Origin: Elusimicrobia bacterium RIFOXYD2_FULL_34_15 | GTDB lineage: Bacteria; Elusimicrobiota; UBA8919 | Direction of reading: 5' to 3' | NCBI GenBank assembly: GCA_001800605.1 | Contig: MGVS01000009.1 | Span: forward strand, 497-50,594 | Length of the DNA stretch: 50,098 nt | Part shown: positions 1 through 50,098 of the stretch, piece by piece | Position numbering within the stretch: position 1 is the first letter of the stretch | How the letters are laid out: the number at the start of each line of letters is the position of its first letter | Notes under the pieces: model-generated | What the model was told of the DNA's origin: nothing | Databases searched by the model: none | What the model saw: the letters and a program-made list of their open reading frames with translations, nothing else | Translations under genes and position numbers: made by a program

Positions 1-20
1 ATTTTAAAAGATTTAAGTCA

Positions 21-50
21 GCGACCCTGTGGGCGGTCGCCTTCGGCGAC
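21..50. repeat. GC-rich double hairpin upstream of first gene
   Basis: GTCGCC (36-41), TTC, GGCGAC (45-50) is a perfect 6-bp hairpin. GCGACC at 21-26 can alternatively pair with GGTCGC at 35-40. The two pairings exclude each other. It lies just before the ribosome binding site of the first gene. It looks like one of the short GC-rich palindromes scattered through this genome; a regulatory role is possible but not shown. Confidence 0.5.
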
Positions 51-65
51 TGGTTAGGAGGAATT

Positions 66-1049
66 ATGATTATCGTATTATTATTTTCTTTACTGATTTT
101 GTTTTTGATTTTTAAGAGTTTGGGAATGGTTTTTAAAGGATTTAAAGAAAGTTTTGGGTTTGGAATTTTACTTAGTGCTTTATTTTTGTTTACCGTTGTT
201 GTTCCGCTTTATTTAATGATTTTTGTTTTTATCCAGCCGATACCTGCCCATAATCCTAAAATATTTTATGCTGTTTTTACTATTTTTTTTACTTTAGTTG
301 TTGCTATTGCGCTGGCTTATTATGTTATGTCAAATAAGAAACCGGGAAATGTTAAATACGGTGTTCTAAAACAAGCGAGCCGGTGGAATGCAGTTGGATT
401 TACATTGGCGGCTGCATTTTTATTGATTTTCCTGCCTAAGATTATGGTTTTGAAGCAGTTAAATGCACATGCGGAAAATCTGGGAAATCTTCAGAGATTA
501 CGAATGGTTATTTCAGAATATTATAAAATCCACAAGAATTACCCGCCCGACCTTTCTATGCTGGAAGAGGTTCCGTATCTGGATGTTTGGGCTAAAGATA
601 GTAACGGTAAATTGCATCACCATAAGAAAACAAACGAGGTTGTTCTTTTGCCGAATATATATGATAGTGATTTCGAAGTCGAATTTTTGTTCAATGATAC
701 CGTTGTTAAAAGTTCAGGGACGGAAAGTTATCCGGAAAAGGTTTCACTTGTGGGCGATTTTAATGGTTTTGATATGGAAAGTGATGTTATGACCAAAGAT
801 AATAATCAGTTTCATGTTATCAAGATTCTTAAAGCGGGAATTTATAGATTCGGATTTGTTGTGGATGGAGAGTTGCAGGGTTTAGTTAAAGAAGAAATTG
901 TTTTTCCTTCAAGTTATGATAATATTCTGGTTAGGCCTGTCGGTTTAAAAGATGAGGGAAAATGGGGATATGACCCGGCAATTGGGTATGTTTTTATAGA
1001 TTGTACCGGCGTAGATGCCAAGAGCTATCAACCGCTGTATAACTACTAG
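66..1049 (+). CDS. Membrane protein with pseudopilin-like and CBM48-like C-terminal regions
   Basis: I do not recognise this 327-residue protein as a whole. Four hydrophobic segments (about residues 4-25, 30-58, 66-88 and 105-128) make the N-terminal half an integral membrane domain. Residues about 135-190 (LRMVISEYYKIHKNYPPDL, then a DVWAKDSNGK-like stretch) resemble the globular part of type II secretion pseudopilins. Residues about 205-290 (VSLVGDFNGFD, then GIYRFGFVVDGE) look like an AMPK/CBM48-type early-set domain, a fold that often binds alpha-glucans. AGGAG is well placed before the ATG at 66. Function is unknown; the domain assignments come from motif reading only. The stop codon lies at the edge of a dispersed repeat. 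Confidence 0.7.
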   Translation: MIIVLLFSLLILFLIFKSLGMVFKGFKESFGFGILLSALFLFTVVVPLYLMIFVFIQPIPAHNPKIFYAVFTIFFTLVVAIALAYYVMSNKKPGNVKYGVLKQASRWNAVGFTLAAAFLLIFLPKIMVLKQLNAHAENLGNLQRLRMVISEYYKIHKNYPPDLSMLEEVPYLDVWAKDSNGKLHHHKKTNEVVLLPNIYDSDFEVEFLFNDTVVKSSGTESYPEKVSLVGDFNGFDMESDVMTKDNNQFHVIKILKAGIYRFGFVVDGELQGLVKEEIVFPSSYDNILVRPVGLKDEGKWGYDPAIGYVFIDCTGVDAKSYQPLYNY

Positions 1050-1083
1050 TGAGATTGTGCGTTGGTGGGATAGTGAGATAGTC
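1048..1083. repeat. Dispersed GTGGGATAGTG-type repeat, gene-less copy
   Basis: The 34 bases between the first gene and cinA carry GAGATTGTGCGTTGG and GTGGGATAGTGAGATAG. The same phrases flank the S23-type gene at 27863-28314 and form the palindrome at 36856-36960. The repeat runs directly into the cinA ATG and leaves no clear Shine-Dalgarno sequence. Confidence 0.6.
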
Positions 1084-2328
1084 ATGCATATTGAGATTGT
1101 TTGTGTTGGTTCTGAGCTTTTGATCGGGTTTGTTAATACAAACGGCGCATTTGTTTCTGAAAAGCTTGCTACTATAGGCTTAAAAGTAGCCAGGGAGATA
1201 AGCGTTGGCGATGATTCCGCCGAGCTAATAAGCGTGCTGGAAGAATCGCTGAGACGTTCTGATGTTGTTATTGTTACCGGCGGTTTGGGTCCCACCTTCG
1301 ACGATATTACCCGCAATGTTGTTTCTAAAGTAACCGGCAAGAAATTAGTTTTGAATAAAGAGCAGTTAAAAATTCTGAAAGATTTTTTTGTGAATAGAAA
1401 TTATAAGATGTCAAAGACAAATGAAGTACAGGCATATATTTTAGACGGTGCGGAAATTATTCCGAATAATTTGGGGACGGCACCGGGACAGATTCTGGAG
1501 GTGGCCAATAAATTTATTGTACTTTTGCCCGGACCGCCAAGAGAATTAAAGCCGATGACGGAAAATACGGTTATTCCTTTTCTGAAGGAGAGGTTTGAGA
1601 AAGGACTTTTAAAGGTTAAGGTTTTGCACACAACCGGGATGGCGGAATCCACAATTGATGAAAAGATAAGAAAGATTATAGATACGGAAAGGGAACTTGA
1701 AGGTAGTGAGATTACATTTTCTATTTTAGCAAAGCATACAGGCGTAGATTTGAAGATTTTGGTTTCGGGTGATGACGAGATGATTATTGATGAGGCAATC
1801 CAGAAACTGAAAAAAGAGTTTTATGATGTTTTGGGCGATGTTATTTATGGCGAAGATAATCAAACCTTAGAGAGTGTTGTAGGTGATATCCTTATGAAGA
1901 AAAGGAAAACACTTGCTGTTGCGGAATCGTGTACCGGCGGTTTGATAGCACACAGGATTACAAATGTTGCCGGGAGTTCGTTATATTTCAAACAGGGTGT
2001 CGTTTCATATTCTGAGATGAGTAAAAAGAAAATTCTTGATGTGAAAGAAGAAACTTTAAATAAATTTGGCGCGGTTTCCGAGCAAGTGGCTCTTGAGATG
2101 GCGGAGGGTGTTAAGGCAAATATCAATGCAGATTACGGGATTTCTACTACAGGGATTGCAGGCCCTAAAAGTTCATCTACAGGTAAACCGATTGGTTTGG
2201 CTTTTATTTCTTTAGTTTCTAATAATAAAAAAATTGTTAAACAGTTTAATTTTACAGGCTCGCGGGCAGAGATTAAAGATAAGATTGCTACCGCTGCACT
2301 TGACATTTTAAGAAAGAATATAATATAA
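1084..2328 (+). CDS. cinA: CinA: nicotinamide-nucleotide amidase / ADP-ribose pyrophosphatase-type protein
   Basis: A full-length two-domain CinA of 414 residues. The N-terminal MoCF/molybdopterin-binding-like domain (about 1-165) starts HIEIVCVGSELLIG and contains VIVTGGLGPTFDD. The C-terminal PncC domain (about 255-410) contains AVAESCTGGLIAHRI and STTGIAGP and deamidates NMN in pyridine nucleotide salvage. The frame is open further upstream to 1015, but homologues start at the MHIEI-like sequence, so the ATG at 1084 is preferred. The upstream gap is repeat DNA, so translation may not use a strong ribosome binding site. CinA is soluble and usually constitutive; no recA is adjacent here. Confidence 0.93.
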   Translation: MHIEIVCVGSELLIGFVNTNGAFVSEKLATIGLKVAREISVGDDSAELISVLEESLRRSDVVIVTGGLGPTFDDITRNVVSKVTGKKLVLNKEQLKILKDFFVNRNYKMSKTNEVQAYILDGAEIIPNNLGTAPGQILEVANKFIVLLPGPPRELKPMTENTVIPFLKERFEKGLLKVKVLHTTGMAESTIDEKIRKIIDTERELEGSEITFSILAKHTGVDLKILVSGDDEMIIDEAIQKLKKEFYDVLGDVIYGEDNQTLESVVGDILMKKRKTLAVAESCTGGLIAHRITNVAGSSLYFKQGVVSYSEMSKKKILDVKEETLNKFGAVSEQVALEMAEGVKANINADYGISTTGIAGPKSSSTGKPIGLAFISLVSNNKKIVKQFNFTGSRAEIKDKIATAALDILRKNII

Positions 2329-2353
2329 TACCGTTAGAAAAACTAACGGTATT
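2327..2353. repeat. Perfect hairpin after cinA, resembling the CCCCGTTAG element ends
   Basis: AATACCGTTAG (2327-2337), AAAAA, CTAACGGTATT (2343-2353) is a perfect 11-bp stem that begins within the cinA stop codon. No U-run follows, so it is not a classical terminator. The core CCGTTAG/CTAACGG matches the termini of the 110-bp elements at 17163 and 29401. Confidence 0.6.
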
Positions 2354-2362
2354 GATTACACA

Positions 2363-2413
2363 CCTGCCTGCCGGCAGGCAGGGGTTTTGAAAAGTGATTA
2401 CACAGATTAGAAT
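2363..2413. repeat. 20-bp perfect palindrome plus GATTACACAGATTA repeat
   Basis: CCTGCCTGCCGGCAGGCAGG (2363-2382) is a perfect palindrome of a kind common in candidate-phylum genomes. GATTACACAGATTA follows at about 2397-2410 and recurs near 21440-21480, 21950 and 22030, and in reverse complement near 19440. The rest of the gap to 2471 shows nothing further. Confidence 0.65.
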
Positions 2414-2481
2414 CTAATCAATGTAATTTTTAATTGTAGTCCTTTTAATCTTATTTAAGTGGTTATCCGGCTGGAGGTTAT

Positions 2482-2865
2482 ATGTTTAGATTTAGGGCAA
2501 AGGATGTAATGATTAAGGAAGTTTTTACAGTTCATCCGGGTTCAACTTTGAAAGAAGCAGTTAAGACAATTTTAAGTAAAGGCATTAGCGGGTTACCAGT
2601 TGTTGACGATTCCGGTAAGGTTATCGGAATTATTACGGAAAAAGATATTATCAATTATATGATTAGCGGTAATTTGCATCATGCCCTTGTTTCCGAAGCT
2701 ATGTCAAAAAATATCGTTAGTGTACATACGGATACGGATTTAACAAAGATCGCGCTTTTGTTCAGTGAAAAAGGCATTAAACGCGTGCCTGTTATTGACG
2801 ACGGAAAGCTTGTCGGCATTATTTCAAGGCGTGATATGATACGTTCTATTGCAAATGAAGAATGA
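2482..2865 (+). CDS. Tandem CBS-domain protein
   Basis: A 127-residue protein made of two CBS motifs, about residues 6-60 (KDVMIKEVFTVHPGSTLKEAV, then GVITEKDI-like) and 67-123 (VSEAMSKNIVSVHTDTDL, then VGIISRRDMIRSI). Stand-alone CBS pairs bind adenosine nucleotides and act as energy sensors. The partner here is not evident. GGAGG sits about 6 bases before the ATG. The gene overlaps thpR by ATGA, so the two are probably translationally coupled. Soluble, with no membrane segment. Confidence 0.88.
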   Translation: MFRFRAKDVMIKEVFTVHPGSTLKEAVKTILSKGISGLPVVDDSGKVIGIITEKDIINYMISGNLHHALVSEAMSKNIVSVHTDTDLTKIALLFSEKGIKRVPVIDDGKLVGIISRRDMIRSIANEE

Positions 2866-3419
2866 GGTTATTTGTTGCAGTAAATATCAGTGAGGATAGC
2901 AAAGAAAAGATTTTTAATATACAGACGGAGTTCAAACGGAGTTCGGCAGATGTAAAATGGGTTGAGAAAGAAAATCTGCATTTGACCCTGAAGTTTTTGG
3001 GAGAAGTTGCGGAAGATAAGCTGGATTCAGTTAAAGAAAGAATAAAGCAGTCGTTTTCAGGGATAAAAAGATTTGAAATTTGTTTTGAATATACCGGAGC
3101 TTTCCCTACCGAAAAATTTCCAAAAGTTTTGTGGATAGGCATCAGTAAGGGCACAGTTGAACTAAAAGATATTTCACAGAAATTGGAAAATTCACTTGAA
3201 GAGTTAGGGTTTGAAAAAGAAAAAAGAGAATTTTCAGCACATTTGACAATAGGCAGGTTTAGAAGTAATTTTGGAAAAGAAAAGTTATTTGATAGAATAA
3301 AGAAAAAACAGATTGAAAAAATAACCGAGAATATTAAATCGGTATTTTTAATGAAGAGCACGCTTACACCAAAAGGACCCATTTATAATGTTATTGAAGA
3401 ATTTCAACTGGAATTTTAA
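2862..3419 (+). CDS. thpR: RNA 2',3'-cyclic phosphodiesterase (2H/LigT family)
   Basis: This is a 2H-phosphoesterase of 185 residues. The two HxTx signature motifs are present, HLTL at residues 40-43 and HLTI at 127-130, along with the family N-terminus MRLFVAVNI. ThpR hydrolyses RNA 2',3'-cyclic phosphate ends and has reversible 2'-5' RNA ligase activity in vitro. Length is typical. It overlaps the CBS gene by 4 bp upstream and the deacetylase gene by 32 bp downstream, indicating a compact operon. Confidence 0.9.
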   Translation: MRLFVAVNISEDSKEKIFNIQTEFKRSSADVKWVEKENLHLTLKFLGEVAEDKLDSVKERIKQSFSGIKRFEICFEYTGAFPTEKFPKVLWIGISKGTVELKDISQKLENSLEELGFEKEKREFSAHLTIGRFRSNFGKEKLFDRIKKKQIEKITENIKSVFLMKSTLTPKGPIYNVIEEFQLEF

Positions 3420-4083
3420 ACCGCAAAAGCTAAAAACAATATTTTTGATTATTTTCTTATTTTGCAGTACTGTTTTTTTATTTTCGGCAGAAAAAGATAT
3501 TTCGCTTACTTTTCATGACGGTCCAAACCCTAATTCTACACCGCAATTATTGAAAATTCTTGATGATGCAAATGTAAAGGCAACTTTTTTTGTGGTTGGC
3601 AAGATGGTTAAAAAGTATCCGGAGTTGCTAAAGGAGATTTATAAAAGAGGACATCAAGTAGCGGTACATACATATAATCACAGGAATCTAACTACACTTT
3701 CAACTTCTGAAATTTTGTCGGAACTTTTAAGGACAAAAATTTTGATAAAACAAATAATAGGCATTGACACTTACTTGTTTACTCCTCCGGGCGGACGCTA
3801 TAATGAGAAGGTTATTGAAACTGCAATGTCGTGCGGTTTTAGGATGGCTTTGTGGTCGGTTTTCCCGGAAGATCACAGAAATCCATCGCCAATAATTTAT
3901 GAAAAAGTTGTAACTAATTCACGTGACGGAAGTGTGGTTCTTCTGCATAACGGGCCGCCGGATACTTTGGACGCGCTTCCAAAAATAATAGAAAAGCTTA
4001 GAGCAAGAGGTTTTAAGTTTAGTACACTTTCGCAATTACTTGCTCAGGGAAAAGGAAAACACATTGTCTATCCTCGCAATTGA
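3388..4083 (+). CDS. Exported NodB-type polysaccharide deacetylase-like protein with altered catalytic motif
   Basis: The 231-residue protein starts with a basic stretch and a hydrophobic signal/anchor (about 14-33), so the NodB domain should face the periplasm. NodB landmarks are TFHDGP (41-46), the zinc-binding HTYNH (94-98), FTPPGG (131-136) and LLHNG (185-189). In canonical carbohydrate esterase family 4 enzymes the first motif is TFDDGP, whose first Asp is the catalytic base. Here that residue is His43, while metal-ligand Asp44 is kept. The usual Arg before motif 3 is also absent. It may be a divergent deacetylase or a non-catalytic binding form. It overlaps thpR by 32 bp and is overlapped by ruvX. 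Confidence 0.82.
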   Translation: MLLKNFNWNFKPQKLKTIFLIIFLFCSTVFLFSAEKDISLTFHDGPNPNSTPQLLKILDDANVKATFFVVGKMVKKYPELLKEIYKRGHQVAVHTYNHRNLTTLSTSEILSELLRTKILIKQIIGIDTYLFTPPGGRYNEKVIETAMSCGFRMALWSVFPEDHRNPSPIIYEKVVTNSRDGSVVLLHNGPPDTLDALPKIIEKLRARGFKFSTLSQLLAQGKGKHIVYPRN

Positions 4084-4477
4084 TTATGGAAAGAAACGAA
4101 TAGGCCTGGCTGTAACTTCTACATTTATACCTACACCGCTGGAACCGATTATAGTAAAAAACTTAGAATCCGTTTTATTAGAGATTTCAAAAATAATAAA
4201 AGAGCATGAGGCATCGGAAATAGTTGTCGGATTGCCGTTGAATATGGACGGAACCGAGAGCGAGATGACGAAAGAAGTGCGGACTTTTGCGTCAGAAATA
4301 GAAAGTTATTTCGGATTAAAAATAAATTTTATTAATGAACAGCTAACATCAAGAGAAGCAACGGAAAAGCTGGCAATAACTGAAAAAGATTGGAAAAAAA
4401 GGAAAAAGAAACTTGATAGCGCATCAGCTTGTATTATTTTAGAAAGTTATTTATCCAAAAAAAATGATAAAAAGTAA
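4064..4477 (+). CDS. ruvX: Putative pre-16S rRNA nuclease / Holliday junction resolvase homologue
   Basis: A YqgF/RuvX RNase H-fold protein. It begins ILAIDYGKKRIGLAV and carries IVVGLPLNMDGTES and FINEQLTSREA, the conserved acidic and glycine-rich motifs. The TTG at 4064 is preferred (137 residues, normal family length) because AAAGGA lies 7-10 bases upstream. A longer TTG start at 4040 would add eight residues not found in homologues. YqgF is implicated in 16S rRNA 5'-end maturation. The start lies inside the deacetylase gene and the end overlaps mltG by 14 bp; ruvX-mltG is a common bacterial pairing. Confidence 0.9.
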   Translation: MSILAIDYGKKRIGLAVTSTFIPTPLEPIIVKNLESVLLEISKIIKEHEASEIVVGLPLNMDGTESEMTKEVRTFASEIESYFGLKINFINEQLTSREATEKLAITEKDWKKRKKKLDSASACIILESYLSKKNDKK

Positions 4478-5396
4478 ATTTAGAAAAATATTCGTTGTCA
4501 TTGCGGGAATAATTATCATCTGCGTATTTGTTTATTTTCTTATTCCGTCAAAGGAGCTGTTGATTAATATACCTGCAGGTTCCACGCCAAGACAAGTGGC
4601 AAAAATATTAAAAGATGATAGAATGATAAATAGTGAAAATGTTTTTTTGTCGCTGGTCTACCTAACCAGAACAGATAAGAAGTTTAAGCCCGGAACATAT
4701 AAAATTGATAATAGGATGTTAAGCCTGGGTATTTTAAAAAATATTGTTCTGGGTAATACCCATAAGACAAGAGTTACAATTCCGGAAGGATTCACTTCCG
4801 GGGAGATAGCGGAACTTTTAGAAAAGAAAGAGGTTTGTAATAGTAAGAAATTTTTAGAAATCGTAAAAAAGAGAAAATTAGAAGGATATCTTTTCCCTGA
4901 GACATACTATTTTGATCCCGCGACACCTGCTGAAAATGTCGTGGATATTTTAAATAACCAGTTTAAAAAAATTTATACTGACGATTTTTCTGAAAGGGCA
5001 AAACAAATTAAGATGCCGGAAGATAAGGTTATTATTTTAGCGTCAATAATAGAAAAAGAAGCAAAGAAAAATGTTGAGAGACCCTTGATTTCCGGAGTAT
5101 TTCATAATCGTATAAGGAAAGGCTGGAATTTGGAATCCTGTGCTACCGTTTTATATGCGCTGGGTAAACATAAAGATTCGTTGACATACAAAGATATAAA
5201 AGTAGAGTCACCTTACAATACATATATACATCCCGGAGTTCCGCCAGGACCAATCTGCAACCCGGGACTTGCATCTATAAAAGCTGCTCTATATCCTGCC
5301 ACTACCGATGATATGTTTTTTGTTGCCGATGGTTCAGGAACCCACAATTTTTCTAAATATTTTGCAGAACATAATTCAAAAAAGAAGAAAAGATAG
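4464..5396 (+). CDS. mltG: Endolytic murein transglycosylase MltG (YceG-like)
   Basis: The 310-residue protein has one N-terminal membrane anchor (about 8-28), a LysM-like region (about 30-95) and a YceG domain. It contains YLFPETY at about 142-148, ASIIEKEA around catalytic Glu197, and the C-terminal signature YNTYIHPGVPPGPICNPG followed by GTHNFSKYFAEH. MltG cleaves nascent peptidoglycan at the inner membrane and sets glycan strand length. Length is typical for the family. Last gene of the overlapping cluster; downstream lies repeat DNA. Confidence 0.93.
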   Translation: MIKSKFRKIFVVIAGIIIICVFVYFLIPSKELLINIPAGSTPRQVAKILKDDRMINSENVFLSLVYLTRTDKKFKPGTYKIDNRMLSLGILKNIVLGNTHKTRVTIPEGFTSGEIAELLEKKEVCNSKKFLEIVKKRKLEGYLFPETYYFDPATPAENVVDILNNQFKKIYTDDFSERAKQIKMPEDKVIILASIIEKEAKKNVERPLISGVFHNRIRKGWNLESCATVLYALGKHKDSLTYKDIKVESPYNTYIHPGVPPGPICNPGLASIKAALYPATTDDMFFVADGSGTHNFSKYFAEHNSKKKKR

Positions 5397-5413
5397 AATA
5401 ACTGATAATATGC

Positions 5414-5517
5414 AAAGGTAGATGGTAGAGAGGTAAAAAGGTAGAAAATAACAGCTTAAACTTTTTAACTTCTTAAACCAATCTATCTACCTTTCTACCC
5501 TTTTACCTGTTTACCTG
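5414..5517. repeat. Long imperfect inverted repeat of AAAGGTAGA/GAGGTAAAAAGG units
   Basis: The left arm (about 5414-5447) consists of AAAGGTAGATGGTAGAGAGG-type phrases. The right arm (about 5482-5517) is its near reverse complement. They form a long imperfect cruciform between mltG and the sigma factor gene. The arms are made of short quasi-repeated units (GGTAGA, GGTAAAA), like other gaps in this window. No coding potential is seen. Confidence 0.65.
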
Positions 5518-5529
5518 TTTTTTAGTGGT

Positions 5530-5555
5530 AAACCAAAATTAGTTTAAAGCATCTA
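5530..5555 (+). promoter_or_regulatory. Candidate ECF-type promoter of the sigma factor operon
   Basis: TAAACC (5529-5534) lies 15 bases before CATCTA (5550-5555), resembling the AAC -35 core and CGTC-like -10 of autoregulated ECF promoters. The ATG follows 5 bases later with no Shine-Dalgarno, so a transcript from here would be nearly leaderless. Weak evidence. Confidence 0.3.
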
Positions 5556-5560
5556 TACTT

Positions 5561-6085
5561 ATGAAAGTGCAAGAAAACTTCGAAGATGTTATTGCTAAGC
5601 ACCAGAAAAAAATTTACAGAATAGTCTTTTCATTTGTTAAAAATGAAGCAGATACAGATGAAATTGTTCAGCAAACATTTTTTAATGCGTTTAAAAGCTA
5701 TAAAAATTTTGAAGGCAGGTCATCAGTTGAAACATGGCTGATTAGGATTGCAATAAATAATGTAAGGACTCATTTCCGCAAGAGAAAGTTTTTTTCAATA
5801 TTCCAGGTTTTCAGCGATGCGGAAGAGGAAATTAAAGAATTAAAAGATAATTCGCGGAGCGCAGAGGAAGTTTTTAAAAATAAAATGATTTCAGATAAAG
5901 TGAATAAAGCAATAGGAAATCTGCCGGCCAGGCAAAAAGAAGTATTTGTTATGAAACATTTAAACGGGCTTCAAATATCTGAAATTGCCGGTATATTGGG
6001 AATTGCAGAAGGCAGTGTAAAAGCGAATATATTTAAAGCAATGAATAATTTAAGGAAATTACTTGGGGGCATAGATGAAATGTGA
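5561..6085 (+). CDS. ECF-family RNA polymerase sigma factor
   Basis: The 174-residue protein has sigma region 2 at about 15-80 (DTDEIVQQTFFNAFKSYKNFEG, then VETWLIRIAINNVRTHFRKRK) and region 4 at about 118-170 (LPARQKEVFVMKHLNGL, then GIAEGSVKANIFKAMNNLRK). It lacks regions 1.1 and 3, as expected for an ECF sigma factor. The downstream gene overlaps it by 11 bp and encodes a zinc-type anti-sigma factor, so it is probably held inactive until an envelope or redox signal. No Shine-Dalgarno precedes the ATG. Confidence 0.93.
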   Translation: MKVQENFEDVIAKHQKKIYRIVFSFVKNEADTDEIVQQTFFNAFKSYKNFEGRSSVETWLIRIAINNVRTHFRKRKFFSIFQVFSDAEEEIKELKDNSRSAEEVFKNKMISDKVNKAIGNLPARQKEVFVMKHLNGLQISEIAGILGIAEGSVKANIFKAMNNLRKLLGGIDEM

Positions 6086-6476
6086 TGATATAAAAAATGA
6101 ACTATATTTTTATATTAGGAATGAAATTGATTTAACTACAAAAAAGGAAATAGAAAATCATATTGAAAAATGTTCCGAATGCCGTAAATTATTGAATGAA
6201 TTTTCGAAAACGCTTAATATTATTGATAAAAGCATCATAGAGATGCCTTCGAAAAATTGGAATTACTTTGCCGAGAAAACGGTAGCAGGAATTCATCACA
6301 GAAAGATATTCGGTTTTTTAAAGCCGGCGATAGTTTTTGCAGTAAGTCTTTTGGTTTTTACTATAAGTTACAAATATTATAAATACAGAAGTGTGCAACA
6401 AACAACTTCTTTAACCGAAACAGAGGAATTAGTTTCCTATCTTTCAGATTTTGATATACCGGAGTTGAGCCAGTAA
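6075..6476 (+). CDS. Membrane-anchored anti-sigma factor with HxxxCxxC zinc motif
   Basis: The 133-residue protein has an N-terminal zf-HC2 type anti-sigma domain with His29, Cys33 and Cys36 (HIEKCSEC) and an upstream Cys3. One transmembrane helix follows at about 78-98 (FLKPAIVFAVSLLVFTISY), with a short outer tail. Proteins of this architecture bind the cognate ECF sigma through the cytoplasmic domain. The 11-bp overlap with the sigma gene supports that pairing. The short periplasmic tail leaves little room for a sensor, so sensing may involve the next gene. Confidence 0.87.
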   Translation: MKCDDIKNELYFYIRNEIDLTTKKEIENHIEKCSECRKLLNEFSKTLNIIDKSIIEMPSKNWNYFAEKTVAGIHHRKIFGFLKPAIVFAVSLLVFTISYKYYKYRSVQQTTSLTETEELVSYLSDFDIPELSQ

Positions 6477-6480
6477 AAAT

Positions 6481-6560
6481 CAGTAACGGGTAATGAGTAA
6501 TGGGTAATCCTTCGACAAGCTCAGGACAGGCTGAGTAATGGGTAAAGAGTAACGGGTAAG
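6481..6560. repeat. Dispersed repeat: GGGTAATGAGTAA phrases around a CTTCGACAAGCTCAGGAC core
   Basis: The stretch from 6504 to about 6547 matches 13764-13807 at all but a couple of positions. Flanking it are reiterated GGGTAATGAGTAA/AACGGGTAA phrases. A reverse-complement fragment of the same phrase family occurs near 10656-10672. It lies between the anti-sigma gene and the Spy-like gene and stops at that gene's ribosome binding site. Confidence 0.8.
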
Positions 6561-6572
6561 AGGAGGAGCGAT

Positions 6573-7130
6573 ATGAGAAAGTTTTTAGGTTTAGTAGTTA
6601 TTAGTTTGGTTTTTACCGCAACAATTGCTTTTTGTGAACAAAAAACCGGTGAAAAACCGATGAAAGATGAAAAATTTCGCGGGCCTAACAGCAGTTGTGA
6701 ACAAAAAGGGGATTTTAAAAGAGGAAAGGAATTCAAGCATGACATGGGAGACAGAAGGGCTGAAATTATTAGTATAAAAAGATATATTAGGTTGAAAGAA
6801 AAACTTAATCTTACCGATGAACAGGTGGGTAAACTTGAAAAAATCGGTTTAGATTATGAGAAGGATAATATAAGAAGAGAAGCTGATATGCAAATTCTGC
6901 GTATTGAATTAGGTGAAATTATCCGCAAAGACAAACCTGATTTTAGTGCTGCGCGCGAAAAGATTAAAAAGATTTCAGAGCTTCAGTTAGAATCAAAACT
7001 TAAAATGATAGACTGTATGGAAGATGGTTATAACGTTCTGACAAAAGAACAGCAGAATAAGCTTTTACAATTAAAAGAGGAAAGAAAAGAAAAATCTAAA
7101 GAAAATATCGAAAAAAAAGAAGAGAAATAA
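6573..7130 (+). CDS. Spy/CpxP-like periplasmic protein with LTxxQ motifs
   Basis: A 185-residue exported protein with a signal peptide at 1-21 and a helical domain containing two LTxxQ-type motifs, LNLTDEQ (about 74-80) and LTKEQQ (about 154-159). This pattern defines Spy/CpxP/CnrX-like proteins, which act as periplasmic chaperones or metal/stress sensors. The C-terminus is rich in Lys and Glu. GAGGAGG lies 8-10 bases before the ATG. It follows the ECF sigma/anti-sigma pair, so by analogy with CnrX-CnrH systems it may sense stress for them, or be a target. A repeat insertion separates it from the pair. Confidence 0.83.
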   Translation: MRKFLGLVVISLVFTATIAFCEQKTGEKPMKDEKFRGPNSSCEQKGDFKRGKEFKHDMGDRRAEIISIKRYIRLKEKLNLTDEQVGKLEKIGLDYEKDNIRREADMQILRIELGEIIRKDKPDFSAAREKIKKISELQLESKLKMIDCMEDGYNVLTKEQQNKLLQLKEERKEKSKENIEKKEEK

Positions 7131-7149
7131 GTTAATAATATTTACTGAT

Positions 7150-7190
7150 AAATAGCCTAAACAAATAGAACTTGTTTGGGCTATTTTTAT
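7150..7190 (+). terminator. Rho-independent terminator after the Spy-like gene
   Basis: AAATAGCCTAAACAA (7150-7164) pairs with TTGTTTGGGCTATTT (7172-7186) with one G-T mismatch and a 7-base loop, followed by T-rich sequence. It should end the sigma/anti-sigma/Spy transcript. Confidence 0.85.
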
Positions 7191-7201
7191 TATTCGAGGT
7201 C

Positions 7202-7230
7202 TTGACAGAACAAAATATTTTTGATAAGCT
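7202..7230 (+). promoter_or_regulatory. Candidate promoter upstream of FecR gene
   Basis: TTGACA (7202-7207), 17-base spacer, TAAGCT (7225-7230) preceded by an extended TGA. The -10 is weak. The predicted leader would be long (about 220 bases) and contains two inverted repeats. Confidence 0.45.
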
Positions 7231-7302
7231 AAACACATTGTTAGAGACTGTATCGCAGCTATCAATTAATATATTTTGTTTTTCGTTTTGTAGTTAGTGT
7301 GA

Positions 7303-7326
7303 GTAATCCCGATAAATCGGGACAAG
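7303..7326. repeat. TCCCGAT-ATCGGGACAAG hairpin repeat
   Basis: TCCCGAT (7307-7313), AA, ATCGGGA (7316-7322). The surrounding sequence GTAATCCCGAT to GGGACAAG matches the reverse complement of 10672-10695 at nearly every position, and a looser copy is at 19620-19645. Confidence 0.7.
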
Positions 7327-7339
7327 TTTAATAGTTAGG

Positions 7340-7446
7340 GATAAATTTTTCGTTAGTATCTATAAATTATTACATTTACTAATTACAAACTACTAATTAC
7401 TAAATACTTAAATTTTGAGGTTGCTGTGGCGACCGAAAAATTTATC
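7340..7446. repeat. 13-bp perfect inverted repeat pair bracketing the FecR leader
   Basis: GATAAATTTTTCG (7340-7352) and CGAAAAATTTATC (7434-7446) are exact reverse complements 81 bases apart. The right arm ends just before AGGGGG, the ribosome binding site of the FecR gene. This may be the boundary pair of a small inserted element or a leader RNA structure affecting initiation. Confidence 0.6.
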
Positions 7447-7457
7447 AGGGGGTAAAT

Positions 7458-8264
7458 ATGAAAAGAGTAAAATTTTGTATGATTTTGATGTTTACTGCTT
7501 TTTTATTATGTTTGTTTGCTAAAGTTTATTCAGAAAATTATTCCGGTGAACTTGGTGAGGTAAAGGGAAAGGTTGAGATTTTGAAAAATGGTGAAAAAGA
7601 CTGGATCCCTGCCGTCGAACAGATGCCGTTACAATTAAAAGATAGAATAAAAACGTATAATAAATCTACTTGCAATCTTGAAATAGATGATGGGTCAATT
7701 ATTAATGTCGGAGATAATACTGACATGCTGGTTGAATCACTTGAAGTAACGAAAGAAAAACATGAATCAAAATTTTCACTTTTCTTTGGTAAATTAGTTG
7801 CAAATATTTCAAAAATGAGACAAACAAAGATGAATGTTAATACACCGACTTCGGTTCTTGCTGTTCGAGGTACCGAATTCGCCGTAGAAGCATCATCTGA
7901 TAAAGCAAATGTCGGAGTTTTTGAAGGTGAAGTAGCTGTAAAAGGTTCTGCAGATTCGGATACTGAAGAAATAAAAGTGAAACCTGATGAGGAAACAACT
8001 GTGCTTAAAGATGAAAAACCACAGCAGCCACGGAAGCTAGAAGAAGTGATGTTAAAATATAAAGAGAGAAACGACAATTTAAAAAAACGGGTTCAACTGC
8101 TTAAAGAACGGCTTAAAAGAGTTCCGCCGGAAAGACGTGCTCAGATAAGAAAAATGACATTAGAAAGAGCAGGGAAAATAAAAGCAAAACGGACTGAATT
8201 AAGGGAAAGAAGACAACGGGGAGACCAGCAGGAATCGCAGCAAGGACAAATACAGGAAAAATAA
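7458..8264 (+). CDS. Secreted FecR-domain protein with charged/Gln-rich tail
   Basis: The 268-residue protein has a signal peptide (1-25), a FecR domain (about 30-165) with the usual final LAVRGTEFAVEA and GVFEGEVAVKG motifs, then a long Lys/Arg/Glu helical and Gln-rich tail. Classical FecR is a sigma regulator in the inner membrane. This form has no such partner and is probably a secreted beta-helix-like envelope protein, a class common in candidate phyla. After the TAA at 8262 the same frame continues for 18 more Gln/Glu-rich codons to a TGA at 8319, suggesting a recent nonsense change. AGGGGG is the ribosome binding site. Confidence 0.85.
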   Translation: MKRVKFCMILMFTAFLLCLFAKVYSENYSGELGEVKGKVEILKNGEKDWIPAVEQMPLQLKDRIKTYNKSTCNLEIDDGSIINVGDNTDMLVESLEVTKEKHESKFSLFFGKLVANISKMRQTKMNVNTPTSVLAVRGTEFAVEASSDKANVGVFEGEVAVKGSADSDTEEIKVKPDEETTVLKDEKPQQPRKLEEVMLKYKERNDNLKKRVQLLKERLKRVPPERRAQIRKMTLERAGKIKAKRTELRERRQRGDQQESQQGQIQEK

Positions 8265-8349
8265 CCGGAACAGCAGCAAGGAGAACAGCAACAGCAAGAA
8301 GAAAAACCCGTAAAAGATTGAAGTTCTGCAGGGTTTTAACTAAAGAATT

Positions 8350-8462
8350 TTTGTATGTGTTTCGGGGCTGAAATCCCTGTCTATCTCCGACATCCGCCAA
8401 CTGGCGGAGGCGGAAGGCAGTCGCGAAGTAGCCAGCCGTTGCTGACGCGAAGGCGGAATAAA
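8350..8462. repeat. GC-rich palindromic intergenic repeat
   Basis: CCGCCAACTGGCGG (about 8394-8407) and surrounding GGCGGAGGCGG, GTCGCGAAG and GACGCGAAGGCGG phrases stand out from the AT-rich context. Related GC-rich phrases occur at 18764-18792 and 44317-44365. There is no coding potential. Confidence 0.6.
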
Positions 8463-8485
8463 ATACTTAAATTAACTAATTTTTT

Positions 8486-9100
8486 ATGAAAAAATATTTT
8501 TTAACAGGTTTGGTTATTATACTTCCTTTTTTTCTGACCATTTATATTATATGGATTGTTTTTAAAATTGTAGGCAGATTTTTTACACCTGCAATTACAA
8601 AAATATTTGAGACATATGTAGCAATAAGAATACCTTCATTTGCAATTATTCTTATAAGTGCTGTTGTTACACTATTTCTGATATGGGTAATAGGTATTTT
8701 AGCATCGAATTTTATCGGAAAAAAGTTTATTACGTTTGCTGAAAATTTGCTATTAAGAGTTCCGATGGCACGCGGTATTTATGATTCAATTAGAAAATTG
8801 ATAAATGTCTTTTTTGTAAACAAATCCAGTTTTAAACGCGTTGTTCTTATTGAATGGCCCAGAAAGGGCGTTTACAGTATTGCTTTTATTACTTCGGATG
8901 CAATGGGAGAAGTCCAGGAGAAAACAAAAGAGGAAGTAGTAAATGTTTTTATGCCAACTACGCCAAATCCAACCACAGGCTTTCTCGTGCTTGTTCCTAA
9001 ACAAGACATAATTCCGCTGGATATGTCTGTTGACGATGCAATTAAACTTATTATTTCCGGCGGTATAGTAGTCCCGCCGAATAGAACCCAAAATGGATGA
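8486..9100 (+). CDS. DUF502 family membrane protein
   Basis: The 204-residue protein opens with a hydrophobic segment (about 4-28) ending in conserved polar and Phe residues, then a second one (about 50-78), followed by a soluble domain with the family signatures VPMARGIYDSIRKL and MPTTPNPTTGFLVLVP. These match DUF502, a widespread family of uncertain function that includes LIAF-type stress-related proteins. It overlaps the histidine kinase gene by 8 bp, so the two are probably co-expressed. There is no clear Shine-Dalgarno. Confidence 0.85.
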   Translation: MKKYFLTGLVIILPFFLTIYIIWIVFKIVGRFFTPAITKIFETYVAIRIPSFAIILISAVVTLFLIWVIGILASNFIGKKFITFAENLLLRVPMARGIYDSIRKLINVFFVNKSSFKRVVLIEWPRKGVYSIAFITSDAMGEVQEKTKEEVVNVFMPTTPNPTTGFLVLVPKQDIIPLDMSVDDAIKLIISGGIVVPPNRTQNG

Positions 9101-10628
9101 TAAATACCTACTTTTATTAGACGCTAACAAAATTCTCGTATCCACTCTTGATATAAAAAAATTACTTACCGTAATAATAGAATATGCTGGCAAGGTTGTA
9201 AATGCCGAAGCAGTTTCTTTACTTTTAATTGATGAAATAACCGGCGAACTTTATTTTGATGTTACTATTGGTGAAAAGTCTGATAATATGAAAACCATAC
9301 GGCTCAAAAAAGGTGAAGGAGTTGCCGGCTGGTGTGCATCGTATAACAGGTCACTTATTGTCGAAGACGTAACCAAAGATTCGCGTTGGAATACCCGCTC
9401 GGACAACAGTTCCGGATTCAAAACCAAATCTATTATTTGTACCCCGATGAGATGCAGGAATAAAGTATTAGGAGTTATAGAAGGTATTAATTCTTTAGGT
9501 AAGGAATTTTTTACGGATGATGATTTACCGTTTTTTGAAGCTTTTGCAAATCAAGCTGCAATAGCATTGGAAAATGCCAAGCTTTTTGCAAGATTAAGTC
9601 AGGAAAAGGAAAAAATTACGGCAGCTTTTAACGGGATGGCAGAGGCAGTTTTTGTTACGGATCAGAACGGATTAATAACTCAGTTAAATAAAGCGGCATG
9701 CAATTTGATTAATTCTGAAAATGCTATTGGTGAATCACTTGAACAATTAATAAAAAATAGCGGATTAGATATACAGTCCGGTTTTTTCAAATTTGAAGAT
9801 AAAACAAAAACTTTCGAAATAGCTGGGAAAAAAGAAAAAAAGGAATATTTTAGTTGTTTAATTACTAAAATATTTACTCAGGAAAACATAGTAAATAATT
9901 ATATTTTTGTAATCAGGGACATAAGCGAAGAGAAAAAGGAAGAGTTTCTGAAACGTTCATTTCTGTCGCTGATTTCGCATAAATTAAAAACTCCGCTGGT
10001 TGCAATCGTGGGATATATACCGCTTATTTTAAACGAAGAGTTGAGTGCAGCACAGAAAAAAGGTATGGAATCTATAAGAAAACAGAGTAACCGGCTGGTT
10101 AGTTTAGTCGAGGAGTTATTGAAATTTACCATGGTTATGTCGGAAACATTAGAGCTTGGAAAAACAGAAATTAAAGTTTCTGAAATTGTTTCAGAAACTG
10201 TTAAATCGTTAGATGAAAAATTCAAGATTTCTAATGTAAGTATCGAAATTTCCGATATGTCTGAACTTGGTAAAATTTTTGCTGATAAAGTAAAAATGAA
10301 AGATGCCTTGAGTTGTATTATAGAAAATGCGGTAAAATTTAATACGAATGAAAAAAAGTTTGTAAAAATATCCGGTGAAATATCCGGTAAAAATGTGATT
10401 TTAAATATTGAGGATAATGGAGTGGGAATTCCAATATCTGAAAAAGATAAAATTTTTGAGAAATTCTATCAAATAGAAGAATCTTTTACCGGTCAAGTTG
10501 ATGGAGCAGGACTAGGCTTACCTCTTGTAAAACGGATAATTGAAGCACACGGCGGTAGTATAGATGTTACTTCGCAAATTGGCAAATTCACTAAATTTAT
10601 AATAACAATACCAAGAGCGGCAAGTTAG
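9093..10628 (+). CDS. GAF-PAS sensor histidine kinase
   Basis: The 511-residue kinase has no membrane segment. Its order is a GAF domain (about 12-165), a PAS-like domain (about 175-285), HisKA with phosphoacceptor His296 (LSLISHKLKTPL), and HATPase_c with N box IIENAVKFN, G1 DNGVGIP and G2 GAGLGLPLVKRI. It should sense a cytoplasmic ligand and phosphorylate a response regulator. No regulator is adjacent; the receiver at 19053 is a possible orphan partner. It overlaps the DUF502 gene by 8 bp. Confidence 0.92.
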   Translation: MDDKYLLLLDANKILVSTLDIKKLLTVIIEYAGKVVNAEAVSLLLIDEITGELYFDVTIGEKSDNMKTIRLKKGEGVAGWCASYNRSLIVEDVTKDSRWNTRSDNSSGFKTKSIICTPMRCRNKVLGVIEGINSLGKEFFTDDDLPFFEAFANQAAIALENAKLFARLSQEKEKITAAFNGMAEAVFVTDQNGLITQLNKAACNLINSENAIGESLEQLIKNSGLDIQSGFFKFEDKTKTFEIAGKKEKKEYFSCLITKIFTQENIVNNYIFVIRDISEEKKEEFLKRSFLSLISHKLKTPLVAIVGYIPLILNEELSAAQKKGMESIRKQSNRLVSLVEELLKFTMVMSETLELGKTEIKVSEIVSETVKSLDEKFKISNVSIEISDMSELGKIFADKVKMKDALSCIIENAVKFNTNEKKFVKISGEISGKNVILNIEDNGVGIPISEKDKIFEKFYQIEESFTGQVDGAGLGLPLVKRIIEAHGGSIDVTSQIGKFTKFIITIPRAAS

Positions 10629-10698
10629 AAGTTAAAAGTTATAATTAAAATTTTTACCATTACTCGTTACCCAGCTTGTCCCGACTCATCGGGATTAC
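10629..10698. repeat. Repeat-filled gap before tldD
   Basis: It holds AAGTTAGAAGTTAAAAGTT, then ACCATTACTCGTTACC (reverse complement of the 6481-type phrase) and GCTTGTCCCGA-CTCA-TCGGGATTAC (reverse complement of the 7303 repeat). The repeat runs right up to the ATG at 10699. Confidence 0.7.
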
Positions 10699-12093
10699 AT
10701 GCCTTTTATGGATATAATAAAACAAAATGACATTGAATTAATCCTTAGTAAAATGCTTACCGCAGGCGGTGATTTTGCTGAAATTTATTTTGAAGAAGGT
10801 GATAGTGCAGGTTTTACTTTTATTGATCAAAAAGTTGAAGTATCAGCGTCAGGAACAACCAGCGGTTGCGGACTGAGATTAATAAAAGAAGGACAGACAT
10901 ATTTTGCATCACAAGCTAATCCCTCTGCTGTTTCACTAATTTTGCTGGCAGGAAAACTTTCGGGTCAGTTACAGCAATCGCAGGAACCTCGTACCACAAG
11001 GGTACAGGGTGAAGCAATAAAAATTGAATTACCTTCGGTTGCAAAAATTACTGAGGAGCTTCAGCCATATTTGGAAGTAATTGAAAATTTAGATAAATCC
11101 ATCAGGGAAACATCGTCTCAAATCAGGCAGGTTTCCTTCCGTATATCAGCCGGAAATAAAAAGTTTTTTATTGCTAATTCTCAAAAAACAATTGCATTAA
11201 ATAAAAGGTCATCGGCAATTTTTACGGTATCGGTAGTTGTTTCAGACGGTAAAATTACCCAGACCGCTCATGAAGTAATTGCGGAAGAAGCTCTTAATAA
11301 AATAAAATTAGAAAATATAAAAAAGATTGTATCCGTTGCATATCAAAGAGCATCTAATTTACTGAATAATGCGATACCTTCTCCGGCAGGAGAAATGCCG
11401 ATAGTCATATCGTCAACTGCCGGCGGTACAATGATTCACGAGGCAATAGGACATTCTCTTGAGGCCGATGCTGTACAAAAAGGTATTTCACCGGTATATT
11501 TAGGGAAAATCGGTAAAAAAGTTGCATCAGAAAAAATTACGGTCTTTGATAATTCTACATTGGAAGGTTTCAGGGGTTCTTATAAATATGATGACGAGGG
11601 AACGCCTGGCCAGAAAACTGTACTTGTTGAAAATGGTATTTTAAAAAATTATCTTTACGATTTGTTTACTTCCAAAAAAGATAATGTTAAATCAACCGGT
11701 AACGGTCGCAGGGAGTCGTATCATCACAAACCCATACCGAGGATGTCGAACACGTATATTGCACCCGGAAATGATAATCCCGAAGATATTATAAAAAGCG
11801 TTAAAAAAGGTATTTTTGTAACTAAAATGGGCGGCGGTCAGGTTAATACAGCAAACGGGGATTTTATTTTTGAGGTTGAAGAAGGTTACGAATTAAATGA
11901 CGGAAAAATAGGAAGGATGCTGAGAAATGCATCATTGATAGGAAACGGGCCCGAAATATTAAATTCTATTGATATGGTAGGAAACGATATCGGTTGGCAG
12001 CCGGGGACTTGCGGTAAAGACGGGCAGGGAGTTCCGGTTTTAGACGGCCAGCCCACATTGCGGATTCCAAAGATTACAGTAGGTGGAACATGA
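10699..12093 (+). CDS. tldD: TldD-type metalloprotease
   Basis: The 464-residue protein matches the TldD/PmbA family. The zinc-site helix HEAIGHSLEAD puts HExxxH at His247, Glu248 and His252, which assigns it to TldD rather than the catalytically silent PmbA/TldE. GGGQVNTANGDFIFEVEEGY is in the conserved C-terminal region. TldD and TldE together degrade unfolded or modified peptides. No tldE is present here. An alternative ATG lies at 10708; the one at 10699 abuts repeat DNA. It overlaps the UbiA gene by ATGA. Confidence 0.92.
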   Translation: MPFMDIIKQNDIELILSKMLTAGGDFAEIYFEEGDSAGFTFIDQKVEVSASGTTSGCGLRLIKEGQTYFASQANPSAVSLILLAGKLSGQLQQSQEPRTTRVQGEAIKIELPSVAKITEELQPYLEVIENLDKSIRETSSQIRQVSFRISAGNKKFFIANSQKTIALNKRSSAIFTVSVVVSDGKITQTAHEVIAEEALNKIKLENIKKIVSVAYQRASNLLNNAIPSPAGEMPIVISSTAGGTMIHEAIGHSLEADAVQKGISPVYLGKIGKKVASEKITVFDNSTLEGFRGSYKYDDEGTPGQKTVLVENGILKNYLYDLFTSKKDNVKSTGNGRRESYHHKPIPRMSNTYIAPGNDNPEDIIKSVKKGIFVTKMGGGQVNTANGDFIFEVEEGYELNDGKIGRMLRNASLIGNGPEILNSIDMVGNDIGWQPGTCGKDGQGVPVLDGQPTLRIPKITVGGT

Positions 12094-13025
12094 TAAAGAA
12101 AGAAAAAGTTTTAGCTTGGCTGCAAATTGCAAGATTACAATTTTATCCAATGACTTTCATTGCTTACAGTTTAGGCGCCGCGATAGCTTATTCATCACGT
12201 TTTTTTAATCTGGAAATTTTCATTTTTGGATATGTGGTGCTGTTTTTGATTGAATTAGGAACCGTTTTAAGCAACGAGTATTTTGATTATTCGGGAGATT
12301 CAGTAAATAAAAATGCAAGCATCTTTAACGGCGGTTCTAGAGTATTAGTTGATGAAAAATTAAGTTTTACTGAAGTCAGGGAAGCACTTAAATTGATATT
12401 TATTCTAATATTCATATCAGGCAGTATTCTAATATACATAGCAAAAAATAATTCTATAATATCGCTTATTTTATTGATTTTTCTTGGTATTTTTCTCGGT
12501 TTGGGATATACAATCCCGCCGCTTAAATTTTGTTATAGGGGATTAGGCGAAATAGTGGTCGGCATTACGCATAGTTTTTATGTTATTTTCTGCGGTTATT
12601 TTTTTCAAGTCGGTTTGTTGAATAGTACATTACCGTTTTTGTCGGCTATCCCGTTATTTTTTGCTGTGCTGGGTGCTATAATTCTGGCAAGCATTCCCGA
12701 TTTTGAAGCCGATAAATCTGTAACTAAAAAAACAATAACGGTTATATTTATGCCCCGGATAGCCGCAATTTTATCTATAATATTTATTTTACTTGCAATG
12801 GTATCCGGAATATTATTCTGGAAATTGAATATGCTTAACTTTAGCACCGGAAAATTAATGCTCTTAACAATACCGCACGCATTAATATTATTCGCTGTAA
12901 TAGTTAGATTTATCAAAATAGGTAATTTTGACAGAAAAATTAATTCAATAATGCAACTAGCATTATCATATATTATGTGGTTTGGTATAGTGCCTTTGAT
13001 TTACTTCTTAAATGCGGTTAAGTAA
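12090..13025 (+). CDS. UbiA-family prenyltransferase (MenA-like)
   Basis: The 311-residue polytopic protein has about eight or nine hydrophobic helices and both UbiA aspartate motifs, NEYFDYSGD (about 68-76) and IPDFEADKS (about 206-214). These bind the Mg-prenyl diphosphate, and the family transfers prenyl chains to aromatic acceptors in quinone or related lipid synthesis. The NEYFDY form resembles MenA (dihydroxynaphthoate polyprenyltransferase), but no menaquinone genes are nearby, so the acceptor is open. Coupled to tldD by a 4-bp overlap; overlaps the next gene by 14 bp. Confidence 0.87.
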   Translation: MIKKEKVLAWLQIARLQFYPMTFIAYSLGAAIAYSSRFFNLEIFIFGYVVLFLIELGTVLSNEYFDYSGDSVNKNASIFNGGSRVLVDEKLSFTEVREALKLIFILIFISGSILIYIAKNNSIISLILLIFLGIFLGLGYTIPPLKFCYRGLGEIVVGITHSFYVIFCGYFFQVGLLNSTLPFLSAIPLFFAVLGAIILASIPDFEADKSVTKKTITVIFMPRIAAILSIIFILLAMVSGILFWKLNMLNFSTGKLMLLTIPHALILFAVIVRFIKIGNFDRKINSIMQLALSYIMWFGIVPLIYFLNAVK

Positions 13026-13731
13026 TAGATTAATAATATTTCTTTTGCCAATCTTTATATCTGCCAATTTTATAGACAACCTTTCCTGTAAACAGATAAT
13101 AGAAAAATATACATATATAGAAGTACCTAAGAATGCAGTTGATAATTCTCAGAATGAAATTGTGAAAATGGAATTAATCCATGATGCTACTAATACTATT
13201 TGTACATCGGTTGAAACAAAGAATAATGGTAAGGAAATAATAAAAATCGGAATGCATCGCGGTGGTAATTTTGTTTCAGCGTCCAGTGAAAATATCGATT
13301 CAAACGGTAAATTACTGAAAAAAGAAGAAATATGGCGGGATAATCAAAATGTGTTTGTTAGCCGTAAAGGTAAAATTAAAAAAATTAAAATGCCCGCAGA
13401 TATTCCTTTGGATGTTGATGCATCTCTATTGATTAACATGAGAATGTTTCCTTTTGAGAAAAAGGGGATAGTATTAAAAGTTTTTATGGTTGATTTTTCC
13501 GGCAGTTCTATTTTTTTAGAAATACGGAATGCCGGTGAAGAAAATATAATTGTTCCCGGCGGCGGATTTTTATGCTATAAAATGGAAGCAATTATTAATC
13601 TATATATTTTTCATCCGAAAATAACATTCTGGATCACTAAAAACAAACCTCATTTTTTGGTAAAACATATGGGCAAAAAAGGTCCTTTTACCAAATCATA
13701 CACCACCTCATTAGTTTCAATCGGCAAGTAA
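13012..13731 (+). CDS. Exported protein, DUF3108-like
   Basis: The 239-residue protein begins with a short hydrophobic signal (about 6-22). The remainder looks like all-beta strands. The motifs VPGGGFLCYKMEAII, then ITFWITKNKPHFLVKHMGKKGP, resemble the end of DUF3108-type periplasmic proteins. I cannot assign a function. It overlaps the UbiA gene by 14 bp and is the last gene of that unit. The downstream gap starts with a dispersed repeat. Confidence 0.72.
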   Translation: MRLSNRLIIFLLPIFISANFIDNLSCKQIIEKYTYIEVPKNAVDNSQNEIVKMELIHDATNTICTSVETKNNGKEIIKIGMHRGGNFVSASSENIDSNGKLLKKEEIWRDNQNVFVSRKGKIKKIKMPADIPLDVDASLLINMRMFPFEKKGIVLKVFMVDFSGSSIFLEIRNAGEENIIVPGGGFLCYKMEAIINLYIFHPKITFWITKNKPHFLVKHMGKKGPFTKSYTTSLVSIGK

Positions 13732-13749
13732 ATCCTAAAATTATAGTAA

Positions 13750-13812
13750 AAGGTAAGTAACGAGTAATCCTTCGACAAGCTCAGGACAGGCTGGGTAATG
13801 GGTAAAAAGTTA
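13750..13812. repeat. Second copy of the GGTAATGGGTAA / CTTCGACAAGCTCAGGAC repeat
   Basis: 13764-13807 matches 6504-6547 almost base for base and is likewise flanked by GTAACGAGTAA/GGGTAATGGGTAAA phrases. It follows the DUF3108-like gene directly. The rest of the gap up to the promoter at 13949 is AT-rich, with no gene visible. Confidence 0.8.
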
Positions 13813-13948
13813 AAAAAGTAATGGTAGAATACCCCTGCCGAATGTAGTTGCAGAGTTTACTCTTCTTTTTTTATATTTATTTCTGCACAGTAAAATATAC
13901 TATTATTACTATATCAAAATAAAATAATTTTAAGAATTGAAAAACACC

Positions 13949-13977
13949 TTGACATCATATTTTTTTTAGATTATAAA
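13949..13977 (+). promoter_or_regulatory. Strong sigma-70-type promoter of the fibre locus
   Basis: TTGACA (13949-13954), 17-base spacer, TATAAA (13972-13977). Predicted start is near 13984, giving a leader of about 45 bases that contains GGAGG at 14016-14020. Confidence 0.8.
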
Positions 13978-14029
13978 TATAGTAGGTCTTATTACAACTA
14001 TAGAAAATTATTAATGGAGGTATACTAAA

Positions 14030-16141
14030 ATGGCTGATATAAATTTATATTTAGATGGTGCTTTAAGTGGTGGCGCAAATAGAGTTGTAAAAGACTCTAA
14101 TGATAATAGTGTTCTTATTATTTCAACTAGTAATGTAGGTATAGGTACAACAGTACTAACCGAAGGACGTTTAAATATTAAACAAGTTACAGATTCGAGT
14201 AGTGGTGGACTAACAATACGCAATAGCGCTGCAGGCGGCAGTACAGTAAGATTATGGATGGATGATTCAAGTTTAGTAAGATTAGATGGTGGGTCAACAG
14301 GGTCAAGGGCAATTCTACTTGATGCCGGTGGAACTGGCAATGTGGGTATTGGTATTTCTGCCGGTACTCCTGCAGAAAAATTAACAATAGGGACAGAAAA
14401 CACGTCACCAACTAACAGAAAAGCTATTCGTCTAAATAGTGGCGGATACGCAGAGCCAGCAGCGTATAATACTGCAAGTAATGGTGATAAAATAATATTG
14501 TATGATAATACAGGATCTTTATATGATGGCAGGATAGGAATAGGTAGTGGGCAAAATTTATGGTTAAAATCGTCAGGAAGCACAGCTAATAGTGGTGAGA
14601 TTGAATTTTATACCGGTAGTACTCCTACGCGACGGCTGCATATTGATGGAAATGGTGATGTTGGTATTGGAACAACTGCTGGTGTATCGCGTTTATATAT
14701 TGTACAAAGAACTGATTCAAGTGATGGTGGAATAATAGTAAAGAATTCAAATTTAGGTGGTACAGCGAGGTTATGGATAGATGATTCAAGCAAAGCAAGA
14801 ATAGATGCGGGATCAACCGGAGCAATGCCGATTGTACTTAATGGTGGTGGTAGTGGAAAGGTTGGAATTGGTGAAACAAATCCAGCACATAAATTAGATA
14901 TTGATGGAGAGATGAAAGTAAATTCAAGAATACACGGCGGTTCTTCAGATGAATTATATTTACAGAGTGCGGTAGGTAAAGCGATAATATTTGAAACAAA
15001 TGGGGAAAGCGAAAAAGTAAGAATAACATCTGATGGTATAGTAGGTATAGGGACAACTGTTTGTAACGGCCGCTTGACCATAAGACAAATTGATAATGCA
15101 AACTATGGTGGAATAGAAATATTAACTTCGAATGGTACAAGCGGTTCTGCGAGATTTTGGATGGATAATTCAAATAGGATAAGAATAGATGGTGGTGCAG
15201 ATGCCCAAGATGATATTATATTAAATGGCGATGGACATGGTAATGTTGGAATAGGAGTAACAGCCTTAGATAGTATAGATAGCGTATTGCATGTAAAAGG
15301 AAATCTTTCTAAGATAGCGAGCGGTACAGTAGCAGTAACAAATTTGTCAGATCAGGTAATAGGTACAGGTACTAGTTTTTTAACAGAATTAGTAGTTGGT
15401 GATTCTATAAAAATAGAATCGATAGTTAATTCCGTTAAAGCAATAACTGATAATACTCATCTTACATTAAAAAATGTATGGCCAGGTTTTAGTCATTCCG
15501 GTATAACTCTTTATTATGATCCGAATTTGACATCAATATATAAAGGTTATGGAGATATTGGATTGATAATAAATAGGACAGGGAATGTGGGTATAGGATT
15601 ATCAAATCCTGGAGCTAAGTTAACAATATTAGATAGTGCAAATGAATCTTTTTATATAGTTAATTCAGGCGGAAGCACGAATTATCTTTATATGGGAGCA
15701 GTAAATGGTTTAGGTACAACAGGATATGGTAGAATCGGATTTTTCCATGGTGGTGATGCAACTTTTGGTAATTTAGTTATAGGCGATGGAGCAGCAACTA
15801 ATGTTGGTATTGGTGTAACTAATCCTACTGAGAAATTACAAGTAAATGGGAATATTTTACTTAAAAATAATTTGATGTTTTTCGATGATAATTTTAAAAT
15901 AGTATGTGATGGAAACCAGATTTATATTATGGCAAATAATGCTTTTGGGATGGCCATAGCAAATGGTGCAGTTTCAATGAATATATTAAGCGTTATAGAC
16001 CATGCTGTGCTGAATAAGATAGTTATGACTAATTATGGACAAGAGCCATCATCACCGGTAGAAGGTGAGGTTTACTATGATGCTAGGGTTGGTTATAAAA
16101 CACTTAGGGTATATGATGGAACTAATTGGAAAAATCTATAA
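14030..16141 (+). CDS. Repetitive fibre-like protein (phage tail-fibre-like / adhesin-like)
   Basis: The 703-residue protein has no signal peptide and is rich in Gly, Ser, Thr and Asn. Three units of about 85 residues recur, each running NVGIGTT, then RLxI, then a GG-rich strand, then RLWMDDSS or similar, then ILLDAGGTGNVGIG. NVGIG-like motifs continue to the end. The segment GTVAVTNLSDQVIGTGTSFL, followed by VGDSIKI, resembles domains of phage tail fibres. The C-terminus, YDARVGYKTLRVYDGTNWK, is typical of tail-fibre tips. No S74 autoprotease domain is visible. Strong promoter and GGAGG upstream. Base use (very AT-rich) and repeats suggest an accessory gene. How it would leave the cell is unclear. 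Confidence 0.7.
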   Translation: MADINLYLDGALSGGANRVVKDSNDNSVLIISTSNVGIGTTVLTEGRLNIKQVTDSSSGGLTIRNSAAGGSTVRLWMDDSSLVRLDGGSTGSRAILLDAGGTGNVGIGISAGTPAEKLTIGTENTSPTNRKAIRLNSGGYAEPAAYNTASNGDKIILYDNTGSLYDGRIGIGSGQNLWLKSSGSTANSGEIEFYTGSTPTRRLHIDGNGDVGIGTTAGVSRLYIVQRTDSSDGGIIVKNSNLGGTARLWIDDSSKARIDAGSTGAMPIVLNGGGSGKVGIGETNPAHKLDIDGEMKVNSRIHGGSSDELYLQSAVGKAIIFETNGESEKVRITSDGIVGIGTTVCNGRLTIRQIDNANYGGIEILTSNGTSGSARFWMDNSNRIRIDGGADAQDDIILNGDGHGNVGIGVTALDSIDSVLHVKGNLSKIASGTVAVTNLSDQVIGTGTSFLTELVVGDSIKIESIVNSVKAITDNTHLTLKNVWPGFSHSGITLYYDPNLTSIYKGYGDIGLIINRTGNVGIGLSNPGAKLTILDSANESFYIVNSGGSTNYLYMGAVNGLGTTGYGRIGFFHGGDATFGNLVIGDGAATNVGIGVTNPTEKLQVNGNILLKNNLMFFDDNFKIVCDGNQIYIMANNAFGMAIANGAVSMNILSVIDHAVLNKIVMTNYGQEPSSPVEGEVYYDARVGYKTLRVYDGTNWKNL

Positions 16142-16182
16142 TAATTAAAAATAAAATATCGTTTTATAGGAGAATATATTTT

Positions 16183-16995
16183 ATGAATAGTATAAGATTT
16201 ATTTTGATAAGTTTTTTTATAATTGTCATTGCTAGTGTTTCTTTATTTTCAAATAATAAATGGGATACAAATATTTATATTGGATACAAATGTATCCCAG
16301 GTAAATATTATTATTTTCAAGGAATTGAATCGTATATAAATGGTGTAGGTGTTCCTATATTACCAGCATTTGAACAAGGAGAAGTAAATTCTAATCTTGA
16401 GTTGTTAACTTTAAGATTTTCATTTTTAAAACCACAAAAAATATTTAATTTTGGTTTAGAAACAGGCATAGATTTACCTATTAAAAAGACAATCAATAAA
16501 TGGTTTAAACCCGCAACATTTAATTACACAGGTATAACAAGATTTCCTCGTTCTGACTTTGGTATTTCTAGCCCTAATGCAGATGATACTTATACAAAGG
16601 AAATTAGTACAATAGCATTTCCTTTGTTGGTGAAATTTAGCAAGAGGATGCTTAACAAAGGAAATTTAAATTTTGATTTAGGTTTAAATATCGGGGAATA
16701 TTTGATATTCCAAAAAATAGAGACATTTGAAATGTTTGAATCAAAAGTTAATATTGGTAGTACTTATAATTTAGCAACAAGAGATATAAATATTTATTCT
16801 AAAATAATTGCTGAATTTAACCCTGAAGTGAAATACAAACTTAAAGATAATTGCTTTATAGGGATTTTCGGTGATATTGGTTACATTCCTAAATTTGAAA
16901 TGTTATTAGAAGAAGATACCAATACTTTTAAAACCAAGTATGAATTTGGTGGTTTAACATATGGTGGTGGATTAAATTTTAATTTAGATTTTTAA
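16183..16995 (+). CDS. Predicted outer-membrane beta-barrel protein
   Basis: A 270-residue protein with a signal peptide (1-22, FILISFFIIVIASVSLFS). It then has alternating amphipathic strands with aromatic girdles (WDTNIYIGYKC, FNFGLETGIDL, NFDLGLNIG, CFIGIFGDIGYIP), ending in GGGLNFNLDF with a terminal Phe, the classic barrel signature. The frame is open further upstream, but the ATG at 16183 has AGGAG 10 bases before it and gives a proper signal peptide. It follows the fibre-like gene in the same transcript, so a surface partner role is plausible. The family is not recognised. Confidence 0.75.
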   Translation: MNSIRFILISFFIIVIASVSLFSNNKWDTNIYIGYKCIPGKYYYFQGIESYINGVGVPILPAFEQGEVNSNLELLTLRFSFLKPQKIFNFGLETGIDLPIKKTINKWFKPATFNYTGITRFPRSDFGISSPNADDTYTKEISTIAFPLLVKFSKRMLNKGNLNFDLGLNIGEYLIFQKIETFEMFESKVNIGSTYNLATRDINIYSKIIAEFNPEVKYKLKDNCFIGIFGDIGYIPKFEMLLEEDTNTFKTKYEFGGLTYGGGLNFNLDF

Positions 16996-17008
16996 GGAGG
17001 TTTTATTA

Positions 17009-17161
17009 ATGACAGAACAAGTACCGGGATTATCAGCAGAACAGATTTCAGTATTATTACAGATAATAAACAGAAGCACCTATGTTGGTGATCAAATTGA
17101 ATTTGTTACTGAATTAAAAAGAACGCTAATTGAGATGTTAAAGTCAAAACAAGGTCAATAA
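17009..17161 (+). CDS. Small hypothetical protein of 50 residues
   Basis: A short frame starts at an ATG preceded by a near-perfect AAGGAGG and encodes a 50-residue, probably helical protein (starts MTEQVPGLSAEQISVLLQII, ends IEMLKSKQGQ). It is 13 bases after the barrel gene and ends at the TAA just before the 110-bp palindromic element. The strong ribosome binding site and position in the operon argue it is real. Phage loci often carry a similar tiny helical protein next to fibre genes, but I do not recognise its family. Confidence 0.7.
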   Translation: MTEQVPGLSAEQISVLLQIINRSTYVGDQIEFVTELKRTLIEMLKSKQGQ

Positions 17162-17162
17162 A

Positions 17163-17272
17163 CCCCGTTAGAAAACAAAGTTTTCTAATGGTTCTGCGTA
17201 ATGGTGGCATTAAACCATTATTTACTTCACAATTTTACCACCGATTTTGTAAGTGGTTTTTCTCTAACTGGG
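17163..17272 (-). mobile_element. 110-bp palindrome-ended element (intergenic copy, inverse orientation)
   Basis: It begins CCCCGTTAGAAAAC and ends TTCTCTAACTGGG. Its reverse complement aligns along the full 110 bp with the element in glyS (29401-29510), sharing AGTTAGAGAAAA-CCAC, GTGGTAAA and TTGTGAAG in the same order. The flanks are A-rich. It begins one base after the stop codon of the 50-residue gene. Confidence 0.8.
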
Positions 17273-17301
17273 AAAATAATTTGATTTATCAATTTTGCTA
17301 G

Positions 17302-17340
17302 ATTTAAAAGCCCTAAAGTTTATTTTAAGGGCTTTTAAAT
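17302..17340 (+). terminator. Strong hairpin, probable terminator of the fibre/barrel transcript
   Basis: ATTTAAAAGCCCT (17302-17314) pairs with AGGGCTTTTAAAT (17328-17340) across a 13-base loop, ending in TTTT. It is 4 bases before the AGGAGG of the glycosyltransferase gene, so it could also modulate read-through into that gene. Confidence 0.65.
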
Positions 17341-17360
17341 TATTAGGAGGAAGAAATACT

Positions 17361-18671
17361 ATGAAACAATTAACTATAGGCATTGCATCTATCTTTCCGG
17401 ATAAATTAAAAAAGTGTTTAGATTTGGTTACAGCTTATACTAATAATATAGATTATGAAATAATAGTTTGCGGTACACAAGAAGTTGAACCAATTGTAAA
17501 AATGTATCCAAATGCCAGATTTATATTAGATACAGAAAACAATGCAGTATTAGCTTATCAGAGAACCTTAGAAAATAGTTTGGGTGAATATTTTGCAATA
17601 TTAAATGATGATAATTACGTAACTCAAAACTGGGCGGAAAACATGTTAAATTTTTTAGCTCCGTATAAAAATGAAAAGAATGTCTGCGGAGTATTTCGCA
17701 TGTTTTCTGAACCCCAGCGCGAAATCCCGCCATTTGCTTTGGATATAGGATTATATCCAACAATATTTTGCATGAAAACCGCTGAATTAAAAGAATTAGG
17801 CGGGTTTGATCGTGGTTATAAAATGTGGTTTATTGACCCAGACCTTGGAATGAGAATATGGAAAAATGGCGGAAAGGTGTTATTGTGTCCAAATAGCATA
17901 GTATTTCACGAACAAGAATTAAACAAAAATAGAGAAGAAAGAATGGCAAAATATTGGAAGGATGATGAACAAAAATTTGAAAGTTACTGGGGTTATAAGT
18001 TAAGATATAGAAACGATAATAAATATAATGTCATATTTTGCCTGCCCGGCAATAATTTCTCTGGTAAATTCTTGGATTCATGGACTAGTTTAATAACATA
18101 TTGTATGTCTAAAGGTATTAAATTTGCAGTATCAAGGAGCGAATCCTGTAATATATACTATGTAAGGAATATGTGTTTAGGAGCAAATGTAAGTAGAGGC
18201 GAAAATCAAAAGCCATTTGATGGGAAAATTGATTATGATTATCTAATGTGGATTGACTCGGACATGGTATTTAATCCGCAACAGTTTGAACGGTTGTTAT
18301 CACATAACAAAGATATAGTATCCGGTCTTTATTTGATGGATAGTGGTAAGCAATTTGCTACTGTTAAGGATTGGGATGAAAAATTCTTTGAAAAAAATGG
18401 TTATTTTCAGTTTCTAACACAAGATGACATAAAAGATAAAAATGAATTAATGGAAGTGAGCTATACCGGATTTGGGTTTATATTAATTAAAAAAGGTGTA
18501 TTTGAAAGTATGACGTACCCATGGTTTAAGCCGATAGAGAAGAAAATAGGCAATATGGTAGATTTTACTATGGAAGATGTAGCATTTTGTCTACGGGCAA
18601 AAGAAAAAGGATTAAAGATATATATTGATCCTTTAATAAAAGCCGGTCATGAAAAAAAGATTGTATATTAG
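17361..18671 (+). CDS. Tandem-domain glycosyltransferase
   Basis: The 436-residue protein contains two GT-A-like halves. The N-terminal half (about 1-210) is a GT2-like domain with the acidic motif ILNDDNYV and the later FDRGYKMWFIDPDLGMRIW. The C-terminal half (about 225-436) has YLMWIDSDMVFNPQQFERLL with a DSD motif, then YTGFGFILIKKGVFE. Bifunctional proteins of this kind build short glycans on surface or phage structures. The frame extends upstream to a TTG, but that crosses the terminator-like hairpin, and the ATG at 17361 has AGGAGG. It probably acts with the fibre-like and barrel proteins. Confidence 0.83.
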   Translation: MKQLTIGIASIFPDKLKKCLDLVTAYTNNIDYEIIVCGTQEVEPIVKMYPNARFILDTENNAVLAYQRTLENSLGEYFAILNDDNYVTQNWAENMLNFLAPYKNEKNVCGVFRMFSEPQREIPPFALDIGLYPTIFCMKTAELKELGGFDRGYKMWFIDPDLGMRIWKNGGKVLLCPNSIVFHEQELNKNREERMAKYWKDDEQKFESYWGYKLRYRNDNKYNVIFCLPGNNFSGKFLDSWTSLITYCMSKGIKFAVSRSESCNIYYVRNMCLGANVSRGENQKPFDGKIDYDYLMWIDSDMVFNPQQFERLLSHNKDIVSGLYLMDSGKQFATVKDWDEKFFEKNGYFQFLTQDDIKDKNELMEVSYTGFGFILIKKGVFESMTYPWFKPIEKKIGNMVDFTMEDVAFCLRAKEKGLKIYIDPLIKAGHEKKIVY

Positions 18672-19010
18672 TTTTTTGACTTGTCTTTTGAACCCCTTAT
18701 GGCTGCCAATGAGCGAGTCCTCCTTCGCTAAAGCTACGGAGGATTAGGGCAAGTGGAATTTATCCGCCGAAGTTCCTTTCGAACGTAGGCGGACAGCCGC
18801 CGAACCCCACATAGTTTTGTCTGCGGCAAAACTAGTCATGGGGGCTCGCACGGTAATTTACAGAGTATTTGTGAGCTCGAAATTACGAGTGAAATAGCCA
18901 TCGGGGTGCATTTCTTTTGCTGACTTTTCTTTAGGCAAGTAAAGAAAAGTTAGCGGGGGTGCAGGGGCACGTAAGCCCCGCGACTTAAAATAATATTTAA
19001 TTTCTATTAC
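18672..19010. repeat. Composite GC-rich palindromic repeat island (no gene)
   Basis: This 380-bp gap is conspicuously GC-rich. It holds CCGCCGAAGTT-CGTAGGCGG (18764-18792), an AGTTTTG/CAAAACT hairpin near 18815, CTCG-AAATTA-CGAG near 18880, a perfect 10-bp stem CTTTTCTTTA/TAAAGAAAAG (18924-18949), and GGGGC-ACGTAA-GCCCC (18964-18979). It resembles stacked REP/BIME-like elements. No gene is visible before the promoter at 19011. Confidence 0.65.
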
Positions 19011-19038
19011 TTGACATTTCTAATTTTTTTTATATAAT
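19011..19038 (+). promoter_or_regulatory. Promoter of the single-receiver gene
   Basis: TTGACA (19011-19016), 16-base spacer, TATAAT (19033-19038). The ATG is 14 bases beyond the -10, so the transcript would have a leader of only about seven bases with no Shine-Dalgarno. Confidence 0.8.
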
Positions 19039-19052
19039 TACTTTTAGAGTTT

Positions 19053-19424
19053 ATGAAAAAAATATTACTTGTTGAAGACGGCAAACATTTAAGCCAGATT
19101 TATAAAGAAGAACTCGAAGAATTGGGCTATAGTGTAGATTTGGAAGCAACCGGTAATGCCGCATTAAAATACCTTGAAACAGGTACGCCGGATTTAATCA
19201 TTTTAGATATAAATCTGCCTGATATTAACGGAATTATGGTATTACAGCAGATAAAAAATGCACATTTGGAGATTCCGATAATGATGTGTACAGCATACGA
19301 GCAATTTGAAAGCTACTATCAGCGATTTACAGATAAAAACAGAGAATATTATTCTTACCTCATTAAGCCAATCACGCTCGAAAAACTTCAAACAGAAGTA
19401 GAAAAAGCAATCGGCAAACCTTAA
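19053..19424 (+). CDS. Stand-alone receiver-domain response regulator
   Basis: The 123-residue protein is a CheY-like receiver only. The acidic pair is Glu8-Asp9 (LLVEDGKH), the phosphoacceptor is Asp52 (LIILDINLPDING), Thr is in MMCTAYE, and Lys is in LIKPI. The region between the Thr and Lys motifs is longer than usual (FESYYQRFTDKNREYYSY). There is no output domain, so it should act through protein interaction. It is probably an orphan partner of a kinase elsewhere. A near-leaderless promoter precedes it and a clear terminator follows. Confidence 0.88.
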   Translation: MKKILLVEDGKHLSQIYKEELEELGYSVDLEATGNAALKYLETGTPDLIILDINLPDINGIMVLQQIKNAHLEIPIMMCTAYEQFESYYQRFTDKNREYYSYLIKPITLEKLQTEVEKAIGKP

Positions 19425-19450
19425 TACTTTGAAAGAAATCTGTGTAATCA

Positions 19451-19477
19451 GGCATCAATCTTTTTTGATGCCTTTTT
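19451..19477 (+). terminator. Rho-independent terminator after the receiver gene
   Basis: GGCATCAA (19451-19458), loop, TTGATGCC (19465-19472), then TTTTT. Confidence 0.85.
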
Positions 19478-19522
19478 GATTGACTTTTCACCTTTTATTT
19501 GATAATATTTTATGAATATTTG

Positions 19523-19645
19523 GCACACAAAATACAGTACACAGAATACAGTACACAGGATACAGCTTTAAGTTTTAGTTTATGAATTAATAAGAATAAG
19601 GTTCTATTCCTACATTTTTAATCCCGCAACTAGCTCGGGACAAGT
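19523..19645. repeat. AATACAGTACACAG tandem phrases and CCCG/CGGGACAAG hairpin
   Basis: AATACAGTACACAG occurs twice in tandem (about 19530-19558), followed by GGATACAGCTTTAAG. A similar run is at 38216-38250. Further on, AATCCCGCAACTAGCTCGGGACAAG (split phrase, 19620-19644) belongs to the 7303 family. GATTACACAGATTA-type sequence also occurs in reverse at 19437-19449. No gene is seen. Confidence 0.65.
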
Positions 19646-19678
19646 TTTTGCATTTTAAATTTTTAATTGATTTATTTT

Positions 19679-21436
19679 ATGAAAAGAACACACAATTGTG
19701 GTGAATTACGCAGTTCTGATATATCCAAAAAAGTGATACTTTGCGGTTGGGTTCATACCCGACGTGACCATGGCGGAGTTATTTTTGTTGATTTAAGAGA
19801 CAGGTATGGCATTGTCCAGATAGTTTTCAACAAGGGAGAAATATTAGAACGGGCAAAAGAACTGAAAAGTGAGTATGTGATTCTGGTTGAGGGAATTGTC
19901 GGGAAAAGACCCGAGGGAACGATCAACAAAAATCTTTCAACCGGTGAGATAGAAATAGTTGCCGAAAAATATGAGATTTTAAATATTTCCAAAACACCTC
20001 CTTTTGAAATAACACAGGAAAACATACCTTCAGAAGAAGTTCGCCTGAAATACAGATATATTGATTTACGCAGTGAGAGAATGAAAAAGAACATTATTCT
20101 GAGACACGACATAATTTTAAGTGTCAGGAATTTTCTAAGTAAAAATAATTTTCTTGATATTGAAACTCCCTTATTGACTAAATCAACACCGGAGGGTGCA
20201 CGTGATTTTCTTGTGCCGTCCCGTCTTGAGATAGGTCATTTTTTTGCTTTGCCTCAGTCACCCCAGCTTTTCAAGCAAATTTTGATGGTTGCCGGTTTTG
20301 ACAGGTATTTTCAAATTGCAAAATGTTTCCGTGACGAAGATTTGCGTTCGGACAGGCAGCCGGAGTTTACTCAGATAGATATAGAGATGTCTTTTATAGA
20401 AGAAGACGATATAATAGATGTTACCGAAAAATTAATTTACGAGATTTTTAAGACAGCAGGTATGGAAGTAAAAATTCCTTTTATCCGTATGCCGTATGAT
20501 ACTGCAATGTTAAAATACGGCTGTGACCGCCCTGATACAAGATTTGGATTAGAGATTGAGGACTTAACAGAAATACTTAAAAATACAGGTTTTAAGGTTT
20601 TTTCAGAGACGGTAAAAAATGGCGGTGTTGTAAGAGGTATCAGCGTTCCCGCAGGTGATAAGATATCGCGTCAAACTATTGATAATTTGACGGAACTTGC
20701 AAAAAAATTAGGTGCAAAAGGTCTGGCGTGGATGAAAATGGCCGATACAGGTTTTGAATCGAACATAGTTAAGTTTTTCTCACCGGATGAGTTAAAAAAT
20801 ATAAAAGAAAAATTAAATGTAAAAACCGGGGATATAGTATTTTTTGCAGCGGACAAGAAGCAGATTGCATGTAACGTTTTGGGTAATTTGCGATTATATA
20901 TAGCAGGCCTTTTAAAAATTATTCCGCAGGATAAATTTAATTTTTTATGGGTTGTGGATTTCCCACTTTTCGAATATAGCGCAGAAGATAAAAAATGGAA
21001 TGCTGTCCACCATCCGTTCACGGCACCAAGCAGTGACATTTCGAGTTTACCCGAAACTACCGATTTGGCATCCCTGAAATCGCGGGCATACGATATAGTT
21101 TTAAACGGAACTGAACTTGGCGGCGGTTCTATCAGAATTCACGAAGAAAAAATTCAGGAAAAGGTTTTTGAGATTTTAAAAATAACAAAAGAAGATGCAC
21201 AGGTAAAATTTGGTTTTCTGCTTGATGCACTGCAGTACGGTGCCCCTCCGCACGGCGGTCTTGCCCTTGGCCTGGACAGGGTACTGGCTATGATTACAAA
21301 ATCCGAATCAATCCGCGATGTTATTGCTTTCCCAAAAACTCAGTCAGGCAGTTGTCTTTTGAGCAACGCACCCTCGCCTGTTTCAGAAAGACAGTTAAAA
21401 GAGTTACACATAAAAATAGATAATATAAAAAAATGA
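19679..21436 (+). CDS. aspS: Aspartyl-tRNA synthetase, bacterial type
   Basis: The 585-residue enzyme has the N-terminal OB-fold anticodon domain (CGWVHTRRDHGGVIFVDLRD), class II motif 2 (FRDEDLRSDRQPEFTQIDIE), the bacteria-specific GAD insertion (about 290-420) and motif 3 (GGLALGLDRVLAMI). It charges tRNA-Asp. Length is normal. A TTG at 19667 would add four residues; the ATG at 19679 matches the family N-terminus. There is no good Shine-Dalgarno. The stop overlaps an ATG (ATGA) at 21433 that opens the next frame. Confidence 0.96.
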   Translation: MKRTHNCGELRSSDISKKVILCGWVHTRRDHGGVIFVDLRDRYGIVQIVFNKGEILERAKELKSEYVILVEGIVGKRPEGTINKNLSTGEIEIVAEKYEILNISKTPPFEITQENIPSEEVRLKYRYIDLRSERMKKNIILRHDIILSVRNFLSKNNFLDIETPLLTKSTPEGARDFLVPSRLEIGHFFALPQSPQLFKQILMVAGFDRYFQIAKCFRDEDLRSDRQPEFTQIDIEMSFIEEDDIIDVTEKLIYEIFKTAGMEVKIPFIRMPYDTAMLKYGCDRPDTRFGLEIEDLTEILKNTGFKVFSETVKNGGVVRGISVPAGDKISRQTIDNLTELAKKLGAKGLAWMKMADTGFESNIVKFFSPDELKNIKEKLNVKTGDIVFFAADKKQIACNVLGNLRLYIAGLLKIIPQDKFNFLWVVDFPLFEYSAEDKKWNAVHHPFTAPSSDISSLPETTDLASLKSRAYDIVLNGTELGGGSIRIHEEKIQEKVFEILKITKEDAQVKFGFLLDALQYGAPPHGGLALGLDRVLAMITKSESIRDVIAFPKTQSGSCLLSNAPSPVSERQLKELHIKIDNIKK

Positions 21437-21882
21437 TTAGATACGATTACACAGATTATAAAGGACGATTACACAGATTAAAACCTTTTCTGTTAGTTAT
21501 TTCCTTCATTTTTAATTTTGAATTTTTTTCGCCACTACTTCTTAGGCGAACCCGCCAACGACTTAGTGGCGGGAATTTTACCCCGATTAGAAAAATAATC
21601 AAGATAATTTTTAATCTGAAGGGATATATAACAAAGAAAGTATATATTTGCTATGTAGTTGTTATTATAATTTTTCTAACGGGGCTTAATTATCTTTATT
21701 CACAGGATAATCCGAAGACATACCGTGTTTGGATATGGCAGGAAAATAAAGATTGTTTGTGGAAAATAGCGGAAAAATTTTATGGGGACGGAAGAAAATG
21801 GACAATAATATATGAAGCAAACAAAAGTGAAATCGCAGATCCCAATAAAATATTTCCCAAACAGAGATTGATAATACCATGA
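21433..21882 (+). CDS. LysM-domain protein with repeat-derived N-terminal region
   Basis: The conserved part is the last 55 residues, a LysM-like peptidoglycan-binding domain (VWIWQENKDCLWKIAEKFYG, then WTIIYEANKS and PNKIFPKQRLIIP). A hydrophobic segment (YICYVVVIIIFLTGLNYLY) precedes it and could be a signal or anchor. The preceding 60 or so residues are encoded by GATTACACAGATTA repeats, a CGCCACTA/TAGTGGCG palindrome and CCCCGATTAG. The ATG at 21433 overlaps the aspS stop, but the true start may be downstream at a non-ATG codon. A GAAGG lies near 21619. Confidence 0.65.
   Translation: MIRYDYTDYKGRLHRLKPFLLVISFIFNFEFFSPLLLRRTRQRLSGGNFTPIRKIIKIIFNLKGYITKKVYICYVVVIIIFLTGLNYLYSQDNPKTYRVWIWQENKDCLWKIAEKFYGDGRKWTIIYEANKSEIADPNKIFPKQRLIIP
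21437..21571. repeat. GATTACACAGATTA tandem repeat and CGCCACTA palindrome
   Basis: GATTACACAGATTA-type units at about 21440-21453 and 21468-21481 are followed by CGCCACTA (21530-21537), then CCCGCC, then TAGTGGCGGG (21564-21573). The region overlaps the doubtful N-terminus of the LysM gene. Confidence 0.7.
21581..21684. mobile_element. Possible 104-bp CCCCGTTAG-type element inside the LysM frame
   Basis: It starts CCCCGATTAGAAAAAT and ends ATTTTTCTAACGGGG (final bases 21670-21684), so the outer ends are inverted repeats like those of the 110-bp elements. The internal sequence does not obviously match those copies. It stays open in the LysM gene frame and would encode much of the hydrophobic segment. 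Homology of the ends only. Confidence 0.4.
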
Positions 21883-21887
21883 TATTG

Positions 21888-22063
21888 TTGAAAAACCCCT
21901 GCCTGACGGTAGGCAGGCAACAATTTCTGATTTCACAGATTAAAGTTTAGATTACACAGGTTATGGTTCGACTTCGCTCACCACTTTGGGTTAGTCGTTA
22001 AATCTGCGTAATCGTTTTTAGAAATCTGTGTAATCAAGACCAGTTGATGGTTTTTTCAACGGG
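21888..22063. repeat. Composite repeat region between LysM gene and phoH
   Basis: GTTGAAAAACCCC (about 21887-21899) and GGTTTTTTCAACGGGG (about 22047-22062) bracket the gap as approximate inverted ends. Between them are CCTGCCT/AGGCAGG (21898-21917), GATTACACAGG and AATCTGCGTAATC/AATCTGTGTAATC. The repeat ends 7 bases before the phoH ATG with no Shine-Dalgarno. Confidence 0.6.
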
Positions 22064-22069
22064 GCTACC

Positions 22070-22996
22070 ATGATTACTAAAGAAATTTATTTATCAGATT
22101 CAAAAGACGCACTTGCTTTATTCGGGCAATATGATGCCAATTTAAGACTGCTGGAAAAAAGATTTAATGTCAAAATTTATGCAAGAGGCAATGAAATTAC
22201 TATTAAAGGGCGTAAGAAAAATGTCGAAAACGCAGAAAAGGTAATTAATGATATTATTTTTAAAGTCAAAAACGGCGAAGAGACTATTAAGCCCATAATT
22301 AGCGGTATGCAGTTTGCTAAAGAAGGGGATGCAATTGTAACCACAGACAGGGGCCGGCCAATAAAGCCAAAAACCGAGAGCCAAAAAAAATATGTCGAAG
22401 CGATGAACGAATATGATATGGTTTTTGCAATCGGGCCTGCAGGTACAGGAAAAACATTTTTGGCAGTCGCACAGGCAATAAAACTGCTCAAAGAAAATAG
22501 AATTTCAAGAATTATACTTTCAAGGCCTATAGTTGAGGCAGGCGAAAAGCTTGGATTTCTGCCGGGTGATTTCTATGAAAAAGTAAATCCGTATCTGACA
22601 CCGCTTTACGATGCATTTTATGTGATTCTTGGGCCGCATCTTTTTACGAGATATAAAAGTGAAAGCATTATTGATATAGTTCCGCTTGCGTATATGCGGG
22701 GAAGAACGCTGGAAGATGCTTTTGTTATTCTGGACGAAGCTCAGAATACCACGCTTGAGCAGATGAAAATGTTTCTTACACGCCTGGGCAGCGGTTCAAA
22801 AGCCGTGATAACCGGAGATGTAACACAGATTGATTTTGAAAATAAGAAATCATCAGGATTGGTTTTGATTTCCGAAATTCTTGCATCAATTGACCAGATA
22901 AAGTTTGTAAATTTTTCCGAAGAAGATGTTTTAAGGCACGGAATTGTAAAAAAAATAGTTAAGGCATTTGAAAAATGGAATAAAAAGGCAAGTTAA
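22070..22996 (+). CDS. phoH: PhoH-like ATPase
   Basis: The 308-residue protein has an N-terminal KH-like region (about 1-70) and a P-loop domain with Walker A GPAGTGKT (122-129), the Walker B-like FVILDEAQN, and sensor motif VITGDVTQID. PhoH/YbeZ proteins are associated with rRNA processing and decay and are commonly encoded beside ybeY, as here two genes downstream. Length is typical. The last codons fall in an inverted repeat that fills the gap to the next gene. Confidence 0.94.
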   Translation: MITKEIYLSDSKDALALFGQYDANLRLLEKRFNVKIYARGNEITIKGRKKNVENAEKVINDIIFKVKNGEETIKPIISGMQFAKEGDAIVTTDRGRPIKPKTESQKKYVEAMNEYDMVFAIGPAGTGKTFLAVAQAIKLLKENRISRIILSRPIVEAGEKLGFLPGDFYEKVNPYLTPLYDAFYVILGPHLFTRYKSESIIDIVPLAYMRGRTLEDAFVILDEAQNTTLEQMKMFLTRLGSGSKAVITGDVTQIDFENKKSSGLVLISEILASIDQIKFVNFSEEDVLRHGIVKKIVKAFEKWNKKAS

Positions 22997-23070
22997 AATT
23001 AAAAGTATAAATTAAAATAAAGACAAAAAGACTTAATTTTAACTTTTAACTTTTTACCTTTAACTTGCCT
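22986..23070. repeat. GGCAAGTTAAA inverted repeat overlapping the phoH end
   Basis: The left arm AGGCAAGTTAAAATTAAAAG (22986-23005) includes the phoH stop. The right arm (about 23031-23070), made of TTTTAACTTTTAACTT phrases, ends CTTTAACTTGCCT. Together they form a long imperfect hairpin ending just before the pgpH start. Confidence 0.7.
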
Positions 23071-23079
23071 CACTTTACT

Positions 23080-24555
23080 ATGATTAATTTTATTAAAAAA
23101 GTAATTAAAAAACCTGTTAAGAAAATTTTTGAGTGGACTGAAAAGACGTCGGCAGCAGCCGGGTACAAACTTACACCCAAAATTTTCAAAAAAGATATTT
23201 ATATACCTATAGAAATAATAGCCGTCTTCATTTATATTAGTTTACTTATGACTCTTTCGTTTGACCTTGACTTGCCATTGAGCGGTGTTTTCGGGCTTAT
23301 TATATTTTTGGCAATTATCATGTTCTTTTCAGTAATTTATATTAAACGGACACACAAGGAATTTATATCTGATGATGAAGGGGTGATGTTGACAGGATTC
23401 GTTATAATTTTCATTGTCTTTCTTTCCGGTGCACTTAAAATATATGGTATTCCCGTATGGACCGTGCCTACATCAGTAGCTTCGATTTTAATTACTCTTT
23501 TAATATCTCCGGTAGTTGCGGGCGTGGCAAGTTTAATAGTAAGTATATTTTTAGGAATTTTATTTGATTTCTCAATTTCGATATTTTTATTTTCATTTAT
23601 CGGTAATTTAGTAAGTATTTATTTTTCCGCAAGAGTAAAAAACAGGCATGACATTGTAAAGATAGGTTACTATGTTATTTTAATCAATATTATTTTTGTG
23701 GGAGCATTTAGTTTTATAGAAGATTGGGAGTCCGACATCATTTTGCCTTCAGTATTGTGGAGTGCTGCTAACGGTATATTTTCAGCAATGCTTGCATCCG
23801 CATTTTTGCCTTATCTTGAAAAATTTTTTTCCAAGACAACTTCGATACGATTGCTTGAGTTAAGCGATTTTAACCAGCCGCTTTTAAAAAGATTAAAATT
23901 TGAAGCACCGGGGAGTTTTCATCATGCTCTTATGGTTGCATCACTTGCCGAAACCGCTGCAGAAGATATCGATGCCAATCCGCTTCTGTGCAGGGTCGGT
24001 GCATATTATCACGATATCGGTAAAATTGCAGCTCCGGAATATTTTATAGAAAATCAATCTGCTGTGCTATCCAAACACGAGGACTTGAAGTCGCAGATGT
24101 CATCATTTATAGTAATTTCGCATGTAAAAGAGGGAGTACGCCTGGCCAGGGAATACGGGCTTGACAAAATTGTAATTGATGTTATTCAGCAGCATCACGG
24201 GACATCGCTTGTTCATTATTTTTATATGAAGGCTATTGAAAGCGGGATGAACGATACAGAAAAGTCAGTATATAGATATCCGGGCCCGCGTCCAAAAACA
24301 AAGGAGTCGGCAATAGTAATGCTTGCAGATTCTGTTGAGGCAGCCTCGCGTACATTGGAAGAACCAAGTTATACCCATTTGCAGGAAATGGTTTATAAGA
24401 TAATAAACAATAAATTTATAGATGATCAGTTAACTGAAGTAGAGCTTACGCTAGCAGATTTGGATAAAATTGCCAAAAAGTTTATAAGTGTGCTTGCGGG
24501 AATTTTTCATTCGAGAGTGGAATATCCGGAAGAAAACAAAGAAGAAAATAAATAG
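23080..24555 (+). CDS. pgpH: Membrane HD-domain phosphodiesterase, PgpH-like (7TM-HD)
   Basis: The 491-residue protein has a basic N-terminus, about seven or eight hydrophobic segments (about 40-255) and a C-terminal HD hydrolase domain. Its metal motif lies in FHHALMVASLAETAAED, then YYHDIGKIAAPEYFIENQ, with later HQQH-like QQHHGTS. This matches the c-di-AMP phosphodiesterase PgpH/YqfF, but the large extracellular 7TMR-HDED domain of Firmicute PgpH is absent. Activity on c-di-AMP is inferred from the family. The start at 23080 is the first ATG; a TTG at 23065 lies in the repeat. Position between phoH and ybeY is the conserved arrangement. Confidence 0.88.
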   Translation: MINFIKKVIKKPVKKIFEWTEKTSAAAGYKLTPKIFKKDIYIPIEIIAVFIYISLLMTLSFDLDLPLSGVFGLIIFLAIIMFFSVIYIKRTHKEFISDDEGVMLTGFVIIFIVFLSGALKIYGIPVWTVPTSVASILITLLISPVVAGVASLIVSIFLGILFDFSISIFLFSFIGNLVSIYFSARVKNRHDIVKIGYYVILINIIFVGAFSFIEDWESDIILPSVLWSAANGIFSAMLASAFLPYLEKFFSKTTSIRLLELSDFNQPLLKRLKFEAPGSFHHALMVASLAETAAEDIDANPLLCRVGAYYHDIGKIAAPEYFIENQSAVLSKHEDLKSQMSSFIVISHVKEGVRLAREYGLDKIVIDVIQQHHGTSLVHYFYMKAIESGMNDTEKSVYRYPGPRPKTKESAIVMLADSVEAASRTLEEPSYTHLQEMVYKIINNKFIDDQLTEVELTLADLDKIAKKFISVLAGIFHSRVEYPEENKEENK

Positions 24556-24966
24556 ATGCCGATAAAGGTTTTTAATAATCAAGATAAAGTAAAATTAAAT
24601 AATAGAAGTGTAGTTGAATATTTACCGGATATTGAAGATAAACTGTGTTTGGAAAAAGACAGTATTTACAATATAATTTTTGTTGACGATAAAAAAATAA
24701 AAGAATTAAATAAAAAATACCGGAATGCTGACCGGACAACGGATGTTTTGTCATTCAGATATTCAAAGAAAGATACTGATATTTTTGTTTCCACCGAGAC
24801 AGCGAAATATAACGCAAAATTTTATAAAGAAGAATTTAATATAGAAATTTTACGTTTAATTATACATGGGATTTTACATGCACTTGATTTTACGGATTAC
24901 TCTAAAAAAACAAAAGAAAAAATGTGGAATAAGCAGGAGCAAACGCTGAAATGTATATTACATTAG
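24556..24966 (+). CDS. ybeY: Endoribonuclease YbeY with altered third metal ligand
   Basis: The 136-residue UPF0054 protein has the central RNADRTTDVLSF-like segment and the metal motif HGILHALDFTD with His104, His108 and Asp114. The family consensus is HGxLHLxGYDH, with a third His where this protein has Asp. YbeY acts in 16S rRNA 3'-end maturation and ribosome quality control. The ATG follows the pgpH stop with no gap, and the 3' end overlaps the CNNM gene by 16 bp. The neighbours (phoH upstream, recO downstream) are those usual for ybeY. Confidence 0.9.
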   Translation: MPIKVFNNQDKVKLNNRSVVEYLPDIEDKLCLEKDSIYNIIFVDDKKIKELNKKYRNADRTTDVLSFRYSKKDTDIFVSTETAKYNAKFYKEEFNIEILRLIIHGILHALDFTDYSKKTKEKMWNKQEQTLKCILH

Positions 24967-25970
24967 AACTATTTTTGATGTTTGTACTTTTTTTTATCGC
25001 GGCATTTTTTTCTATGATAGAGTCCGCATTGGTATCGCTATCAAGAGTAAAAATTAAAAAATTTGTTAACGAATATCCAAAAAAAGCAAAAGGATTTAAA
25101 ATTTGGCTGGAAAATCCTAATAAATATTTGACAACATTATTACTGGCTAACGATGCGGTTACTATAATAGGCACTGCTGTGGCTACAACCTTGGCAGCTT
25201 TTTTAAGTAAAAAATATAATTTAAACGAAGCAATAGTTATTACAGTTACAGCGGTTCTTATATGGGCTATTTTTTTAGTATTAGGAGAGATTGTGCCAAA
25301 AATAATCGGTATTCATAATTCCGAAAAAATAGCGCTTTTTTCTATAAATAAACTTTATTATTTTGATATATTTATTGCACCTGTTTCAAAACTATTTATG
25401 TGGACAGCGGGATTGATAACCGGAAAATCCGGCAAAAAAGAAATTCCGGTTTTAACAAGCGAAGATATAAAAACTACAATTAGCATTGGCCACGAATTAG
25501 GCGTATTCGGTATTGAAACAAAGCAGATGATGCATTCTGTTTTAAATTTTCCGCAAATAACGGTAAAAACAATAATGACGCCGCGTAATAAAATTGAAAT
25601 GGTAAACATGGATTTTGATAAAGAAAAATTTATAGATTTGGTTGTCGAGACCAGCCATTCAAGGGTTCCTATATATAAAGATACACCCGAAAATATTATA
25701 GGTATGATTTATGAGCGTGATCTTTTGGATATGTGGCGCGGCGGAGCAGTGTTTTCTTTTGAAGATCTGTTAAGACCGATAATGTTTATTAAGGAAGATG
25801 CAAAAATCAGCGAACTTATGCGGCAATTTAAAAAAGGCGAAAGCCATATGGCAATTGTAAAAAATGCTCAAGAAAAAGTTGTAGGGCTTGTTACTATCGA
25901 AGATATTATTGAAGAAGTCTTCGGAGAAATTTTAGATGAGTATGATATAGAACAAATATTTAAGGAATAA
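24951..25970 (+). CDS. CNNM/CorC-type transporter-associated protein (hemolysin-like, CBS pair)
   Basis: The 339-residue protein has an N-terminal DUF21/CNNM transmembrane domain (about 1-145, with four hydrophobic segments and VLGEIVPKIIG). A tandem CBS module follows (TVKTIMTPRNKIEMVNMD, then VPIYKDTPENIIGMIYERDLL; then HMAIVKNAQEKVVGLVTIED). The C-terminal CorC_HlyC domain is missing or very short (ends EEVFGEILDEYDI), so it is a short form. Family members are linked to Mg or Co efflux. An mgtE homologue follows 4 bases later, supporting a divalent-metal role. Confidence 0.9.
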   Translation: MYITLELFLMFVLFFIAAFFSMIESALVSLSRVKIKKFVNEYPKKAKGFKIWLENPNKYLTTLLLANDAVTIIGTAVATTLAAFLSKKYNLNEAIVITVTAVLIWAIFLVLGEIVPKIIGIHNSEKIALFSINKLYYFDIFIAPVSKLFMWTAGLITGKSGKKEIPVLTSEDIKTTISIGHELGVFGIETKQMMHSVLNFPQITVKTIMTPRNKIEMVNMDFDKEKFIDLVVETSHSRVPIYKDTPENIIGMIYERDLLDMWRGGAVFSFEDLLRPIMFIKEDAKISELMRQFKKGESHMAIVKNAQEKVVGLVTIEDIIEEVFGEILDEYDIEQIFKE

Positions 25971-25974
25971 TTTA

Positions 25975-27363
25975 ATGGATAAGACAAAAAGAGATGATAT
26001 TCAGCCATGGGCGTTATTTTTGCCCGAAATAAAAGAATTGATTTGTGATAAGAAATTCCACGAATTAAAAAAACTGCTCAAAGGTGTACATCCTATTGAT
26101 TTAGCGGAAGGATGGGTGCATTTTTCACCGAAAGAAAAATTATTAGTTTATAAACTTTTGGATATTAAAAGAGCAGTTGAAGTTTTTGAAGAGTTGGATT
26201 TTGAAGAGCAGACATATATTTTAAATAATCTTGAAGATATATCGATTTCGGAAATTCTGACCGGAATGGCTTCGGACGAGATAGCAAAGCTTTTTAAAAA
26301 ACTTCCTGAACGTGTATACAAAAAAATGACGACATTGTTAAAAAAAGAGGATATAGAAGTTGTTAAAAATATAGTTGAGTATCCCAGAAATACCGCAGGG
26401 AAATTGATGTCTACCGATTTTGTCACACTTTCACCGCATTTTACGGCAAAACATGCATTGGAAAAAATACAGGTTTCCGCACGTATTCATAAAATAGAAA
26501 CTATTTACGCTTTATATGTTGTTGATGAAAGAAATATTCTTATTGGCGGAGTTACTCTGCGTCGCTTGATTGCTGCTCCTCAGGATATAAAGATTTCTGA
26601 TATTATGTCGCCGGTGCAATTAATAAAGATAAACGTAAAAACGGATCAGGAAGATGTGGCAAAGAAATTTTCTAAATACGATTTAACCGCAGCGCCTGTT
26701 GTTGACGATGAAAATCATCTTATAGGTGTAATTACAATTGATGATATCGTTGATGTCATTCAACAGGAAGCAAGTGAAGATATCGCAAAAATGGCAGGAA
26801 CTTCAGCATCAGAATTGTCAGAAAATTCGGTTGTAAAAGTAGTAAAATATAGAATGCCTTGGCTTTTCGCAACATTTTTAGGTGGATTAGCAACCAGTTG
26901 GATAATTTCCGGTTTCCAGAAAACTCTTTCAGAAATAATTGCTTTAGCCAGTTTCATTCCTGTAGTATTGGGGATGGGTAATAATATAGGTGTACAAAGT
27001 GCTGTCATAGTTGTAAGGTCACTGGTTATCGGACAATTTGAAATGAAAAGAGTTGTAAGCTCTATTTTTAGGGAGTTTAAAGTAGGATTATTGATTGGTA
27101 TAGTCTATGGTTTATTTTTAGGAATAGTGGCATATGTAAAAAATAGACATGGTATTTCACCGGGAGTCAATTTTGCTTTTGCTGTTGGTTGCGGTATTTG
27201 TGTTTCAATGACATTTGCTGCATTGATAGGAATGCTTATACCGATTATATTGTATAAATTAAAGATTGATCCAGCGGTTGCTTCGGGACCTTTTGTTGCA
27301 ACAGCTACGGATATTGTTTCTTTAACATCATATCTTGTAATTTCAACCATAATACTTTTATGA
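25975..27363 (+). CDS. mgtE: MgtE-family magnesium transporter
   Basis: The 462-residue protein has the full MgtE layout: the N-terminal superhelical domain (about 20-140), two CBS domains (about 145-275), the plug helix and five membrane helices with the selectivity-pore region (VLGMGNNIGVQSA and GPFVATATDIVS). It imports Mg2+ across the inner membrane and is gated by Mg binding to the N and CBS domains. Length matches the family. It lies 4 bp after the CNNM gene and overlaps recO by ATGA. There is no room for an upstream riboswitch. Confidence 0.94.
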   Translation: MDKTKRDDIQPWALFLPEIKELICDKKFHELKKLLKGVHPIDLAEGWVHFSPKEKLLVYKLLDIKRAVEVFEELDFEEQTYILNNLEDISISEILTGMASDEIAKLFKKLPERVYKKMTTLLKKEDIEVVKNIVEYPRNTAGKLMSTDFVTLSPHFTAKHALEKIQVSARIHKIETIYALYVVDERNILIGGVTLRRLIAAPQDIKISDIMSPVQLIKINVKTDQEDVAKKFSKYDLTAAPVVDDENHLIGVITIDDIVDVIQQEASEDIAKMAGTSASELSENSVVKVVKYRMPWLFATFLGGLATSWIISGFQKTLSEIIALASFIPVVLGMGNNIGVQSAVIVVRSLVIGQFEMKRVVSSIFREFKVGLLIGIVYGLFLGIVAYVKNRHGISPGVNFAFAVGCGICVSMTFAALIGMLIPIILYKLKIDPAVASGPFVATATDIVSLTSYLVISTIILL

Positions 27364-27881
27364 TTTTTAATACACAGGCGATAATTATCAGAAAAATGGA
27401 TTATAAGGACTACGACCGTATTCTTACCTTATATACCAGCGATTTTGGTAAAATAAAATTGCTTGCTAAAAGTGTAAGGAAACCCAAAGCAAAGTTAACA
27501 CAGCTAACTGAGCTTTTTATACTTTGCGAATTCAGAATATTTTTAAGAGAATCCTTTTCATTTGGCAAATTAACAGGCGGTGTGATACTTGATTCCAATC
27601 CATTAATAAGGTATGATATTGAAAAATTTTATGAGGCGTCTTATATGTGCGAGGTTATGGATGCAATGACTCCTGACCGCCAGCCCAACATCCAGAAATT
27701 TTATTTATTGAAAGATAAACTTTCACTCTTAAATAAAAATATTATGAATCAAAAAGACGATTTTATAGAGAAATTATTGCATCTTACAGGATTTGGAGTT
27801 AAAAAAGGTGTTCCTTTGGATAAAATTTTACAGGAGCATATTAAATATCCTTTGAAAACGGAAAGTGCGATTGTAAGATAG
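27360..27881 (+). CDS. recO: DNA repair protein RecO, short form
   Basis: The 173-residue protein has the RecO N-terminal OB fold (QAIIIRKMDYKDYDRILTLY, then GKIKLLAKSVRKPKAKL) and the helical domain (LRESFSFGKLTGG, then YDIEKFYEASYM). Most RecO proteins are about 230-250 residues and carry a CxxC zinc ribbon, which is absent here; the final helix is retained. RecO loads RecA with RecF and RecR. The last codons and the TAG stop lie within the left arm of the S23 cassette, so the natural C-terminus may have been altered by that insertion. Confidence 0.83.
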   Translation: MIFNTQAIIIRKMDYKDYDRILTLYTSDFGKIKLLAKSVRKPKAKLTQLTELFILCEFRIFLRESFSFGKLTGGVILDSNPLIRYDIEKFYEASYMCEVMDAMTPDRQPNIQKFYLLKDKLSLLNKNIMNQKDDFIEKLLHLTGFGVKKGVPLDKILQEHIKYPLKTESAIVR

Positions 27882-28314
27882 TGGGATAGCGCCTGCCCGC
27901 CGATGGTTCAGTGGCGGGGGATAGCGGGATAGTGCGATGAAAATAGAGAAGTTCGAGGATTTGATTTCTTGGCAAGAATCAAGAAAATTAAATAAAAGCA
28001 TTTACGAATTAACAAATAGTTTTATTTTGAAAGATAGAGATTTATCACAACAAATACGAAGAGCTTCTGTGTCCGTAATGGCGAATATTGCTGAGGGTTT
28101 TATGAGATTTGGATTCAAAGAAAGAAAACAGTTTTATACAATGTCCAGAAGTTCATTGTCAGAATTAAAAAGCCATTTTTATATTGTTTTAGATTTGAAA
28201 TTGATCAATCAAAGTGATTTTGACTTAATTATTCAACAAATAGATATTGTCGGGAAATTGCTAAGTGGTATGATTCGTTCAATCGCACGATATCACTAAC
28301 GCGCAATCGCACTT
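27863..28314 (+). mobile_element. S23-type cassette with 11-bp terminal inverted repeats
   Basis: AAGTGCGATTG (27863-27873) and CAATCGCACTT (28304-28314) are exact inverted repeats enclosing a 452-bp segment. Inside are further GATAGTGGGATAGCG and GGATAGCGGGATAGTGCGATG phrases, a CCCGCC/GGCGGG hairpin (27897-27919) and a four-helix-bundle gene whose start and stop lie within the repeat arms. It sits between recO and glyQ, disturbing only the recO tail. Confidence 0.65.
27937..28299 (+). CDS. Four-helix-bundle protein of the 23S rRNA intervening-sequence (S23) family
   Basis: The 120-residue protein has the family hallmarks FEDLISWQESRKLNKSIYEL, then QQIRRASVSVMANIAEGF and a FYTMSRSSLSELKSH motif. 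Such proteins were first found encoded in intervening sequences of 23S rRNA genes and are relatives of the Avd accessory protein of diversity-generating retroelements. No rRNA or reverse transcriptase is nearby. The ATG is embedded in the repeat (GTGCGATG) and the C-terminal SIARYH is encoded by the right repeat arm, so gene and repeats behave as one unit. Confidence 0.88.
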   Translation: MKIEKFEDLISWQESRKLNKSIYELTNSFILKDRDLSQQIRRASVSVMANIAEGFMRFGFKERKQFYTMSRSSLSELKSHFYIVLDLKLINQSDFDLIIQQIDIVGKLLSGMIRSIARYH

Positions 28315-28320
28315 GTCTCT

Positions 28321-29163
28321 ATGAATTTTCAAGAAATTATTTTTACGCTTACAAAGTTTTGGGCAAAGCAAGGCTGTGTAATTGTTCAACCTTATGATAT
28401 AGAAAAAGGTGCAGGTACATTTAATCCTGCCACTTTTTTAAGGTGTCTTGGGGAAAAGCCATGGTCTGCCGCATATGTCGAACCTTCCCGCAGGCCTACA
28501 GACGGAAGATACGGGGAGAATCCGAACCGTTTACAACATTATTATCAATTTCAGGCAGTATTGAAGCCTGCACCGAAAGATGTTCAAAAAATGTATTTAT
28601 CTTCACTTAGAGCCATTGGTCTTAATCCCGAAAAACATGATATTAGATTTGTTGAAGATGACTGGGAAAGCCCTACATTGGGCGCCTCCGGGCTTGGCTG
28701 GGAGGTTTGGTGTGACGGAATGGAGATAACCCAGTTTACATATTTTCAAAACATGGCAGGAATACAGCTAAATCCGATTACGGTTGAAATTACGTACGGG
28801 CTTGAACGGATTGCGATGTATATTCAAAAGAAAAAATCAGTTTATGATATTATGTGGAATGAAGAATTGAAATACGGCGATATTCATCTTGAGGATGAAA
28901 AACAATTTTCTAAATACAACTTTGAAGAAGCTGATGTAGAGCTTTTAAAAGAACTATTTGATAAATATGAAAAAGAATGTAAAACGCTTTTGTTAAAAAA
29001 TTTGATATTGCCGGCTTATGATTTTGTTATGAAAGTTTCGCATACATTTAATTTACTAGATGCAAGGCGTGCAATTTCTGTAAGCCAGCGTGTATCTTAC
29101 ATTACTAGGGTAAGAAATTTAGCGAGTGAAGTTGCAAGAAAGTATTTGGAAAATCAAAAATGA
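28321..29163 (+). CDS. glyQ: Glycyl-tRNA synthetase alpha subunit
   Basis: The 280-residue subunit carries the class II catalytic core: [18 protein letters not shown], then [39 protein letters not shown], and [17 protein letters not shown]. It pairs with GlyS as an alpha2-beta2 enzyme. Length is near the bacterial norm of about 290-300. The start lies 6 bases after the right end of the S23 cassette with no obvious Shine-Dalgarno. It overlaps glyS by ATGA. Confidence 0.96.
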
Positions 29164-31352
29164 GTAAAGATATATTATTAGAAATAGGAACCGAAGAAAT
29201 TCCGGCAGGATATATTGACGCTGCAATTGAGCAGCTGAAAGTAAAATCCGAGAATGAGCTGAAATCCGCACGACTGGGATATAAGAAAATAAACGTTTAT
29301 GCGACCTTGAGGCGGCTGGTTATATATGTAGAGGATGTTGCTGAACAACAGGCCGCATTTGAATCAGAAATCGCCGGGCCTGTCGCAAAAGTTGCGTTTA
29401 CCCCGTTAGAGAAAACCACCGACTTTGTGGGTGGTAAACCTTGTGAAGCAAGCGATAGTTTAACGCCGCCGTTAAATATAACCGATGGGAAAAAAAGTTC
29501 TCTAACGGGGTTTACATATGGAAAGCCGACGCAGGTAGCAGTAGGGTTTGCTAAAAAATATGGTGTAGATGTTTCTGAATTAATAATAAAAAATGAGCGC
29601 GTATATATATTAAAAAAAGAACCGGCATTAAAAACCGAAAACGTACTTGCCGGAATTTTCACAAAAATAATTTCTTCTTTAACATTTCCTAAAACTATGG
29701 TTTGGGAAATATCGCAATTTAGATTTGCCCGCCCAATAAGATGGATAGTCGCTTTGTACGGTAAAAAAGTTATAAAATTCCAGGTAGCCGATGTGAAGTC
29801 TTCAAATTTTACCTGCATTCGTTATTTTAAAAAAACTAAGATTAGTGACCCGCAAAAGTATATCATCATATTGAGAAATAAAAGTATTATTATAGAACCG
29901 TCAGTTAGAATTGAAATATTGAAAAAAACGGTTTCATCTCAGGTAAAAGGTAAAGGTGAAATTGTTAAAAGCGATGAAGTTTTTGAAACAGTTAATAATA
30001 TGATAGAATTTCCGACTGCTATTCTTTGCAAATTTGACGAGAAATTTCTGCATTTACCAAAAGAAATAATAATAAATACTCTGAAAAAACAAAAAGATTT
30101 TGTAATTATTGATTCTTCGGAGAATATCCTTCCATATTTTATAGGTGTAAAAGACGGTATTTCGACCAATATTGATATTATTCGTGAAGGTTTTGAAAAA
30201 GTAGTAGCAGCCCGCCTGGGAGATGCGGAATTTTATTTTAATAATGATATAAAAATAAAGTTAGAGGATAAGTTTGATAAATTAAAAGATATTACTTTTC
30301 AGGAAAAGCTTGGTACAATATTTGACAAAGTTCGGCGTATTGAGAAATTATCGGAATGGTTAAGCAATAATTCGTCTGTAAAAGAAAAAATAAATCCGGC
30401 TGATATTAGCCGTATATGCCATTTGTGTAAAATTGATTTATCAACCGAAATAGTTTCCGAATTTCCTGAATTTCAGGGTATTTTCGGCAAAATTTGCGCT
30501 CAAAAAAATAACGAAGAAAAACTTGTCTCAGACGGAATTGAGCAGCACTGGTGGCCGATAAATTATGACGGCAAAATTCCGGAATCATATGAAGCTTCTA
30601 TCATTTCTATTGCTGATAAAATTGATACTCTGGTTGGTGATTTTGCAATAGGCCTGGGTCCGACAGGTTCTAATGATCCGTATGGTTTAAGGCGGTTCGC
30701 TTTTGGTATAATAAAAATTGCGATAGAAAAAGAGATATCTTTTTCAATAAGGGAGTTAATAATTCAGTCAATTTCAAACCTTCCTTATAGAACAGATACC
30801 AATAAAGAACTTATTTTACAGATTGAAGATTTTTTAAAACAACGTTTAACTACCTATTTATTAGATAAAGGAATTAAAATTGACGAAATAGATTCTGTAT
30901 TATCAACGAAATTTACGGATATTCTGGATTCGTACCAATGTGTTGCTGCTGTTCACTCGATAAGAAATCTTGCGGATTTTGAACCGATTGCCGTTTCATT
31001 CAAGCGAATAGGCAACATATTGAAACAAGCAAATAGACAGGAAGTAGTGAGCGGGAAATGGGAAGTTGATGAAAAACTTCTCATAGAAACAGAAGAAAAG
31101 GAACTTTATGAAAAGTTTTCGGTAATAAAAAATAATGTTGAAATTTTTATTAATAACAATGATTATAAATTAGCACTCAAAGAATTGGTATCATTAAGAA
31201 CATTCGTTGATAATTTTTTTGAAAAAGTTCTTATTATGGATAAAGATGAAAGAATAAAAAATAACAGGGTGTCTCTATTAAAACTATTGCACAACGAATT
31301 TATTAAAATTGCAGATTTTTCTAAAATAGTTGTCGAAAAAGGTAATGTGTAA
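29160..31352 (+). CDS. glyS: Glycyl-tRNA synthetase beta subunit with 38-residue in-frame element insertion
   Basis: The 730-residue subunit has the GlyS N-terminal domain ([15 protein letters not shown]), an HD-like central domain (LADAEFYF-type segment, here [11 protein letters not shown]) and a C-terminal DALR anticodon-binding region. It binds and recognises tRNA-Gly. It is longer than the usual 690 or so residues because of about 38 residues (81-118) encoded by a palindromic element. The flanks, GPVAKVAF and [13 protein letters not shown], join to give the normal GlyS sequence (compare QAFDAEGKPSKAAEGWA in E. coli). The element's encoded peptide is polar and probably looped out. The stop codon overlaps a CRP-like site. 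Confidence 0.95.
29401..29510 (+). mobile_element. 110-bp palindrome-ended element inserted in frame within glyS
   Basis: It starts CCCCGTTAGAGAA and ends TTCTCTAACGGGG, a perfect 13-bp terminal inverted repeat. TTTA lies on both sides (29397-29400 and 29511-29514), as expected of a target duplication. 110 + 4 = 114 bp, exactly 38 codons, so the frame is kept. A diverged full-length copy is at 17163-17272. Confidence 0.87.
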
Positions 31353-31361
31353 AAAATCACC
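31346..31361 (+). promoter_or_regulatory. CRP-like palindrome overlapping glyS stop, next to -35
   Basis: TGTGT-AAAAAA-TCACC fits the TGTGA-N6-TCACA layout of CRP/FNR-family sites in 8 of 10 arm positions. It is followed immediately by the -35 at 31362. Its centre is about 42 bases before the predicted start, the class II activator position. Confidence 0.55.
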
Positions 31362-31389
31362 TTGACAAACTTTTAATATATATTATACT
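31362..31389 (+). promoter_or_regulatory. Promoter of FecR gene 31473
   Basis: TTGACA (31362-31367), 16-base spacer, TATACT (31384-31389). The leader would be about 75 bases and contains GGAGG at 31462. Confidence 0.78.
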
Positions 31390-31472
31390 TATTAGTAGTT
31401 AAAGTAGTGGACAGATTCTAAAGTCCGTAATCTGTAATTTGAAATTAGAAATTGTTTTGTTGGAGGTGGGTT

Positions 31473-33038
31473 ATGAAAAGAATAGTTATAAGTATGTTGT
31501 TAATTGTTTTGTCTTTTTTGTATTGTGCTCTACTTTCTGCAGATGTCAAAGTTGTAAAATTTTCCGGTACTGTAACTATTTATAAAAATAGTATTTGGAA
31601 TAATGCTAATGCAGGTGATATTTTAGGACAGCAAGATAAGATAAAAACAGGTTCTGCAAGCCGTGCAGAATTATTAATGGACGGAACCAGTCGGATTTGG
31701 ATAAATGAAAATTCGGAAGTAGAAATGAATTCACTGGGTGCGGATAACATATTTAAATTAATTCTCGGTAAAATCAGAAATAGAATTAAACTTGCAAAGG
31801 GCGGAAAATATACAGTAAAGACGCCTGTTTCCGTTTGCGCAGTCCGGGGAACGGAGTTTATAGCCGATGATAAAGGTGATATGTATGTTTTAGAAGGCAA
31901 CGTGGATTATTCAAATTCAGATGGCAGCCAGCATAAAGATGTCGGAGCGGGTAATGGCAGCGGCTCAGACGGCAAAGGTGGAATATCCGAACCAAAACCT
32001 TTGACAGAAGAGCAAAAAAAATCAATTGACAATGAATGGTCTGGTTTTGATGATAGCGGTGATAAAGGATCAAATGATAATACAGAAAAGAAAGAAGAAA
32101 AGGAAGCAAAGAAAGAGATTTTAAAAAATGAATTCCAATCATTAAAACAAGAACTTATGGAAATAGTAAGTAATATAAAGAGCGATGTTGAAGTAACCAG
32201 AGAAATTACAAATGAAATAAAGGAAGCGGATTTTGCAACGGGCCGAACTTTAAAAGATATACATGGCAATCTTGTCAGGGTTGAGCAGCAGTTGTTACGT
32301 CCTGATAGCCAGACATTACAGTTTTTAAATTTTACAAAAAGGGATAGTTATGTGTACAACGGTAAATTTAAATATGACGGCACATCGGGAAACAGATTGG
32401 ATGTTCTTGAAACAAAAATAACATTTAACAAAAAATTACCGGAACAGATTACTGAATGGCCAGGATTTATTTCAAGTCAGGAAAATGATACATTTTATCC
32501 TCAGTCAATGTATGTAAAGTTTACCAACCAGACAGACAAAATAGAATTAATAGGTGAATCACGGGATGCGGGCCAATTAGATAATGACGGAAAAGTTCTT
32601 ACGGACCGTACTATTGTAACAAACGAATATATAAATGGTTGGAAATTTGATCCGAATTACGATGCATCGGATAAAGCGGTTACAGCAGATGGGGAAGATA
32701 CCGGTGATTTATGGTCAACAGCTATTTCTCCAAAAATCAAAATTGATAAAGACGGACAAACTAAATACATATATATGTTTACCGAAGCGTATGGTATTAA
32801 TAATGATGGCAAATTGCTTAAATTGGATGATTTTACATCGACATCTAAAGATCCATTTACGCTTTTAAAAGAAGTTGCCGCTGAAGGAATAATAAGTGCC
32901 CGCGAAGGTAATAGCATTAGTGCTCCAAGTTTTTTCACTAAAGGAAATATAGATCTTGTAATTACGCCCGATATAGTAGTTGCCATTGCTACAAAACTGG
33001 CATCACAGGCAGGTGAAATATCGGATTCAATAAAATAA
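31473..33038 (+). CDS. Secreted FecR-domain protein with coiled-coil and C-terminal beta region
   Basis: The 521-residue protein has a signal peptide (1-25), a FecR domain (about 27-150, with VSVCAVRGTEFIAD and YVLEGNVDYS), a Gly/Ser linker, a Lys/Glu-rich coiled coil (about 200-265) and a novel C-terminal region. From the coiled coil on, it parallels the protein at 35310 (EITNEIKEADFATGRTLKDI versus AAEEIKLAEYQNGKALIDV), so the two are paralogues. The ATG at 31473 has GGAGGTGGG upstream; the longer frame from 31452 lacks support. It probably acts at the envelope together with the following barrel genes. Confidence 0.83.
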   Translation: MKRIVISMLLIVLSFLYCALLSADVKVVKFSGTVTIYKNSIWNNANAGDILGQQDKIKTGSASRAELLMDGTSRIWINENSEVEMNSLGADNIFKLILGKIRNRIKLAKGGKYTVKTPVSVCAVRGTEFIADDKGDMYVLEGNVDYSNSDGSQHKDVGAGNGSGSDGKGGISEPKPLTEEQKKSIDNEWSGFDDSGDKGSNDNTEKKEEKEAKKEILKNEFQSLKQELMEIVSNIKSDVEVTREITNEIKEADFATGRTLKDIHGNLVRVEQQLLRPDSQTLQFLNFTKRDSYVYNGKFKYDGTSGNRLDVLETKITFNKKLPEQITEWPGFISSQENDTFYPQSMYVKFTNQTDKIELIGESRDAGQLDNDGKVLTDRTIVTNEYINGWKFDPNYDASDKAVTADGEDTGDLWSTAISPKIKIDKDGQTKYIYMFTEAYGINNDGKLLKLDDFTSTSKDPFTLLKEVAAEGIISAREGNSISAPSFFTKGNIDLVITPDIVVAIATKLASQAGEISDSIK

Positions 33039-33056
33039 TAAAAATAAAAAAAGAGC

Positions 33057-33085
33057 TTGACAAATTTTCAAAATTTTTGTATAAA
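33057..33085 (+). promoter_or_regulatory. Promoter of gene 33124
   Basis: TTGACA (33057-33062), 17-base spacer, TATAAA (33080-33085). Unlike the neighbouring promoters, no TGTG-N7-TCAC site is visible upstream. Confidence 0.75.
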
Positions 33086-33123
33086 AGTACCAGTTGTAAA
33101 ATTTTAGTGAAAGCGAATAAACA

Positions 33124-33876
33124 GTGAAAAAAATTTCAAAATTTTTAGCAACAGTATTATTAATAATTTCTTTTCAGCTAAGTTATTTAACTGCAGAAGA
33201 TTTTATAAATACATCACTTGGACAGGAACTGCTAAACCTTGGTTTAAAGTTCCTTGATAATCCGGGCGATTTTTTCTTTAATGTTCATGCTAATAACGAA
33301 GATTTCTCTCCTGTATACGCCGATAAAAATGGATCGATAAGATTTAATTTCTTGCCGGCATTCCTCCCTTTTACCTGGGCTAATATTAATGTTAAAGCAA
33401 AACTTTTTAATGAACAGGAGATTTTACCTCAGATTGATTTAGTTGGTCAATACGGTGATATGCTAGCGTTGCGTTTCATATCAGGAGATGTTGAGCCAAG
33501 TTTTAATGATTATTCGGGCGGTATTGTGTTTTCAAAATCAGCAACGGATGAAACTAAGCTATACGGCGGAGTAAAATATTCAAATGTTGCAATGAACGTC
33601 AAACTATCTTCCTCATCTGTTATAGAATTTGGCGATTTCAGGGTATCGGAACTGAATTTTAAAGTGAATGATATATTTGTATTTACCGGTTTAGTCCATC
33701 AAAAAGATATAAACAAACCATCGAGGTTATCTGTTCAAATGGGATATGGTTTTGAATATAAAAAAATAGTTTCAAGAATAATGGTTTCTAAAAAACATAT
33801 GGATCTTGGGATGGATATTTATCCTGAAGGATTATTTGTGATTCATCCATTCTTGTCTTATCACTGGAATTTCTAA
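33124..33876 (+). CDS. Exported hypothetical protein, probably beta-rich
   Basis: I do not recognise this 250-residue protein. It starts at a GTG, has a signal peptide (1-25, FLATVLLIISFQLSYLTAE), and then shows alternating amphipathic beta strands (AFLPFTWANINVKAKLF, GGVKYSNVAMNVKLSSS, RLSVQMGYGFEYKK) ending FLSYHWNF with a terminal Phe. That pattern suggests a small outer-membrane barrel or a barrel-like lipocalin fold. There is no Shine-Dalgarno at the GTG. It has its own promoter but only one base separates it from the larger barrel gene downstream, so they are co-transcribed. Confidence 0.72.
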   Translation: MKKISKFLATVLLIISFQLSYLTAEDFINTSLGQELLNLGLKFLDNPGDFFFNVHANNEDFSPVYADKNGSIRFNFLPAFLPFTWANINVKAKLFNEQEILPQIDLVGQYGDMLALRFISGDVEPSFNDYSGGIVFSKSATDETKLYGGVKYSNVAMNVKLSSSSVIEFGDFRVSELNFKVNDIFVFTGLVHQKDINKPSRLSVQMGYGFEYKKIVSRIMVSKKHMDLGMDIYPEGLFVIHPFLSYHWNF

Positions 33877-33877
33877 A

Positions 33878-35101
33878 ATGAAAAAAATAGAAAAGTTATT
33901 TTTACCATTTATTGTTTTATTGGTTTCGGTTACTTCCTTATCATTAGCTGAAGTAAAAGTTGCTCCGTATTACTCGCTTCAATTTACCGAGGGTGCTTTT
34001 GTCCCTAATATTGGTGAATGGAACTTTTCTATTAATTTATTAAGTGATCTAGGCGTTATAGTAAAACCTCAGGATAGCAAACATTCTTTTGTAGGTTTTT
34101 ATGAATTAAAATATCTCGGTCCGGGACTTAGAAGTCAGGAAGGTGAAAAATTCACGGACAGGGCAATGGATCATATGTTGGTATTAAGGCATACATTTAA
34201 CATATCAGAAGATTATTTTTTGAAAAGTCAAATAGACTACATGAAAGAATATAAAAGAACAGGTACAAATGAAGTTTGGGGAACCGGACTTTATGATCTT
34301 GAACGTACAGGCGGATTGATTTCTTTCGGCAGAAGATTTTCGGATATATTGTCAGTTGCAATCACCGAACAATATCACTTCATGGATTTTCCGAATTATA
34401 CCGATTTATTTGCAGAATTTCAAGCTGGCGGTGCGAACCTTGAAAGTTCGACAGGAAAGCAAAATCATAAATTATATCAGACGGGCTTGACGGTTGATTA
34501 TTATGCAAACCGGTTTTCCTTTGATATCACTTCGCAAAACTATATCAAACAGAAAGTTGCGGTTGAATCAGTACAGCCTGACGGAACCTATTATAGTTCA
34601 GACCTCCAAAAAGATACGATTTTAACTTTTGCTGATGGATACAAACAAAAATTATTTGAAGAAAAAGTTGCTATAGAACCGACTATTGCGTATAAAATTA
34701 AAGGTTCAAACCAGAATTTTCTTTTCTTTAAAACGGTTGGATCTACCGAAACGCCAACTTATTTTGAAGATTACTATAGTTATAATGGACTTAATTTTTC
34801 AATTCCTGTTGCGTTTATGATTGGAGAGCAATGGGAAGTTTCTGCAAATCCTCAGTTTGATATTAAAACCTATGCAAAAAGACCACCGCGAAACGGAGAC
34901 GGTGATTATGATATTGGCCAGAAACAGAAAAATAATATGTTCATCTTAAGCTCAGGTTTTACTTTCAAACCAAACGTTGTTACACGTACAACGCTTTTCT
35001 ATGTTTTTCAAGTACAGTCCTCAAATGTAAAATTTGAAAAATACCTGCCATATAATTACTCAGCAAATTTCTTTGGAATAAAATTCGAATATTCATACTA
35101 A
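33878..35101 (+). CDS. Outer-membrane beta-barrel protein (paralogue of 36990)
   Basis: The 407-residue protein has a signal peptide (1-24, ending SLA-E) and many amphipathic strands, ending FGIKFEYSY with a C-terminal aromatic residue. Segments shared with the protein at 36990 include GTGLYDLERTGG versus GEGLFDYNRLAAG and DFPNYTDLFAEFQ versus SYPNYASLITTFQ, so they are paralogues. It follows the FecR/33124 genes. The repeated pairing of FecR with this barrel family suggests a functional link, perhaps FecR protein transport or anchoring. The family is otherwise unrecognised. Confidence 0.75.
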   Translation: MKKIEKLFLPFIVLLVSVTSLSLAEVKVAPYYSLQFTEGAFVPNIGEWNFSINLLSDLGVIVKPQDSKHSFVGFYELKYLGPGLRSQEGEKFTDRAMDHMLVLRHTFNISEDYFLKSQIDYMKEYKRTGTNEVWGTGLYDLERTGGLISFGRRFSDILSVAITEQYHFMDFPNYTDLFAEFQAGGANLESSTGKQNHKLYQTGLTVDYYANRFSFDITSQNYIKQKVAVESVQPDGTYYSSDLQKDTILTFADGYKQKLFEEKVAIEPTIAYKIKGSNQNFLFFKTVGSTETPTYFEDYYSYNGLNFSIPVAFMIGEQWEVSANPQFDIKTYAKRPPRNGDGDYDIGQKQKNNMFILSSGFTFKPNVVTRTTLFYVFQVQSSNVKFEKYLPYNYSANFFGIKFEYSY

Positions 35102-35136
35102 ATAAAAATTTCTTACAACGTAATTATAAGTTAGAA

Positions 35137-35152
35137 TGTGCAAAAAATCACA
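35137..35152 (+). promoter_or_regulatory. CRP-like palindrome upstream of FecR gene 35310
   Basis: TGTGC-AAAAAA-TCACA matches TGTGA-N6-TCACA in 9 of 10 arm positions. Its centre is about 86 bases before the -35 at 35231. The same distance occurs at 38256. Confidence 0.5.
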
Positions 35153-35230
35153 AAAGTTTTTCTGTTAGTTGTTTTCTGACGGAAGATTACGGACAGTTGT
35201 GTTTTTATTTGTGTTATTTAAAATAAATCC

Positions 35231-35259
35231 TTGACAAAATATTATATTACCGTTATACT
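35231..35259 (+). promoter_or_regulatory. Promoter of FecR gene 35310
   Basis: TTGACA (35231-35236), 17-base spacer, TATACT (35254-35259). Leader of about 45 bases with GGAGG at 35301. Confidence 0.8.
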
Positions 35260-35309
35260 TAATTATGGGTTGTGAACTTTTCGAAAAATTTAATAAAGAC
35301 GGAGGTTTT

Positions 35310-36824
35310 ATGAAAAAAATAATTACTAATCTATTTTATTTTCTCTTTTTACTTACGTTATCTTATTCGGCAGTAACTATTGATTCTACGATTGGTGACG
35401 TTAAAGTAAATGGTAATACCGCGGTTATCGGCCAAAAGCTCAATTTAAATGACTTGATAAAAACATCCATTCGCTCAACTGCAATATTATCAGTAAATGG
35501 TCACAGGGTTACAGTAGCCCAGAGAACTGAAGCGCTTATAGCAGATCTTACAGACGAGACTTCTTTGTTAAAAGTCCTTATGGGCAGAATCCGTGCTGTA
35601 GTAATGAAACTGAAAATCAAGCAAAAGTTTGAAATAAAAACTCCTACAGCGATATGTGCAGTAAGAGGAACAGACTTTGCCGTTGAAATCGGAGAAGATT
35701 TAAATACCCGGCTTGAAGTTTATGAAGGCATTGTTGCAGCTAAAGAAGAAACAACAGGAAGTGAAGTTTTCGTAAATCCCGGAGAATTTACAACTATTCA
35801 AAAGGGTGAGGCGCCTAAAGAACCGCAGAAACTTGAATCAGAAAAAAAAGAAGAAAAAGCGGAAGATAAAAAGGATGAGTTTAAATCAGAAGCACAACGC
35901 GAAATATTTATGGAAATTTCAAGAGATTCTGTTATGGGGCGGGCAGCGGAAGAGATAAAGCTTGCAGAATATCAGAACGGGAAAGCGTTAATAGATGTAT
36001 ATGGAAAAAGAGTTCGCTTGGAAGAGTATATATACAGGCCGCCTGAAGACAAAAAACAATTTAAATATGTTGTATTAAATGAAAGGGAAAACCGTTTTGA
36101 TTTCGGCAAAATACTTTTTACATTTAATAAAGAACTGCCGATAAATCTAAATGATGTTACTAAAAATATGTTTCACAGTGATGGTTCAACAGCTCCGGGG
36201 TGGTATTTAACAAATCTCGATTCTGTAATGTCAAATACCTATGATAAAATTCTCGAAGAAGCATCAGACGGCAAAATGGTCGCAAATGATTCTGCTGATC
36301 CGACAGAATGGAATTTGTTTTTTTCTAAATATAAATTCTATATAGGCAATACGGACTCAACAGCTAATTCCGGTAAAGGCAAATTAATGTGGCAGTTTGC
36401 AGACACCGGGGATAATATACCTCAAAAAAGCGAATTTACATATTTACCGGGAACTCAGAATGAAAGTCATACTGATCCTGCTTCGACCACTGTCAGTTTA
36501 ATGCCCGAAGGAACAAATATTTTTCATTTTGCCTACAAGGATGTTTATGCAGATAATTCATGGGTGGAAAAACATAATTATATTATAAATGATGACGGAA
36601 AGACACAGCAATTCTCGGATATAGTTGATTCCGAGAATGTATCTTCCGAAAAAATTAAAGAAAAAATATTAACGCTGAATTTTCAAAATGTTTATACTTC
36701 GTCACTTTTTACGGATCAAAACAGCGTTGATGATGGTCTGGGAAAGAGGATTGATTTAATATTTTCATCAAAACTATTATCAGATTCAGGAATATTGTCA
36801 TTACCTAATTCTTTAAATCAATAA
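35310..36824 (+). CDS. Secreted FecR-domain protein (paralogue of 31473)
   Basis: The 504-residue protein has a signal peptide (1-19), a FecR domain (about 22-145, with TAICAVRGTDFAVE and LEVYEGIVAAKEE), a Lys/Glu linker (about 165-195), a helical segment and a C-terminal domain parallel to that of the 31473 protein (FNKELPINLNDVT versus FNKKLPEQITEWP). GGAGG is 4 bases before the ATG at 35310; the longer frame from 35265 would begin at the transcription start. It is followed by a barrel paralogue, repeating the arrangement upstream, which points to segmental duplication. Confidence 0.85.
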   Translation: MKKIITNLFYFLFLLTLSYSAVTIDSTIGDVKVNGNTAVIGQKLNLNDLIKTSIRSTAILSVNGHRVTVAQRTEALIADLTDETSLLKVLMGRIRAVVMKLKIKQKFEIKTPTAICAVRGTDFAVEIGEDLNTRLEVYEGIVAAKEETTGSEVFVNPGEFTTIQKGEAPKEPQKLESEKKEEKAEDKKDEFKSEAQREIFMEISRDSVMGRAAEEIKLAEYQNGKALIDVYGKRVRLEEYIYRPPEDKKQFKYVVLNERENRFDFGKILFTFNKELPINLNDVTKNMFHSDGSTAPGWYLTNLDSVMSNTYDKILEEASDGKMVANDSADPTEWNLFFSKYKFYIGNTDSTANSGKGKLMWQFADTGDNIPQKSEFTYLPGTQNESHTDPASTTVSLMPEGTNIFHFAYKDVYADNSWVEKHNYIINDDGKTQQFSDIVDSENVSSEKIKEKILTLNFQNVYTSSLFTDQNSVDDGLGKRIDLIFSSKLLSDSGILSLPNSLNQ

Positions 36825-36855
36825 ATAAAAATGAGTTATTGAATCAATTAGGTAT

Positions 36856-36960
36856 GTGCGATTGTGGGATAGCGGGGTAGTGCGATAGAATTATTATATT
36901 GGAGTAATAGGTTTTATTAAATAATACAATGCACAATCTCACTATCGGACTATTGCACTA
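36856..36960. repeat. 105-bp gene-less inverted repeat related to the S23 cassette ends
   Basis: The left arm holds GTGCGATTGTGGGATAGCGG and TAGTGCGATAG. The right arm, read in reverse complement, holds CATAGTGCAATAG and GATAGTGAGATTGTGC. About 40 AT-rich bases lie between. The left arm is nearly the same as 27865-27892. It looks like a non-autonomous relative of the S23 cassette. Confidence 0.65.
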
Positions 36961-36989
36961 TGAACTTTGTTTTATTGGGGGTTTTTATT

Positions 36990-38210
36990 ATGTTGAAGTA
37001 TCGAAATATTTTTTTACTAACCGGATTTCTACTAATCATTAATCATTTACAACTTAACGCTGAATTAAAGGTTACACCGGTAGCTAATCTTTCACTTTTA
37101 GGCGGTCAGTATTTTCTTGAAGGTGAAAAAGATTCTTTTGCCGGCAATGCAGATGTTTTCTTCTCTCCGGTAATTAGTTTTTCAGAAAAAACAGCATTAC
37201 TTCCTATTTATCAGGGCCTTTACTCAAATACAAAAGATGTAAAAGAATTGGTCGGAGGCGGTACTTTAACCAGAAAAGTATTGGATAATTCACTTACATT
37301 AAAGGGTACACATAAAATTTCGGATACTTTAAAAGTAAAAGCAAAAGTGGGTTATAAAATAGAATATCTGCAGGAAACAAAAGATGAAAAGTTAGGTGAA
37401 GGACTTTTCGATTATAATAGGCTCGCAGCCGGAATTGAAGGTGAAAAATTGTTAAATAATAATTGGAATATCCGTTCAGGATACGATTTTTACATAATGA
37501 GCTATCCCAATTATGCATCTCTGATAACAACCTTTCAAACATCAATTGATACTGCAACGTATACCGAAATTTCAAAAAATGCAGGCAAAAATGTACTTGA
37601 CTATTCTACGCATGAATTATTTATTGAGGCGGTTCACGGTTTTTCAGAAAAACTTACAGGAAAAGTAAGTTACGATATAGCTTATAAAGGTTTTGAAGAT
37701 CAGGCGATTGTTAACAGCGACGGGAGTTTTTCTTCAAGCAAGAGAACGGACTTAGTACACTTACTTTCAATTGGTATTTATCAGAAACTGGAAAAAGTAT
37801 CATTGAATATTATAAACTCAGTACAATATTATGACTCAAATCAAAATTCTTTTGATGCAAATAGGACTCAGTATAATGCCAATTACTATGATTTCTTTCA
37901 AAATGATGTTATGCCGTCTTTGGTATTTGAATTGTCAAAAGGTTTTAACATTAATCTATGGTGGGATATCGCTTATAGGCAATATACAGAACGTCCTGCT
38001 CAGGATGTTGAAGGGAATTACAAAACATCCGAAATATCACAAATCACAAATACAACCGGTGTATCTGTAATTGTACCGGTATACAAATCATTTGCAGTAA
38101 AAGTTGCCGGCAACTACAGGGATTCTTCATCCAATAATAAATACGAAGCTAACTACAGGTATAATTATAATACATCAAACTATTTTGCAGGTATAAACTG
38201 GGAATATTAG
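36990..38210 (+). CDS. Outer-membrane beta-barrel protein (paralogue of 33878)
   Basis: The 406-residue protein has a signal peptide (1-24, FLLTGFLLIINHLQLNA-E) and repeated amphipathic strands, ending YFAGINWEY with a terminal aromatic residue. It shares sequence with the 33878 protein along most of its length. The ATG at 36990 has GGGGG 7-8 bases upstream; an upstream ATG at 36960 lies in repeat DNA and would put ten extra residues before the signal peptide. Its separation from the FecR gene is filled by the 105-bp repeat, so expression may rely on read-through. Confidence 0.77.
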   Translation: MLKYRNIFLLTGFLLIINHLQLNAELKVTPVANLSLLGGQYFLEGEKDSFAGNADVFFSPVISFSEKTALLPIYQGLYSNTKDVKELVGGGTLTRKVLDNSLTLKGTHKISDTLKVKAKVGYKIEYLQETKDEKLGEGLFDYNRLAAGIEGEKLLNNNWNIRSGYDFYIMSYPNYASLITTFQTSIDTATYTEISKNAGKNVLDYSTHELFIEAVHGFSEKLTGKVSYDIAYKGFEDQAIVNSDGSFSSSKRTDLVHLLSIGIYQKLEKVSLNIINSVQYYDSNQNSFDANRTQYNANYYDFFQNDVMPSLVFELSKGFNINLWWDIAYRQYTERPAQDVEGNYKTSEISQITNTTGVSVIVPVYKSFAVKVAGNYRDSSSNNKYEANYRYNYNTSNYFAGINWEY

Positions 38211-38215
38211 ACGAT

Positions 38216-38250
38216 CAGTTCTCAGAATACAGTAAACAGTACACAGCTTA
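38216..38250. repeat. CAGAATACAGTA-ACAGTACACAG repeat
   Basis: CAGAATACAGTAAACAGTAC followed by ACAGCTTAAG parallels the 19530-19570 repeat. It directly follows the barrel gene and precedes the CRP-like site. Confidence 0.6.
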
Positions 38251-38255
38251 AGATA

Positions 38256-38271
38256 TGTGGAAAAAATCACA
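38256..38271 (+). promoter_or_regulatory. CRP-like palindrome upstream of the giant gene
   Basis: TGTGG-AAAAAA-TCACA matches TGTGA-N6-TCACA in 9 of 10 arm positions. Its centre is about 86 bases before the -35 at 38349, the same spacing as at 35137. Confidence 0.5.
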
Positions 38272-38348
38272 AAAATTGAAAAAATATTATTTACCGTCAA
38301 TCGAATTTAATTTCAGTTTATAAATGAAAGAAGTTTAATAGAAACCAC

Positions 38349-38377
38349 TTGACAGATTAGAGAATATTCATTATAAA
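38349..38377 (+). promoter_or_regulatory. Promoter of the giant Ig-like gene
   Basis: TTGACA (38349-38354), 17-base spacer, TATAAA (38372-38377). The leader is about 50 bases and contains GGAGG at 38426-38430. Confidence 0.8.
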
Positions 38378-38435
38378 TTATATTGGTTGTGCTTAAAAGT
38401 AAAAATATTCTTTTATTGTTTTATTGGAGGTATTT

Positions 38436-41400
38436 ATGTTTAAAAAGTATTCTGGGTTTATTGCATTCGTTTTAGTTTGTTCATTGTCTTTGATTCAATG
38501 TCTGTATTCGATAAGTCTTACCGTAGATACCGGGACAGACGGGGCAATGGTTGCTGCGATGAATTTTGTAAATAACCAGCCTTCAAACAACTCTGTTTTT
38601 GGAGTAACCGGTGCTGACGGTAAAGTAATATTATCCATACAGCCAAATACTAATTATATAGTACACGCAACAAAACAGGGATTTGCGCCAACTCTTAGGG
38701 ACCAGATGTTCTCGCAAAAAGCAGTTCCCGTAACTACGTCTATAGATAAAACCATTTCTTTAATGCTTACATCTATGGGTGCAAGCCCAAATGTAGGTAA
38801 AATAAAAGTAGGGCTTGTAAATGTTTCAACCGGTGCCGCAATTATGGGAGATGTCAGGAATATTACAACCAGTGAATCGGCAGCTTTTGTTTTGGCTTAT
38901 CTTGACAGCTCACTAAGTTATAGTGCTACTAACTATATCTATATAAATAACGTACCTCCTGCAGATGCAAATAAATATGTAATAAACATTTTTTCTCCAA
39001 AAGATAATAAGAATCTAAATAAACAAATATCAAATGTTATTGCTGCAGGTGGAGAAGCTACAGTACTTATGGATTTTGATAACCGTGAAGCAATGGCTGC
39101 TCAGACACAGGATTCCGGAATTACTCCAGAGGGTAATCTTGCTTTTGAAGGAGTGGTTGTTGATACATTCAGCGTTGGAATCCCGGATTTCAATGTAAGA
39201 TTAGAAGGAAGGGCAGCAGGGGCAGGCTCACCGGATTGTCAATTTCAGACACAGACGGATACTAACGGAAGGTTTACTTTCTATAATGTTCCTGTGAATA
39301 AATATTACGAAATAAATATTAACGGTTTTGGTTATTCAGGAGTATTTGATTTTCCAAGACCAATGCAGCAGCAACAGCAACAGCAGGGTCCGATTACTCC
39401 TCCCATAGTTGGTTATGAATATGACGGTACACACAAAATAGTGGTGCCGTATGATCCATATCCCCCGGACGGAATACCGGGTCCGGGTTACCAGTATAAT
39501 TATGGTAATTCACATTCAAAATATGAACTTACAAAAATAAATGGCCGTTTGGATGGCAAGGTTGCAATAGGCGGAGTTCTTCTACCATTTGCTGAAGTTA
39601 TGATATTTAGTGACGGTGATAGATGGCAAGGTTACGATATGTACGCTTCTACAACAGATAATTTTGGAAAATCTTCTCAGACAAACGCCCGCACACGAAC
39701 CGGGAGTGACGGAGCATTCAATTTGGTTGGGGTATCTCCGGGGAATCTAACTATATCTATCAATTCAGACCTGATAGGAACGCAGTATATGTATAATTTT
39801 AATGGTGACTGGAATGCCAAAGATATGAATAACGAAGGCGTTCGCGGTGGTGATGATAAGAGGGTGGTAGTTTCTACGGAAGCACCGGCAGACGTAAATC
39901 AAGCGTTATGGTCTGTTTATAGTTCAACAGGAGGCAGGTTACCGGCAGTATCATATCCAAATCCAATATTAATAAATATTCAAACTGAAGGTGAGGCAAC
40001 ATGTACAATCAGGGGTGCGATAAAATTTCTTGATGACACGGTTATTACTGAGGCAAATCCGCTTGTTGTTATTGCAAGAGAACAGTTTTCTGGCGATTGG
40101 TTCAATCATAAATCAAAATCGAAATTTACCGCAATTGCAGGAACTTTTGCAAAAGGCAGTACTACTGCATATGAAATTAATGTAGCTTCGGGAGCTCAAT
40201 ATTTTATAGATATAAAATCTGAATATTTGGGTATTGTTAATAGAATGGATTCGCAGGCAGATTTTACAAAAGTAGCATCCGGCGAAAAAGTTTTTGATTT
40301 TGCATTATCGCCTGCTGGAAAAATAAAAGGTGTTGTTAGAATGCCTGACGGTACTATTTTCAAACCGATTTTTACTAATTTCCAAACACAAGGCAGAAGT
40401 ATTCGCTTAGAGGCACGTTCTAATAGCAGCGGTGGCGGAGGAGAAATACAAGAGTCAGGTACTTTTGAATTACCCGGTCTGATTTCCGGATTATATGATG
40501 TTACAATTTGGGGTAATGGTCCAGCATATTACTGGCCAAGGACCATTACTATAAAAGATGTTATGGTATCTGCAAACAAGGATACATATATAGAGATACC
40601 TCTTCCTAGTGCCGTGAAATGTGAAGCAATAGCACCTTCCATGCCGGCCATGCCGGTCGGGACAACAGGTTATTATAGTATTGCAGGATTTCCTTCAGAT
40701 TTGGTTTTAACAGGTAAAAAATTGGATATGTTAATGGACTCAGATTCTGATACACCGGTTTCATTCCAGTATAGAATCTCTTCAACAACCGGCCAAGGTG
40801 CATGGCAACCAACACTTGCTGTTCCTGGAAGATATAATTTATATCTAATAAAATATGAGATGTTTGGTAGTCCGGATCAACCGCAACCTACTCAATTCGA
40901 AATTGAACAGGGTAGGCCGATGACATCGAATCACCAGACTATCACAGTTATTTCACAAGCAAGAAATGTCGAAATAAAATATGATCCGCTTACGCCAAAT
41001 GCTACTACGTTTATACCTTTTGAAGGTGCTGTAACCGGTAAAGGTAAAATTACCGGTACAATAAAAGGAAAGAATATATTTACAGCAGCTGATTACGAAA
41101 AAATTCAAAAAGAAGGCAAAAATACAGCTCTAAAATATATACCAACTATAATGCTTTATGATGTTTCCGGTAATTGGCGCGGTTTTTCCGGTGCAAGACC
41201 AAGCTCTGATATGGGAAGCATTACTCCTTGGATGGATTTTTTCATGAATCCAAATGAAAAAACCAAGGAAGCATTAGCAACTTCTCCTGGAAATTATTAT
41301 ATTGATATGTTGCCTCCGGGAGAATATATATTAATTGCTGAAACACCGAATTATCCTCCGTTTATGAAGCAAGTCGTTGTATATTCAACCGCAACTACAA

Positions 41401-43259
41401 CACTTGATTTGGATTTTGATTCTTCTGTTGGTTCTGGTATAACAATTTCCGGTACTGTAACATCAACAGATAATGTAAAAATAGAGGGTGCTGAAATTGC
41501 AGCGGACCATAAATCAGTTAATAAATATGTACTTAGTGATAAATATGGCAACTATTCAATTATTGGGTTACCGTCCGGCATTTACCGTCTTTCAGTAAAT
41601 GCACCCGGGTATTCAACCGCCGGTGAAAAATTCGGTATAAGCAGTGATACGGTAAAGGATTTTGTGCTTACAAGGGCAGACTCCCAGTTAAAAGGTGTGG
41701 TATATTCACAAAAACTTCCTTTTGCAAAAACAATAGCAAATGCAAAGGTTGCATGTTATGATGAGACATTTAACACCCAGAATCCCACAAAATATTTACC
41801 AGTTTATAAAGCAAAAACCAATAAGAATGGTGAATATTACATTTCTAATCTAATTTCCGGACATATATATAAAACATATGTGATGTATCCCGGAAAAATC
41901 GTGGAATATGTAGAAATAACTCCAGTTGCAGGCGAAAACATCCAGGATTTTGAATTGAAATCATTGCCGCCTAAACTGAAAATCATAGTAAAAAAGACAG
42001 AAGATCCCAAAAAATTTCTATTCTTATTTGAATCACCTAAAAAACTTGTTGCAGCACCGGAATGCTGGTATAATTCAGGCAACACATTTGATGAAAACAA
42101 GGCTGCACGTGCACTTCCGCTGTCGGGTCCAAATAATACATATTCGCTTTATATAAAATTACTGGACTTTAGTCTTACCCACACCTATGTAATACGTGTA
42201 ATTTCGGATGACGGCTCAGGAACTCCCTATAAAGAAGACATTAAATTCGGCGGTAACATAATGCGTCAGGCAAAGAAAGAGGTAGCTGAAGGCATAGCAG
42301 AAGGTGACAATGTTGTAATAGATGAATTTGGTGAAGATAACACTCAAATTGATATGGACGCGGGCTCGCTTACACCTGCAACAACAAGCAGCGCAGCAGC
42401 TCCTTTCAGGGGTGCTCCGTCTTTTGCAATAGGAGGTTTTTCTTCAAACATACCATCTTTCAAACTGCAAGGAACGGATGATTCGCTTGCTTCACAGCTT
42501 ATAAATATTGTTGCAGATTCAATCGCAAGTGATGTGTATCAGGTTGATCTGACAGATGCGCAAATGAACAAAACACTTACATTAACTTTAAATTACGATA
42601 AAGAAAAAATATCAGAAGCCGACCTTCAAAAAATAAAACTTTACCAGTATAATTCTGAAAATAGAATTTGGGAATTAGTCCCCGGAGTAAAAACAACTGA
42701 CCCCGTTTCAGGAACGGTATCTTTGGATGTTGAATCAATAACAGATGCATCCGACCCAAGCAGCACATCTAGCCGGCTTGCCGGCAGGGCTGTAATATCA
42801 AACGGAAGATTTGTAATAAATCGTGCGGCAGCTACATCTCAAACTGGTACATTTGCATTATTTAAATCACAACCTCCTACAAATGTGACATGGGGTGGCG
42901 AATTTGACATATTTAATTTCCCGAACCCGTTTAATCTTAATGACAAAACAGTAACACTTACAAGCGGAGGTGCACTTGGATTAAATCTATCAACAAGGGG
43001 AACAATCATAAAATATTGTTTACCTGCTTACCTTGGTTCATCTGTCAATGCAAAATTTTATATTTACAACATCGCAGGAGAACTTGTAAGGGAAATAGAC
43101 GATGGCATACGCTCGGGTGGTTTCATTTACTATCTTGATTGGAACGGCAAAAACGATAGTGGAGATGATTGTGCATCCGGCATTTATTTTTTAACAGCAA
43201 AAGCGGGTAATAAAGTATTAAATAAACGTAAACCATTGAAAATGGCAATAGTAAAGTGA
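38436..43259 (+). CDS. Giant secreted protein with carboxypeptidase-regulatory-like repeats and FlgD-like C-terminus
   Basis: The 1607-residue protein has a signal peptide (1-25) and a series of beta-sandwich modules of the CarboxypepD_reg type. Clear units occur near 55-85 (TGADGKVILSI), 245-300 (TDTNGRFTFYNVPVNKYYEI), 370-445 (TGSDGAFNLVGVSPGNL), 1015-1070 (SDKYGNYSIIGLPSGIYRLSV) and 1085-1160 (NKNGEYYISNLISG). A Gln-rich tract is near 310. The C-terminus (IFNFPNPFNLNDK, then FYIYNIAGELVREIDD and YLDWNGKNDSGDDCASGIYF) is a FlgD-type Ig domain like those ending T9SS-associated cargo. The next gene is PorV-like. It is probably a surface adhesin or structural protein. The ATG at 38436 has GGAGG. 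Confidence 0.87.
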   Translation: MFKKYSGFIAFVLVCSLSLIQCLYSISLTVDTGTDGAMVAAMNFVNNQPSNNSVFGVTGADGKVILSIQPNTNYIVHATKQGFAPTLRDQMFSQKAVPVTTSIDKTISLMLTSMGASPNVGKIKVGLVNVSTGAAIMGDVRNITTSESAAFVLAYLDSSLSYSATNYIYINNVPPADANKYVINIFSPKDNKNLNKQISNVIAAGGEATVLMDFDNREAMAAQTQDSGITPEGNLAFEGVVVDTFSVGIPDFNVRLEGRAAGAGSPDCQFQTQTDTNGRFTFYNVPVNKYYEININGFGYSGVFDFPRPMQQQQQQQGPITPPIVGYEYDGTHKIVVPYDPYPPDGIPGPGYQYNYGNSHSKYELTKINGRLDGKVAIGGVLLPFAEVMIFSDGDRWQGYDMYASTTDNFGKSSQTNARTRTGSDGAFNLVGVSPGNLTISINSDLIGTQYMYNFNGDWNAKDMNNEGVRGGDDKRVVVSTEAPADVNQALWSVYSSTGGRLPAVSYPNPILINIQTEGEATCTIRGAIKFLDDTVITEANPLVVIAREQFSGDWFNHKSKSKFTAIAGTFAKGSTTAYEINVASGAQYFIDIKSEYLGIVNRMDSQADFTKVASGEKVFDFALSPAGKIKGVVRMPDGTIFKPIFTNFQTQGRSIRLEARSNSSGGGGEIQESGTFELPGLISGLYDVTIWGNGPAYYWPRTITIKDVMVSANKDTYIEIPLPSAVKCEAIAPSMPAMPVGTTGYYSIAGFPSDLVLTGKKLDMLMDSDSDTPVSFQYRISSTTGQGAWQPTLAVPGRYNLYLIKYEMFGSPDQPQPTQFEIEQGRPMTSNHQTITVISQARNVEIKYDPLTPNATTFIPFEGAVTGKGKITGTIKGKNIFTAADYEKIQKEGKNTALKYIPTIMLYDVSGNWRGFSGARPSSDMGSITPWMDFFMNPNEKTKEALATSPGNYYIDMLPPGEYILIAETPNYPPFMKQVVVYSTATTTLDLDFDSSVGSGITISGTVTSTDNVKIEGAEIAADHKSVNKYVLSDKYGNYSIIGLPSGIYRLSVNAPGYSTAGEKFGISSDTVKDFVLTRADSQLKGVVYSQKLPFAKTIANAKVACYDETFNTQNPTKYLPVYKAKTNKNGEYYISNLISGHIYKTYVMYPGKIVEYVEITPVAGENIQDFELKSLPPKLKIIVKKTEDPKKFLFLFESPKKLVAAPECWYNSGNTFDENKAARALPLSGPNNTYSLYIKLLDFSLTHTYVIRVISDDGSGTPYKEDIKFGGNIMRQAKKEVAEGIAEGDNVVIDEFGEDNTQIDMDAGSLTPATTSSAAAPFRGAPSFAIGGFSSNIPSFKLQGTDDSLASQLINIVADSIASDVYQVDLTDAQMNKTLTLTLNYDKEKISEADLQKIKLYQYNSENRIWELVPGVKTTDPVSGTVSLDVESITDASDPSSTSSRLAGRAVISNGRFVINRAAATSQTGTFALFKSQPPTNVTWGGEFDIFNFPNPFNLNDKTVTLTSGGALGLNLSTRGTIIKYCLPAYLGSSVNAKFYIYNIAGELVREIDDGIRSGGFIYYLDWNGKNDSGDDCASGIYFLTAKAGNKVLNKRKPLKMAIVK

Positions 43260-43310
43260 CCCACATTTTTTGTGGGTCATCCTGAGCGAAGCGAAGGATC
43301 TCGCTCCATT
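43258..43310. repeat. GACCCACA/TGTGGGTC hairpin and CATCCTGAGCGAAGCGAAGG repeat
   Basis: GACCCACA (43258-43265), TTTTT, TGTGGGTC (43271-43278) is a perfect 8-bp stem starting in the giant gene's stop codon. CATCCTGAGCGAAGCGAAGG follows, a sequence type widespread in intergenic DNA of environmental genomes. No U-run follows the stem. Confidence 0.75.
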
Positions 43311-43326
43311 AACCGGAGGTAAGTTT

Positions 43327-44247
43327 ATGAAAAAAATTTTAGCAGTCGCAATTTGTTTTTTTTTCTTATGCAGTTTTTCTTTTGCAGAAGGTGTTGGTTC
43401 TACGGGTGCCCAGTTTTTAAAAATTGGCCTGGGTGCAAGGCCTCTTGCCATGGGTGGTGCGTTCGGAGCAGTAGCCGATGATACAAACGCAATAAATTAT
43501 AATCCGGCTTCCCTAACCCGTATTGAAAAAAAAGAAGCTTCCGCGACATATTTAAAATATTTTGAAGATGTTAATGCTGGTTTTATAGGTTATACCGGAA
43601 TTGTAGCCGAAAAACACTATGTAGGAGCCGGGCTTACTTACTTACAGGTAACAGATATAGAAAAGCGTGACCTGAACGAAACAAGTCTTGGTGATTTTGG
43701 TGCAACAGACATGGCGTTATCTTTAAGTTATGCAAGAAAAGATATTGCGAATAAATTACTTGAAAATCTTTCTATCGGAGGTAACTTAAAATTTATTAAT
43801 CAGAAAATAGATAACGAAACAGCATTTGCCGTTGCACTGGATATTTCCGCTTATTATCCGGCAGATGAAAAACTTTCATTAGCAATTAATATCCAAAACA
43901 TAAGTAACGGAATAAAATTTGTAGATGAATCAGACCCGCTTCCTTTAAATATTAAAGTAGGTGCTGCATATAAACTGATAAAGGACTTAACAGTTGCATG
44001 TGATTTAGATGAATATATAATAGATAACAAATTATATGCTTCAATAGGCGCTGAATATTGGGTAAAGGATGTGTTGGCACTACGCAGCGGTTACAGATTT
44101 GGCTATGATACTGATTCGCTTGGCGGAATAGTAGGGCTTGGAGTTGGTGCCGGATTCAGATTCTGGGGTTTAACACTAGATTATGCTTTTGTTCCGTTTG
44201 GCGATTTAGGCGATACGCATCGTATTTCATTTGGGGCTAGCTTCTAA
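43327..44247 (+). CDS. PorV/PorQ-family outer-membrane protein
   Basis: The 306-residue protein has a signal peptide (1-20) and the PorV/UPF0164 start STGAQFLKIGLGARPLAMGGA, then AVADDTNAINYNPASL. It ends with a strand pattern and a terminal Phe (HRISFGASF). PorV proteins are FadL-like barrels. In Bacteroidetes PorV shuttles T9SS cargo to the cell surface, but wider PorV/Q relatives occur in many phyla without full T9SS. The preceding gene encodes a protein with a FlgD-like terminal domain, consistent with a cargo/shuttle pair. The ATG at 43327 has GGAGG; the longer frame from 43270 would translate the repeat. Confidence 0.87.
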   Translation: MKKILAVAICFFFLCSFSFAEGVGSTGAQFLKIGLGARPLAMGGAFGAVADDTNAINYNPASLTRIEKKEASATYLKYFEDVNAGFIGYTGIVAEKHYVGAGLTYLQVTDIEKRDLNETSLGDFGATDMALSLSYARKDIANKLLENLSIGGNLKFINQKIDNETAFAVALDISAYYPADEKLSLAINIQNISNGIKFVDESDPLPLNIKVGAAYKLIKDLTVACDLDEYIIDNKLYASIGAEYWVKDVLALRSGYRFGYDTDSLGGIVGLGVGAGFRFWGLTLDYAFVPFGDLGDTHRISFGASF

Positions 44248-44499
44248 AGGAATAGAAGCGGATACACGCAGATTATAACGCTAATTAACAGTAGCAAATG
44301 TTGTGGCAGGCCTGTCCCGCCGAAGTTTCATCGTAGGCGGAGTATCTCCTGCCTCCGCCAACTGCCGGATGTAGCTGCCGAGCTTGCTCGGCTATAAGCT
44401 AATCAGGGTTAACTACAAGACAGCGAGGAGATCTCGCAATTACCAATAAAACCTGAAGAGAACCACATAATCCCAGATTTGGGATACACCTATTTATAC
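44248..44499. repeat. GC-rich palindromic intergenic region (no gene)
   Basis: The first part of the 353-bp gap to the kinase gene holds CCGCCGAAGTTT-CGTAGGCGG (44317-44340), CTGCCTCCGCCAACTGCCGG (44350-44369), a CCGAGC/GCTCGG hairpin (44378-44391) and ATCCCAGATTTGGGAT (44470-44485). It shares phrases with 8394 and 18764. No tRNA fold or coding frame was found. Confidence 0.6.
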
Positions 44500-44531
44500 A
44501 AGCCATCTAAGGAAAATGATGGCTTTTTTAT
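44500..44531 (+). terminator. Rho-independent terminator before the two-component module
   Basis: AAGCCATC (44500-44507), a 10-base loop, GATGGCTT (44518-44525), then TTTTTAT. It insulates the FixL/FixJ-like module from upstream transcription. Confidence 0.83.
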
Positions 44532-44562
44532 TTATCATTCGCCAAATTGCGACAGCTATTGG

Positions 44563-44590
44563 TTGAAAAGTTAATAAAAAAAAGTATAAT
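44563..44590 (+). promoter_or_regulatory. Promoter of the FixL-like kinase gene
   Basis: TTGAAA (44563-44568), 16-base spacer, TATAAT (44585-44590). The ATG at 44601 is only 10 bases beyond the -10 and no Shine-Dalgarno is present, so the mRNA is probably leaderless or nearly so. Confidence 0.7.
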
Positions 44591-44600
44591 TTAGAACAAT

Positions 44601-45971
44601 ATGAAAATGATAAAGAAAAAGAAATTTAGATTTAAACTAAAATCGCGAGTTCTTAAAAAAAGTGTAATAAAGTCAAGTGGGAAAAAGAAACCGAAAAAAC
44701 TGTTGTCGGAAAATAGAATTCGCAATGGAGATCGCAGGCATCCCACAGGCTTGGTTGCTGGTTTAAATCAAAGCCATGACGATATGGGAAAGAAGATTCA
44801 GCAACAAGCGGATGAGTTGAAGGAAAAAACCGGACAATTAAAAAGTGGGGCAGAAAAGCAAATAAGGTCAGAAGAACAGATTTACATCCTTACTAAAGCT
44901 ATAGAATCGACTGAGGACGGTATTTTTATTATCGATGCCCAAAATCCAAAATTTCCTATTATCTATACCAACCAATCATTCCGGAAAATGACCGGCTATG
45001 TAAAAGGGGAAATACTGGGTCAAAATTATTTTTTGCTGTATGGAAATTATGCTGGTCATCGTATTGTTGAGAAAATAAAACAAACTATTCACAAAGGTAA
45101 ATCTTTTCATGGAGAGATGCTTAATTTTCGGAAGAACGGCAAAAAATATTGGAATTTATTGCGTATTGCACCGGTGTATGATGCGAGAGGTGCCGTTACC
45201 CATTATACAGGGATTCAGACAGATGTTACCTTGATGCGGGAGAAGGAGTTAGAAATTGTTGAACAGCGTGAGGAACTTTTGCACGTTACCAGGGTAGGAA
45301 AACTTGCAGAGTTTGTCTCTTCATTGGCTCACGAAATTAGCCAGCCTCTTACGGCAATTCTTTCTTATGCCCAGGCTGCCCAGCGTATGCTCGCAGGAAG
45401 GGACCCTGAACTTCGGGAGATTCTTCAGTACATCATTAATGACGACCAGCGTGCGGGTGAGGTTATCCAGCGATTACGTTCACTTTTAAAGAAGAGTGCG
45501 TCTGAAATGAAGCCTCTGGATATCAATACTCTCATTAATGATACTATTATTCTTATGACAACTGATGCTACCGTAAGGAATATTTCTTTTAAACTTGATC
45601 TGGAGAGTAATCTTCCTCTTGTACGCGGCGACCGGATACAACTGCAACAGGTTATTCTGAATCTTATCAGTAATAGTTTCGAAGCCATGGAAGGTAATCA
45701 AGACTTCAATGAAATATTGATTCACACATCGCGTAAAGATGTCGACACAATTATTGTGAAGATAAAGGATCCCGGATGCGGAATCCCTGCACACAATATA
45801 CCTAAGCTCTTCACTCATTTTTTTACGAGCAAGCCGGATGGTTTGGGCATGGGGTTATCTATTAGCCGCTCCATTGTTGAGTCGCATGGCGGGCGTTTGG
45901 ATGCAAAAAATAATCCTGACCGCGGCGCAACTTTTTATTTCACTATTCCTATCGGCACGAAGGATGCTTAA
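44601..45971 (+). CDS. PAS/LOV-like sensor histidine kinase, FixL type
   Basis: The 456-residue cytoplasmic kinase has a very basic N-terminus, a coiled coil (about 55-90) and a LOV-like PAS domain (about 92-215: IIYTNQSFRKMTGYVKGEIL, then GQNYFLLYG and HYTGIQTDVT). HisKA follows with His244 (SLAHEISQPLTAILSYAQAA), as in FixL, then HATPase_c (NLISNSFEAM, GLGMGLSISRSI). In photoactive LOV domains the motif is GxNCRFLQ; here Tyr143 replaces the flavin-reactive Cys, so blue-light adduct chemistry is not expected. It overlaps the FixJ-like regulator by one base (TAATG) and is surely its partner. Confidence 0.92.
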   Translation: MKMIKKKKFRFKLKSRVLKKSVIKSSGKKKPKKLLSENRIRNGDRRHPTGLVAGLNQSHDDMGKKIQQQADELKEKTGQLKSGAEKQIRSEEQIYILTKAIESTEDGIFIIDAQNPKFPIIYTNQSFRKMTGYVKGEILGQNYFLLYGNYAGHRIVEKIKQTIHKGKSFHGEMLNFRKNGKKYWNLLRIAPVYDARGAVTHYTGIQTDVTLMREKELEIVEQREELLHVTRVGKLAEFVSSLAHEISQPLTAILSYAQAAQRMLAGRDPELREILQYIINDDQRAGEVIQRLRSLLKKSASEMKPLDINTLINDTIILMTTDATVRNISFKLDLESNLPLVRGDRIQLQQVILNLISNSFEAMEGNQDFNEILIHTSRKDVDTIIVKIKDPGCGIPAHNIPKLFTHFFTSKPDGLGMGLSISRSIVESHGGRLDAKNNPDRGATFYFTIPIGTKDA

Positions 45972-46597
45972 TGAATAACGGCAATTCGTTTATATATGTC
46001 GTTGATGACAATGTCTCTATATGTAGAGCATTAACCATATTGTTAAGATCGCACGGGTTTAAGGTTGAGACATTTACCCGAGCATCAGATTTTTTAGCTT
46101 TTAAGCATCCTAAATTGCCCTCATGCCTGGTTCTTGACATCCAACTGCCGGATATAAACGGTCTTGACCTTCAGGAGGCAATGGCAGCACGGAAACTTAT
46201 CATACCCATTATTTTTATTACCGGACACGGGGATATACCGATGAGCGTGAGGGGCATGAAGGCAGGAGCTATTGATTTTCTTCCAAAACCCGTTACTGCA
46301 AAAAAACTGCTTAATGCTGTTACGCTTGCCATCTCAAAAAGTAAAATTCAAAATAAAGAACTCGCCGAAATATCAAAAATTAAACGACGCATTAAGACTT
46401 TGTCTCCGCGCGAACTGGAAGTTTTTCGTTTAGTAGCCAATGGGATGCTGAGTAAACAGATTGCATACAAACGGGGAACTGCTCTTCAAACAATAAAGGT
46501 TCATCGCAGTCGTGTGATGCAGAAGATGAAAGCCGAAACTGTAACAGAACTTATTCACTTCGCTAATAAAGCAGGTATTACTTCCTCTAAAACATAA
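45971..46597 (+). CDS. FixJ-type response regulator (receiver + LuxR HTH)
   Basis: The 208-residue protein has a receiver with Asp12-Asp13 (YVVDDN), phosphoacceptor Asp56 (LVLDIQLPDING), the Thr in FITGHGDIPMSV and the Lys in FLPKPV. These are features of the FixJ/NodW/TodT group. The C-terminal LuxR-type helix-turn-helix is at about 138-200 (LSPRELEVFRLVANGMLSKQIA, then TIKVHRSRVMQKM). It overlaps its kinase gene by one base. The 22-bp sequence found before 48478 and 49603 is a candidate binding site. Confidence 0.94.
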   Translation: MNNGNSFIYVVDDNVSICRALTILLRSHGFKVETFTRASDFLAFKHPKLPSCLVLDIQLPDINGLDLQEAMAARKLIIPIIFITGHGDIPMSVRGMKAGAIDFLPKPVTAKKLLNAVTLAISKSKIQNKELAEISKIKRRIKTLSPRELEVFRLVANGMLSKQIAYKRGTALQTIKVHRSRVMQKMKAETVTELIHFANKAGITSSKT

Positions 46598-46649
46598 CTT
46601 ATTTTTCTTTTTAAATAAATACTCACCATATTTACCTTTAAGTGATGTT

Positions 46650-48314
46650 ATGGAAAACGAAAGTAAAATATTTAAGATAAACATAGTATGTACATTAATT
46701 TCGCTCGCATTATTTTTGTTCATACCGGGGGGAACCATTACTTATGCTGATTCCCCATCGGCACTTCCCATACACATAAATAAAATCAGCATTGTTGTGC
46801 ACGATATTTATGATTTCAAAAAATCAGAGAGATTAAGTTTTTTGTACAGTTGGGCGAACAAATTGCACAAAAAAACAAATGATAATGTTGTACGCAGGGA
46901 ATTGTTATTCAAAGAAGGGGACAAATATGATCCCGCGCTCATAGTTGAATCAGAAAGAATTCTGCGTAGTTATCCATACTTTCGAAAAGTATCTATACAT
47001 GTTTCGGAACCTGAAAAAGATAAGGTGAATATAATTGTTGAAACCCACGACGCCTGGACAACCGAATTCCAAGCCGATTGGGGAACAACCGCATCGCAAA
47101 CCAACTGGCTTCTCGGTTTCGAAGAACTAAATGTGCTTGGACAAGGACAAAGAATAAAAGTTTCATATAAAAAAAATCTTGATGAAAAAATACAAACTTT
47201 TGTATTTCAGGATCCAAGATTCTTAAACTCACACGTCAATCTAAAAACTTACTTTGACAAGGGTGAAAAAAGTGAATCGTGGGGGTTACAATGTAATCGG
47301 CCATTTTTTGCTACGATTGCAAAATGGTCTGCAGGATTCGATTTAGCATCTCAAAAGGAAAGTCAGGAACTTTTAACAAACGGTGAAAAAACTTCAAGCT
47401 TTGATGCGTATCATAGAACTGCAAATATTTTTACCGGCTACGCGATTACCGCAACTCACGACAAAAGAAGCGCTGTAACGTTGACAGGTAATACAGGCTC
47501 TACTGTGTTCTCAAATATTGCCGTACCCAACGATGTTTCTCCTCCCATAGATCGAAAATTAAACGGTGGTACAATTTCATATTCCTTTGAAAAGATTTCT
47601 TTCATCAAAGAAATGCATATCACAAAATTTGACAGAGACGAAGATTTTTTCCTCGGTCCACAACATGTAGTAAGTTACGGTATGTTTCCAAAAAAACTTG
47701 GGTCTACGGAAGAAGAAAAGGTATTTGAATATTATTATGGCAGGGGTGTACCAATAAATTCAGGTCAATTTGCACTATTTAATCTTTATTCTAGAAATCA
47801 ATTTAGGCAGAACATGGATAATACAGGTAAACAGGCGATATCATCGCAATACTATCATCGCATCGCAAGACAGAATACATTAGTTGTAGATATGGAATTT
47901 ACAAAACTTATTAATCCGGATAACGATAAAGAATTACTTCTCGGTGGCGAGAGTGGACTCCGGGGATATTCAGTGCGAGAATTCAGCGGCAATAAAAAAT
48001 TTTTTTTCAGTATCGAAGACCGTTTATTTCTAAAGGATGATGTTTGGAAATTATTTTCAGTAGGTGGCGCATTATTTTTCGATTCAGGAATGGTTTGGAG
48101 AAAAGATGAATCTGTAGATTTAAACGAAATTAAAAGTGATGTCGGCATAGGTTTTCGGTTTGGATTAACGAGATCAAGTACTGCAAAAGTAGTAAGGGTA
48201 GACCTTGCCTATGCATTAAATGGAAATAATAGGGATAATCGCTGGGTCTTAACAATAAAATCCGGTCAGATATTCAATCCTAAAGGGATTAATGATTTTA
48301 GATCGGACAACTAA
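46650..48314 (+). CDS. Omp85/BamA-like outer-membrane protein with one POTRA domain
   Basis: The 554-residue protein has an extended signal sequence (about 1-33), one recognisable POTRA-like domain (about 85-150: VVRRELLFKEGDKYDPALIVESERI-type, split here, then YPYFRKVSIHV and DKVNIIVETHD) and a surface-antigen barrel. The Omp85 lid motif appears as LRGY (437-440) in GGESGLRGYSVREF. True BamA is longer, with several POTRAs, so this is an accessory Omp85 member. Substrate unknown. No Shine-Dalgarno is seen, and no promoter motif like that of the later genes. Located between the FixJ-like regulator and its putative target genes. Confidence 0.85.
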   Translation: MENESKIFKINIVCTLISLALFLFIPGGTITYADSPSALPIHINKISIVVHDIYDFKKSERLSFLYSWANKLHKKTNDNVVRRELLFKEGDKYDPALIVESERILRSYPYFRKVSIHVSEPEKDKVNIIVETHDAWTTEFQADWGTTASQTNWLLGFEELNVLGQGQRIKVSYKKNLDEKIQTFVFQDPRFLNSHVNLKTYFDKGEKSESWGLQCNRPFFATIAKWSAGFDLASQKESQELLTNGEKTSSFDAYHRTANIFTGYAITATHDKRSAVTLTGNTGSTVFSNIAVPNDVSPPIDRKLNGGTISYSFEKISFIKEMHITKFDRDEDFFLGPQHVVSYGMFPKKLGSTEEEKVFEYYYGRGVPINSGQFALFNLYSRNQFRQNMDNTGKQAISSQYYHRIARQNTLVVDMEFTKLINPDNDKELLLGGESGLRGYSVREFSGNKKFFFSIEDRLFLKDDVWKLFSVGGALFFDSGMVWRKDESVDLNEIKSDVGIGFRFGLTRSSTAKVVRVDLAYALNGNNRDNRWVLTIKSGQIFNPKGINDFRSDN

Positions 48315-48420
48315 TTCCAAGCGTAACCAACTGTTGATTACTCTCATCGAATTTCACTGATTAACCGCAAATTTTTAGTACCTTCTATCTAATAGCAGAC
48401 CGTTCTAATCTAAGGGCTTG

Positions 48421-48464
48421 TTATACCTAAGTACAATTGACTGCTTCCTGAATACCCCTATAAT
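48421..48464 (+). promoter_or_regulatory. Putative FixJ-regulated promoter of the DUF1207 gene
   Basis: The 22 bases 48421-48442, including TACCTAAGTACAATTGACT, are identical to 49553-49574. The final TTGACT is the -35, followed by a 16-base spacer and TATAAT (48459-48464). The ATG is 13 bases beyond, giving a very short leader. Confidence 0.75.
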
Positions 48465-48477
48465 GTAAACATAAAGA

Positions 48478-49314
48478 ATGAAAAATATTATATTTTGTTA
48501 TGTTTTATTAACTGTTCTCGCAGGTCATGTATGGACAGAGGTTAATACAACACCTATAACCGGGCTGGCCCCGCATCCGGATGAGCTTTTTGTTCCGCTT
48601 CGGGGGGACCCGCGCGAATTGCATTTTGCACTACGCCTTGCATTTCCCCGGAACGATGGGACAATCGCGGAAGTGGCGGTCGGGCATTATTATGGAATTT
48701 ACCGCTGGCGGCTACCCAAAGACATCGGCACTATGCAAATTAATATCGGGGGTGGGATTTTTCCACGTTTCTACTTCTCGGATACCAAAGACCTTAAAGT
48801 CATCGACTTCTATGGCAATGTTCCGTTCGACATACGTATAGGTAAATGGTCCGGCCGCTTTATGTTTTATCATGTCAGTTCTCACTTGGGAGACGATTAC
48901 ATCCGTACGAACGGTCAAATGCCCAATAGTAATTCGTGGAACAGCTTGCGATCTCTTTTATCTTATGATGTTGGTTATTCCCTGCGCTTGTACAGTGGAT
49001 ATACCTATCACCTCCTGGTTTTTCCGCCGGAACAAAAAAAAGAAGCTTTTCAAACCGGGTTCGAGATTATTTCCAAAGTTTTCAGAAATGGTTATACACA
49101 AGTTTACTGGGCTAATGATTTCCAGTGGTGGGAACGGACACAGTGGAAACTCATGTTCAACTCGCAGATTGGGATCAAAACAGGTCGAAAACCAAAAATC
49201 GGGAGAGGTATTTCATATTTTCTGGAGTTCACAACAGGCCCGGAATATTACGGCCGTTTTTTTAATAGCGAAGAAACTCGTTTAGGTTTGGGTGCCAAAT
49301 TCGAAATCAATTGA
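48478..49314 (+). CDS. DUF1207 family exported protein
   Basis: The 278-residue protein has a signal peptide (about 1-20) and a beta-rich body with DELFVPLRGDPRELHFALRL and later YGIYRWRLP, IDFYGNVPFDIRIGKWSGRF and DDYIRTNG. It matches the DUF1207 family of predicted outer-membrane barrels; function unknown. It ends GLGAKFEIN. Its base composition is noticeably more GC-rich than the FecR cluster, and the whole 44600-50022 segment may have been acquired together. It is controlled by the shared 22-bp element and is followed by a DUF3185 gene 10 bases later. Confidence 0.82.
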   Translation: MKNIIFCYVLLTVLAGHVWTEVNTTPITGLAPHPDELFVPLRGDPRELHFALRLAFPRNDGTIAEVAVGHYYGIYRWRLPKDIGTMQINIGGGIFPRFYFSDTKDLKVIDFYGNVPFDIRIGKWSGRFMFYHVSSHLGDDYIRTNGQMPNSNSWNSLRSLLSYDVGYSLRLYSGYTYHLLVFPPEQKKEAFQTGFEIISKVFRNGYTQVYWANDFQWWERTQWKLMFNSQIGIKTGRKPKIGRGISYFLEFTTGPEYYGRFFNSEETRLGLGAKFEIN

Positions 49315-49324
49315 GGAGTTCAAT

Positions 49325-49531
49325 ATGAATAAAGCCATATCAATCGCATTTCTTACAATAGGAATTATCTTAATAATCTATGGTATCAATGCCTCAAACT
49401 CATTTAGTTCCGATGTCTCGCGTTTCTTCAATGGTTCTCCCACCGACAAAACTATCTGGTTTCTGATCGGAGGTATTACTGCGGCTATCTTTGGAATTTA
49501 TAATATATTTCGCGGGTCAGAGGATAAGTAA
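49325..49531 (+). CDS. DUF3185 small membrane protein
   Basis: The 68-residue protein has two transmembrane helices (about 4-22 and 45-64) linked by SSDVSRFFNGSPTDKTIWFL, the hallmark of DUF3185. The function is unknown; members often occur near stress-related genes. The ATG at 49325 follows GAGGAG by 7 bases; an earlier in-frame start at 49292 would precede the DUF1207 stop and lacks family support. It is in one transcript with DUF1207. Confidence 0.9.
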   Translation: MNKAISIAFLTIGIILIIYGINASNSFSSDVSRFFNGSPTDKTIWFLIGGITAAIFGIYNIFRGSEDK

Positions 49532-49552
49532 ATTCCTAAAGAAAATCCGGCA

Positions 49553-49596
49553 TTATACCTAAGTACAATTGACTATGTTTTGAACTTGCCTACAAT
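49553..49596 (+). promoter_or_regulatory. Putative FixJ-regulated promoter of the terminal receiver gene
   Basis: It is identical to 48421-48442 over 22 bases. TTGACT (49569-49574), a 16-base spacer and TACAAT (49591-49596) follow the same geometry. The ATG is 6 bases after the -10, so the transcript should be leaderless. Confidence 0.75.
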
Positions 49597-49602
49597 ACTA
49601 TT

Positions 49603-50022
49603 ATGAAGTTAAAGAAATTACAATTAGAGAAGTATGATGAAACGCCATCAACCAAAAAACAAATTTTTATAGTCGATGATGACGAGTCTATATGCCGCGC
49701 GCTCAAATGTTTGTTGATGACTTATGGGTTTAAAGTGAATACCTTTCTTTCTGCAGAAAAATTTTTCAATGATGTGCCGAATAATGTTCGAGGCTGTTTG
49801 ATTATGGATATTCATATGCCGGGATTGGACGGGTGGGAAGCGCTAAAAATGATTATTAAATCCGGGTCAAAGCGTCCGGTTATTATTATTTCAGCGGAAA
49901 AAAATGGCGGACTGAGAGAGCGGGTTTTAAAAACCAATGCCGTGGGATATTTTCAAAAACCGGTGAACGGTCAAGAGTTGGTCGATTTAATCAATAAGAC
50001 TTATAGCCGGTCACAAAACTAA
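49603..50022 (+). CDS. Receiver-only response regulator
   Basis: The 139-residue protein is a single receiver domain after a polar N-terminus. Its features are IFIVDDDESICRAL with the acidic pair at about 25-26, phosphoacceptor Asp69 (LIMDIHMPGLDGW), Ser in IIISAEKN and Lys in YFQKPV. It closely resembles the receiver of the FixJ-like protein at 45971 (CRALxxLLxxxGFKVxTF in both), so it may compete for, or drain, phosphoryl groups from the same kinase. It has no output domain. Its promoter shares the 22-bp motif, so it may be a feedback element. The 76 bases after it contain no gene. Confidence 0.9.
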   Translation: MKLKKLQLEKYDETPSTKKQIFIVDDDESICRALKCLLMTYGFKVNTFLSAEKFFNDVPNNVRGCLIMDIHMPGLDGWEALKMIIKSGSKRPVIIISAEKNGGLRERVLKTNAVGYFQKPVNGQELVDLINKTYSRSQN

Positions 50023-50098
50023 AGGTTAGGCATCTTGGAAGAACTTTTTAATAAAACGGATTTTATCTTTGTTTCCAGTAGTAACAGCGAATAAAGCA

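Follow-up and report, generated by a model that had tools for sequence, protein, structure and literature searches.

A decayed 110-bp palindromic element in an Elusimicrobia genome, its in-frame sister copy in glyS and a probable GIY-YIG mobiliser

The genome of Elusimicrobia bacterium RIFOXYD2_FULL_34_15 contains an intergenic 110-bp segment that an earlier note took to be an inverted, diverged and full-length second copy of an element inserted in glyS. This raises the question of whether the segment is a genuine transposition copy, and what enzyme could have moved it. We addressed both points in the 50,098-nucleotide stretch of DNA that carries the two copies (the window), in the rest of the assembly and in other genomes. 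The features of the window that are discussed below are the following:

17163 to 17272, minus strand: second copy, palindromic element family A, 110 bp, right-hand terminal repeat decayed
17159 to 17162, plus strand: left target site duplication (TSD) of the second copy, TAAA, assigned from the sequence and the TSD rule of the family
17273 to 17276, plus strand: right TSD of the second copy, AAAA, one mismatch relative to TAAA
17009 to 17161, plus strand: upstream ORF, 50 codons, hypothetical, stop codon within the duplicated target
17237 to 17257, minus strand: hairpin 1 of the second copy, ACCAC...GTGGT, covarying helix in the family
17199 to 17220, minus strand: hairpin 2 of the second copy, TAATGG...CCATTA, covarying helix in the family
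29401 to 29510, plus strand: first copy, in frame within glyS, encodes 37 residues between (F) and (FT)
29397 to 29400, plus strand: left TSD of the glyS copy, TTTA
29511 to 29514, plus strand: right TSD of the glyS copy, TTTA
29160 to 31352, plus strand: glyS, glycyl-tRNA synthetase beta subunit, 730 aa (NCBIfam TIGR00211, E 5e-202)

When read as its reverse complement, the second copy runs from CCCAGTTAGAGAAAAACCACTTACAAAATCGGTGGTAAAATTGTGAAG to TTTTCTAACGGGG and the glyS element from CCCCGTTAGAGAAAACCACCGACTTTGTGGGTGGTAAACCTTGTGAAG to TTCTCTAACGGGG, each over 110 bp, so the position, inverse orientation and equal length that had been described are correct, as are the internal phrases GTGGTAAA and TTGTGAAG common to both. 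The end-to-end match is equally clear, with a local alignment score of 100 where the maximum among 300 shuffles is 33, and a global alignment gives 71% identity (79 of 111 columns), in keeping with a diverged copy. Specifically, the interiors without the terminal 14 bp at each end still score 56, as compared with at most 35 in 5,000 shuffles. Because the interior score lies above that of every shuffle, the reading that similarity is confined to the terminal repeats fails.

The flanks of the second copy are also informative. The TAA stop of the upstream ORF, which has no Pfam match, occupies positions 17159-17161 and is followed by a single A at 17162, after which the element begins with CCCCGTTAGA; the segment thus starts one base after a stop codon, as had been noted. 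At its far end the terminal repeat is mutated, reading TCTAACTGGG on the plus strand, and AAAA comes next. TAAA and AAAA represent a 4-bp target duplication carrying one mutation and read TTTT...TTTA on the strand of the element, which is the same target as the TTTA...TTTA of the glyS copy. What had been seen as a possible TTTA-like flank is the target duplication itself, overlapping the stop codon. Since the TAA of the upstream ORF lies inside the duplicated target, the stop of this ORF was preserved. The TPLE...SLTG frame of the second copy holds a stop (NRW*NCEVNNGLMPPL...), which renders this copy untranslatable, unlike the copy in glyS.

The insertion in glyS, an essential gene, comprises 110 + 4 bp, or 38 codons, in frame and with perfect TTTA flanks. 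It is absent from all 12 relatives compared, among them a same-genus genome with a 78% identical protein, where the empty site reads VAYLNGQP as against VAF[...]TYGKP at the filled site. Filled and empty sites differ by the insert plus its TSD and by nothing else. This empty-site evidence comes from the glyS copy alone, as the neighbourhood of the second copy is not conserved in the relatives examined and the downstream glycosyltransferase gene was not detected in the same-genus genome and was recovered, in part, in just one of seven relatives, a poor synteny that renders an empty site unreadable at this position. The segment at 17163-17272 is a real, old and decayed transposition copy.

The two copies belong to a dispersed family, as had been proposed. 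The end motif TCTAACGGGG occurs 71 times in the 2.47-Mb draft genome versus 2 times for its reversed control, with 44 elements located among the fetched stretches of this genome, these genome-wide counts being based on pattern searches and fetched stretches. Several palindromic families, mostly of 82-124 bp, share these ends. They include a third family A copy that is 75% identical and lies within a TMEM260-like gene (C79:7003-7112), as well as a related 101-bp element within a DUF2344 gene (contig C44). A scan of 84,980 species genomes with the pattern CCCCGTTAGAGA-N75-104-TCTCTAACGGGG returned at least 114 stretches, and the matches listed come from Omnitrophota, Elusimicrobiota, Planctomycetota, Patescibacteria, Deltaproteobacteria, Nitrospirae, Auribacterota and others. 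Among the matches listed from other genomes, the four flanking bases are identical on both sides in 77 of 115 elements, where 17 are expected and 200 shuffles yield at most 25, and five flanking bases match in just 3 of the 115. The duplicated sequence follows the consensus YNNR and is mostly TAAA or TTTA. As these flanks are direct and not inverted, they constitute a target duplication rather than a longer terminal repeat. The terminal inverted repeats themselves form a 12-bp outer stem that is kept in 99.5% of cells across 31 copies. Terminal inverted repeats, a fixed 4-bp TSD, many copies and no transposase of their own are the features of miniature inverted-repeat elements (MITEs).

Other repeat arrangements were also recorded. 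Palindromes of different families directly adjoin one another at three loci (L052 3179-3386, L058 1575-1782 and L059 1473-1681), where each has inserted in the TAAG/CTTA flank of its neighbour, which suggests that ends or flanks attract further insertions. Segments of 103-106 bp with imperfect CCCGTTTAGA...TCTAACGGGG ends (window 21582-21684, L018 1405-1510 and L055 1488-1593) are located in front of genes, and the peptide that they encode is hydrophobic, leader-like and ends in FLTG. These segments were first taken for a further palindromic family (family D); their upstream flank is conserved too, so they may not be mobile copies, and this suggests that family D is the leader of a family of paralogous genes. 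A different dispersed repeat, CCTTCGACAAGCTCAGGACAGGCTGAGTAATGGG, is present at window positions 6496-6550 and 13756-13810 in copies that are 93% identical, and a further one, GATTACACAGATTA, has inverted copies at 21445-21482 and 21998-22035 of the window and also occurs at about 1660-1730 of L056, contig C58.

Among the matches listed, 40 copies outscore every shuffled-interior control and were assigned to family A. Judged by their record titles, they come from at least five phyla (Omnitrophota, Deltaproteobacteria, Elusimicrobiota, Nitrospirae and Auribacterota), and nearly all have the same orientation relative to the TTTA flank. The length plus 4 is divisible by 3 in 33 of the 40 copies, copies from the same genome not being independent, and the lengths that violate this rule all fall outside the in-frame set. 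Of the 40 copies, 11 lie in frame within long ORFs. The elements are read in two recurring frames, F-TPLE...SLTG-FT and L-NPVR...SNGV-N, and the hosts of in-frame elements (family A and others with the same ends) include a ProB-like kinase (L171), a MiaB-like enzyme (L184), a multihaem cytochrome (L139), a poly-A polymerase/CCA enzyme (L170), an RNase R-like protein (L087), porphobilinogen deaminase (L115), a glycosyltransferase (L151), a transglutaminase (L152) and a trypsin-like protease (L161). The kinase, the MiaB-like enzyme, the transglutaminase, the protease and the glycosyltransferase are among the hosts of family A itself. In the deltaproteobacterial genome Meg22_1012_Bin_121, family A is present in many nearly identical copies, the majority of which have a fixed stop in the coding frame (L082, L084, L093, L105, L118, L125, L135 and L138), and these probably represent a recent burst of a non-coding lineage.

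The two inner hairpins of family A covary, with 45 double-changed cells against 13.6 in shuffled data (0/500), and most of this signal is lost when the hairpin partner is slid. Covariation of the hairpins suggests that the ability of the single strand, whether DNA or RNA, to fold has been maintained. The predicted RNA fold of the second copy is likewise strong (z -4.5). This fold, the location directly after a stop codon and the covariation across phyla would also be expected of a functional intergenic RNA or a terminator kept by selection and not by mobility. We give this explanation almost no credence, as a U-tract is absent after the hairpin on the plus strand, a separate terminator-like hairpin is present at about 17307-17340, a scan found no terminator arising from the interior of the element, relatives are located within glyS and ten other coding regions, the neighbourhood is unconserved and an Rfam scan of the window gave no match. 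The family extends beyond this genome to at least five phyla, with the YNNR TSD, the covarying hairpins and a relative that bears a nuclease.

This nuclease-bearing relative is a 277-bp element on another contig of the assembly (C103:5666-5942), where CCCCGTTAGAGATTAGTTTATG...AAACGCTTCCTATCTCTAACGGGG enclose the gene for a GIY-YIG protein of about 86 aa, with the right terminal repeat encoding its C-terminus, KRFLSLTG. Both ends of this element recur in the commonest palindromes of this genome, the left one as CCCCGTTAGAGATTAGTTT in some of them and the right one as CGCTTCCTATCTCTAACGGGG. Overall, nuclease-bearing elements with CCCCGTTAGAGA repeats measure 265-338 bp and have a small GIY-YIG nuclease as their sole ORF; its start codon is found some 13-28 nt inside the left repeat, and its last residues, LSLTG, are encoded by the right repeat. 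The protein matches Pfam PF01541 (E 1.5e-14) and, below the cut-off, an NCBIfam group I intron endonuclease profile, and the catalytic residues Y5, Y16-x-G18, R26, H30 and E62 are present in 33 of the 34 rows of the alignment, and the remaining row had been badly extracted. A search of 46 palindrome-carrying genomes yielded nucleases that are 65-72% identical and have the same ends, from Omnitrophota, Ratteibacteria, Planctomycetota and Patescibacteria. Strong terminal inverted repeats with scores of 10-16 flank 24 of 31 GIY-YIG homologues, as against at most 9 for slid controls at these loci, and more than ten terminal-repeat types each enclose just a GIY-YIG ORF, those of diverged homologues including CCCGTTACAAATC, CCCCGTTAGACCT, CCCTGTTAAATAA, CCCCGCACCTTTTTAC, CCAAATTTTCAGC (two copies in one genome) and CCCCACACCTCATTAGGT.

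Contig C103 is 100% identical over at least 2.35 kb to the same-genus genome whose glyS is 78% identical, the shared stretch (G000:C103 and G339:C14; L194, L195) being a sugar-epimerase locus that includes the nuclease element. Such identity, set against the divergence in glyS, may reflect either a recent transfer of this nuclease element or misbinning of the contig.

The stop codon of the nuclease is frequently external to the element. Specifically, a TAAA, TGAA, TGAT or TGAG target after the right end supplies TAA or TGA, and with TTTA or TTCA targets the nuclease ORF reads through into the host gene. Three such fusions are with prepilin genes and coincide exactly with the G-FTLIE processing site (L198, L200 and L217). 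Here the LTG at the end of the element is followed by FTLIE or FTFIE of the host, so that insertion rebuilds the G-FT peptidase site. Insertions at prepilin processing sites are independent, with GIY-YIG elements at L198, L200/L103 and L217 and palindromes at L164 4270-4382 and L103 2897-3466. The palindromes also lie at stop codons, with the duplicated target holding the stop of an ORF of at least 80 codons in 22 of 123 palindromes versus 2.3% of TRAR sites. The second copy, with its 50-codon upstream ORF, is a shorter-ORF case of these stop-in-target insertions.

Not all relatives of the nuclease reside between such repeats. No terminal repeats were found at the homologues L209, L212, L216, L218 and L225, indicating that membership of this protein family does not always entail terminal repeats, and some homologues sit by tRNA genes. 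Small repeat-less GIY-YIG ORFs adjoin tRNA genes at L188, L191 and L186 in this genome (contigs C31, C77 and C97) and at L216 and L218 elsewhere, and at L188 and L191 the ORF is flanked on either side by tRNA-Asp/tRNA-Ser-like fragments, as if the nuclease gene had entered a tRNA gene and restored it. These duplicated tRNA fragments, and the classical association of the GIY-YIG fold with homing nucleases (PMC1564403), are what would be expected if a free-standing homing endonuclease had spread and the palindromes were its repair scars or recognition sites. We nevertheless consider homing-type spread very unlikely. Homing involves a single cognate site and no TSD, whereas the insertions described here occupy many scattered and unrelated sites with an exact 4-bp TSD and fixed repeats, and the filled glyS site differs from the empty one by insert and TSD only.

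A second alternative is that the 110-bp elements are conventional MITEs moved by an ordinary transposase and that the GIY-YIG ORF is a passenger, or a selfish nuclease, using the same ends. Terminal repeats with a short fixed target duplication are indeed typical of DDE transposons, and many palindromes occur in two genomes, G326 (48 matches) and G113 (22 matches), that have no nuclease hit at 1e-14; in these genomes the nuclease may have been lost or left unassembled, or a different mobiliser may operate. However, the fetched loci contain only three repeat pairs that are 400-4000 bp apart and none of these encloses a transposase, and no DDE, HUH, serine or tyrosine transposase lies between the ends of repeat pairs within 4 kb. 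The GIY-YIG ORF is the sole nuclease between or beside such ends in these loci, and a passenger would have had to join each of the more than ten repeat types independently. Altogether we regard a conventional transposase as an unlikely mobiliser. A 1,428-bp repeat pair on C58, considered as a candidate, proved to be a short hairpin with a distant and unrelated end and not a hidden transposon. Within the phylum of this genome, nuclease and palindromes co-occur in 4 genomes versus 0.6 expected (Fisher p 0.0014), a significant but modest effect that is uncorrected for shared ancestry. The interiors of family A are not recognisable as deletion derivatives of the nuclease ORF, such that the link between the two kinds of element consists of their shared ends only.

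We therefore favour, as quite likely, a model in which the 110-bp element is a non-autonomous, MITE-like element mobilised in trans by a GIY-YIG mini-transposon. The main argument for assigning this role to the nuclease is that the GIY-YIG ORF recurs while the ends change. In this model the family would be mobilised in trans by a very compact autonomous transposon that shares its terminal repeats and 4-bp YNNR TSD and has as its sole gene a nuclease of about 86 aa, the stop codon of which is often supplied by the duplicated target (TAAA or TGAA). We infer that the nuclease cuts the target and/or the ends and acts on the 110-bp elements, which would make it the mobiliser and these elements its non-autonomous passengers. 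At the second copy, a family A element would have inserted at a TAAA site that included the TAA stop of the upstream ORF, the ORF would have kept its stop, and the copy would have decayed later. Harmless insertion would be favoured by ends that are open in two frames (TPLE...SLTG and NPVR...SNGV) and by a TSD that regenerates stops. It is on balance probable that these elements represent a novel class of bacterial DNA transposons whose whole transposition enzyme is a lone GIY-YIG domain of about 86 residues, with a C-terminus encoded by the element end and a stop borrowed from the target, and that they drive swarms of palindromic satellites that cross phyla and enter essential genes in frame.

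Regarding known systems, the closest description is that of the Rickettsia palindromic elements (RPEs), palindromes of about 100-150 bp found in frame in unrelated genes with a recurring peptide and described, as far as the account in PMC10969869 goes, from Rickettsia only. Family A resembles them by description, in that 11 of its 40 copies lie in frame within genes with a recurring TPLE...SLTG peptide, although the window copy itself is non-coding. It differs in having defined repeats, a 4-bp YNNR TSD, a candidate enzyme and representatives in at least five phyla. To our knowledge no mobiliser or target duplication has been established for the in-frame palindromes of Rickettsia. The likeness to prokaryotic MITEs lies in the short length, the lack of a transposase gene, the terminal inverted repeats, the TSD, the many copies and a presumed movement in trans, but the ends here are shared with an element that encodes only a GIY-YIG protein and not with a known IS family, and in-frame copies are unusually frequent. 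Searches of open-licence papers for MITEs in Omnitrophica or Elusimicrobia and for the motif CTAACGGGG returned nothing relevant.

GIY-YIG nucleases are reported in homing elements, restriction enzymes and retroelements in the accounts given by PMC1564403 and PMC3846280, and the open-licence literature searched yielded no GIY-YIG DNA transposon. Homing endonucleases of the I-TevI type and the free-standing Seg type have the same catalytic domain and residues as the nuclease described here, which differs from them in being a single domain of about 86 aa without a DNA-binding tail, bounded by repeats and TSDs and located at scattered sites; according to PMC1564403, homing enzymes differ from transposases in that they do not recognise the mobile DNA to which they belong. 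Penelope-like retroelements are described as using a GIY-YIG endonuclease (PMC3846280), but these are eukaryotic and have a reverse transcriptase, which is absent here. In REP/RAYT systems, too, short dispersed palindromes are accompanied by a small gene for a nuclease-like partner, whereas here there is no Y1 transposase between the ends and there is a real 4-bp TSD instead.

Thus, the 110-bp element is of a palindromic, MITE-like kind that is already known, and its putative nuclease parent would be a new class. The family exhibits the same in-frame palindrome behaviour outside Rickettsia, with defined ends, a TSD, an empty site in glyS and a candidate enzyme, and it suggests a route by which segments such as TPLEK...SLTG could enter unrelated proteins. 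If the model is true, transposition by a GIY-YIG domain alone would add a nuclease fold to the few known transposition chemistries, the element of about 277 bp would be among the smallest autonomous DNA transposons, and in-frame palindromic elements of the Rickettsia type would gain a mechanism.

Follow-up and report, generated by a model that had tools for sequence, protein, structure and literature searches.

Protein-embedded palindromic elements have so far been seen as largely a Rickettsiales oddity, with a mechanism of movement that is unexplained. Rickettsia palindromic elements (RPEs) were reportedly described by Ogata et al. in 2000 and 2002. Several RPE families lie in frame in housekeeping genes, where they encode a translated peptide, and intergenic copies exist as well (PMC10969869). 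Occasional in-frame fusions are also known for bacterial MITEs (PMC5896051, PMC10969869), and the rRNA genes of CPR bacteria contain GIY-YIG-encoding insertions, described as neither introns nor homing-like, alongside ORF-less insertions that are mostly <200 bp (PMC11270868).

Here we present a 110-bp element in the glyS gene of an Elusimicrobiota genome, which is very probably a non-autonomous transposon with terminal inverted repeats (TIRs), or MITE, of a family that we call 'coding palindromes'. The resemblance to RPEs drawn in the original prediction holds in behavior, where the element is palindromic, ~110 bp long and in frame in a housekeeping gene. Like RPEs, members of the family are ~100-150 bp palindromes that occupy in-frame positions in numerous unrelated protein-coding genes and are also found in intergenic DNA. 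In contrast to RPEs, their host here is one of the Elusimicrobiota and not of the Rickettsiales, and the family has defined 13-bp TIRs, clear 4-bp target-site duplications (TSDs) and same-tip elements that encode a GIY-YIG protein. Element peptides have no NCBIfam or Pfam match at E<=1, and an Rfam search of the window and five loci returned no match, to group I/II introns or otherwise; the glyS-type element is set apart from RPEs by description, and its family is apparently new and independent of them. Correia, ERIC, BOX/RUP and Coxiella QMITE1/2 elements are likewise short, with TIRs, TSDs, a folded transcript and no transposase, but they are mostly intergenic, whereas frame neutrality is systematic here, and no described family in the searched libraries has tips matching the glyS type. 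The CPR insertions share the combination of GIY-YIG ORFs with short ORF-less forms, in phyla where the CCCCGTTAGAGA-type TIR is common, although they occupy rRNA and not protein genes and the term inverted repeats is absent from PMC11270868; they probably represent the same element class in another setting. We found no open-access paper on coding palindromes in Elusimicrobiota or Omnitrophota. Protein-hidden mobile DNA, best known from Rickettsia, exists outside it, with dozens of relatives of the glyS element in frame in core genes of uncultured phyla.

The element within glyS

All data come from metagenome-assembled genomes. The window, by which we mean the whole 50,098-nucleotide stretch analyzed, carries glyS, encoding the glycyl-tRNA synthetase beta subunit, on the forward strand at 29160-31352 (PF02092, E=6e-162; TIGR00211, E=6e-202), with glyQ directly upstream at 28321-29163. 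The 730-aa GlyS reading frame is uninterrupted across the element, which lies on the same strand at 29401-29510 (covariance model E=1e-20) and would be translated in its PLEK...SLTG reading. Its left TIR, CCCCGTTAGAGAA (29401-29413), is common to copies genome-wide and pairs without mismatch over 13 bp with the right TIR, TTCTCTAACGGGG (29498-29510). Identical TTTA duplications flank the element at 29397-29400 and 29511-29514, and such 4-bp TSDs are found in most copies. Between the TIRs, internal hairpin 1 (ACCACC...GGTGGT, 29415-29435) displays compensatory changes among relatives; the region of internal hairpin 2 (29451-29473) is poorly kept in the glyS copy and is conserved family-wide with compensatory changes. 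The transcript is predicted to fold strongly on itself, with the 13-bp TIR closing the hairpin (folding z-score -5.3). Together with one TTTA, the 110 bp amount to 114 bp, or 38 codons, corresponding to GlyS residues 81-118. The perfect TIR, the duplication and the in-frame addition of 38 codons are all as the original prediction had described them.

Comparison with other GlyS proteins reveals the empty site. All 20 of the 20 relatives searched, the congener included, lack the 38-residue segment, such that the query alignment stops at residue 80/81 and restarts at ~116-121. Relatives read ...VAY-LN-GQPTQVALGFAKKYG... at this position, and the congener GlyS, which is 77% identical, aligns across the insertion point as GPTANVAY-LN-GQPTQVALGF. 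The proposed line-up of the protein with other GlyS sequences once the insert is removed was therefore recovered, and no homologous segment was found in any of these close or distant proteins. An AlphaFold2 model of GlyS built from 16 sequences places strands at residues 80-82 and 120-123 on either side of the insert and assigns pLDDT <50 to residues 85-118, against an overall mean of 84. The suggestion that the insert forms a loop is in keeping with this single model, in which it is predicted to be a disordered, floppy loop at a beta-hairpin turn.

The simplest timing would be an insertion at TTTA, with duplication of the 4 bp, after the split from the nearest sequenced congener. Since the congener GlyS lacks the segment, the glyS copy would be either recent or lost in the congener. 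The gene would have stayed a single reading frame because 110+4 is divisible by 3, the tips are stop-free in two of three frames and the interior is open. The expected product is a GlyS that carries 38 additional residues as a loop where a beta-hairpin turns, which the synthetase presumably tolerates.

Two further repeats were observed in the window. A gene for a 23S rRNA intervening-sequence protein (27863-28314; PF05635, E=2e-29) lies just upstream of glyQ and is bracketed by the inverted repeat AAGTGCGATTG/CAATCGCACTT, so that gene and repeats together look like an inserted cassette. Palindromes of the CCTGCCTGCCGGCAGGCAGGGGTTTT type, from another REP-like family, form an inverted pair at 2363-2388 and 21892-21917.

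A dispersed family with shared tips

Inspection of the 2.47-Mb window genome reveals 62 exact occurrences of the 11-mer CCCGTTAGAGA, versus 1 for a reversed control, and these are mostly paired at distances of 80-125 bp. Paired copies share their tips and are of at least three kinds: kind A (118-124 bp, GAGAT, with a GGAAGC..GCTTCC hairpin), whose right end is common with the GIY-YIG gene discussed below; kind B (82-84 bp, ATGTTG..CAACAT); and kind C, the glyS kind (101-110 bp, GAGAA). At least five copies of kind C are present in this genome, comprising glyS, C79:7004-7113, C9:17659-17768, C14:49-157 and C44:21332-21432, and a degraded copy lies on C40. The C9 copy is a second 110-bp element in the window (17163-17272, reverse strand), situated between ORFs 16126-16995 and 17295-18671 and bounded by imperfect TIRs. 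Two further genes of the same genome hold kind C in frame, encoding a TMEM260-like/TPR protein (C79) and a TIGR03936 radical-SAM-linked protein (C44). By 11-mer counts, TIR pairs and the covariance model alike, many copies with the same ends exist elsewhere in the genome, a point on which the original prediction had depended.

The flanking 4-bp duplications vary between copies and match within each, being TAAA in 31 of the GAGAA-type copies, TTTA in 15, TTGA in 3, TTCA in 2 and six other sequences once each. A chance origin of the repeat is ruled out by the 62 occurrences against 1 in the control, by TSDs that match exactly in 57 of 72 GAGAA-type copies and by the folding of the glyS transcript. 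Several features of a MITE are present, namely perfect 13-bp TIRs, the TTTA TSD, dispersed copies and empty sites. Several loci (L066, L067, L071, L092, L123 and L172) display tandem elements with a single 4-bp spacer between them (such as TAAG, TGAA or TTCA), which looks as though new copies had inserted beside old ones.

Structure is conserved across the family. Two internal hairpins and the terminal stem are common to 24 aligned copies of family C, where 13 of 27 pairs have compensatory changes. Hairpin covariation reaches 0.239, versus 0.140 for shuffled alignments (matched in 0 of 500 shuffles), and pairing is 94%, versus 38-54% when the structure is slid. The family C covariance model has matches in 18 of 336 Elusimicrobiota genomes. 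A scan of bacterial genomes for the TIR pair returned at least 117 stretches, and the matches listed include Omnitrophota, many Patescibacteria lineages, Planctomycetota, Myxococcota-assigned MAGs, WOR-3, Elusimicrobiota and others; relatives of the element also occur in Auribacterota. The TIR pair was absent from the viral contigs searched, and the plasmid and phage collections searched gave no match.

Frame neutrality and host genes

To describe the relation to reading frames, a copy was termed frame-neutral when its length plus 4 is divisible by 3. Among GAGAA-type copies, 49 of 73 are frame-neutral, and in 61 of 73 a frame runs open across the whole element; ORFs of 150 codons or more hold 29 of the 73, and 25 of those 29 are neutral. 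This contrasts with the GAGAT/GAGAC class, which has the same 11-bp core and yet is neutral in 27 of 111 copies and lies in such ORFs in 2 of 111. A census of TIR pairs, exact or with one mismatch, covered two genomes, G151, an Elusimicrobia MAG from the phylum of the window genome, and G338, and found neutral lengths in 33/36 and 23/31 copies, respectively. Copies that share a length by descent are non-independent data points; counted as distinct lengths, 17 of 27 are neutral (P ~0.0015 under an expectation of 1/3). Neutral lengths in the family include 59, 62, 65, 71, 77, 80, 107, 110, 113, 131 and 140 bp. One subfamily of 65 bp was noted in G151 (L388-L406), with the same tips, about nine pairs at that exact spacing and a frame-neutral sum of 65+4=69.

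Mid-gene insertions, defined as those that lie 40 or more codons within an empty-site ORF spanning no fewer than 150 codons, are open in 13/13 and 10/10 cases in the two censused genomes and in 3/4 in the window genome, where the sole non-open mid-ORF site (L087, G000) is that of another element kind. The in-frame bias anticipated across copies is evident both in the neutral lengths and in these 23 of 23 open insertions. One of the three tip frames contains TAG, and genes use the other two, which read PLE[KN]...SLTG and [NR]PVR[ED]...FSNGV.

The host genes are diverse. They encode MnmE, ThyX, QueC, GcvT, a UvrD-like helicase and an HI0933-like flavoprotein in G338; YbeY, NAD kinase, a glycosyltransferase, histidine kinases and a GH38-like protein in G151; and PriA and ComF in Uhrbacteria. 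The insert lies inside real domains of MnmE, QueC, YbeY, ThyX, GcvT, NAD kinase and GlyS, and in QueC, YbeY, MnmE and GcvT one domain match extends across it with a residue surplus of about the insert size, as for QueC, with 242 residues versus 208 model positions. Prepilin genes of two Omnitrophota genomes are entered exactly at the leader, GFT|LIE or LVE (L119 6334 and 6918; L211 2804), probably because this motif can encode TTTA. Conserved proteins of uncultured phyla may hold transposon-derived loops of 20-45 residues (PLEK...SLTG or NPVRE...FSNGV), which is a warning for annotation.

The TMEM260-like gene on C79 offers a view of the later fate of an insert. Its congener has an orthologous insert (FFPLGKTTD...SILSKLT) with TIRs decayed or lost and 7 codons missing, still in frame, while more distant relatives have an empty site or something else there. 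Because the congener copy remains in frame after TIR decay, the insert at this site appears to have outlived its mobile features as retained coding sequence, and it would be older than the glyS insertion. Separately, the corresponding loop in the G002 TMEM260-like protein contains another small in-frame palindrome, CCCCCCTGCCAGTTTTGC..GCAAAACTAGGGGGG (L411, G002:C8:99500-102000); this loop is struck by two element kinds.

Frame neutrality and openness are maintained across family lineages, and most simply this would be because only neutral, open copies survive in genes and then act as sources of later copies. Passive survivorship is unlikely, though it deserves serious weight; in this view the element is an ordinary MITE that lands anywhere and has no adaptation to genes, and frame-neutral insertions are simply the ones that were not lethal. 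Purifying selection alone would purge frameshifting insertions from essential genes, and part of the length bias reflects descent from few master copies. Neither consideration accounts well for neutral lengths kept in copies outside long ORFs too, for the many different lengths that are neutral, for the open frame in most GAGAA-type copies or for the sister class, which has the same tips and displays none of these properties.

Two other explanations would remove the need for a tolerated mobile insert. Were the segment excised or skipped at the RNA or ribosome level, as an intron-like sequence, a bypass or a processed intervening sequence, GlyS would be normal, and the strong transcript hairpin would fit this reading. 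Removal of this kind requires neither an open frame nor a multiple of 3, yet both are strongly kept; the Rfam search, moreover, found no intron or other match, and the congener's decayed TMEM260-like copy stays in frame despite having lost its TIRs. We regard this explanation as highly improbable. Still harder to credit, to the point of near-impossibility, is a lineage-specific functional GlyS domain that is not mobile DNA: an in-frame position at a loop would suit it, but the segment is missing from all other GlyS examined, and related DNA, with TIRs and TSDs, is found within unrelated genes as well as between genes, on either strand and in two reading frames.

A GIY-YIG candidate for mobilization

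As a MITE, the glyS element would probably be mobilized in trans by a nuclease that recognizes the shared CCCCGTTAGAGA tips, and the best candidate is an 85-aa GIY-YIG protein (PF01541, E=1.5e-14) whose ORF these tips bracket. The bracketed element is 277 bp in the window genome (L078 1067-1343, G000:C103) and in the congener, with identical proteins, 274 bp with a TTAA TSD in G038 (L288/L346) and ~279 bp in a Daviesbacteria MAG. The right tip encodes the C-terminus FLSLTG of the protein, and at the other end the ATG is set back ~24 bp from the left tip. Related GIY-YIG genes have other tips, namely CCCCGCACCTTT...AAAGGTGCGGGG with TTTA/TTTA duplications in G011 (L221/L349) and CCCCGTGAAAT in G149 (L350). 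Overall, TIR-flanked GIY-YIG ORFs have three different TIR sequences, some with exact 4-bp TSDs, and possibly constitute minimal autonomous transposons of 274-300 bp. The TIR-flanked ORFs of ~85 aa include one at L190 785.

Since the tips directly bracket the GIY-YIG ORF, a minimal transposon of this type, usable by family C, is plausible, as is the protein's role as mobilizer. A search of the fetched loci for larger, transposase-bearing forms of up to 3.5 kb that share these tips and have matching TSDs found only the GIY-YIG elements and pairs that were nested or due to chance. In G151 and G338, the genomes richest in family C, the only GIY-YIG hits were weak (E 1e-9 and 1e-14), and TIRs were missing from the one examined in G338; a GIY-YIG role is unsupported for the family in these two genomes. 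The simple version is disfavored because both have family C in abundance yet lack a GIY-YIG gene between TIRs.

A broader proposal, which we advance tentatively and hold at somewhat below even, is an undescribed transposon class in which a lone TIR-flanked 85-aa GIY-YIG gene (274-279 bp) would be the whole autonomous element and its tips would drive derivatives that are not autonomous; one lineage of these would have become frame-neutral with stop-free tips and entered essential proteins in several uncultured phyla. We found no open-access paper on GIY-YIG TIR elements in bacteria. The readable anatomy of the system, with TIRs, TSDs, orthologous sites both with and without the insert, a sister-class control and a candidate nuclease, makes questions of movement and tolerance testable. 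One 106-bp element with CCCCGTTAGAGA...TCTCTAACGGGG tips (L201 5895-6000) encloses a complete tRNA-Ala (CGC) gene.

Follow-up and report, generated by a model that had tools for sequence, protein, structure and literature searches.

Two transcription units in an Elusimicrobiota genome are preceded by an identical 22-bp element, to which the FixJ/StyR-like response regulator encoded beside them very probably docks. The element, TTATACCTAAGTACAATTGACT, occurs with the same letters as two exact copies on the plus strand, at 48421-48442 and 49553-49574 of the window (the whole 50,098-nucleotide stretch analysed here). In the mechanism that we propose, each element would consist of an operator plus the -35 box of a sigma-70-type promoter. 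A phosphorylated dimer of the regulator encoded at 45971 would bind the inverted repeat rTTATACC-NN-GGTAYAAT, whose centre lies some 42 bp upstream of the predicted start, in the position of a class-II activator, and would switch on both a DUF1207-DUF3185 unit (envelope) and a unit that encodes a stand-alone receiver. This receiver, which carries the kinase-docking helix of the regulator, would bind the same kinase and limit signalling as FixT does FixL. We estimate the probability of this explanation as a whole at about 0.8; binding, activation as opposed to repression, the signal and the feedback are the steps that we infer. The two copies and a regulon reading of them had been put forward in a preliminary description; the observation was confirmed and there is good support for the regulon, while the motif, the FixL label and the cause of the identity of the copies are corrected below.

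The genes concerned all lie on the plus strand. The gene of a histidine kinase (44601..45971), assigned by Pfam and homology as a LOV-like PAS domain (Cys replaced by Tyr) followed by HisKA and HATPase, abuts the gene of the response regulator (45971..46597), a receiver plus GerE HTH protein of the StyR/FixJ type that is predicted to bind the operator. The gene of an Omp85/POTRA outer-membrane protein (46650..48314) comes next, with no operator copy before it, and both units lie downstream of this order. Unit 1 comprises the genes of a DUF1207 protein (48478..49314) and of a small DUF3185 membrane protein (49325..49531), the latter present in other regulator-linked loci too, and forms a cassette between the two repeats. 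Unit 2 encodes a stand-alone receiver of 139 aa (49603..50022) with intact phospho-acceptor residues, the proposed feedback protein. The domains were confirmed by Pfam (PAS-HisKA-HATPase, Response_reg-GerE, Omp85/POTRA, DUF1207, DUF3185 and Response_reg). No operator copy was found before the kinase-regulator genes of the window, so that in this locus the regulator does not come under its own loop.

Sequence searches located the operator and the promoter boxes of each unit on the plus strand. Operator copy 1 (48420..48437) is an imperfect 18-bp inverted repeat, GTTATACC-TA-AGTACAAT, whose final base doubles as the T that opens the -35 box TTGACT (48437-48442); the -10 box TATAAT (48459..48464) lies beyond a 16-bp spacer, and the ATG 13 nt further on. 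Operator copy 2 (49552..49569), delimited with a profile of 116 sites described below, reads ATTATACC-TA-AGTACAAT and is followed by -35 TTGACT (49569-49574), a 16-bp spacer, -10 TACAAT (49591..49596) and an ATG 6 nt beyond, orthologous promoters being spaced alike. Each 22-bp repeat (48421..48442 and 49553..49574) thus holds operator and -35 box together. The corresponding family consensus is rTTATACC-NN-GGTAYAAT, an 18-bp inverted repeat abutting a TTGAY -35 box with the -10 box 16 bp beyond. The window sequence therefore bears out the first description of an identical pair ending in a -35 box, with 16-base spacers and almost no leader. Since the receiver ATG lies 6 nt past the -10 box, at the expected start, the mRNA of unit 2 is predicted to be leaderless. 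Another exact direct repeat longer than 22 bp, GTAATCCTTCGACAAGCTCAGGACAGG at 6504 and 13764, is also present in the window; it is apparently dispersed and unrelated to the operator locus.

A motif search of the genome, suggested in the preliminary description, was run. With up to three mismatches, no third copy of the 22-bp element was found in the window, where shuffles expect 0.02, and no further copy was found across the 2.47-Mb genome (G000), so that the element is restricted to this one locus. The operator pattern with up to one mismatch likewise gave only the two window copies in this genome; at three mismatches it gave 17+15 matches against 15+14 for the reversed pattern, which is background level, and hence no extra targets are claimed there. 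A pair that arose by chance or belongs to a dispersed repeat would be in keeping with a genome that has just two copies, but we regard it as next to impossible in view of the expectation of 0.02 in the window, the lack of any other genome match at up to one mismatch and the conservation of the element across genomes; the co-occurrence with the regulator described below refutes it.

This conservation was evident in the seven named MAG contigs with a regulator 71-83% identical to that of the window: all of them have between one and three related elements near the regulator gene. The form common to them is an inverted repeat whose last base again opens a TTGAY -35 box; the best dyad, in L009, is the perfect ATTATACCTAGGTATAAT. 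A profile of 116 distinct sites was conserved from -2 to +20 around TATACC and at a TATAAT-like -10 box, and at little else. Conservation of the 20-mer in this profile is partly built in, because that pattern was used for collecting the sites, whereas the -10 box, its spacing, the flanking T and the purine lay outside the search pattern. The spacing to the -10 box was 16 bp in 63 sites and 17 bp in 50 (113/116 together). When all gapped palindromes were counted without bias in seven close loci, TATAC-N4-GTATA and TACC-N2-GGTA ranked first.

The genes behind the operators in other genomes, taken from our own ORF predictions, individual cases of which may be wrong, include receivers, an MlaE-type lipid transport operon, and genes for Fe-SOD, peroxiredoxin, a ferritin-like protein, a BON-domain protein, a low-affinity iron permease, BrkB/YihY-type, DUF3309 and GlsB-type (Transgly_assoc) proteins, among others. 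As annotated, this set has the look of a response to envelope and oxidative stress. The ATG is located exactly 6 nt past the -10 box at 13 sites, including 49597-49603 of the window, and this is the commonest short distance. These sites precede receiver, Mla and other genes in several genera of both Elusimicrobiota and Omnitrophota, a placement that predicts leaderless mRNAs in the two phyla. At one locus, L230 (G528:C21), the gene behind the operator site near 3504 is that of sigma-54 (RpoN), with its ATG 6 nt past the -10 box.

Co-occurrence of the motif with the regulator was analysed using the pattern TATACCNNRGTAYAATTGAY with up to one mismatch and, as control, the reversed pattern. Among 341 Elusimicrobiota genomes the pattern was present in 9, namely in 6/6 of those with a regulator orthologue (at least 71% identity) and in 3/335 of those without; each of the latter three has a single 1-mismatch match, and the reversed pattern also occurs in 3 genomes. 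Among 285 Omnitrophota genomes, where the orthologue cut-off was at least 62% identity and some regulator genes are clipped at contig ends, the motif was found in 24/26 genomes with the orthologue and in 14/259 without it, the reversed pattern occurring in 3 genomes. The Fisher p-values (4e-11 for Elusimicrobiota and 6e-23 for Omnitrophota) are overstated, because the genomes are not fully independent. Weak homologues (35-52% identity) in genomes lacking a close orthologue showed no enrichment: the motif occurred in 0/4 such Omnitrophota genomes, and of two such Elusimicrobiota genomes one was without it and the other had a single 1-mismatch match. A scan of 2.9 million viral contigs returned 24 exact matches.

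Seven of the 14 Omnitrophota exceptions have single 1-mismatch matches only, near the control level. In G563 the C-terminus of the regulator is found at the contig end, adjoining the site, and in G362 the cognate kinase and receiver are present, with no regulator detected. Five more (G460, G479, G500, G549 and G554) have good sites, with the regulator gene not detected, and these are likely to be incomplete MAGs. Sites in genomes lacking the regulator, which had been named beforehand as the finding that would speak against the regulon, are therefore mostly absent, the Omnitrophota MAGs with sites and an undetected regulator forming the part of the result that does not fit. The self-contained regulon of kinase and regulator is supported, given that the motif follows the gene of the regulator across genomes and, in G000, is confined to its locus. 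Strong conservation beside the start, together with stress and envelope genes that resemble a regulon, could also be expected of an alternative (ECF) sigma promoter inherited alongside the kinase-regulator locus. This is very improbable, as the conserved element is a two-fold symmetric dyad upstream of an ordinary TTGAY-16/17-TATAAT promoter and its presence follows the GerE regulator.

According to Pfam, the regulator of the window is the sole response regulator of the FixJ/NarL (GerE) type in its genome; a second GerE match proved sigma-like. The closest solved chain is StyR (1yio, E=3.5e-48), with FixJ next. The regulator combines a receiver bearing the phospho-acceptor Asp with a GerE HTH; D12, D13, D56 and K106 are invariant, and the recognition helix is nearly so among orthologues. 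The operator consensus of StyR, TodT and TmoT is ATAAACN4GTTTAT (PMC5874301). The window operator, ATTATAC-N4-GTACAAT, centred at about -42 from the predicted start (ATTATAC-N4-GTAYAAT in the family), therefore has the same layout, an inverted repeat with an N4 centre, and another half-site. The TAAGTA core that had been likened to FixJ-type half-sites is not the functional unit; that unit is the 18-bp inverted repeat of StyR/TodT architecture. The system further resembles StyR/TodT/TmoT in its receiver-GerE layout, the AC/GT inner bases and a site some 40 bp before the start. It differs from them in the half-site (TATAC against ATAAAC), in its targets, which are envelope and stress genes plus a receiver rather than aromatic catabolism, and in its kinase, a short LOV-like PAS kinase as opposed to TodS/StyS. 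For fixK, the literature gives the FixJ motif as GTACGTAG (PMC13327599); neither this type of site nor fixK/nif targets were found here, the operator being ATTATACC-NN-GGTATAAT and the targets envelope/stress genes.

The same regulator might instead act as a repressor, with a site that overlaps the -35 box and shuts out polymerase and with phosphorylation releasing or strengthening the repression. The 18-bp dyad does overlap the -35 box by its initial T, and the near-consensus -35 and -10 boxes could function without an activator. Class-II activators, however, typically have their sites centred near -42, as here, and the nearest relative, StyR, is an activator with a site at about -40 (PMC2442086), which makes repression a rather unlikely mode of action.

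In close genomes the stand-alone receiver retains the acidic pair, the phospho-acceptor Asp, the Ser/Thr and the Lys. It is about 60% identical to the receiver of the regulator over beta1-alpha1-beta2 and 28% identical elsewhere, helix alpha3 being nearly unrelated. Helix alpha1 is a known kinase-docking surface in two-component specificity; since it is shared, the receiver probably docks on the kinase of the regulator. In G519, G588 and G417 the operator is followed by receiver, kinase and regulator in succession, an order that would close the loop on the regulator. FixT is a single receiver that is induced by its regulator and inhibits FixL autophosphorylation (PMC7078487). The operator precedes a receiver in many genomes, which would likewise place a stand-alone receiver under its cognate regulator, and the shared helix alpha1 suggests a FixT-like feedback. 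The feedback already envisaged in the preliminary description is thus plausible, in that no target is commoner than the receiver, which has the docking helix of the regulator, while the inhibition itself is extrapolated from FixT. The FixL-FixJ-FixT systems of Sinorhizobium and Caulobacter share with the present one a kinase, a FixJ-type regulator and a single receiver, regulator-induced there. They differ in the FixJ site, GTACGTAG, which is a different element from the operator, in the receiver, which here keeps all phospho-acceptor residues and is without the 4-Cys motif, and in the fixK/nif targets, none of which were seen.

Distant homologues had been thought at an early stage to be without the motif; this was ruled out when a shorter relative of the operator was found there. 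Such relatives (e.g. AAACCTAAGTAT or ATACCAAAGTAT) accompany homologues 43-50% identical to the regulator in Acidobacteria, in Bradyrhizobium and other Alphaproteobacteria, and in Verrucomicrobia. The related operators, WWACCNNRGTAT, adjoin the homologues in Acidobacteria, Alphaproteobacteria and Verrucomicrobia, usually ahead of a stand-alone receiver gene and often 5-190 bp past the end of the regulator. Examples (WWACCNARGTAT) stand before stand-alone receivers at L020 8624, at L031 8742 and, in L022-L081, near the regulator end (Acidobacteria, Bradyrhizobium and others). An ATAC-N4-GTAT site (at least 7/8) was located within 250 bp of 45/62 stand-alone receiver genes against 72/1286 other ORFs, a count made on loci fetched with the regulator, in which 4 positives are close relatives and many loci are from Bradyrhizobium and not independent. 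The recurrence of this arrangement in several phyla points to an old, conserved unit of FixJ/StyR-type regulator, operator and receiver.

The locus of a sister species, L003 (same genome as G340), has the Omp85 gene, then a single operator, then the receiver. The window matches it leftward up to copy 1 and rightward from copy 2 on, and fusing the two window copies into one reproduces the arrangement of L003 over its whole length; consequently, either this genome gained the DUF1207-DUF3185 unit across the operator repeat or the sister lost it there. In L003 a remnant of regulator C-terminal coding sequence, ETVTELIHIVQKAGITSAKT, lies at 11750-11822 between the Omp85 gene and the operator, as the trace of a duplication there, and suggests an older order of regulator, operator and receiver, as in L004 and L008. 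In L007 an Mla operon flanked by operators on both sides separates the regulator from the receiver, and L005 resembles this arrangement as far as its contig end. Operator copies of the same genome are also more alike at free positions (0.629) than shuffled ones (0.513; reached in 0/2000 shuffles), which is consistent with recombination between operators, although recent duplication would look alike. The 22-bp identity might then be mainly a recombination scar, left by a cassette gained or lost across a repeated promoter, and not the product of selection on both operators. The break of homology at the copies, the restored sister layout and the likeness of same-genome copies are what such a scar predicts; it leaves unexplained why the dyad is conserved in further genomes and phyla, and we consider it unlikely as the main cause, while noting that scar and operator may both hold. 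Judged from the junction, the exact identity of the window copies does have a further cause, the cassette junction, which is absent from the preliminary description.

The FixL/FixJ-like label given to the pair fits the transmitter of the kinase, which is FixL-like; its sensor is a LOV-like PAS domain, and the operator is no FixJ site. The best matches of the PAS domain (44880-45245) are LOV domains (9vf7, E=8e-29; phototropins) and not FixL, whose PAS domain binds haem. The adduct cysteine of the NCRFLQ motif is replaced by Tyr in the window (NYFLLY), which sets the protein apart from LOV photoreceptor kinases; in the orthologues with this LOV-like domain the position is Tyr, Ser or Phe, and Cys in none. 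In the alignment, the Asn and Gln residues by which LOV domains grip the flavin ring are present. Natural cysteine-less LOV-like proteins respond to flavin reduction (PMC4682037), and our guess for the sensed signal would be the flavin redox state. The window PAS is like these sensors in aligning with LOV kinases while lacking the adduct cysteine, and unlike them in that the R and Q of NCRFLQ are also replaced. Input differs among relatives: in L003 (4637-8627) kaiC, kaiB and a KaiB-PAS-kinase fusion lie directly upstream of the regulator, as in a KaiC-KaiB-SasA clock output, and L009 has kaiC-kaiB plus a PAS kinase. In contrast to that clock output, the output regulator is of the FixJ/StyR type rather than RpaA, and KaiB, sought in the window's own genome, was absent. 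A bolder picture, which we offer tentatively and think doubtful as a whole, is that the operator may be both control element and seam of the regulon, cassettes (Mla, DUF1207-DUF3185) coming and going by operator recombination around a regulator-operator-receiver core fixed across phyla, with a redox-active, LOV-related flavin PAS as sensor.

We found no description of the operator letters or of the regulon gene set in the literature, nor any report of the operator or regulon of a two-component system from Elusimicrobiota or Omnitrophota, two phyla with hardly any cultivated members. In the present case sequence allows one regulator to be paired with its predicted binding site and predicted targets, and the co-occurrence test of this pairing is clean. 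The stress-type targets (SOD, peroxiredoxin, ferritin-like, BON, iron permease, BrkB/YihY and Mla) provide a hypothesis for the stimulus of the system. Feedback by a regulator-induced receiver has so far been described for FixT; since the same arrangement of regulator, operator and receiver exists in Alphaproteobacteria and Acidobacteria, the proposed receiver feedback would be testable in, for example, Bradyrhizobium.
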